From the IMG/VR virus record IMGVR_UViG_3300030430_004681, positions 1 through 27,417 of that record: DNA of 27,417 nucleotides. One strand, 5' to 3'. The translations under genes were made by a program, and so were the position numbers. Positions 1-27,417 of this stretch are shown piece after piece. The stretch is from a virus. The notes under the pieces are model-generated. The model worked only from the letters and a program-made list of their open reading frames with translations, was not told where the DNA came from and searched no databases. Numbering within the stretch: position 1 is the first letter of the stretch; each line of letters starts with the position of its first letter.

Positions 1-563
1 GATCGACCCTGCAAGCCTATGACTTTCTTTTCTGAATCGTAAATTGGTATTACCAGTCTATTTTCTCTACCAACGACTGTCTTATCGTTTATCTCACGAA
101 CAGTGTCATAGAAGTTTTCGGCATAAGAAAAACGATGCCACAAAGACTCTGGTACTTTTCGTTGTTTCAATACCTGTATCGCTTCATGATCAGGCGGTAA
201 GTCGCTAATCTGTTTACCAATACTCTCTCTAAATACGGGCTTCTTGAATGAGAAGTCAGGCTCAGGTGTATTTGGTTTGCCTGTTTGGCCACCGCGATAG
301 TTCTCAAGTCGATACTCTTTGTGCAACGCAGGTGAAATGTTTTTCAGCATATTTGCTAGAGTTGTGCCGTAATCACAGTTATGACATTTGTAATACATGT
401 GGTTCGCCTTCTTGTAGAAGTAACCACGTGCCTTCTTTTTGTTTCGCTGCGAATCACCACATATTGGGCATCTACAGTTTGCTAGATCATCTTTCTTCCA
501 TGAGAACAATTCAAGGTGTGGTGAAAGACGATTGACATATGATTTATCAATGAAAATAGACAT
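1..563 (-). CDS. gp61: T4 gp61-like DNA primase, N-terminal part (cut by window edge)
   Basis: The frame is open from an ATG at 561-563 to base 1, so about 187 N-terminal residues are visible and the C-terminus lies outside. The start reads MSIFIDKSYVNRLSPHLELF. A zinc-ribbon follows near residues 29-65: Cys-Arg-Cys-Pro-Ile-Cys-Gly-Asp, then Lys-Cys-His-Asn-Cys-Asp, like the zinc-binding head of T4 gp61-type primases. The region after it (Gln-Val-Leu-Lys-Gln-Arg-Lys-Val-Pro and the basic-aliphatic strand Arg-Leu-Val-Ile-Pro-Ile-Tyr-Asp) resembles the start of the catalytic core. In T4 this enzyme makes RNA primers with helicase gp41 at the fork. A sigma70-like promoter sits directly upstream, and no Shine-Dalgarno sequence is visible before the ATG. 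Family assignment is from remembered cyanophage and T4-like homologs. Confidence 0.85.
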   Translation of the reverse strand, partial: MSIFIDKSYVNRLSPHLELFSWKKDDLANCRCPICGDSQRNKKKARGYFYKKANHMYYKCHNCDYGTTLANMLKNISPALHKEYRLENYRGGQTGKPNTPEPDFSFKKPVFRESIGKQISDLPPDHEAIQVLKQRKVPESLWHRFSYAENFYDTVREINDKTVVGRENRLVIPIYDSEKKVIGLQGR

Positions 564-569
564 AGCGAA

Positions 570-597
570 ATAATACTCGCAAACTCTTAGATGTCAA
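570..597 (-). promoter_or_regulatory. sigma70-like promoter of the primase gene
   Basis: On the minus strand a perfect -35 TTGACA (592-597) is followed after 16 bases by TATTAT (570-575), one mismatch from the -10 consensus. The expected transcription start, 6-7 bases downstream, falls on or next to the A of the primase ATG. The same TTGACA with a 16-base spacer occurs before tRNA-Thr. Confidence 0.65.
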
Positions 598-647
598 GTT
601 ATTTTTTATGGCTTTTAATTGGCTTTAGGAGTTTGGAAACAATTCCA

Positions 648-815
648 TTATTTTTTCTCTTCATCGTTGCTTTTTGTTGGCAACGGAGATAAATACTCTA
701 CCTTTTTTTTGCTTCGACTTGGTGTTAGAAAAGAACCCAACCAACCGTACTTACGAAGGGCTAGAAAAGCAGCACCAGCAAGAACATAAAAAATTATGAT
801 GAAAGGCCAGTTTAG
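648..815 (-). CDS. -1-frame extension of the lipoprotein gene: membrane segment plus basic tail
   Basis: Reading on from the nine-A run of the lipoprotein gene in the -1 frame gives 55 open codons ending at TAA 648-650. They encode LNWPFIIIFYVLAGAAFLAL, a clear membrane segment, then RKYGWLGSF and a basic tail with SKKKVEY and a charged end. No ATG, GTG or TTG precedes the membrane segment in this frame after the in-frame upstream stop, so independent initiation is unlikely. The junction contains A AAA AAC (815-821 on the plus strand), a textbook -1 slippery heptamer, placed directly before the zero-frame TAA. The fused product (about 124 residues) would have an N-terminal lipoprotein signal and a C-terminal membrane helix, the plan of unimolecular spanins such as phage T1 gp11. 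A missing A in the assembly would give the same picture. Confidence 0.55.
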   Translation of the reverse strand, partial: LNWPFIIIFYVLAGAAFLALRKYGWLGSFLTPSRSKKKVEYLSPLPTKSNDEEKK

Positions 816-1021
816 TTTTTTTTTGCGTCTTCAAAGTCGAGTAAAGTTTGATAACCCAAGTTGTCACCAGCACCCACGATCCCGACGTTGACTAATTCGG
901 AAGCAGAGTCCATGGTTTCAATAATTTGTGGCTGACCGTCGATGCCAATATCAACAAATGGTTGCTTGACACTTTTGACGCTTGCACATCCCACTAATAA
1001 CATAACAAAAATATATCTCAT
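812..1021 (-). CDS. small lipoprotein, probable o-spanin or first part of a u-spanin
   Basis: The 69-residue product begins MRYIFVMLLVGCASVKS. A hydrophobic stretch ends in a lipobox Leu-Val-Gly-Cys with the lipid-carrying Cys at residue 12, so it should be an outer-membrane lipoprotein. The remaining 57 residues are polar with no clear fold. The ATG overlaps the stop of the upstream membrane-protein gene by four bases, as in i-spanin/o-spanin pairs, and a holin-like gene comes just before. Spanins join the inner and outer membranes and complete lysis in Gram-negative hosts. The gene ends GAC GCA AAA AAA AAC TAA, where a -1 shift would append a membrane helix. The lipoprotein is clear; the spanin role is inferred from architecture and neighbours. 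Confidence 0.7.
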   Translation of the reverse strand: MRYIFVMLLVGCASVKSVKQPFVDIGIDGQPQIIETMDSASELVNVGIVGAGDNLGYQTLLDFEDAKKN

Positions 1022-1257
1022 CTCGGTACCCTTATTCTTGGCGTTTCTGTTCGCTCTAAATGCTCTTTGAGTTTTTTTCTCTTCTCTCTTTTTTCAAGAA
1101 GCATAGGCCTCTCGGCTTTCTTCATCATTCTATCATGAAAACGTTCTTTCATTTTAGTCTCACCCATCTTATGCCCAGCGAGCAAACCGAGTATCAAACC
1201 GATGAAGAAAATACAAATTCTTTTCAATACAATGTTTTTATGTTTACATTTTGCCAT
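1018..1257 (-). CDS. small membrane protein with basic helical tail, possible i-spanin
   Basis: The 79-residue product has a basic start (MAKCKHKNIVLKR), one membrane segment (ICIFFIGLILGLLAG, residues 14-28) and a long, strongly charged, probably helical tail rich in Lys, Arg and Glu. An inner-membrane protein with a helical outer domain next to a small lipoprotein fits the i-spanin/o-spanin arrangement. However, the tail is very basic, so by the positive-inside rule it could equally stay in the cytoplasm. Its ATG overlaps the stop of the holin-like gene (TAATG) and its own stop overlaps the lipoprotein ATG (ATGA), so the three are surely co-translated. The i-spanin call is tentative. Confidence 0.6.
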   Translation of the reverse strand: MAKCKHKNIVLKRICIFFIGLILGLLAGHKMGETKMKERFHDRMMKKAERPMLLEKREKRKKLKEHLERTETPRIRVPR

Positions 1258-1703
1258 TACTTACCTCTCACGGCCGTGCCGAAGTAGAATCCTACGATAG
1301 TGACTAGAATTTGTCTGTTCTCTTCAGTATACAGATATCCTTCGACAGGTGTGTAGGTTCTTACTTTTTCTTCCCCAAATAACCCGAGAAGATCCCATGG
1401 CTTGTAGACGGTAGACTCATGCTCAACCACTGTGGTGACTCCATCGCTGTAAGCGATGATGAAAGGTGCGAGAATAGTACCAAACATGATACACAAAACA
1501 ATGAATCGACGCACAAGTTTACCCGCATCAATGGAGACACGATTCACCGCAGCATCAGCGTTTTCGTTTTCTTTCTCTGCGATTCCCATTGCCATCTTGA
1601 ATCGCTCTTGATCCTGGGCACGACGCTCAGCCATAGCCTTGAATAAGAAACCAGTTGCAGAACCAGTTAGAAGTGATAAAAAGTCAGGTGATAAAAAATC
1701 CAT
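1257..1703 (-). CDS. holin-like membrane protein
   Basis: The product has 148 residues. It starts with a hydrophobic amphipathic stretch (MDFLSPDFLSLLTGSATGFL), has a charged helical middle (residues 25-65), then a membrane segment RRFIVLCIMFGTILAPFIIA near residues 65-84. A polar loop and a final hydrophobic segment ILVTIVGFYFGTAVRG follow. Two to three membrane-associated segments with a short basic C-terminus recall three-TM holins of the gene-transfer-agent type, which open the inner membrane at lysis. It is the first gene of an overlapping trio with a small membrane protein and a lipoprotein, which supports a lysis role. A good ribosome site (GGGAGA) lies before the ATG. The exact holin family is not certain. 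Confidence 0.6.
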   Translation of the reverse strand: MDFLSPDFLSLLTGSATGFLFKAMAERRAQDQERFKMAMGIAEKENENADAAVNRVSIDAGKLVRRFIVLCIMFGTILAPFIIAYSDGVTTVVEHESTVYKPWDLLGLFGEEKVRTYTPVEGYLYTEENRQILVTIVGFYFGTAVRGK

Positions 1704-1730
1704 CTCTATTCTCCCATAATAACTATCGTA

Positions 1731-1967
1731 TTACATAGGTGGTCTAAGCGCCACGAAAGTATTTGTTCCAGCGTTGGTCGTGGTAGTTCCCATCTGACTT
1801 GGGAATCTAAACACACCAACTCTTTTTGCTAAGGCACCAGACAGTTCTTCTTTTTCAGCAGCAGAAAAATCTTCTTTGTAAATTCTCTGATCTGCTTCTA
1901 TATCATAGTAAACAATATTAGCATTTGCCTCGTCTGTGTCAATAAAAAGTTTGTTTACATCAACCAT
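1731..1967 (-). CDS. small hypothetical protein, 78 aa
   Basis: The product begins MVDVNKLFIDTDEANANIVYYD and ends in a Thr-rich stretch (QMGTTTTNAGTNTF) followed by VALRPPM. It has no membrane segment and no motif that I recognise. The Thr/Asn-rich end is typical of small beta-structured virion or decoration proteins, but this is only an impression. The ATG lies six bases after the stop of the Gly-rich protein upstream, with only a weak ribosome site, so translational coupling is likely. Confidence 0.6.
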   Translation of the reverse strand: MVDVNKLFIDTDEANANIVYYDIEADQRIYKEDFSAAEKEELSGALAKRVGVFRFPSQMGTTTTNAGTNTFVALRPPM

Positions 1968-1973
1968 AGTATA

Positions 1974-2393
1974 TCAAGGGGCGGGGCCAACACCGCCACC
2001 ACCACCAGGAAGGCCACCGCCGGCGGCGCTGCCACCACCATCGATGAGACCGAGTGCCAACAGCCCAATTTGTGCTAATTGTCTCTCAGTTTTATTATCT
2101 AAGTTATCACCAAAGGCATCATCAATTTTTCGAATTACCTTAGCACCGAGTCTTCTAGGTGTTCTTAAAAGTTTTCCAAGAGGGGTCTTACGACCGAATA
2201 ACTTGTCATGAAATCCTTCATCGAGTTCAATAGAGTCGTCGGAAAGAAGTTCATTCAATTCTTCAACCAGTTCAACAATTCTCTCTTCGTTGATATTTGT
2301 CTTAGCAGTCTCTTCAATCTCTTGTCCAGCGATAACCGACTCAGCGATGAGACTTAATTTTCTTTGTTGTCTGTATGTCAGATCGTCACGCAT
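1974..2393 (-). CDS. hypothetical protein with prohead-protease-like tag and Gly-rich tail, 139 aa
   Basis: The start MRDDLTYRQQRKLSLIAESV contains Ile-Ala-Glu/Ser, matching the cleavage rule (L/I)-x-E of the T4 prohead protease and the T4 internal-protein tag end IAE/A. A second candidate site is ELDE/GFHDKLFGRK near residue 59, followed by a basic stretch (GKLLRTPRRLGAKVIRK). This site-plus-basic-peptide layout recurs in several neighbours. The C-terminus is Gly-rich (IDGGGSAAGGGLPGGGGG). No enzymatic motif is visible. It may be an internal or core protein of the capsid; that is inference. It lies one base after the next gene upstream. A TATAAATA box at 2463-2470 could drive it. Confidence 0.6.
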   Translation of the reverse strand: MRDDLTYRQQRKLSLIAESVIAGQEIEETAKTNINEERIVELVEELNELLSDDSIELDEGFHDKLFGRKTPLGKLLRTPRRLGAKVIRKIDDAFGDNLDNKTERQLAQIGLLALGLIDGGGSAAGGGLPGGGGGVGPAP

Positions 2394-2394
2394 T

Positions 2395-3120
2395 TTATTC
2401 TTCCTCTTCTGGGTATCTTATACCAGTTAAACTTTGTAGTGATGAGCGATTTGCTCTTCTTCTATTTATACTTCTAGGTTTGTTTGGATAAACGCCAATA
2501 GTCTCGGGTGTTGTGCCTGCTATTTTACCGCCACCGACAAAGTTTGCTGGTTGCTCTTTGATCTCATACTTACTAATGGCATATTTCTTTTTTCTGCCTT
2601 CGTGAAGAACGATGTAAAGTGGCACAGACAAAACTTCAGCGATTGGAAAAGAGTCATGTTCAACAATTACTGTATCACCAACTCTCAACTCTTCACTAAT
2701 ATCAGACTTGAGAATGTAGCGACCCTTACGAAGTTTTGTTTTCTTCTTCGCACCCTCTAACAGTTTCATACGAACATCGATACCACAAGAACAGAAGTAA
2801 TCCTCAGCAGACTCGAACAGTTTTTGTGCCTGTGAATCTGAGAGATCAAGATATTCTTTTAGAAGCCACAAAGCCGTAGCGAAAGAACCAAGCCTAGTTT
2901 TTGTGGGTGGCAACTTGTCGAGAAGTTTTTTGATGTTCCAGCAGAGCGTGTGAAAGATGGTGTAAGCGTTTTTCTCAGCACTTGTTTTCAAGTCTTTTCG
3001 CTTCTTGAGAATATTACCCTTGTCATCAATGATGCCAAGTTTGAAAGCGTCAGTGTCTTTCCAAGGTGTGCTTAGAAGGCGAATGAATTTATATGCCACA
3101 ACGGTGTCTACTACGCTCAT
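2395..3120 (-). CDS. conserved phage protein of unknown function, 241 aa
   Basis: The N-terminal half (MSVVDTVVAYKFIRLLSTPW, then DTDAFKLGIIDDKGNILKKR and a helical block to about residue 120) resembles a protein I recall as widespread in T4-like marine phages, without a known function. The middle has Phe-Cys-Ser-Cys-Gly near residue 110. The second half (residues 140-190: RYILKSDISEELRVGDTVIV and following beta strands) could form a small barrel. The C-terminus is basic, then acidic (RYPEEEE). It overlaps the upstream gene by four bases and is part of the same minus-strand series. Probably virion-associated from its company, but the sequence does not prove this. Confidence 0.65.
   Translation of the reverse strand: MSVVDTVVAYKFIRLLSTPWKDTDAFKLGIIDDKGNILKKRKDLKTSAEKNAYTIFHTLCWNIKKLLDKLPPTKTRLGSFATALWLLKEYLDLSDSQAQKLFESAEDYFCSCGIDVRMKLLEGAKKKTKLRKGRYILKSDISEELRVGDTVIVEHDSFPIAEVLSVPLYIVLHEGRKKKYAISKYEIKEQPANFVGGGKIAGTTPETIGVYPNKPRSINRRRANRSSLQSLTGIRYPEEEE
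2463..2470 (-). promoter_or_regulatory. T4-type late promoter box TATAAATA inside a coding region
   Basis: A perfect TATAAATA lies on the minus strand within the last fifth of the 241-residue gene, about 70 bases upstream of the next ATG at 2393. It could give separate late expression of the genes from 2393 downward. As it lies in coding sequence it may also be chance. Confidence 0.35.
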
Positions 3121-3503
3121 TTGATCTCTCTTAGTTTCTCTGCAACTTTTTCGTTTATTGGTATCCGAACAATCTCTACGTCATCAACCTTTTCATCATC
3201 TATTATGTAGTTTAGATACAACAAAAATGTTTTCAATACAGAGTAAAGATCATTCTCTATGCGAAAAAACAAAAGTCTCTTTGAAGCATTCACACCAAAC
3301 ACGTTAAAAAATATAATCAGGTGATTGAGTATCAGTCTTTCTTTTATCTCTTCACCACACTCACACTTACGAAGAAGTCTCTTCAAATATTTTATTCGAT
3401 TGAGATCCGAATTGAATTCATCGACGCTATCGCATGAGGGATTGTCGTAGTTTTTCATCGCAAACAGGATGAAATTTTCCTCTGTGAGTGTCTTAAACCT
3501 CAT
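3117..3503 (-). CDS. conserved T4-like phage protein of unknown function, 128 aa
   Basis: The product begins MRFKTLTEENFILFAMKNYD and contains an alpha-helical core (Asp-Leu-Asn-Arg-Ile-Lys-Tyr-Leu-Lys-Arg-Leu, then LILNHLIIFFNVFGVNASKR). I recall close relatives of the pattern 'NHxIIxxNVFG' as a common small protein in T4-like marine phages, with no established role. It is cytosolic, with no signal or membrane segment. It overlaps both neighbours by four bases, so it is translated as part of a coupled block with the 241- and 146-residue proteins. Confidence 0.65.
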   Translation of the reverse strand: MRFKTLTEENFILFAMKNYDNPSCDSVDEFNSDLNRIKYLKRLLRKCECGEEIKERLILNHLIIFFNVFGVNASKRLLFFRIENDLYSVLKTFLLYLNYIIDDEKVDDVEIVRIPINEKVAEKLREIK

Positions 3504-3940
3504 CCCTCATCAATTCGCAGCACCTCTGGGAAGACTGTGTAAAGATGAGTATTTGGATCTTTCACAAATTTCACTCTTAAAATGAAACCACTGTCATTGA
3601 AACCATCATCACTACTAACATCACCAGAGTCATCAATAAAACCAAATCTGCCACCGAAGCGAAGAATGTCATACTCTTCTTCGTCCCCTGGCAACTCATT
3701 CGAGAATGTAAACTCATAACCAAGAGAATGCATTTTTGTTCTCAGTTCTTGTAGAGCGTTCTGAGGCTTTGCATACTCTTTGTTAGAGACATTTGCTATG
3801 TAAACATTGAGAGTTTGAAGTTGTTCAGGAACCTCAAGATCTTGAGTTTGTTTTTCGCCGTGACCATTGTCATGCAAACCATAGGCTTCTTTAATCACCG
3901 CTTCTTGTAATCTAGCCCTAAGTTGCTTGTATGTAATCAT
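3500..3940 (-). CDS. hypothetical protein with capsid-targeting-like tag, 146 aa
   Basis: The start MITYKQLRARLQEAVIKEAY matches the internal-protein tag pattern, with candidate prohead-protease sites Leu-Gln-Glu/Ala at residue 13 and Ile-Lys-Glu/Ala at residue 18. The rest is mixed alpha/beta: residues 43-75 (LNVYIANVSNKEYAKPQNAL) could pair with the strands LRFGGRFGFIDD and FILRVKFVKDPNTHLYTVFP. I do not recognise a fold. A protein of this form would fit an internal head protein, but no function can be named. It sits ten bases downstream of the Gly-rich structural candidate and overlaps the next gene by four bases. Confidence 0.6.
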   Translation of the reverse strand: MITYKQLRARLQEAVIKEAYGLHDNGHGEKQTQDLEVPEQLQTLNVYIANVSNKEYAKPQNALQELRTKMHSLGYEFTFSNELPGDEEEYDILRFGGRFGFIDDSGDVSSDDGFNDSGFILRVKFVKDPNTHLYTVFPEVLRIDEG

Positions 3941-3949
3941 AATTCAAAC

Positions 3950-4816
3950 TCAACTTTCTCGGTTTAGTGTCAAGCCCTTCCAGGCACTCAAACCAACGCC
4001 ACTTCCACCGTACGTTGTCATGCCACCGACTCCACCTGTCGTGCCGTCGAAAGCGATTGCGCCGATAAACACGAATGGGTTGAATCCTGGTAGTGCTTTA
4101 TTCGTCACCCCACCAACATTTGGTTGAATCACAACAGTAACCGCGTTTTGTGTAGCGCCACCAGGTAGAATGGTACTACCCGCTGTGGTTCCGATCACAC
4201 CAACAGAACTAAAGTCTCCAGAAGCGCCTTTCGCTGGGCTTGAGTCACCATTTGTTGTTCCAAGTTGATGAATCAACGACATCTTACAAGAGGTGATACC
4301 AGAGATTTGTGGTGATCCTGAGCCAGTGATAGTGCCACCACCACCAGCAGTTAGAGCGACAAAGAATCTCAAGTGAACGTTTGATGTATTAGCGCCTTCA
4401 GCACCCTGGAAGTGTCCTGGGTTATTGTCATTTAGAACATGATCAGGGAACTGAGCAACAAACGGGAACGCAGCGCCTTGTGTGAAACCGCCCGTTACCT
4501 CACCACCTGCACCAACAGAGGTAGCACCAGTTGAAGAACTTGTGTAGGCATTCTCGCCTGATACAACCATCTCGTCAGGATATGTGAAGTAAGGTGAATC
4601 GTTTTGTTGTCCAGGTGCACCTGAGCCGCCGAATGTGTCTCTTGTGGGGTCACCTTTTTGACCCATGGCCACGATAAGTTCGAAACCGCCTGTGCGACCA
4701 TCACCGCGAAGGGGGAGTTCCCACCCACGATTTGTTCTAACACATCTTCTCTTATCTTCCTCTGTCAACCATGATGGCACAGAACTAAGTTTGTCGTCGT
4801 TTTTCCAACTTGGCAT
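3950..4816 (-). CDS. Gly/Thr-rich probable virion structural protein, 288 aa
   Basis: The N-terminus MPSWKNDDKLSSVPSWLTEE, followed by KRRCVRTNRGWEL, resembles the start of a protein I recall from T4-like marine phages and thought to be structural. The body is rich in Gly, Thr, Ser and Val with short repeats of turn-forming residues (Gly-Gly-Gly-Thr, Gly-Gly-Val-Gly-Gly), typical of beta-structured surface or fibre-associated proteins. There is no signal peptide or membrane segment. A clean ATG follows a short gap after the 179-residue gene. It could be a decoration or neck/tail-associated protein; the sequence does not decide. Confidence 0.6.
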   Translation of the reverse strand: MPSWKNDDKLSSVPSWLTEEDKRRCVRTNRGWELPLRGDGRTGGFELIVAMGQKGDPTRDTFGGSGAPGQQNDSPYFTYPDEMVVSGENAYTSSSTGATSVGAGGEVTGGFTQGAAFPFVAQFPDHVLNDNNPGHFQGAEGANTSNVHLRFFVALTAGGGGTITGSGSPQISGITSCKMSLIHQLGTTNGDSSPAKGASGDFSSVGVIGTTAGSTILPGGATQNAVTVVIQPNVGGVTNKALPGFNPFVFIGAIAFDGTTGGVGGMTTYGGSGVGLSAWKGLTLNRES

Positions 4817-4832
4817 CTATATGTTCCTTTTT

Positions 4833-5372
4833 TTATCTCTTTGCGGTTTCGTAGAAGGCTCTGACAGCACAGCCACGAACTTCACGCTCGTCTGCAAACT
4901 GCTCTTCGCTTTCGGTCAGGTTCTTTGTGACATGGCGATATGTGAAGCCAAGACCTGGGTTGCGGTCATAAACTTCGGTGACAATGACGGTCGTTTTAAC
5001 GTCATCATTTTCGCAAACGAGGTAATCGCCTTTGCTTACTTGGTGAATGCTAGTGACCAACTGTGTCGGGGCAGCAAAGTTTTCACCCATAAAGACTGGC
5101 ATGTTTACACCCTCAATGTTTGTTTGCAAGACATTACAAAATTCTTTTTGCTCTTCAACTGTGAGTTCACCGTGAATCTTTTGAATTTCGTTCAAAGCGT
5201 GCTTGGCAAGATCTTTTCTCTCTTCGACAAAGTTTGACTCTGAGATGAGTTTAGCAGCGCCGAGAGCGTAGTCAAATACAGCCTCGTCGAGAACGCCTGG
5301 GCTTCCCTCTAAAATCTTGTATGCATCAATGCAAACATTCTCATATTTTTTTTCTTCGTTTTCTGTAAACAT
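4833..5372 (-). CDS. hypothetical protein, 179 aa, with own late promoter
   Basis: I chose the ATG at 5370-5372 (MFTENEEKKYENVCIDAYKI). It has a ribosome site GAGG eight bases upstream and follows a TATAAATA box, whereas the in-frame extension to 5435 would run back into the ATP-grasp gene. The N-terminal two thirds look helical (VLDEAVFDYALGAAKLISES and following). Residues 100-179 look like a small beta domain (VSKGDYLVCENDDVKTTVIV, then GLGFTYRHVTKN). I do not recognise the family. The strong late box suggests a virion or assembly protein. Confidence 0.65.
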   Translation of the reverse strand: MFTENEEKKYENVCIDAYKILEGSPGVLDEAVFDYALGAAKLISESNFVEERKDLAKHALNEIQKIHGELTVEEQKEFCNVLQTNIEGVNMPVFMGENFAAPTQLVTSIHQVSKGDYLVCENDDVKTTVIVTEVYDRNPGLGFTYRHVTKNLTESEEQFADEREVRGCAVRAFYETAKR

Positions 5373-5388
5373 TTGTTTTACCTCAGTC

Positions 5389-6855
5389 TTATTTATACTT
5401 TTCTTTCTCCAACCTAGCGTAATACATTGGCTCACCAGGCGTTTGACTCATTCGTTTCACCGCTGAGGCTGTGGTACCCTCAAGATCATCATCCTGATAC
5501 TCTTCATTGTATTTGTTCCACTTCTCTTCATAATAAACATTTTTCCAGTTTTCGCCAAATGCTCGTCTGTATTTATCTCTTTTTTCTTCCAAAGAATTCG
5601 AAAGGCTAACATTGTTTTCTTCACAGAACTTCTCGAACATCTGATTTTTCCACTCAGAAACTTGATTGATCCACTTTTTAGATTTTGCCTGCTCTAAACA
5701 AAGGCTAGCAAAAACATCACCATTGTCTCTCATCTTCATCAACTTTTTCATTTTAGTTGATTCATCGATTCTCGAACTTTCTATTCTTCGAACCGTGAGA
5801 CTTTTGTTGAAGTGTTTACCGACTGTCTCCTCTAGATAATTTTCAAACTTATCATCATAACTCTCACCGGTAAGTTTGAATTGCTGCCCCCTGAGATTAG
5901 TCCAATTTGTCTTATCTGTGATATAGTCTAAGAATTTTGAAACAATATTTTCACCTGTCGCTTTTTCAATGCCCTCTGTCCCTGGTGATGCGTTGACCTC
6001 TAGTGTATACTCTTCCCCATCAGAAGTTTGAAGAATGTCTACACCAACAAAGATGCCATCTGTGGCAGAGGCAGAGTCAATGGCAAGTTGCTTTGTTTGA
6101 TCATCTATGTTTTCGGGGGTCACATCACCATTGAGTGAAAAGTTGCTTCTGAAGTCACCGTCTTTACTTTGCCTTCTCATCGCAGCGATGACCTCATCAC
6201 CCAAAACAATCACACGAAGATCTTTCTCATAAGGTATCTTTTCTTGAAGTAGAAGATCAATCTTCGGATCTACTTTTTGTAGTGTTTGCACAACAGAAAC
6301 TAAAGAGTTCGGGCTATCAACTAACATAACACCCGCACCGCCAGCACCCTGATCTGTTTTTAAGACAAGAGGAAACTGTGATCCAACCATATTCACATAT
6401 TGTTGAATATTCTTTATCTTCTTTGGTGTGCCATCATCTTGAACCTCAGCACTTGGTAGAGATACTGTTTTTGGTGTTGGTATGCCTTGCTCTTTGAGTC
6501 TCAGATAGCACCGATATTTTTGATCACAAACCTCAAGACATGAGAGGTTATTGACACAGAAAAATCCTGCTCTCTCTAGATCAGAAACGATTGACGATGC
6601 TTTGGTGCTATCGAGAACAGAACTTCGACACACAAAAACAGTATCATCTGGTGTGACCTCAAAAGGCTCAACTTCTTCTGAACCAATTAAATATCTATCA
6701 TCTAGATTTTCATACCGCAGAGTTTCAGGAAAAAGAATCTCACAATCAATACCAGATTTTTCACACTCCTCGAGTATTCTCGAAGCCGTTCTCATGAACA
6801 ACGGCTCACCTTCTGGTGCGTTGTTTTTTCTTTCTGAAAGTACGACGATACGCAT
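5389..6855 (-). CDS. RimK-like ATP-grasp ligase with extra C-terminal domain
   Basis: The 488-residue product has an N-terminal domain (MRIVVLSERKNNAPEGEPLF). An ATP-grasp core spans about residues 105-315: the nucleotide-binding strand PLVLKTDQGAGGAGVML (162-178), LLLQEKI (201-207), and the metal-binding end Leu-Glu-Val-Asn-Ala-Ser-Pro-Gly (285-292). This is the signature of RimK-type ligases, which use ATP to join an amino acid (glutamate in RimK) to a protein or small-molecule carboxylate. Phage versions are common in marine myoviruses, with unknown substrates. Residues 320-488 form an extra charged, Lys/Glu-rich helical domain that RimK itself lacks. No capsid tag is present at the N-terminus. 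The ATG has only a weak ribosome site close by, so coupling to the upstream gene is likely. Confidence 0.8.
   Translation of the reverse strand: MRIVVLSERKNNAPEGEPLFMRTASRILEECEKSGIDCEILFPETLRYENLDDRYLIGSEEVEPFEVTPDDTVFVCRSSVLDSTKASSIVSDLERAGFFCVNNLSCLEVCDQKYRCYLRLKEQGIPTPKTVSLPSAEVQDDGTPKKIKNIQQYVNMVGSQFPLVLKTDQGAGGAGVMLVDSPNSLVSVVQTLQKVDPKIDLLLQEKIPYEKDLRVIVLGDEVIAAMRRQSKDGDFRSNFSLNGDVTPENIDDQTKQLAIDSASATDGIFVGVDILQTSDGEEYTLEVNASPGTEGIEKATGENIVSKFLDYITDKTNWTNLRGQQFKLTGESYDDKFENYLEETVGKHFNKSLTVRRIESSRIDESTKMKKLMKMRDNGDVFASLCLEQAKSKKWINQVSEWKNQMFEKFCEENNVSLSNSLEEKRDKYRRAFGENWKNVYYEEKWNKYNEEYQDDDLEGTTASAVKRMSQTPGEPMYYARLEKEKYK
5390..5397 (-). promoter_or_regulatory. T4-type late promoter box TATAAATA
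   Basis: A perfect TATAAATA on the minus strand lies 18 bases before the ATG at 5372, just after the stop of the ATP-grasp gene. T4 late promoters consist of this box at -10, and the predicted start leaves a very short leader carrying the GAGG ribosome site. Confidence 0.65.
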
Positions 6856-6867
6856 TGTTGTTGTTTC

Positions 6868-7263
6868 TTATCGCCCTCTCAACCCCGTAGGTCTCTTAGG
6901 CAATTCTGGTTTGCGAGGCGCATCTGGCAATCGTACTTCTGGTGCACCAGGCAAGTCATCATCTCCCGCTGCCAACGTGTTTCGATATTCGAGAGCAATC
7001 ATTTCTTCTCTTCCAGAACCCCACAAACTCAATGCGATGGTCAAGTCGCCAAAGTCAATTGTGCCATCACCATTGTAGTCATAAAAAGCCAAATCAAAAC
7101 TGCTAGGTTCTTGACCATCAAGTATCCTCTGCATTCGTATTTGTATGTCTGAGACGATCCTGGCCCATCCTCTTTCAGGTTCTGCTGTGGCTCCTGCTCC
7201 AAGTTGCTCGTTTAGAATATGTTCGTCGTTACCTTCGAATAGTTTACTTTGTTTCCAATACAT
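6868..7263 (-). CDS. small EF-hand/dockerin-like protein with cleavable-tag-like start, 131 aa
   Basis: Residues 62-73 form a calcium loop of the dockerin/EF-hand kind: Asp-Tyr-Asn-Gly-Asp-Gly-Thr-Ile-Asp-Phe-Gly-Asp, followed by a helix (LTIALSLWG). The N-terminus (MYWKQSKLFEGNDEHILNEQ) carries Leu-Asn-Glu/Gln at residue 19, which fits the (L/I)-x-E prohead-protease rule. The C-terminus is Pro/Arg-rich (RLPDAPRKPELPKRPTGLRG), probably disordered. It lies between the ATP-grasp and nucleotidyltransferase genes with almost no spacing. Only one calcium loop is visible, whereas a true dockerin has two, so it may dimerise or bind a partner. A packaged internal protein is my inference. Confidence 0.65.
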   Translation of the reverse strand: MYWKQSKLFEGNDEHILNEQLGAGATAEPERGWARIVSDIQIRMQRILDGQEPSSFDLAFYDYNGDGTIDFGDLTIALSLWGSGREEMIALEYRNTLAAGDDDLPGAPEVRLPDAPRKPELPKRPTGLRGR

Positions 7264-7264
7264 T

Positions 7265-8866
7265 TTACATTCCCATCCCAGGCATCATGCCTTGTTGTTG
7301 TTGCGGTGCGTTTCTTGCTTGTTCCCTTGCTTGTTTTTGTTCGGGTGTTTCGAGTTGACCAGGAATCAATGTGAGTTCTTCGAAATCAATACGCATTGAT
7401 TGTAGATACTGGTTAAATTCTTGGAAGTGAGCATCATTGTTGACCATGATTACGACAACAAATTTCTGCACACCACCTCTGGGTTCGATACCACCATATG
7501 ATACTTGATGGTAGTCACCAGGGCGACTAAATCGTTGACTGTACGCCACAATCGAATCACGCTCTTGTGGTGAGTTAGCAAAAATCTTGAATGTGGCACC
7601 AAACGGAGTGAATTTTTGATTATCTGGTTGCTGATAAACGCCACCATGTGCAAGTTTATCCAAGATTTCTTGTCTGTTATACTTTTTACCACTACCTTGT
7701 CCATATTCAGGCAAGCCTTGACCAGCATCAGGTTGTCTATTTACCTGTGACATTTGTTGAACATCACCACCTGCAAATTGTGGTAGTGGATCACTAGGTT
7801 TCTTCAGTGTCGCAAATTGATCTTGTTGTTGCTGAGGTGCCTGTTGTTGACCAGCCATCATCTGCATCATTTGTTGCATTTGTGGCATTTGTGGCATCTG
7901 TTGTTGCTGAGGTGCTTGTTGTCCCTGTTTCGATAATTGCTTTTGTTTCAGTGCAGCCAGAAGTTTGCCTAAGCCACCAGGAGCACCCGCTTGCAATGGT
8001 TGTTGTGCAGGCTGTTGCCGAGGATCTTGAACAGGAAATTGTAATTGATCAGGAGAAACTAGGCCTTGCCGACCGATAGGTGGCATCTGTTGTGGTTGAA
8101 CACCAGGTCTTTGTGAAGGTAAAACGTCATCAACGCCTCTTTGCTTTCTCTGAACAGGTCTTTCAGGGTCAAAGGGGGAGACATAACGAGTGCCAGGCGT
8201 TGTGCTAGTAAACTGATCGTCATCTTCTTCATCATCAAAGACAGGTCTTCCAGCAAGAGCAAACTGCTCAGGTAGTAGTTCTTCGTAGTTTTCTTCTTTC
8301 ATTTCTCTGATTCCCATACCTTTTCTTACGGCGTTATACATCGCCTTCTTATCTCTTTCGGCAAGACCAGATGGTGCACCATCCTTGAAAGCCTCATAAT
8401 CACCATCAGCGGCTAGACCTCGAAGTTTTGACGCGGACATACCAGTCACATCATCTGCATCGGGATCTCTTTTACCCGCCTCAACGACCTTGAAACTATC
8501 AAACTGATAGCCGTCAGGGCCAATATACTTATTTATTCGTGTTTGAAATTCAGAGACTCGATCACCACCAACAACAAGGACAACATTTTTGTACCCTTCA
8601 TCTGATAGTTTTTCACAAGCCTGAAAAATAGTTTTAATGCTTGTATCTGCCACAACTTTTATGCCAGAAAATGCTTTTCGCAGAAACTTGACTTTATCTC
8701 TGAATGACAATGGATTCTTTTTAGAGTCTTGACTCTGGCTTGGGTAAAGTCTTATTTCACGAATTCTCTCTTTTTTTGCAACGGCACGGAGTCTGTTTGC
8801 AAGAAGTTCGTGACCAGTTGTTGGTGGATTGAATCTACCGAATGTAAAAACTACTGACTTAGACAT
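7265..8866 (-). CDS. NMNAT-like nucleotidyltransferase with long Gln/Pro-rich linker and C-terminal domain
   Basis: Residues 1-195 are a nucleotidylyltransferase alpha/beta phosphodiesterase domain: the start has Gly-Arg-Phe-Asn-Pro-Pro-Thr-Thr-Gly-His (10-19, the HxGH-type nucleotide site with Thr for the first His). Val-Gly-Gly-Asp-Arg follows near 99-103, and TGMSASKLR (141-149) corresponds to the ISTSxxR motif. Such enzymes transfer AMP or CMP to a phosphate, as in NAD synthesis. Residues 200-400 are low-complexity Gln/Pro/Met-rich sequence. A folded C-terminal domain follows (about 415-505: ATFKIFANSPQERDSIVAYS and strands after it), ending in another Gln/Met-rich tail. The domain is twice as long as a plain NMNAT. 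The substrate is unknown; a role in NAD replenishment is possible. Confidence 0.8.
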   Translation of the reverse strand: MSKSVVFTFGRFNPPTTGHELLANRLRAVAKKERIREIRLYPSQSQDSKKNPLSFRDKVKFLRKAFSGIKVVADTSIKTIFQACEKLSDEGYKNVVLVVGGDRVSEFQTRINKYIGPDGYQFDSFKVVEAGKRDPDADDVTGMSASKLRGLAADGDYEAFKDGAPSGLAERDKKAMYNAVRKGMGIREMKEENYEELLPEQFALAGRPVFDDEEDDDQFTSTTPGTRYVSPFDPERPVQRKQRGVDDVLPSQRPGVQPQQMPPIGRQGLVSPDQLQFPVQDPRQQPAQQPLQAGAPGGLGKLLAALKQKQLSKQGQQAPQQQQMPQMPQMQQMMQMMAGQQQAPQQQQDQFATLKKPSDPLPQFAGGDVQQMSQVNRQPDAGQGLPEYGQGSGKKYNRQEILDKLAHGGVYQQPDNQKFTPFGATFKIFANSPQERDSIVAYSQRFSRPGDYHQVSYGGIEPRGGVQKFVVVIMVNNDAHFQEFNQYLQSMRIDFEELTLIPGQLETPEQKQAREQARNAPQQQQGMMPGMGM

Positions 8867-8867
8867 T

Positions 8868-10088
8868 TTATCCCTTTACCCAATCTTTGCTTACTGTGAA
8901 GTTTGCTTTTGAGAACTCAAGTCTATTTACCAACTTGAGTGCATTATTACTTATACGATCCACTGCCACGAATCCTTCAGGTGCCGTTGTCTGCAAACCA
9001 TTTTCTGTTTCGAGAAAAGTACCAATACTCTTCGCTTGCTCTAGTTTGTCGATGATCACCATTTTTGCAGCGTTAAGCATGTAGTGAAGTTTGAACAAAG
9101 ACTCTAATTTTTTCTCGTTGCTGGTAAGAGATAAAAGTATTTTGTCTTTCTCTGCTTGTTTCTTCGTCTTACCTTTTTCGGATTTGAGTTTATCAATGGC
9201 AACATCATACTTATCACTGACATATGCGATAAACTCTTTGGCACTATGCTTGTCTTTACCAACACGAATATTCGCGTTCACGAAAGTTTTGACATAAGTT
9301 TTGATCATCTCATCAGACGAAACAAGATCTAGATTCTTTTTACCAGTAGACTTCATATTCTTTTCAATAGCCTTAATAAGACCATTCATTGTCTTTGTTT
9401 CTTTCGCTGTGAGTGTAGAACTACCAGATTCATCCCTAAAGTCTGCGTCTGTAAACCAAACACTTGGGGTCTTTTTTAGTGTTGATATGGTTGGGTCATA
9501 TACTGCTGTCAAATCTTGAAGTGAATTACCTTCGTACGCGGTATGAAAAACAATACCTATGGTAGATTTTCTAATTACGTTTCCAAGTTGACTGTCAACA
9601 GGGACAGCATACATGATCGTGTTCGGTTTGAATGTGTAGTGTGATTCACCATCAAAGTCTTTTGTGTTTAGATCGTCTTGTGTGTAAAGAAGATCACCCT
9701 GCAAGATACCCCGAATATTTAACTTTTTTAGATGTTGAAGGCATGTCTTGAGTTTATCTGCAAGACCACCAGAGTGATTTTTATCAATATCAGCGTTTGT
9801 ATAATTTACTTTTGGTGTCTTATTGAACAAGGACTTGGTTGCGACAAAAAATTTACCATTCTCTGGATTCCTACCCGCAAAGACAGCAGGTGCGCCATCC
9901 CATTTCACCGTCACGGCAAAACTTCTTTTTGAATTACCAGAGAGCATCTCGGTGACTGATTTAAGGAATCTCACAGCATCAACAGCACCAGAAGCACCAT
10001 CGTTGAACAAAGAGTCTTCGATGTGCTCCATGTGTGTGTTCTTACCCTCAACCAAAAAGGTAGAATTGTGCTGACTAAATGTTATCAA
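8868..10088 (-). CDS. ligase/nucleotidyltransferase-fold protein (KxDG motif) with capsid-targeting-like tag
   Basis: The start is TTG at 10086-10088, giving MITFSQHNSTFLVEGKNTHM; Leu-Val-Glu/Gly at residue 14 fits the prohead-protease rule. Residues 61-68 read Val-Lys-Trp-Asp-Gly-Ala-Pro-Ala, the adenylation motif I (KxDG) of ATP-dependent DNA/RNA ligases and capping enzymes, with Lys62 the candidate AMP acceptor. GILQGDLLY further on fits motif III. The protein is conserved in marine T4-like phages (I recall the label DUF6267, not verified). It lacks an obvious OB-fold; the C-terminal half is helical and basic. It starts almost directly after the upstream EF-hand gene. It may be an RNA- or DNA-repair enzyme, possibly carried in the head. 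Confidence 0.75.
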   Translation of the reverse strand: MITFSQHNSTFLVEGKNTHMEHIEDSLFNDGASGAVDAVRFLKSVTEMLSGNSKRSFAVTVKWDGAPAVFAGRNPENGKFFVATKSLFNKTPKVNYTNADIDKNHSGGLADKLKTCLQHLKKLNIRGILQGDLLYTQDDLNTKDFDGESHYTFKPNTIMYAVPVDSQLGNVIRKSTIGIVFHTAYEGNSLQDLTAVYDPTISTLKKTPSVWFTDADFRDESGSSTLTAKETKTMNGLIKAIEKNMKSTGKKNLDLVSSDEMIKTYVKTFVNANIRVGKDKHSAKEFIAYVSDKYDVAIDKLKSEKGKTKKQAEKDKILLSLTSNEKKLESLFKLHYMLNAAKMVIIDKLEQAKSIGTFLETENGLQTTAPEGFVAVDRISNNALKLVNRLEFSKANFTVSKDWVKG

Positions 10089-10091
10089 TAA

Positions 10092-11048
10092 TCAAATCCC
10101 ATATAAAGATATAATGAACTGAACAAATTCAGGTGGGTAGCCTCCTGCGTTGAAAGGATCGCCAACGTAACCTGCCTCTATAAATTGTTGCAACTGGTTT
10201 GCGTTAATACCATACAACGCCATCAAAGTTTCTGAATCGAAAAGTGTAAGGAATTCAAGAAGCACTCCAAATTCTGGTGCTGAAATTTCTAACTCAATTT
10301 GTCCAGGAATACCATCACCGTCTCCATCAAGGAATAAAAACTCTAGATACTCTCTCGTTTGTTTTCTTCGTGCCTCATAATCTTCAACCTTGAAATACAA
10401 ACCTGACAATGCGTTAGCGATACCAAAACTTATGCGAGGAACCATGTTCTCCACATATGCATCAACAAAATCTTCCATCTGCTCTGTGTATGTTTTTTCC
10501 TCTGGTGTTTTAGGATCATCCTCACCGTCTGGTCCATCACCTTGTTTTATAGGCGCTTTAAATACACTCTTGAGAAGATCTTTTCTGCTGAATGTGGCAC
10601 CTGCATACTCACCCGAGATTGTCTTTGCGATCCTATTCACATCACCAGATTTAATTGCATCGTCAAGGTCTCTGGAGGTAAATGGTGTGGTGGGTGATTT
10701 CTCGATTGATGATGGAACAATAGTAAGATCAGGTCTTGTGATGACATCTTCATCATCCTCATCACGAACTGGTCGTTTTTTACCAACCACATTTGTTGTC
10801 AGGTAATTTTTTAGTGACTTGACATTTCCTTGCTTGTATTGCGTGATCGCACTTCCTTTTCTGGTACCTGATGCGTACGCAGTTTGAAGAGGTGCCTGTG
10901 CCTGTGTCGCACTCAGACTGGTCAGCGTTTGATTACCAGCACCAAAACTTGACAGGTCTTGTGAGGACGTTTGGATGCTACTCAGATCATTAATAGATGA
11001 ACTTAGAGAACTCAACTGCTCTGATAATATTTGTTTATACTTCTTCAT
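10092..11048 (-). CDS. tagged EF-hand protein with disordered Ser-rich N-terminal region, 318 aa
   Basis: The start MKKYKQILSEQLSSLSSSIN is a good match to the internal-protein tag, with Leu-Ser-Glu/Gln at residue 10. Residues 11-130 are Ser/Thr/Gln-rich and probably disordered. Residues 190-235 are helical. A canonical EF-hand loop occupies 241-252: Asp-Gly-Asp-Gly-Asp-Gly-Ile-Pro-Gly-Gln-Ile-Glu, with acidic residues at positions 1, 3, 5 and 12. The end (residues 260-318) is a hydrophobic helical region closing with YPPEFVQFIISLYGI. A ribosome site AAGGA precedes the ATG. The function is unknown; the combination of tag and calcium loop links it to the array at 22963-26667. Confidence 0.65.
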   Translation of the reverse strand: MKKYKQILSEQLSSLSSSINDLSSIQTSSQDLSSFGAGNQTLTSLSATQAQAPLQTAYASGTRKGSAITQYKQGNVKSLKNYLTTNVVGKKRPVRDEDDEDVITRPDLTIVPSSIEKSPTTPFTSRDLDDAIKSGDVNRIAKTISGEYAGATFSRKDLLKSVFKAPIKQGDGPDGEDDPKTPEEKTYTEQMEDFVDAYVENMVPRISFGIANALSGLYFKVEDYEARRKQTREYLEFLFLDGDGDGIPGQIELEISAPEFGVLLEFLTLFDSETLMALYGINANQLQQFIEAGYVGDPFNAGGYPPEFVQFIISLYGI

Positions 11049-11057
11049 TAGTTTTCC

Positions 11058-12467
11058 TTAGATTGCGTATCTTGCTTCAAACCTGAATCCAAAAATGTTT
11101 GCGAGTTTTCCCATACCCTTACTGATTAGAACCGCTACAAAAGAAAATACTTTCTTAGCCGCTTTCACCAAAAAGTCTAATGCCTTTTTCACTTTATCTT
11201 TTGCCGCGGAACCAAAAGATTTCAAACGACCTCGAATGCTCTCGTTGAGCATTTGATCCATCTCATAGTCAAATTCTTCGACGAGTTCCGAATACATATG
11301 AAACTCCTCTTTGTTCATTTGAAAGTTTTCTTTCAAGTATTTAGGTTCTAGGCGAAACGCCCCACCTCGACCAGTGCCTCGATCTGAGATTCTAAACTTG
11401 AATCCACCTTTCTTAAAAAGGTCATCGATGTGCTGAAAAATATCTGCGTAGTAAACATCACCATCTGTGCCACCCCATGCAAACATGTGTGTAGGTGAAA
11501 ACTCTTTCTTGATAAATCTGTTTTTGCCAGTGATAAGTTCAGTGAATAGAATTTTTTGCGTCTCGGCAGAGGTCATGAAGTTTGAGATTTCGTTGCTGAT
11601 CTGCACATCAAGACCAGACTCATCAAACAATTCTTGTATGGCTTTGATGTCTTCGCTGCTTGGTTTCGATGGGTTAAAACCTAATACACGACCAATGACT
11701 TTATCAAAATCATCAATCTTTGAACGTAGATCATAAAAGTTTTCTTTCGCCATAGTTTGTTTGACAATCGAGGCAACTCTCTTCGCAAACTTTTTCTGGC
11801 GAGGTGTATCTCTCAAAGTGGCTTGAATCACAGCAGATAACTCATTGTGTTGTGCGGATGCGTATTGTGCGCCCTCTTTCTTTTTCACAGAGCAGTAGGA
11901 GACACGACCCTTTTTGATCGCAAAATCTGTTTTTGGTTCGCCGCTTCTCACACCAAACTCACGATAAACATCAGTCAAGTTTGATGGTTTATTATCCCCC
12001 GACACAGGGAATGCCTCTTTGAATTTACCGTATTTTGATTCGAGATTATCTACGACTCTTGCGGCAAGATCAGATGCAGTTGGGTTATCATTCGCACCAG
12101 GAAACTCACTCTTGTTGTTTCTTCTTTGAATCTCATTGATAATGTCAACTTCAAACTTTGTGGCGTCAACTGCTTTCTTTGTTCCCCCACCGCGAATGTT
12201 GCTAAACGTAGATTCAATGGCACTCTTCGACGCAACGATCTTGAAAATATAACCATCTGGTCCACTCATATGAATGGTCTCAGATTTCTTTGAAGATATG
12301 GTTATTGTGTTGTTTGTCTTTGTGGGTTTCTCAATTTCAAATTGATCACCATCTTTATATCCAAACTCTTCAAGTCTTTTACCAAGTGCTGTGCCTGTCT
12401 TGAGGCCAACCTTAACACCAGTACCCGCTTTGTAGTCTGTGTCACGTTTTGAAATGATACTTGCCAA
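11058..12467 (-). CDS. large probable virion protein with PD-(D/E)xK-like core and basic C-terminal peptide
   Basis: I place the start at TTG 12465-12467 (MASIISKRDTDYK) because GAGGAG lies seven bases upstream; the GTG at 12480-12482 would put the ribosome site inside the gene. The product has 469 residues. Around residues 180-215, Lys-Thr-Asp-Phe-Ala-Ile followed by a strand and Cys-Ser-Val-Lys-Lys-Lys resembles the D...(D/E)xK core of restriction-like nucleases, with Ser in place of the acidic residue. Related phage proteins I recall have 'TDxxI...SLK'. Near the C-terminus, QMLNE/SIRGRLKSF is a candidate prohead-protease site followed by about 60 basic, amphipathic residues (AKDKVKKALDFLVKAAKKVF). 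A late promoter and terminator lie just upstream. Function is unproven. Confidence 0.65.
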   Translation of the reverse strand: MASIISKRDTDYKAGTGVKVGLKTGTALGKRLEEFGYKDGDQFEIEKPTKTNNTITISSKKSETIHMSGPDGYIFKIVASKSAIESTFSNIRGGGTKKAVDATKFEVDIINEIQRRNNKSEFPGANDNPTASDLAARVVDNLESKYGKFKEAFPVSGDNKPSNLTDVYREFGVRSGEPKTDFAIKKGRVSYCSVKKKEGAQYASAQHNELSAVIQATLRDTPRQKKFAKRVASIVKQTMAKENFYDLRSKIDDFDKVIGRVLGFNPSKPSSEDIKAIQELFDESGLDVQISNEISNFMTSAETQKILFTELITGKNRFIKKEFSPTHMFAWGGTDGDVYYADIFQHIDDLFKKGGFKFRISDRGTGRGGAFRLEPKYLKENFQMNKEEFHMYSELVEEFDYEMDQMLNESIRGRLKSFGSAAKDKVKKALDFLVKAAKKVFSFVAVLISKGMGKLANIFGFRFEARYAI

Positions 12468-12484
12468 GAGATTTCTCCTCACAA

Positions 12485-12492
12485 TATTTATA
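12485..12492 (-). promoter_or_regulatory. T4-type late promoter box TATAAATA
   Basis: A perfect TATAAATA on the minus strand sits 18 bases before the TTG start at 12467 and directly after a rho-independent terminator. The predicted transcript starts just before the GAGGAG ribosome site. It would drive the late block 12467 to about 6868 and beyond. Confidence 0.75.
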
Positions 12493-12519
12493 CAAAAAGA
12501 AAGGCCCCTTACGGGGCCT
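12493..12519 (-). terminator. rho-independent terminator
   Basis: On the minus strand AAGGCCCC, loop GTAA, GGGGCCTT (12500-12519) is a perfect 8-bp hairpin followed by TCTTTTT. It closes the small-gene transcript ending with the 45-residue peptide and insulates it from the late promoter next door. Confidence 0.85.
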
Positions 12520-12539
12520 TGTGAGGAAGAAAACAGTTT

Positions 12540-12677
12540 TTACTTGAGTCGTTTACCATTTCCTGATCGGGAAGTTCTTGCTGAACCTGCCACTTTGACT
12601 CGTTTTGATCTTCGCGTTCTGCCTTGCTTGATCATATTCGAAACATGCTGACTTTCTTGACTTGTTTTGCGTGCCAT
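12540..12677 (-). CDS. 45-residue basic peptide
   Basis: The ATG at 12675-12677 is preceded by AGGAG at ideal distance. The product begins MARKTSQESQHVSNMIKQGR and continues with Arg/Lys/Ser-rich sequence (TRRSKRVKVAGSARTSRSGN) to the end GKRLK. It has a very high positive charge and no hydrophobic core, so it may bind nucleic acid or a host protein. It is the last gene before the terminator at 12493-12519. It is too short for default gene callers. No family is recognised. Confidence 0.7.
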   Translation of the reverse strand: MARKTSQESQHVSNMIKQGRTRRSKRVKVAGSARTSRSGNGKRLK

Positions 12678-12686
12678 AGTTTTCTC

Positions 12687-12896
12687 CTATCTGGCTCTTG
12701 AGTATTCACGATTCAAACGACGAACATTTTCTTTGCCTCTTGCGATGATAACTTCACCTGCTGTTTTGTGGCTATAGATCATGCGAGCGACAACTGGCTC
12801 AGAGTGTTTATCGGCACACTTGACACAGTAGCAGGTGTCTGGCACCGCTTCAAGACGAATCTCTGAAATTTCTTCTTGGCAGTCATGACATTTCAT
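12687..12896 (-). CDS. TraR/DksA-type zinc-finger protein, 69 aa
   Basis: The ATG at 12894-12896 gives MKCHDCQEEISEIRLEAVPD, then Thr-Cys-Tyr-Cys-Val-Lys-Cys-Ala. This is the DksA/TraR four-Cys zinc finger: Cys3-x2-Cys6, 17 residues, Cys24-x2-Cys27, including the typical 'I-x-x-x-R-L-E-A-x-P' between the pairs. DksA-like proteins enter the secondary channel of RNA polymerase. TraR itself is a short plasmid/phage form of similar size (about 70 residues). Here the finger is N-terminal and is followed by about 40 residues of helical basic tail (GKENVRRLNREYSRAR), whereas DksA's acidic coiled-coil tip is missing. It overlaps the upstream gene's end by 14 bases. A role in redirecting host transcription is possible but unproven. 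Confidence 0.75.
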   Translation of the reverse strand: MKCHDCQEEISEIRLEAVPDTCYCVKCADKHSEPVVARMIYSHKTAGEVIIARGKENVRRLNREYSRAR

Positions 12897-13350
12897 TTTC
12901 TTGCTTTCTCCATGCTTTATACAATACACGATATTTCGGGTCTTGTCTAGCATCATCGTACGCTTTTTTGAAAATTTTTGCTGACTTGGCTTTATCACAA
13001 GTCCAATGATCTGGCTCTTGTGGTTTTACATTGCCATTCTCATCGTATTTTTTACCACTACGATGGTTTGCGTAGCGTCTTGCCCTTGTCCAACCCATCA
13101 TGAGAAACTTACGTGCCATATCAGCGCCAACAAAGTCACCACGAACAACATAGTCGTGGAACATAGTAGTAATTCGATCCGACGATATCTTGGCGATTTC
13201 GGGCGTGCGAAAACGCCAATGTTGACAAATTTCCGATTTATATGGTTCAACTAACAATACTCCTTGCTCACCTCTACCAATTCGGTAGAGTTCTGGGTTT
13301 TCACGAAAATCGATGTTGTCGTAGTCTAGTGTGTAGTCAAATTCTTTCAT
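12883..13350 (-). CDS. DUF4385-family protein, 155 aa
   Basis: The start MKEFDYTLDYDNIDFRENPE, then LYRIGRGEQGVLLVEPYKSE, WRFRTPEIA and FVGADMARKFLMMGWTRARRYANHRSG match my memory of the DUF4385 family, small cytosolic proteins found in bacteria and many T4-like phages. No enzymatic role is established. The full family core appears present. The ATG overlaps the stop of the 32-residue peptide upstream (TAATG), and the end overlaps the zinc-finger gene, so the small genes here form one coupled unit. Confidence 0.8.
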   Translation of the reverse strand: MKEFDYTLDYDNIDFRENPELYRIGRGEQGVLLVEPYKSEICQHWRFRTPEIAKISSDRITTMFHDYVVRGDFVGADMARKFLMMGWTRARRYANHRSGKKYDENGNVKPQEPDHWTCDKAKSAKIFKKAYDDARQDPKYRVLYKAWRKQENEMS

Positions 13351-13448
13351 TAGGAATTATCCTTCACATACCATACTACAAAGGTAGTCGCTAATGTCAA
13401 GCACAAAAAGGGTGCAAAACAATAACCAAAAAACTCAAGTAGATTCAT
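13350..13448 (-). CDS. 32-residue membrane peptide
   Basis: The ATG at 13446-13448 starts MNLLEFFGYCFAPFLCLTLA, continuing TTFVVWYVKDNS to TAA at 13350-13352. Nearly the whole peptide is one membrane helix with a short polar end. Its ATG overlaps the stop of the 35-residue peptide (ATGA) and its stop overlaps the DUF4385 ATG (TAATG), which strongly supports that it is real. Tiny membrane peptides like this occur in phage early regions; the role is unknown. Confidence 0.65.
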   Translation of the reverse strand: MNLLEFFGYCFAPFLCLTLATTFVVWYVKDNS

Positions 13449-13552
13449 TGCCAACGCTTTCCGTATTCATCAAAAAACCCTGACCCAAAGCAAACGCCAA
13501 GAATCAAACCAAATGTGAAACCACCAAGTGTAAAGATTGCAGTAAACATCAT
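13445..13552 (-). CDS. 35-residue membrane peptide
   Basis: The ATG at 13550-13552 has AAGGAG just upstream. The product MMFTAIFTLGGFTFGLILGV followed by CFGSGFFDEYGKRWQ is one Gly-rich membrane helix with a charged C-terminal end. It overlaps the stop of the upstream 61-residue gene and the ATG of the next peptide. Its function is unknown. Confidence 0.65.
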   Translation of the reverse strand: MMFTAIFTLGGFTFGLILGVCFGSGFFDEYGKRWQ

Positions 13553-13734
13553 ACGCTCCTTGTGTAGTAACCTTTGACTGTGCGACGTTCGATGGCTGCT
13601 TCGGCATCCTTACGACCACGACGAGACTTGATTGTGCCCTTACCCCATGCTGAACGAACAACGATGTGGCGACGAACGGCAGAACCCTCACGCTCTGCCT
13701 CAAGATCAAACTGGTCAATCACTCTCTTTGCCAT
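13549..13734 (-). CDS. small basic hypothetical protein, 61 aa
   Basis: The product begins MAKRVIDQFDLEAEREGSAV and is rich in Arg and Lys (RRHIVVRSAWGKGTIKSRRG, then a helix KDAEAAIERRTVKGYY). It has no membrane segment. It may bind nucleic acid, but no family is recognised. Its ATG follows directly after the stop of the 96-residue gene and its stop overlaps the next ATG. Confidence 0.6.
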   Translation of the reverse strand: MAKRVIDQFDLEAEREGSAVRRHIVVRSAWGKGTIKSRRGRKDAEAAIERRTVKGYYTRSV

Positions 13735-14025
13735 TCAAGCATCTCCCATCAACCATCCAAAGAAACCACCCGACTTCTTGGGCTGTGCAGCATCTTTGTC
13801 GTCAAGAAGAATTGTATCTTCCTCATTACGACCCTGAATAATTGCGAAGTGTTTTGGCAAATCTTCTTTGTTTTTCTCGGCACGCTTGGCTGCACGCTCA
13901 AGTTCTTTATCAGTCAAAAGAAGCATCACGACATCATCGCCGCTACCATCACCATCGCTAACATGGGTTGCGAAAAAATATTCTTTGTCTGCTGCTCTGT
14001 GTGCGTTTTTGTTTTCAACTTTCAT
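13735..14025 (-). CDS. hypothetical protein, 96 aa
   Basis: The product begins MKVENKNAHRAADKEYFFAT, has an Asp/Gly-rich loop (HVSDGDGSGDDVV), a charged helix (LTDKELERAAKRAEKNKEDL), and ends with an amphipathic peptide (KKSGGFFGWLMGDA). The Asp/Gly loop is not an EF-hand by spacing. Its start overlaps the stop of the lysozyme gene by four bases, so the two are co-expressed. The family is unknown. Confidence 0.6.
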   Translation of the reverse strand: MKVENKNAHRAADKEYFFATHVSDGDGSGDDVVMLLLTDKELERAAKRAEKNKEDLPKHFAIIQGRNEEDTILLDDKDAAQPKKSGGFFGWLMGDA

Positions 14026-14492
14026 TTCAATTCATCCTTTACTTTCTTTACTTTGTTCCAAAACTTTTTAGTTGATTCTTTTTTGTAGCCGTTGGGGCCG
14101 CCGTTGTGATTACGAGAAAAATCTTCCTCTGTAGGCTCTCGACCGAGACGCTCTTCTGTGGTGTAAAGATCTGCGTAGCACAAAACGACCTCTGTTGCAT
14201 ACTCACAATCATAACACGAGGAATAGTCACCGTCAAGTTGGCAATGATTTTTTGCATCAAGCCAATAGGAATAATGAATCTGATAACAGCCAATTGCATC
14301 GCCGTTGTCGCCAACTGCATCTGGATTGTCATTTGATTCTACGATTCGAATGGCACGAAGAAGTTTTTCTAAGTCAATCTGTTTTTCTGTGGCATGACCA
14401 ATCTTTGGCGTGTCTGTGGCTACCATCAAACGTGGCCAAAGAAGATAACCTGTCGTTGCCAGAACAACCGTCGCAAAAATACTGTTCTTCAA
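14022..14492 (-). CDS. invertebrate-type (destabilase-like) lysozyme, probable endolysin
   Basis: The TTG start at 14490-14492 has AAGGA at good distance. Residues 1-23 (MKNSIFATVVLATTGYLLWP) form a signal peptide or signal anchor. The catalytic region has Ile-Val-Glu-Ser (Glu52), then GDAIGCYQIHYSYW (64-77) and, near the end, Arg-Asn-His-Asn-Gly-Gly-Pro-Asn-Gly-Tyr (127-136) followed by KKESTKKFWNKV. 'HNGGPxG' plus 'SxxxYWxxV' is the hallmark of i-type lysozymes (destabilase family). Five cysteines (69, 84, 93, 96, 105) suit a disulfide-bonded periplasmic enzyme. It would cut peptidoglycan at lysis. Asp65 is the likely second catalytic residue. It lies 13 kb from the holin-like gene and is divergent from the kinase gene. 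Confidence 0.75.
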   Translation of the reverse strand: MKNSIFATVVLATTGYLLWPRLMVATDTPKIGHATEKQIDLEKLLRAIRIVESNDNPDAVGDNGDAIGCYQIHYSYWLDAKNHCQLDGDYSSCYDCEYATEVVLCYADLYTTEERLGREPTEEDFSRNHNGGPNGYKKESTKKFWNKVKKVKDELK

Positions 14493-14503
14493 TGTGTATC
14501 CTT

Positions 14504-14511
14504 TCTAAATA
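14504..14511 (+). promoter_or_regulatory. late promoter-like box TCTAAATA for the plus-strand pair
   Basis: TCTAAATA differs by one base from the T4 late box and stands 17 bases before the kinase ATG, the same distance as the two clear TATAAATA promoters. It lies in the 35-base gap between the divergent lysozyme and kinase genes. Confidence 0.5.
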
Positions 14512-14527
14512 CTATGGCGAGGAAAAT

Positions 14528-15802
14528 ATGTTTTCATTCAAAGATTTCGATAAGCAAAGTCTACAAGAAAAATTAGTAGTTGTCAACAAAGGAAAGAAGG
14601 AAGGTCAAGTTATTTTCCTTGCTGGCGGGGCAGGCTCTGGCAAAGGTTTCGCCATTGACAATTTCATCGCTGCCGAATCATACAAAGTTGTCAACCCAGA
14701 TGATCTCAAAGTATTGGCACTGAGTCTTGGTAAAAAGAAGCCAGATGAGTACCCAGAGTATGCAGATCTTGACATGAAGAATCCAGAAGATGTGGCAAAA
14801 CTACATGCCATTATCAAGGGTAAAGGATTGTTTCCGAAAAAGATGTCCATGCTCATGAAGAAAACCGAATCTGGTATGCTACCCAATCTTCTTATCGACA
14901 AAACGATGAAAGATGTTGATGATTTTTATGAATTTTTACCAACTTTATTGCGAGCAGGATACAAGCCACAAAATATTCACTTGATTTGGGTTCTCACAGA
15001 CTATCGCATGGCGCTTGTGCAGAATAGAAAAAGAGCCAGAACTGTGCCAGACAAGATTCTTATCAAGACGCACAAAGGTGCAGCGAGAACCATGCGTGAC
15101 TATTTCATACGAAACTACCCGCCAGATATCAACGGAGAGTTTTATGTCATCATTGGTGGCCCACAGAACACCGTATTCTTTTCGAACAACAAAGGCAAAG
15201 CACTGAATGGTTCTGATGGTTTACCTTTTGCCATCAAAGACTTTCAATACTTCAAACTCAAAAACGCAGGTAGATCAAACATCGATAAAGATTCAGAGAT
15301 TGCAAGAAAGGTTTATGATCTAGTAGATCGCTATGCACCTGATTTGAGTGAACAAATGATTCCTTTATCTCCTATCGCTATCGCCCCAATGGTTGGCCCA
15401 GTTTTAGATCGATACGAGTTAGAAGATTTCAATTTTAGAGCGAAAGCGAAAGAAGCAGCGGTAGAAGATCGTCTGCGAAACCGTCCGATTTTCCCACCAG
15501 AGGCAGACACAGATGGAGATGGGCAACTAAGTGTCTACGAATTCGTCTTATATGTTGATATTATGGCACAAGAACTTGGTATATCTGATGATTTAAAGGC
15601 GGCCGTTATTGCGTTGCTAACTGGTCGCCCACCAGGACCAAGAGGCTTGCTGGCTTTGGCGAATGCATCGAATCGCAAAAAACTTAAAAAACTACTCAAA
15701 AGAATCAACAAACGATTTAATGGGGGTAGAGGGTTAGGTTTACCATTTGAGATTCCAACTGAACTACCTGAACTACCAAGTATAAGAGATATTTTTAAGT
15801 AA
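14528..15802 (+). CDS. zeta-like P-loop kinase fused to an EF-hand region, with capsid-targeting-like tag
   Basis: I chose the ATG at 14528 (MFSFKDFDKQSLQEKLVVVN) because GAGG lies just upstream and a late box precedes it; longer in-frame extensions cross the divergent lysozyme gene. The 424-residue product carries Leu-Gln-Glu/Lys at residue 14, fitting the prohead-protease rule. A Walker A motif Gly-Gly-Ala-Gly-Ser-Gly-Lys-Gly follows at 33-40, as in zeta-toxin-like kinases. The region to about residue 250 completes a P-loop fold (HLIWVLTDYRMALVQNRKRA looks like the lid with Arg residues). Residues 327-338 are a perfect EF-hand loop, Asp-Thr-Asp-Gly-Asp-Gly-Gln-Leu-Ser-Val-Tyr-Glu. The basic end follows (NRKKLKKLLKRINKRF). 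It opens a two-gene plus-strand unit. Substrate unknown. Confidence 0.8.
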   Translation: MFSFKDFDKQSLQEKLVVVNKGKKEGQVIFLAGGAGSGKGFAIDNFIAAESYKVVNPDDLKVLALSLGKKKPDEYPEYADLDMKNPEDVAKLHAIIKGKGLFPKKMSMLMKKTESGMLPNLLIDKTMKDVDDFYEFLPTLLRAGYKPQNIHLIWVLTDYRMALVQNRKRARTVPDKILIKTHKGAARTMRDYFIRNYPPDINGEFYVIIGGPQNTVFFSNNKGKALNGSDGLPFAIKDFQYFKLKNAGRSNIDKDSEIARKVYDLVDRYAPDLSEQMIPLSPIAIAPMVGPVLDRYELEDFNFRAKAKEAAVEDRLRNRPIFPPEADTDGDGQLSVYEFVLYVDIMAQELGISDDLKAAVIALLTGRPPGPRGLLALANASNRKKLKKLLKRINKRFNGGRGLGLPFEIPTELPELPSIRDIFK

Positions 15803-15811
15803 GGAAAGAAA

Positions 15812-16267
15812 ATGAACTTCAAAGATAAATTGCAAGAAGCATACAGACAGGGTTATCAAAATGCATTGAGTGAGCAAGAGCAACGACCTTCAACGACACC
15901 TGCTCTACCTGCTCTGATTCGAAAAACTATAAAGGATCGAACAGGTCAAGGTCCAAAAAAAATCGCTAAAAGACTCTTAAAGGGGAAAGGCTTACCAACA
16001 GGTATTCGTCCCAAGTTTACTAAGCAACAAAAAAAGCAACTTAGTGATTTGCTCAAGATAATTTTTCCTGATTCGGCTGCACCCGACGTTCCTAGACCAT
16101 TGTTAAGTGCATTAAGAGGTATTATACTAAAGTTGTTGTCAGGACAACCTCTCACCTTTCTTGAAAGGCAAATTCTGAAATTATTGAATGTCGATTTAAG
16201 GGGTTTATTACCTGATATAGAGGATGCTCTAAACGATCTATTTGACGATCTACCAGATGATCCCTGA
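15812..16267 (+). CDS. tagged basic helical protein with EAYxxGYxxAL motif, 151 aa
   Basis: The start MNFKDKLQEAYRQGYQNALS combines a candidate prohead-protease site (Leu-Gln-Glu/Ala at residue 9) with the motif Glu-Ala-Tyr-x-x-Gly-Tyr-x-x-Ala-Leu-x-Glu, shared with two proteins at 20777-21966. Residues 35-75 are very basic (KKIAKRLLKGKGLPTGIRPK). Residues 80-130 are amphipathic helices (SALRGIILKLLSGQPLTFLE), and the end is acidic (LNDLFDDLPDDP). No enzymatic motif is seen. It follows the kinase gene by nine bases with GGAAAG as ribosome site. It ends only four bases from the 3' end of the convergent tRNA-Leu, with no visible terminator. Confidence 0.65.
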   Translation: MNFKDKLQEAYRQGYQNALSEQEQRPSTTPALPALIRKTIKDRTGQGPKKIAKRLLKGKGLPTGIRPKFTKQQKKQLSDLLKIIFPDSAAPDVPRPLLSALRGIILKLLSGQPLTFLERQILKLLNVDLRGLLPDIEDALNDLFDDLPDDP

Positions 16268-16271
16268 GCAA

Positions 16272-16344
16272 TAGTCCCACCGGGATTCGAACCCGGACTG
16301 GATGGATTTTAAGTCCACTGCCTCTGCCGTTGGGCTATGGGACC
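16272..16344 (-). tRNA. tRNA-Leu (UAA anticodon), short variable loop
   Basis: A full cloverleaf can be folded on the minus strand: acceptor GGTCCCA/TGGGACT (first pair G-U), anticodon stem GTGGA/TCCAT around loop CTTAAAA, T arm CCGGG-TTCGAAT-CCCGG, discriminator A. The anticodon reads UUA codons (Leu). The variable region is only five bases (CCAGT), although bacterial tRNA-Leu normally has a long variable arm. No 3' CCA is encoded. Confidence 0.9.
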
Positions 16345-16348
16345 TGAA

Positions 16349-16422
16349 TGAGAGTGATAGGACTCGAACCTACAACAACAAGAACCTAAATCTTGCGCCT
16401 CTGCCAATTGGGCTACACTCCC
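16349..16422 (-). tRNA. tRNA-Leu (UAG anticodon), short variable loop
   Basis: The cloverleaf has acceptor GGGAGTG/CACTCTC, anticodon stem CAAGA/TCTTG around loop TTTAGGT, T arm GTAGG-TTCGAGT-CCTAT and discriminator A. The anticodon reads CUA codons (Leu). As in its neighbour, four bases away, the variable region is short (about five bases). No 3' CCA is encoded. Confidence 0.9.
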
Positions 16423-16426
16423 GATT

Positions 16427-16444
16427 GGGTGATGTATATCACCC
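16427..16444 (-). terminator. hairpin between small membrane-protein gene and tRNA-Leu(UAG)
   Basis: GGGTGAT, loop of four, ATCACCC forms a perfect 7-bp hairpin. No T-run follows on either strand, so it is more likely an RNA-processing or stabilising hairpin before the tRNA pair than a true terminator. Confidence 0.4.
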
Positions 16445-16451
16445 GTTCTCA

Positions 16452-16610
16452 TCAATGACGTTCAAAGAAATTACCTACGAGAAAAAACGAAGGGACCCAA
16501 AGACCGACATAAGTTGCGTTATCAATACCATACGCTTGGTAGCAATACGCCGAGAACGCTATGGAGGCAAAGCCTAAACCATAACAAATTTTTGCAATCT
16601 TATCATTCAT
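16452..16610 (-). CDS. 52-residue two-helix membrane protein
   Basis: The ATG at 16608-16610 follows AGGAG at good distance. The product MNDKIAKICYGLGFASIAFS, then AYCYQAYGIDNATYVGLWVP and SFFLVGNFFERH, has two hydrophobic segments separated by a short polar loop. It lies between tRNA-Arg and the tRNA-Leu pair, in the same direction, so it belongs to the tRNA transcript. It has no known family and would be missed by a length cut-off. Confidence 0.65.
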   Translation of the reverse strand: MNDKIAKICYGLGFASIAFSAYCYQAYGIDNATYVGLWVPSFFLVGNFFERH

Positions 16611-16632
16611 AATAAATCTCCTTTTTGCAAAA

Positions 16633-16705
16633 CGCTCTCGGCAGGATTCGAACCTGCAATCTACTGATTAGAAGTCAGTTGCATTATCCGTTATGCTACG
16701 AGAGC
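16633..16705 (-). tRNA. tRNA-Arg (UCU anticodon)
   Basis: The cloverleaf has acceptor GCTCTCG/CGAGAGC (seven perfect pairs), anticodon stem ACTGA/TCAGT around loop CTTCTAA, T arm GCAGG-TTCGAAT-CCTGC and discriminator G. It reads AGA codons, common in AT-rich phage genes. It starts six bases after the stop of the 120-residue gene. Confidence 0.92.
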
Positions 16706-16711
16706 CTAAAA

Positions 16712-17074
16712 TTATTCTTTAGTCAATGTTAGTTTTTGTGTTGTCGCTGGATCAGGCATCACCAGATTTGAGTACCACTTTGTGACAGCCTTTTCATACT
16801 GCTCAACAAACTCATCATTCACTGGACAATACCAATTAATCTTGTCAACACTGATAGAAACAACGCCATCCCTTTCAATGTGATCAATCCATGGCAACAG
16901 CATCATTGGTGATTGAATGTCTTTACGCAAAATGATTGCCACATTTTTTAGTTGAACATTATTGATATCAAGTTGAACTGGTAGTTTTTTAACATCCTCT
17001 GTTGATGCTAACTCTGCGATCAGGTTCTCTCCTGTTGCGAGACACACGTTAATAAACTTACGATCTTCGCTCAT
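16712..17074 (-). CDS. conserved phage protein, possible Sm-like small barrel, 120 aa
   Basis: The product begins MSEDRKFINVCLATGENLIA and continues ELASTEDVKKLPVQLDINNV with further short strands, then a helical end (NDEFVEQYEKAVTKWYSNLV). The opening 'xVxLATGENLIAEL' followed by strands and 'LLPWI' resembles small phage proteins I recall with an Sm/Lsm-like beta barrel, but the match is weak and not verified. It overlaps the upstream 68-residue gene by four bases and is flanked by tRNA genes on the same transcript. Function unknown. Confidence 0.6.
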   Translation of the reverse strand: MSEDRKFINVCLATGENLIAELASTEDVKKLPVQLDINNVQLKNVAIILRKDIQSPMMLLPWIDHIERDGVVSISVDKINWYCPVNDEFVEQYEKAVTKWYSNLVMPDPATTQKLTLTKE

Positions 17075-17277
17075 TGTTTTTTCCTTTCTGTATTTGATTG
17101 ATCCACTCCTTGACGTTTACGCTTGTTATTGGTAGTGGTTTTCTTTTTCCTTTGAGATACGCTTTTTGCATTTGATGATGCGTTTCTTTTCCTGTGCTTA
17201 ACACCGAATACCCTTTCCCAATTTTCGTCCCATTTCTTTTGGTCGACTTGTCTGTAAGTATCACCTTTTCCAGCCAT
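17071..17277 (-). CDS. small basic protein MAGKGDTYRxVD type, 68 aa
   Basis: The ATG at 17275-17277 follows GGAGAAAA directly, and tRNA-Thr ends 12 bases upstream, so the longer in-frame reading through the tRNA is not used. The product MAGKGDTYRQVDQKKWDENW, then ERVFGVKH, matches a short N-terminal motif I recall from many phage and bacterial hypothetical proteins ('KGDxxRxVDxKKxxxNWxxIF'). The rest is Lys/Arg/Gln-rich and probably disordered (KSVSQRKKKTTTNNKRKRQG). Function unknown. Confidence 0.65.
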   Translation of the reverse strand: MAGKGDTYRQVDQKKWDENWERVFGVKHRKRNASSNAKSVSQRKKKTTTNNKRKRQGVDQSNTERKKQ

Positions 17278-17288
17278 TTTTTCTCCAA

Positions 17289-17360
17289 AGCCAACGAGAG
17301 GATTCGAACCTCCAACCTGTTCATTACAAGTGAACTGCACTGCCGTTGTGCTACGTTGGC
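17289..17360 (-). tRNA. tRNA-Thr (UGU anticodon)
   Basis: The cloverleaf has acceptor GCCAACG/CGTTGGC (seven pairs), anticodon stem GTTCA/TGAAC around loop CTTGTAA and T arm GGAGG-TTCGAAT-CCTCT. The anticodon reads ACA codons. The discriminator is T. It is the first gene after a consensus sigma70 promoter, whose predicted start coincides with the tRNA 5' end. Confidence 0.92.
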
Positions 17361-17368
17361 ATGACTCA

Positions 17369-17396
17369 ATTATAGTTTCGTTTTTTATGTTGTCAA
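17369..17396 (-). promoter_or_regulatory. consensus sigma70 promoter of the tRNA/small-gene unit
   Basis: On the minus strand TTGACA (17391-17396) and TATAAT (17369-17374) are both perfect, with a 16-base spacer. The -35 box contains the TGA stop codon of the DNA polymerase gene. The start point is predicted within a base or two of the tRNA-Thr 5' end. Confidence 0.85.
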
Positions 17397-19963
17397 GCGA
17401 AAAGATCTTCGAGTGTTGTTTTTCTTTCATGACTCCAACCAACACTTTCTAGAATAGTTTTGATCGGATCGATAAACGCTTTTTCAAACTGCGTATCGTA
17501 GTCAATATATTTTTGAAGCCCAAACTCTTTTGGTAAATCAGCAGGGAAAGCAATCACTTTCTCTGGTGTTGGATTTGGAACTTTGAGCATCAAGAACTTC
17601 ACTTTGTCACCCTCACGAATCATCTCGTACTTGCGTGTCAGTTTATGCTTTCTCAGCATGTGATTGTAAATCAGGGCACCTTTCACAGCGATCGGTGTGC
17701 CTTTCGCAAAGATGTTTTTGTCATCATCATACTTCTGCAATCCATTCACGCTTCGCGGGAAAGCAACATCGACTGCTTCAAGGGAAACAAACTCATCTCT
17801 AAACTTCTCGATGTAATCAATAACCTGATCTTCATCTGTTGTGAGAATTAGGCTGATACACTCTTTCAGTTTGTCACGAACCACTTGTGGTGTCGATGAT
17901 CTTGTCGTTTCAATGCCCATGATCTTGAGTTTGGGTTTTGCATAACGAACACCTTCAGAATCATGCACTTGAAGGATGTATCTTTTCTTTGCAGTCCAGA
18001 TACCTTTATCAGCAATCACTTCACGCTCCATGACCATCTTGTTTTCGTAAGCGTTCATCATCTCGGCAAGTTCGTCATACTTCTTTTTCATGAACGGTTG
18101 AATGATCTCGCGGGACACTTTGTCGAGATAGTTGATCTTCTCTTCTTTGGTTTTGTTTGCACAAAACTTGTCAACTACTTTTTCAAGGCGAAGATAGATT
18201 GAGTCAGTGTCAGATGCGACCACATAATCGTAATCTTCTGTGCCTACGATCTTGTTCAAAAACTCATTCATGTGTTTCGCAATCCATCGAATCGAAAGTT
18301 GACCAGAGCAGGTGATCGCCTCGGCAAGATCGATATCATAGTATCTAAAGTATTTGTTACCGAGGGCACCGTAAGCAGAGTTTAGAGCAATCTTCAATGC
18401 CATCTGCCTCATGTCCCACTTTGATATTTCACGATTGAGTTTGTTCGTATATCCAGCACGACCTAAAGATATCATGTTCTTGTTTGGTAAATCTTCAAGT
18501 TCTTTCTGTGCTTCAATCATCTTTTTCTTTGATGACTTTCGATCAACATACATCTTCGACATAAGTTCTGGTAAGAAACCACGAACGTCTTTGCGATAAC
18601 AAGTACCATTTGCAGCGACAGAGTGACCCTCACGTTTAAACTCATCAAGTTTTTCGTGACATGCTTTCCAGTAAGTATCTGGGCTCGCTTTCAAGAAGTT
18701 GTCAGGTCCCATACCGAATCTCTCATTTGCACTCTTTTCAATCTTCGTTTCTGGACTAATATTGTATTGCATGATCAAGTGGGGATACAGAGAGTTCAAG
18801 TCAAACGAAACAACCCAATTGTGGAAACCGACAACAGGCTCTTTCACATAAGCACCGATCAAAGGTGTATCATCGATAGGTCCACCCTTGAGTGGGATGA
18901 TAATGTTCTTGTCACGAAGATGGTTGTAGATAATCGTATCCCACATTCGCACTTGCGAGAACACATCTTCAACATTGATCTTTGCCATATAAGCCATCGA
19001 ACAGTGAAGTTTGAGAAGTTGCATCTTCTCATCTAAACTCTCAACAAGTTCAACATCTTTCACGTTGTATTCTACAAACTTTTGAAAGTCATTCTTGTAG
19101 AAGTCAGCCATGCTGTCATACTCAGAGTAATCAAGTTTCTTTTGACCGAGTTCGACAAAGGCGATATGATCTAGTTTGTAAGACTCTTGTGTTGTAAGGT
19201 TGTATTTACGATACAGTTCAAGATAGTCTGCCGAAGAGACACCAATGTATTCATACACGGAGTGATCTTTGTTCATCATGCGAATCGTCTTTTTCGCAAC
19301 GACTTTCCAGGGTGACAACTTACGCATAGCGTTCACACCAAGAATCTTTTCGATACGATTGCCAAGATACGGAAGATCAAAGAATCGAATGTTCCAACCT
19401 GTCACAATATCAGGTGCTTGTTCATGCCAGTGTTCGACAAACGCAAGAAGCATGTCTTGTTCGTTGTCGAAGACATGACACTCTACATTTGGAACATCAA
19501 ACTGCCCGACACCGAAAGTGTGTGTTTCTTTTTTGTTACCGAGGACATACTTGACGGTGATGACATTGACGGACTCGTTCGGATCAGACACGTTTGGAAA
19601 ACCATATTCACATTCAGTTTCAATGTCGATGTAGGCAACTTTCATTCGCTCAAGCGACCAGTCAACATCACCCTTGAAGTTATCTGAAATATACTGAAAC
19701 TTCCAGTTCTCATTACCATACACTTCGAAACCAGATACATTCGCATACTTTTCGATATAGTCTTTCATGCTTCTCATGTCACCAGCAGTGAATGGTTGAA
19801 GAAACTTACCTTCGAGACTTTGATACTCTGTTCTTTTTGGTGATGGCACAAAAACTGTGGGGGAGAAGTCCCTGTATTCAGAGAACCTCTCCCCCTTACT
19901 ATTCACACCACGGAATAGAATTTTGTTTGAGTGGACCGCAACGTGCGTGTAGAATTCTGTCAT
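17393..19963 (-). CDS. gp43: family B DNA polymerase, T4 gp43 type
   Basis: The 856-residue replicative polymerase has the complete T4-like set. Exonuclease motif I is Tyr-Ile-Asp-Ile-Glu (Asp113, Glu115), Exo II is GWNIRFFDLPYLGNR (189-203) and Exo III is EYNVKDVE (298-305). Polymerase motif A is Ser-Phe-Asp-Leu-Asn-Ser-Leu-Tyr-Pro (Asp388), motif B is KIALNSAYGALGN (524-536), and motif C is Ser-Asp-Thr-Asp-Ser (Asp585, Asp587). The C-terminus, TTLEDLFA, looks like the sliding-clamp binding peptide found at the end of T4 gp43. T4 gp43 has 898 residues, so this one is slightly short but complete. It copies phage DNA with proofreading. Its ATG overlaps the stop of the membrane coiled-coil gene. 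Confidence 0.97.
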   Translation of the reverse strand: MTEFYTHVAVHSNKILFRGVNSKGERFSEYRDFSPTVFVPSPKRTEYQSLEGKFLQPFTAGDMRSMKDYIEKYANVSGFEVYGNENWKFQYISDNFKGDVDWSLERMKVAYIDIETECEYGFPNVSDPNESVNVITVKYVLGNKKETHTFGVGQFDVPNVECHVFDNEQDMLLAFVEHWHEQAPDIVTGWNIRFFDLPYLGNRIEKILGVNAMRKLSPWKVVAKKTIRMMNKDHSVYEYIGVSSADYLELYRKYNLTTQESYKLDHIAFVELGQKKLDYSEYDSMADFYKNDFQKFVEYNVKDVELVESLDEKMQLLKLHCSMAYMAKINVEDVFSQVRMWDTIIYNHLRDKNIIIPLKGGPIDDTPLIGAYVKEPVVGFHNWVVSFDLNSLYPHLIMQYNISPETKIEKSANERFGMGPDNFLKASPDTYWKACHEKLDEFKREGHSVAANGTCYRKDVRGFLPELMSKMYVDRKSSKKKMIEAQKELEDLPNKNMISLGRAGYTNKLNREISKWDMRQMALKIALNSAYGALGNKYFRYYDIDLAEAITCSGQLSIRWIAKHMNEFLNKIVGTEDYDYVVASDTDSIYLRLEKVVDKFCANKTKEEKINYLDKVSREIIQPFMKKKYDELAEMMNAYENKMVMEREVIADKGIWTAKKRYILQVHDSEGVRYAKPKLKIMGIETTRSSTPQVVRDKLKECISLILTTDEDQVIDYIEKFRDEFVSLEAVDVAFPRSVNGLQKYDDDKNIFAKGTPIAVKGALIYNHMLRKHKLTRKYEMIREGDKVKFLMLKVPNPTPEKVIAFPADLPKEFGLQKYIDYDTQFEKAFIDPIKTILESVGWSHERKTTLEDLFA

Positions 19964-20175
19964 TTATTTTCCTGATCGAGTTTTCGTTTCAGAATCTTAA
20001 TCTCCTTTGTGTTTCTTGTCAAGTCTGCATTCAAAGAATTTATTTTAATTCTAGTTTCGTTCAAACTCTCTACGAGTTCTTCACGAAGTTCGAAGATTCG
20101 ATTGTTGATCGACCTTCTCACCACATATAAAATCACACCGTACAATACAGCAAATAAGCAAAATCCAACAATCAT
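19960..20175 (-). CDS. small membrane protein with coiled coil, 71 aa
   Basis: The product MIVGFCLFAVLYGVILYVVR has one N-terminal membrane helix (residues 2-19) followed by a basic stop and a heptad-patterned helix (NNRIFELREELVESLNETRI, on to ILKRKLDQENK). It is probably anchored in the inner membrane with the coil on the cytoplasmic side or in the periplasm; the sequence does not decide. It overlaps both dUTPase (upstream) and DNA polymerase (downstream) by four bases, so it is made together with replication proteins. Function unknown. Confidence 0.7.
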   Translation of the reverse strand: MIVGFCLFAVLYGVILYVVRRSINNRIFELREELVESLNETRIKINSLNADLTRNTKEIKILKRKLDQENK

Positions 20176-20693
20176 TTTCCTGTGCTCCCCATTCCACCGT
20201 CACGACCCTCTACTGATTCTGGTCGTGTGTCGGTTCTTTCAATATCATATTTCAAATTCTGAATCAATTCGCCCTGACAAATTCTGTCACCATGGAATAT
20301 CTTCACTCTTTCAGTAGAGTCATTTTTTAACAGAATGTATGTTTGTTCACGATAGTCAGCATCAATCACGGCCTCTTGATTTGCGAGTACCATACCAACC
20401 TTGAGAGAAAGACCAGAGCGTGGGTGAATACGAATCGAGTGACCTTCAGGTATATCAAAGATCAAACCTGTTGGTATCACCATTCGATCACCAGGATCTG
20501 CAATCAAACAAAACTCATCGTGGATGTCTAACTTTCCACAATGCTTTTCGATTCGCTCATTTGTTTTAGTATACACCGTGACTTTTCTTGAGTCTGGTCC
20601 AAAGTATGCTTTGAGATCAAAACATGCTGACCCTGGTGTTGCAAAGATTGGATCAAAGACCCTATCAGTCATTCTATAGTATTTAAGTTTCAA
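20172..20693 (-). CDS. dut: dUTP diphosphatase (trimeric dUTPase)
   Basis: The TTG start at 20691-20693 (MKLKYYRMTDRVFDPIFATP) has GAGG upstream and keeps the first beta strand that dUTPases need; the later ATG would lose it. All five motifs are present: I (Thr-Pro-Gly-Ser-Ala-Cys-Phe-Asp-Leu, 19-27), II (PRSGLSLK, 91-98), III (AVIDADYREQ, 108-117, with catalytic Asp111), IV (GDRICQGEL, 135-143) and V (Gly-Arg-Asp-Gly-Gly-Met-Gly-Ser-Thr-Gly, 163-172). The enzyme splits dUTP to dUMP and pyrophosphate, keeping uracil out of DNA. Its length, 173 residues, is slightly above the usual 140-150, owing to an insert near residues 45-60. It heads the polymerase operon. Confidence 0.95.
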   Translation of the reverse strand: MKLKYYRMTDRVFDPIFATPGSACFDLKAYFGPDSRKVTVYTKTNERIEKHCGKLDIHDEFCLIADPGDRMVIPTGLIFDIPEGHSIRIHPRSGLSLKVGMVLANQEAVIDADYREQTYILLKNDSTERVKIFHGDRICQGELIQNLKYDIERTDTRPESVEGRDGGMGSTGK

Positions 20694-20723
20694 TATTCAC
20701 CTCATCATTAAACAGGACACCTA

Positions 20724-20731
20724 TATTTAGA
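20724..20731 (-). promoter_or_regulatory. late promoter-like box TCTAAATA upstream of dUTPase
   Basis: TCTAAATA on the minus strand lies 31 bases before the TTG start of dut, in the 83-base gap after the tagged-protein operon. It equals the plus-strand box at 14504-14511. Since dut and the polymerase are normally early or middle genes, a late box here would be unexpected. No other clear promoter or terminator is seen in this gap. Confidence 0.35.
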
Positions 20732-20776
20732 GACACTGTTTGATAGTGCCTAGGCTTTCTTTTTTGATTTGAAAAA

Positions 20777-21472
20777 TTATCCTGAGCCTACGCCGCCACT
20801 ACCAGAGCCTCCACCCATTCTTCTCAAAATGTCTTTGGTTCGATCAGTGATTCGTTTATCTAATCCAGGATATAATCTGTCAAGTTCTATTGGATCAACA
20901 AAGATGATGCCATCAATTTGCGAATCGGGTAGAATTAGAACATCACCATCTAGGCCTCGCAGTGTAATTGATGCGTCACCAAGTTTTGTTCCATATCTTC
21001 TAATTTGATCTGCCCCCTCATCAACAATATCAATTGCAATATTACCAATTATAACATTTGGATTTTCTGGTTGCTGCACTATCCTAACAGTTCCACCGTA
21101 AAAATCAGCAGCAACGGGTTCACCCAATGTTTTGATTACAACAATATTTCCTTGTTTGAGTGCGTTTGGATCATTTTTAAAAGTTGTGATAATTTGTTGT
21201 GCAAGTTTTTTTGTGTTGCCACCAATAGGTATTGTATTTTGAACAGCCTTCAAAAGATCATCAACTGGATTCGTCGGGACGATATCTCCAACAGTGTCAG
21301 CGATCTCATCTGATCCCCTGAATAATTTTTTCAAGAACTTGCCAGCGTCATCAGCCCCCTTTGCAATTCGTGTCCCAATTCTAGCCAACGCACCACCAAC
21401 ACTTTCATCTAAGGCCTTCAGATATCCTGCTTGGTATGCCTCTTTGATCATTTGTCTTTGATGTTTGTTCAT
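20777..21472 (-). CDS. tagged protein with EAYxxGYxxAL motif and FLKKLFRG module, 231 aa
   Basis: The start MNKHQRQMIKEAYQAGYLKA, then LDESVGG, has two candidate prohead-protease sites (Ile-Lys-Glu/Ala and Leu-Asp-Glu/Ser) and the shared motif Glu-Ala-Tyr-x-x-Gly-Tyr-x-x-Ala-Leu. A basic module follows (GKFLKKLFRGSDEIADTVGD, residues 41-60), with close copies in the next two genes. From about residue 70 a beta-rich region (IVVIKTLGEPVAADFYGGTV to the strands ending near 195) may form one compact domain. The C-terminus is Gly-rich. No enzymatic motif is seen. It is the last gene of the overlapping series running down from 27417. Confidence 0.6.
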   Translation of the reverse strand: MNKHQRQMIKEAYQAGYLKALDESVGGALARIGTRIAKGADDAGKFLKKLFRGSDEIADTVGDIVPTNPVDDLLKAVQNTIPIGGNTKKLAQQIITTFKNDPNALKQGNIVVIKTLGEPVAADFYGGTVRIVQQPENPNVIIGNIAIDIVDEGADQIRRYGTKLGDASITLRGLDGDVLILPDSQIDGIIFVDPIELDRLYPGLDKRITDRTKDILRRMGGGSGSGGVGSG

Positions 21473-21966
21473 GGCAGGTCATCCAACGGGTTGTTTATAT
21501 CTGGTAGATCTTCCGCCTCTTGACGAAGAATGTCGAGGTAGTATTTGATTTTCTGCTCATCAGATAAATTTTTTCCAAACTTGTTCATATTATTGATAAT
21601 TTCTCTTCCGTCATTGCCCATCTGATCTATAATCTCACCTTCAAGATCACTGACTGTATTTTTAAGATTTGCCAGATATCTATCTTCTGCTGCTGTAAAC
21701 CTATTAGGCCCAAATGGGTCATCAGTTCTTGAGATATTACCTCTCTTAAAAACGGGCTCTGGAGGATCTAGAGGTTTCAGTTTAAATTTTTTCTTTGGTT
21801 TTGGAGCACTATCGACTACATCACCGCCTCTTAATATCTTCTTAAGAAACTTTCCAATCTTAGTGGCAACCCTCGCGGCACCCGAGAAAATGTTTTCATC
21901 TAAGGCCTCTCGGTATCCTGCTTGATAGGCCTCTTTGATCATTTGTCTTTGTCTAGGGTTCATCAT
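21469..21966 (-). CDS. tagged protein with EAYxxGYxxAL motif and FLKKILRG module, 165 aa
   Basis: The start MMNPRQRQMIKEAYQAGYRE, then ALDENIFSG, is nearly the same as that of the next gene, with the same two candidate cleavage sites. The basic module is IGKFLKKILRGGDVVDSAPK (residues 37-56). The remainder differs: a Pro/Lys-rich linker (KKKFKLKPLDPPEP) and a helical, acidic C-terminal half (NLKNTVSDLEGEIIDQMGND). The shared head on unrelated bodies suggests that the first 55 residues are a portable targeting unit. It overlaps both neighbours by four bases. Function unknown. Confidence 0.6.
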   Translation of the reverse strand: MMNPRQRQMIKEAYQAGYREALDENIFSGAARVATKIGKFLKKILRGGDVVDSAPKPKKKFKLKPLDPPEPVFKRGNISRTDDPFGPNRFTAAEDRYLANLKNTVSDLEGEIIDQMGNDGREIINNMNKFGKNLSDEQKIKYYLDILRQEAEDLPDINNPLDDLP

Positions 21967-22958
21967 CCAACTCCCAAATCTTTCAATTCTCTAGAGATGC
22001 TTTCAAGTTCTCTTGCTAGTCCACCGCTATAATCTCGTAACCTAACACTATCTATATTTTCAAATGGTCCACTAAAGTATGGTGGGGCTCCTCTTTGTGT
22101 GAAATATAGCCTCGCCTGTCCCTTATCATTTATGACTATTCTATGACCAGTCTTCTCTTGGTAATCTGAAATAAGTTTATTGAATCTGTTCGTTAGGCTT
22201 TTTGCTCTCATTCGAGATGCTGTTGTCATGGCTTTTGCCGCACCACCAGTGGCTCTGGGTGGTCTTGGTGTTGTAGGAATATCATCACCCCTCTTGAGAA
22301 ATTTTTTCAAAATGTTACCAAACACATTCTCTTGCATTTCTTCAGGATCATTTGACATCGTGAGGAATGGCGATACGGTGTCAATCATATCTGCTGCCAT
22401 TGACAACAAGGTTTGTTGATCGTCTGCGTCCATTTTACCGAACGGTGGAATAAATCTGCCTACGACTGTCATAAGGAGTGGTGACTTCAAGAGCGTATCA
22501 GAAATATTCGCACTTCCTCTTGTCAACTTCATAAGTGTTTTTGCGAAGAGTGGTTTTGACGCGAGTTTTTCTGCGTATCTGCGAAGTTTGTCTAGTTTGA
22601 TTTCGTCAAGTTGCACTGACTCTGATTTGCCAAGTTTGCCTTTTTTCTTCTCACCAGATGCACGCTTCAACATACCTCTTGCAGTAAGTCGAGCAGCAGC
22701 AGTTGAACCTACGACTTTCATTGCCTTTTTATAGTCTACATCTGAGAGATCACCATAACGATCACGAAGTTTAGCCTTCGCTTTATCGAGATGACTCTTC
22801 ATCTTTTTACCTTTATACTTCAGATCTTTTTCTGTGATGACAGACTCAGGCACACAGTTTGGTACCATTCTGCCGCCTTTCTTTTTCATACCGATTTGTT
22901 TGTAGCCTTTCCAACAGGCTTCGTTTAGATCTTCAACTAGGTGTTTATATTTTTTCAT
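21963..22958 (-). CDS. tagged multi-module protein, 331 aa
   Basis: The start MKKYKHLVEDLNEACWKGYK carries Leu-Asn-Glu/Ala at residue 13. Next comes 'ACWKGYKQIGMKKKGGRMVPNC' (split here as Ala-Cys-Trp-Lys-Gly-Tyr and Lys-Lys-Gly-Gly-Arg-Met-Val-Pro-Asn-Cys), a motif I recall from several marine phage proteins. Residues 40-105 are basic and helical. A second candidate site (VQLDE/IKLDKLRRY) and a third (EEMQE/NVFGNILKKFLKRGDD, near residue 210) follow, the last with the same FLKK-RG module as in the two genes downstream. The C-terminal third has a small alpha/beta region (GHRIVINDKGQARLYFTQRG). It looks like a chain of peptides separated by protease sites, possibly a core or internal polyprotein. 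This is inference. Confidence 0.6.
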   Translation of the reverse strand: MKKYKHLVEDLNEACWKGYKQIGMKKKGGRMVPNCVPESVITEKDLKYKGKKMKSHLDKAKAKLRDRYGDLSDVDYKKAMKVVGSTAAARLTARGMLKRASGEKKKGKLGKSESVQLDEIKLDKLRRYAEKLASKPLFAKTLMKLTRGSANISDTLLKSPLLMTVVGRFIPPFGKMDADDQQTLLSMAADMIDTVSPFLTMSNDPEEMQENVFGNILKKFLKRGDDIPTTPRPPRATGGAAKAMTTASRMRAKSLTNRFNKLISDYQEKTGHRIVINDKGQARLYFTQRGAPPYFSGPFENIDSVRLRDYSGGLARELESISRELKDLGVG

Positions 22959-22962
22959 TTAA

Positions 22963-23937
22963 TTATCCTCTAGATGGTGCTTCATCGCCGAGTGGTGGTT
23001 CTTCTGGTCGTTGTGGTGGTGATGCAGGAGGTGGTGGTAAGTTTGGATTGACTCCTGCTTGCTTGAATATGTCTTTCAAATTTGAAGGAATTTCAAAATC
23101 AATAGAGGTCACACTAGAGACATATTGAACAAACTCTATCATACCAGCGTGTCCTCTAGGAATACTATTCACGAAACGATCTTCAAGACCTGCATCTCTA
23201 GCAATGCCATATAAACTAATTAAGGTAAAGTAATCATCATCTGGATCCGAAGGATCGCCCGATGCCAGAACAACCCCGTCATTGTTGTAGTCAAATACTT
23301 GAACAATTTCAAAATAGGCATCAAGACCAAATGCTCTAATGAACCCTTGTGGAAAATAACTATAAAACCCTGCTCCCCACCATTGCCAGAAAGAATTTCT
23401 TGCTTGACTAAATGTTATATTTTCAAAGTCAATACTACCAGCAGGATTGTTTGAGTCATCCCGTTCAATTAAAGTTCCCCCAAATCCGTAGATAAAAGTC
23501 CAAGATGAGGGTTCGGGTAGATCAAAACCATACTCTTGATTTATTTGTTCCCAGTTTTCTCTATAATATGCAGCAGACATTTGTGGAAGGTTTTCATAAC
23601 CATTTTCTGCACCCCACTCCAAAAATGTTCTGGCAACAAGACCCATAAGTGCGCCGTCAGTCGGACCAATAATGCCATCACCGTTGAAGTCAAATGTGTC
23701 TAATAGGGGTTGTGTGGCATTGAAATAACTACGACCACCAAAAAATCCATTATAACCTGTATTTGTCGCACCAAAATTATCAAGACCACCAAGGAATGTA
23801 TTACCATTCACATAATTGTAATAGTAATAATAAAAACTTTCTTTACCCTCTCGCTCAAAGTCCATCAATAGTCGTAGACGTTCAAGATCACCCGGACCTT
23901 GGTACTCTTCTTTTAAAAAACGCTTGAAACTTTTCAT
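22963..23937 (-). CDS. dockerin/EF-hand paralog 4 of the tandem array, most diverged, 324 aa
   Basis: The start MKSFKRFLKEEYQGPGDLER is almost identical to the T4 internal-protein tag in pattern (T4 MKTYQEFIAE), with Leu-Lys-Glu at residues 8-10. Two calcium loops are seen: Asp-Phe-Asn-Gly-Asp-Gly-Ile-Ile-Gly-Pro-Thr-Asp (83-94) and a second, longer Asp-Tyr-Asn-Asn-Asp-Gly (216-221) with an acidic insert (DPSDPDDDYF). The body is rich in Tyr, Phe, Trp, Asn and Gly (ESFYYYYYNYVNGNTFLGGL). The tail is Pro-rich (NLPPPPASPPQRPEEPPLGD). It overlaps its upstream paralog by four bases. Role unknown; perhaps a calcium-dependent binding protein carried in or on the virion. Confidence 0.65.
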   Translation of the reverse strand: MKSFKRFLKEEYQGPGDLERLRLLMDFEREGKESFYYYYYNYVNGNTFLGGLDNFGATNTGYNGFFGGRSYFNATQPLLDTFDFNGDGIIGPTDGALMGLVARTFLEWGAENGYENLPQMSAAYYRENWEQINQEYGFDLPEPSSWTFIYGFGGTLIERDDSNNPAGSIDFENITFSQARNSFWQWWGAGFYSYFPQGFIRAFGLDAYFEIVQVFDYNNDGVVLASGDPSDPDDDYFTLISLYGIARDAGLEDRFVNSIPRGHAGMIEFVQYVSSVTSIDFEIPSNLKDIFKQAGVNPNLPPPPASPPQRPEEPPLGDEAPSRG

Positions 23938-24019
23938 CCTAGACCAATCTCTGGTCGTGGTGCTTGTGATTGAGGAGTTTCTTCTGGTGGAGGTGGGGGT
24001 CCAGTTGGGTAATCAGGGG
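23912..24019 (-). repeat. gene-junction repeat, copy A
   Basis: About 108 bases spanning the Pro-rich end of paralog 3 and the tag start of paralog 4. They are nearly identical to copy B at 24826-24935, apart from a few substitutions and a 3-base insertion. A shorter part (tag codons only) recurs at 26640-26668, and the tail part, diverged, at 25755-25815. Such repeats are natural sites for duplication or loss of whole genes by recombination. Confidence 0.7.
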
Positions 24020-24851
24020 CAATATTTGCCAATAAATCATCAATAATGTCAAATCCATCAGGAATGTAATCCTCTAATGATTTATCACCAAACATAAGAA
24101 CATTGCTCGCAAACTCTTGGAAGTTCTCTGCCGGGACTATATCACCGGGAAGATCATACACATTGTATCCCATATCTTGAAAATAATAAATTATAAAGTA
24201 TAGTGCTAATACATCTCCTTGAAGACTGCCAACATTATCCCCGCCGCCAATTCTGTAATCAAGAGTGCCGTCGCCATTGAAATCAAACAATCTAATCGCT
24301 TCTTCATAAAACTCTGGATGAAACTGTTGGAAAAACTCAGGACCATAAATTCCAAATACACTAGACAACCAACTTGTTATTCCCAACAAAGCACCAAGTG
24401 AATCTCCAGATACAGGATCCGGATTATCCAGATCAGACAGCGGAGATTCTTCGGGTCTTTCAATAAACCCGTTTGGATTTGGAAAATTCACGCCGTAGAC
24501 TTCACTGTAATACTCCCAGTTTTCTAGGTAGTCGGCAGCAGTCATAGGTGGTGGAATCTCTCCAGTCTCTTCATAAATTTGAAATGCTATTTCGGCAATC
24601 TGAAAAATGAGTTCTTGATCGTTATCACCGATTGTTCCATCCCCATTATAATCGTACATATCAAGCATAAACTGAGGCATATTGAGCATTCTTACAAAAC
24701 CAAGCCAACTTTGATAGCCACCTAACGTACCGGGAGCAGTATTACTAGCACTGCCATTGTTACCCAAAGTGTTTTTGGCTCTGAACCACCAAGCAAAATC
24801 AGATATTCCCCCCTGCTGTTGTTCATTTAAAAAACGCTTGAAACTTTTCAT
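23934..24851 (-). CDS. dockerin/EF-hand paralog 3 of the tandem array, 305 aa
   Basis: The start MKSFKRFLNEQQQGGISDFA has Leu-Asn-Glu/Gln at residue 10. The first calcium loop is Asp-Tyr-Asn-Gly-Asp-Gly-Thr-Ile-Gly-Asp-Asn-Asp (67-78), followed by the helix QELIFQIAEIAFQIYEETGE and a paralog-shared block (AADYLENWEYYSEVYGVNFP). A second, looser loop (Asp-Phe-Asn-Gly-Asp-Gly-Thr-Leu-Asp-Tyr) comes near residue 190. The tail is Pro/Glu-rich (YPTGPPPPPEETPQSQAPRP). It is most similar to paralog 2, including at DNA level around the gene junction. No signal peptide. Function unknown. Confidence 0.65.
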   Translation of the reverse strand: MKSFKRFLNEQQQGGISDFAWWFRAKNTLGNNGSASNTAPGTLGGYQSWLGFVRMLNMPQFMLDMYDYNGDGTIGDNDQELIFQIAEIAFQIYEETGEIPPPMTAADYLENWEYYSEVYGVNFPNPNGFIERPEESPLSDLDNPDPVSGDSLGALLGITSWLSSVFGIYGPEFFQQFHPEFYEEAIRLFDFNGDGTLDYRIGGGDNVGSLQGDVLALYFIIYYFQDMGYNVYDLPGDIVPAENFQEFASNVLMFGDKSLEDYIPDGFDIIDDLLANIAPDYPTGPPPPPEETPQSQAPRPEIGLG

Positions 24852-24935
24852 CCTAGACCACCAATCTCTGGTCGTGGTGCTTGTGCCTGTGGAGTTTCCT
24901 CTGGTGGAGGTGGGGGTCCAGTTGGGTAATCAGGG
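24826..24935 (-). repeat. gene-junction repeat, copy B
   Basis: Direct repeat of copy A, spanning the end of paralog 2 and the start of paralog 3. The tag codons (aaaaaacgcttgaaactttt on the plus strand) and the Pro-tail codons are the conserved parts. The distance between copies A and B is one gene length (about 914 bases), as expected from tandem duplication. Confidence 0.7.
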
Positions 24936-25756
24936 ACAATATCAAATAATGCTGCCAGTGCTTCGGGACCAAAGTAATCCTGAAAACTATCTGGAAGGTA
25001 ATCTATCAGAGACTTATCAGAGAACATTGCAATGTTATTAATAAATTCTTGGAATTCGTCTGCCGGGACTGCCGGAGCATCAATACCGTATCCCATTTCT
25101 TGGAAATAATATCTCATAAATGTCCACACAATATATTCTGCTCCGCTTCCGCCATCAAAATCAATGACACCATCTCCATTGTAATCGTAAAGTCTTAAGA
25201 CTTCATTGTAGACATCTGGAAATACCTCCCGATAAAAATCTTCATTCGATAAAAATTGTCCGTACCACCAAGACAAAAGTCCCTCTAATCCTAGAACAGT
25301 TGTTGCATCATCACCGGGAAAGAGCGTATCGGGTCTATCTTCAAAAGGACCGGGTACTTCAACAAAGCCATTCGGATCTGGGAAATCTACACCATAAAGA
25401 ACCCTGTAATATGCCCAGTTCTGACGATAATCTGCCGGGGTCATAATCGGAGGTAATTCCCCTGTTTCCTCATAAATTTCAAACGCAAGTTCGGCAATCT
25501 GAAAAATAAGTTCTTGATCATTGTCCCCAATAATACCATCACCATTCCAGTCATACAAATCAAGCATAAACTGGGGCATATTGATCATATTTGGATGTCC
25601 ACCCCAAGTTGCAAATCCACCTAACACACCGGGAATAGCATTGTTTGACTCTCCATTTCCGCCCCAAGCCCCTTTGGCTATAAACCAAAAAGCGAACACT
25701 GGATCAAATCCCTGTTGCTGTTCTTGTTCTTTTAAATATTGTAAGAAACTTTTCAA
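24848..25756 (-). CDS. dockerin/EF-hand paralog 2 of the tandem array, 302 aa
   Basis: The start MKSFLQYLKEQEQQQGFDPV has Leu-Lys-Glu/Gln at residue 10. Calcium loop 1 is Asp-Trp-Asn-Gly-Asp-Gly-Ile-Ile-Gly-Asp-Asn-Asp, followed by QELIFQIAELAFEIYEETGE. The shared block ADYRQNWAYYRVLYGVDFPD comes next. Loop 2 is Asp-Tyr-Asn-Gly-Asp-Gly-Val-Ile-Asp-Phe-Asp with a Gly-rich continuation. The Pro/Glu tail is almost the same as in paralog 3. Unlike loop 1, loop 2 lacks a clear acidic residue at position 12, so it may bind calcium weakly. The protein overlaps both neighbours by four bases. Confidence 0.65.
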   Translation of the reverse strand: MKSFLQYLKEQEQQQGFDPVFAFWFIAKGAWGGNGESNNAIPGVLGGFATWGGHPNMINMPQFMLDLYDWNGDGIIGDNDQELIFQIAELAFEIYEETGELPPIMTPADYRQNWAYYRVLYGVDFPDPNGFVEVPGPFEDRPDTLFPGDDATTVLGLEGLLSWWYGQFLSNEDFYREVFPDVYNEVLRLYDYNGDGVIDFDGGSGAEYIVWTFMRYYFQEMGYGIDAPAVPADEFQEFINNIAMFSDKSLIDYLPDSFQDYFGPEALAALFDIVPDYPTGPPPPPEETPQAQAPRPEIGGLG

Positions 25757-26667
25757 CCCAATCCTCCGATTTGTGGTTGTGGTGCTTGTGCCTGTGGGGT
25801 TTCTTCTGGTGGCTTGGGAGCCTGACCATAGGTGGGATCGTAGTATTGATAATCACCTTCGGGATACTCACCGAATCTTTCATAGTAAAGATCAGCAAGA
25901 CTTACATCACCGAACATTGAGAAATTATAAAATACGTCTTTTAATTCAGACGGCGATGGCATTTGATCTACTCTAACGTCCACACCTTTTCTAAGAGAGA
26001 GAATGTAAAGCATTTGCCATATTCCACCATCACCGCCAGCAGCACCACCCAACCCATATCCGGTGATTCGACCATCTCCGTCAAGATCATACACGGCAAA
26101 GATTTGATCAATCAGTTCTTGACCATAGTATTCGATGAGTTCTTGCTTATCGAGAACTTCATTCAAATTTCTCCAAAAACTTTGTGCGCCAACCCATCCA
26201 AAAATTGAATTCCCCTCAGTGTCACTTGTGACTAATGAGTCAGGAAATTCAGAGTCGCTATTTGGATAGCCTGCGTAGCCATTTGGATCAGGGAAATCTT
26301 TTCCGTAAAGGACTCTGTAATATGCCCAATTTTGTTGATAATCTGCCGCAGTGATGACCGGAGGAAACTCACCAGTCTCGTTATAAATTTCAATTGCAAG
26401 TTGACCAATTTCTCGAATCAAAGCCTGATCATTATATCCAATCAGACCATCACCATTGTAGTCAAACATATCAAGCATTGCTTGAGGTAATCCGTACATT
26501 CTTTGTAAACCCGGAAATGCACCCCAAGTGTTAAACGCACCTAAAGAACCGAGAGAATTGGGAAATGGCGCACCAAATCTGCCGTTTACTAACCCAAACC
26601 AAAAGTAATAAAGATTAACCCCTTGTTGCTGTTCTTCTTCACTTAAAAAACGCTTGAAACTTTTCAT
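25753..26667 (-). CDS. dockerin/EF-hand paralog 1 of the tandem array, 304 aa
   Basis: The start MKSFKRFLSEEEQQQGVNLY has Leu-Ser-Glu/Glu at residue 10. Loop 1 is Asp-Tyr-Asn-Gly-Asp-Gly-Leu-Ile-Gly-Tyr-Asn-Asp, followed by QALIREIGQLAIEIYNETGE. The shared block is AADYQQNWAYYRVLYGKDFP. Loop 2 is Asp-Leu-Asp-Gly-Asp-Gly-Arg-Ile-Thr-Gly-Tyr-Gly. The tail (PPEETPQAQAPQPQIGGLG) is a shorter version of the paralogs' tail. The aromatic, Gly-rich N-terminal region (YYFWFGLVNGRFGAPFPNSL) is shared in style with the others. It follows the Glu-rich PEP-CTERM-like gene with a four-base overlap. Confidence 0.65.
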   Translation of the reverse strand: MKSFKRFLSEEEQQQGVNLYYFWFGLVNGRFGAPFPNSLGSLGAFNTWGAFPGLQRMYGLPQAMLDMFDYNGDGLIGYNDQALIREIGQLAIEIYNETGEFPPVITAADYQQNWAYYRVLYGKDFPDPNGYAGYPNSDSEFPDSLVTSDTEGNSIFGWVGAQSFWRNLNEVLDKQELIEYYGQELIDQIFAVYDLDGDGRITGYGLGGAAGGDGGIWQMLYILSLRKGVDVRVDQMPSPSELKDVFYNFSMFGDVSLADLYYERFGEYPEGDYQYYDPTYGQAPKPPEETPQAQAPQPQIGGLG

Positions 26668-27417
26668 TGTTTTCTCTTTCTACCCAACTCAAAAAGAATC
26701 ACTAGAATAATTATCCCGATAAGTGACCCTGGCTCTGGAATAGGAACACCTGCCATTTGTGTTGGCGGTGTGGCATCCTCTGATGTTGATCCTTGATCTT
26801 CTTCAACGACTACGGGTCTCATAACTGGATCGCTTGGTATGTAATCTTCAACTATGATCTGTGGTGCGTCTGGTTGTCTTGAGTTCATGATCACAGGTAT
26901 TGACTCTATTAGATTTGGTGTCGATTCAATGATCCAATCATCTACTTCGCCTGCCGCGATATCTTCAAGCACCAAAGCCAGTATCTCTGGATCTGTTGTT
27001 ATGGGTAGATCCATCGTCATCTCTTGTGGTTGCGGAGAGGACTCAGACTCTTCCTCTTTTTCTTCTTCCTCTTCTTCTTCCTCTTCTTCTTCCTCTTCTT
27101 CTTCCTCTTCTTCCTCTTCTTCCTCTTCTTCCTCTTCGCTCTCTTCTTCGTTTTCTTCTTCTTCGGATGGTTGTTCGTCTTGTGGTGTTTTCTTACCAGC
27201 ACCAGCAGCCGCAGCGTCTCCTACAACGCCGCTCATATCAAGACCAGAACTTGAACCTGAACCTGTGTCAGATCCTGAACCGCTTCCAGATGCCATACTA
27301 ACAGAGCCGTCAAGACCACCAGCATCACCAGCACCTCCGCCACCACCACCTGATCCTGGGATGTTTCCATTCATCAAGTCTTGAACAGACTCATTCAGAC
27401 CCATGATTTCTTCGATT
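26664..27417 (-). CDS. Glu-rich protein with PEP-CTERM-like C-terminal tail (start possibly outside window)
   Basis: From the ATG at 27402-27404 the product has 246 residues: MGLNESVQDLMNGNIPGSGG, a Gly/Ser-rich region to about residue 72, a long nearly pure Glu tract (about 78-121) and a mixed Asp/Pro/Val-rich region. The C-terminal tail is Val-Pro-Ile-Pro-Glu-Pro-Gly-Ser, a hydrophobic helix LIGIIILVILFELG and the basic end RKRKQ. The tail has the three parts of a PEP-CTERM signal (Pro-Glu-Pro, membrane helix, Arg/Lys cluster), which exosortases process in many Gram-negatives. Leu-Asn-Glu/Ser at residues 3-5 also fits the prohead-protease rule. The frame stays open upstream (Ile-Glu-Glu-Ile) to the window edge and the ribosome site is poor, so the true start may lie beyond. 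Function unknown. Confidence 0.6.
   Translation of the reverse strand, partial: IEEIMGLNESVQDLMNGNIPGSGGGGGGAGDAGGLDGSVSMASGSGSGSDTGSGSSSGLDMSGVVGDAAAAGAGKKTPQDEQPSEEEENEEESEEEEEEEEEEEEEEEEEEEEEEEEEEKEEESESSPQPQEMTMDLPITTDPEILALVLEDIAAGEVDDWIIESTPNLIESIPVIMNSRQPDAPQIIVEDYIPSDPVMRPVVVEEDQGSTSEDATPPTQMAGVPIPEPGSLIGIIILVILFELGRKRKQ
27039..27170 (-). repeat. low-complexity Glu-codon repeat (GAA/GAG tract)
   Basis: On the plus strand the tract is made of ctt, cct and ttc units repeated many times, with a period of mostly 9 and then 6 bases; it encodes about 40 Glu with few interruptions. Such a tract can expand or shrink in whole codons by slippage without breaking the frame. Confidence 0.85.

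Follow-up and report, generated by a model that had tools for sequence, protein, structure and literature searches.

Spanins and recoded phage genes

A unimolecular spanin (u-spanin) is defined by a lipid anchor at one end and a membrane helix at the other; T1 gp11 is the example that has been tested, and none of the 58 u-spanins surveyed has a periplasmic cysteine (PMC6139136). T1 gp11 has an N-terminal lipobox, a single C-terminal helix, a beta-rich periplasmic domain and a holin-like gene next to it. In two-component spanins, such as Rz/Rz1 of lambda and PseT.2/PseT.3 of T4, a short lipoprotein of the outer-membrane type is specified by a gene whose start overlaps an upstream gene for a protein with an N-terminal helix and a charged segment. 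A periplasmic cysteine for covalent dimers is common, but not universal, in the o-spanins of such pairs. An origin of u-spanins from o-spanins by C-terminal extension has been proposed, and was called speculative in the same survey because no u-spanin resembled any o-spanin (PMC6139136).

Programmed -1 frameshifting is found in E. coli dnaX and in IS911, where an A AAA AAG heptamer is preceded by a Shine-Dalgarno (SD)-like sequence (GGAG in IS911) and followed by a stem-loop. Experimentally supported SD-like stimulators lie 6–17 nt upstream of the slip site and structures usually begin 5–8 nt downstream; the former are optional in known cases, the latter are not always found in prokaryotes, and the A AAA AAC heptamer shifts at low efficiency in E. 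coli (PMC4066793). Transcriptional slippage in bacteria is also known to occur at runs of nine A (PMC5009743). In phages, the tail assembly chaperone G/GT of lambda is the product of a conserved -1 frameshift that yields a short and a C-terminally extended protein. Recoding has been tied to lysis in the RNA phage MS2, where a frame change cuts coat synthesis short and brings the ribosome to the overlapping lysis gene, without a fusion lysis protein being made (PMC10885494).

Here we describe a group of uncultured marine phages that appears to make two versions of a lysis protein from one gene. In the absence of expression data the function is inferred, and we consider it highly probable that this is a lysis gene with programmed -1 recoding, producing a short lipoprotein and, by the shift, a u-spanin. 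The evidence is drawn from sequences, which show a gene split between two frames and kept so among relatives, most of them with stimulatory signals, a tail under selection, and a shifted product homologous to uninterrupted proteins of spanin layout. The protein class is known, as is the type of recoding, and it is their combination that appears to be new. A literature search retrieved no report of a recoded spanin; most subscription papers and preprints lay outside its coverage, and absence is unproven.

The proposed recoded gene and its neighbors

The window (the whole stretch of viral DNA that was analyzed, 27,417 nt) carries a closely spaced minus-strand cassette in the order putative holin, i-spanin-like gene, lipoprotein. 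The first gene (1257..1703, minus strand) codes for a putative holin-like membrane protein of 148 aa with the C-terminus IVGFYFGTAVRGK, which is conserved at about 80 loci and matched only PHROGs of unknown function. The second (1018..1257, minus strand; 79 aa) specifies an N-terminal membrane helix followed by a highly charged segment ending in RVPR, has a weak PHROG match to an Rz-like spanin (E 0.08), and its stop overlaps the start of the lipoprotein gene by 4 bases. Neither of these proteins nor the shifted product gave a confident match to curated holin or spanin families in PHROG, Pfam or NCBIfam, so the names 'holin' and 'i-spanin' are inferred from layout. Beyond the lipoprotein lies a DNA-primase-like ORF (563..3, minus strand), named from a zinc-finger-like sequence and without a Pfam match. 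At four other loci (L033, L036, L037 and L039), a thermonuclease-like ORF (NRKSCYNFRVTEIVKVLDGDTIDV...; a sequence-based name) is situated between the holin and i-spanin-like genes, at about +11 to +448 downstream of the holin.

The 0-frame lipoprotein (812..1021, minus strand; 69 aa) was present in the ORF list and has homologs in other contigs. It shows a signal peptide with the lipobox VGC at residues 10–12, followed by a short periplasmic segment with a GAGDNLGYQT motif; the GC and GAGD..LG..T residues are invariant among the aligned homologs. As an earlier, sequence-only reading of this DNA had stated, the gene ends GCA AAA AAA AAC TAA, with the stop directly past the slip site, and this was confirmed on the minus strand. 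The slip site (815..824, minus strand) consists of nine A (824..816) and a C, and includes A AAA AAC at 821..815 as well as A AAA AAA. A heptamer of the form X XXY YYZ in the 0 frame near the stop is present, both in the window (A AAA AAC UAA) and in relatives (A AAA AAA), and in the window's 27.4 kb this is the only run of at least nine A or T.

The -1 frame extension (648..816, minus strand) reads KKK-LNWPFIIIFYVLAGAAFLALRKYGWLGSF... up to a TAA stop at 650..648, and specifies a membrane helix, LNWPFIIIFYVLAGAAFLA, with a mean hydropathy of 1.95 in its best 19-residue window, followed by a basic tail. The claim that this frame is open but lacks a start of its own held up, as its earliest ATG, GTG or TTG is a TTG located 80 nt beyond the slip codon, past the helix core. 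The extension can be reached solely via a -1 shift or by insertion of one A in the mRNA. The whole recoded gene (648..1021, minus strand) has a predicted shifted product of 124 aa, with an N-terminal lipobox and a C-terminal membrane helix, in which the lipobox cysteine is the sole cysteine and none is periplasmic; DFEDAKKKLNWPF is an example of a peptide that would span the junction. The linker between lipid anchor and helix is about 60 residues long, and would need to be nearly extended to bridge a periplasm.

Relatives sharing the split

A protein scan gave 13 loci, and scans using alignments, the holin and the i-spanin-like gene raised this to 18 distinct lipoprotein genes in the window's lineage. 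In all, 19 further distinct homologous genes, from two diverged lineages, retain the split. Many loci are near-copies that fall into about four subfamilies plus a second lineage, and there are fewer independent observations than the gene counts. Within the window's lineage, the 0 frame encodes a short lipoprotein, the A-run lies at the same codons (..KK), the 0-frame stop follows 1–14 codons on, and the -1 frame always holds a membrane helix and basic tail; slippery site and helix are kept in all aligned homologs. The i-spanin-like gene accompanies the lipoprotein across this lineage and is absent from L169 of the sister lineage. That second lineage consists of L169, L170 and L095, the last being the same contig as L168; its holin is 61% identical, and its genes are split in the same way, at an A9 and with a tail of their own. 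A run of nine A occurs in the window, L001, L095, L169 and L170, and a run of seven in the 16 other genes.

Frames that join at a homopolymer raise the question of a sequencing or assembly error, or of a decaying pseudogene, and a run of ten A would have fused the two frames. No relative with such a fusion was found when these were looked for, and the 16 A7 genes are split at the same codons. Locus L001, on a separate contig, has the A9 of the window and a tail that differs at 8 positions (5 synonymous, 3 nonsynonymous), which makes an isolated assembly error unlikely. With the split at matched codons in many separate contigs, along with the stimulatory signals and tail selection described below, error or decay can hardly account for the arrangement; assembly error was ruled out by the relatives.

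Querying annotated phages with the DNA of this region returned chance matches only, protein searches of annotated phages with the lipoprotein or the L105 spanin gave no relevant match, and a scan of a genome collection for the lipoprotein found no relatives, and hence no clue to the host. Relatives of the holin were detected in P8625, C75C1, CRP-2, HTVC031P and an uncultured MedDCM phage, and the neighboring genes inspected in these were not spanin-like.

Frameshift signals

Judged by sequence, the A7 relatives carry a classic bacterial -1 frameshift signal. The heptamer A AAA AAA is present in all 16 genes. An SD-like motif precedes it, in 15 genes as GGAG at a distance of exactly 11 nt and in the remaining one as AGGA at 12 nt, and is kept even though the surrounding codons vary between subfamilies. 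A stem-loop begins 5–7 nt downstream of the run in 16/16 genes, with predicted energies between -15 and -25 kcal/mol, where the locus background is near -8, ranking in the top 0–6% of each locus. In a MAFFT alignment based on sequence only, two pairs of the stem show compensatory change in both partners, and every slid register does worse than the given one; pairing is 80% in this alignment because the register of one subfamily is offset by one. Codon usage elsewhere in these genes includes AAA and AAG for lysine at 16:15, and TCA for only 7 of 74 serines, yet the site always reads NNA AAA AAA. The arrangement is like that of dnaX and IS911 in its A-run heptamer, upstream SD-like sequence and downstream stem-loop, and differs in the heptamer (A AAA AAA rather than A AAA AAG) and in the gene and purpose served. 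In the A7 relatives the shift is most likely ribosomal, given these three elements, with no expression data to support it.

The window differs from this pattern in lacking both stimulators. No SD-like motif is present 6–17 nt upstream of the slip site in the window or L001, and no significant structure 5–8 nt past it (z -1.3 for the window, at the 32nd percentile of the contig's own background). The earlier statement that no strong hairpin is visible is accordingly correct for the window but does not extend to the A7 relatives. Both the window and L001 have an A9 run with the stop immediately behind it. With such a run and neither SD nor stem, RNA-polymerase slippage is as plausible in the window as ribosomal frameshifting, so the proposed -1 frameshift, although supported by the signals of the A7 genes, cannot be assigned to the ribosome from the window alone.

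For the window and L095, L169 and L170, a frame change by RNA polymerase slipping on the A9 and adding one A is a serious contender, to which we give slightly less than even weight. Runs of this length are documented to behave in this way in bacteria (PMC5009743), the run is conserved in L001 and in the three genes of the second lineage, and the A9 genes of the window's lineage are without the SD and stem found in all A7 genes. Yet ribosomal slip heptamers are likewise present within the A9, nothing is known of the host polymerase or its slippage, and L169 and L170 have a hairpin that directly abuts the run. A second strong hairpin, GAGCAGGTCAG...TTGGCCTGCT, occurs about 40 nt past the A9, at about 344..420 of L170 and at the equivalent positions of L169.

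The -1 frame could instead specify a separate small membrane protein, with its own start or translated by re-initiation past the lipoprotein stop, which its ORF overlaps or abuts. Some relatives have a GTG at the start of the helix, and L169 has an upstream TTG, but no start codon is common to all: none precedes the helix in the window or L001, and in L170 there are stops just upstream and, again, no start ahead of the helix. The SD-like motif is spaced for the slip site and not for a start, and the continuous relatives described below join both parts in one chain. We regard a separate protein as very improbable, and independent initiation of the tail was rejected for want of a shared start codon.

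Selection on the tail

Selection was assessed in sister pairs downstream of the 0-frame stop, a region that could be coding in the -1 frame only. The pooled pairs have 23 synonymous changes over 117.5 sites and 28 nonsynonymous changes over 455.5 sites (pS 0.196, pN 0.061, Fisher p 2e-5). Taken singly, the pairs window/L001 (p 0.013) and L169/L170 (p 0.005) showed the effect, while the remaining pairs were short and individually inconclusive. The counts are small and two sister pairs supply most of the signal. By this measure of substitution the tail is under purifying selection, and the region 648–811, for which a lack of coding conservation would have counted against the original proposal, is conserved in the -1 frame.

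Continuous relatives and the origin of the split

About 40 more distant holin loci were examined, and nearly all those that were readable have, as the next gene, one unbroken ORF that encodes both a lipobox and a C-terminal membrane helix. Some 30 diverged relatives have such a continuous lipobox-plus-TM protein after the holin-like gene, mostly 0–24 bp downstream of it, with no i-spanin-like gene in between. Some have a GAGD.LGYET motif in common with the lipoprotein. Between the fused product of the split locus L008 and the uninterrupted L105 protein, the alignment is nearly end-to-end and passes through the shift point (36% identity, E 8e-16, BLASTP), and profiles of the shifted and continuous proteins match with a probability of 98% (E 2.9e-13, HHalign). 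The fused product of the window aligns chiefly in its lipoprotein part, its tail having diverged. The window tail alone gave no BLASTP alignment to that of L095, and the whole products align weakly (E 1e-7). The C-terminal helix and basic tail are in the -1 frame of every homolog and in one chain with the lipoprotein part in the roughly 30 continuous relatives; their joining in the window is inferred.

In the holin tree, all 12 frameshift rows fall into one clade (support 99/96), with one change between states. We infer that the frameshift arose once from a continuous gene, the tree being midpoint-rooted and the direction of change likewise inferred.

Probable functions of the two products

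Most ribosomes would stop just past the A-run, giving a short outer-membrane lipoprotein, while some would enter the -1 frame there and add the C-terminal membrane helix and basic tail, whether by ribosomal frameshifting or, in the window, by RNA-polymerase slippage. The longer protein would be held by its lipid in the outer membrane and by its helix in the inner one, and may act as a unimolecular spanin that bridges and finally fuses both membranes at lysis. That the shift occurs, its rate, the topology and the role in lysis are all inferred. Since a lipid anchor and a membrane helix at opposite ends define a u-spanin, and since the shifted product aligns across the shift site with uninterrupted lipobox-plus-TM proteins, its most likely identity is that of a recoded u-spanin. 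The u-spanin layout proposed in the sequence-only reading is strengthened by these uninterrupted homologs, which directly follow the same holin-like gene.

Like T1 gp11, the predicted product has an N-terminal lipobox, a single C-terminal helix, a holin-like gene adjacent and no periplasmic cysteine; unlike it, the product is recoded and not encoded in a single frame, has a linker of only some 60 residues, and shows no detectable sequence family match. Compared with Rz/Rz1 and PseT.2/PseT.3, the 0-frame product is a similar short lipoprotein with a start overlapping the same kind of upstream gene, but neither protein has a periplasmic cysteine (those of the i-spanin-like protein are only before or within its helix), and the lipoprotein gene also encodes a membrane-anchored extension. 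As in lambda G/GT, short and C-terminally extended products would result from a conserved phage -1 frameshift, which here would affect a probable lysis gene and alter topology by adding a membrane helix. In contrast to MS2, where recoding is also linked to lysis, the shift proposed here would yield a fusion lysis protein.

The i-spanin-like gene overlaps the lipoprotein start, and so the short form may also act as an o-spanin in a two-component pair, a role inferred from layout. The same overlap is compatible with another function for the longer form, as a regulator and not a fusogen: an o-spanin form tethered to the inner membrane that titrates the i-spanin and delays lysis, which the short linker might also suit. 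We think this unlikely, as in the continuous relatives no i-spanin-like gene intervenes and this protein alone follows the holin-like gene, so the ancestral role was probably that of sole spanin, and L169 is frameshifted in the absence of an i-spanin-like gene there. The original task of the short form may then have been to set the u-spanin dose or to restrain the u-spanin, as the L169 case also suggests.

Returning to the u-spanin interpretation, a fuller version of it would have one gene supply both spanin types, an o-spanin working with the overlapping i-spanin and a recoded u-spanin, as two membrane-fusion systems in a set ratio. The clade would then be a living intermediate between unimolecular and two-component spanins, in which the frame-changing machinery switches between ribosome and RNA polymerase. 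This we offer tentatively, as somewhat less likely to be right than wrong.

The clade links o- and u-spanins through one gene that combines the two layouts and has uninterrupted u-spanin-like genes among its homologs, which makes the evolutionary connection testable. It also suggests the reverse of the proposed route, with the u-spanin first, followed by a truncated lipoprotein plus a new i-spanin. Lysis would join the few functions that phages control by recoding, and a spanin behind a frameshift may have gone unnoticed in some phages recorded as lacking one.

Other features of the contig

The DNA polymerase of the window shares 48–49% identity with those of T4-like cyanophages. A likely endolysin-type muralytic enzyme is encoded at 14022..14492 (minus strand; Pfam Destabilase, E 1e-10, above the cut-off; SLT, E 0.003, below it), far from the holin/spanin cassette; Destabilase is an animal-type lysozyme family. 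A large ORF on the strand opposite to its neighbors (14195..15802, plus strand) has a zeta-toxin-like kinase domain (Pfam E 2e-6), and a RimK-like ATP-grasp ligase (5389..6855, minus strand; Pfam E 6e-39) is also found in this T4-like phage contig. An ORF at 26664..27404 (minus strand), with no Pfam match above the cut-off, has a long poly-glutamate stretch and a C-terminus, PEPGSLIGIIILVILFELGRKRKQ, resembling a PEP-CTERM sorting signal. Four tandem paralogs (22963..26667, minus strand) start with MKSF.(R/Q)(F/Y)L.E.. and contain DYNGDG(I/L)IG calcium-loop-like repeats with a weak EF-hand match.
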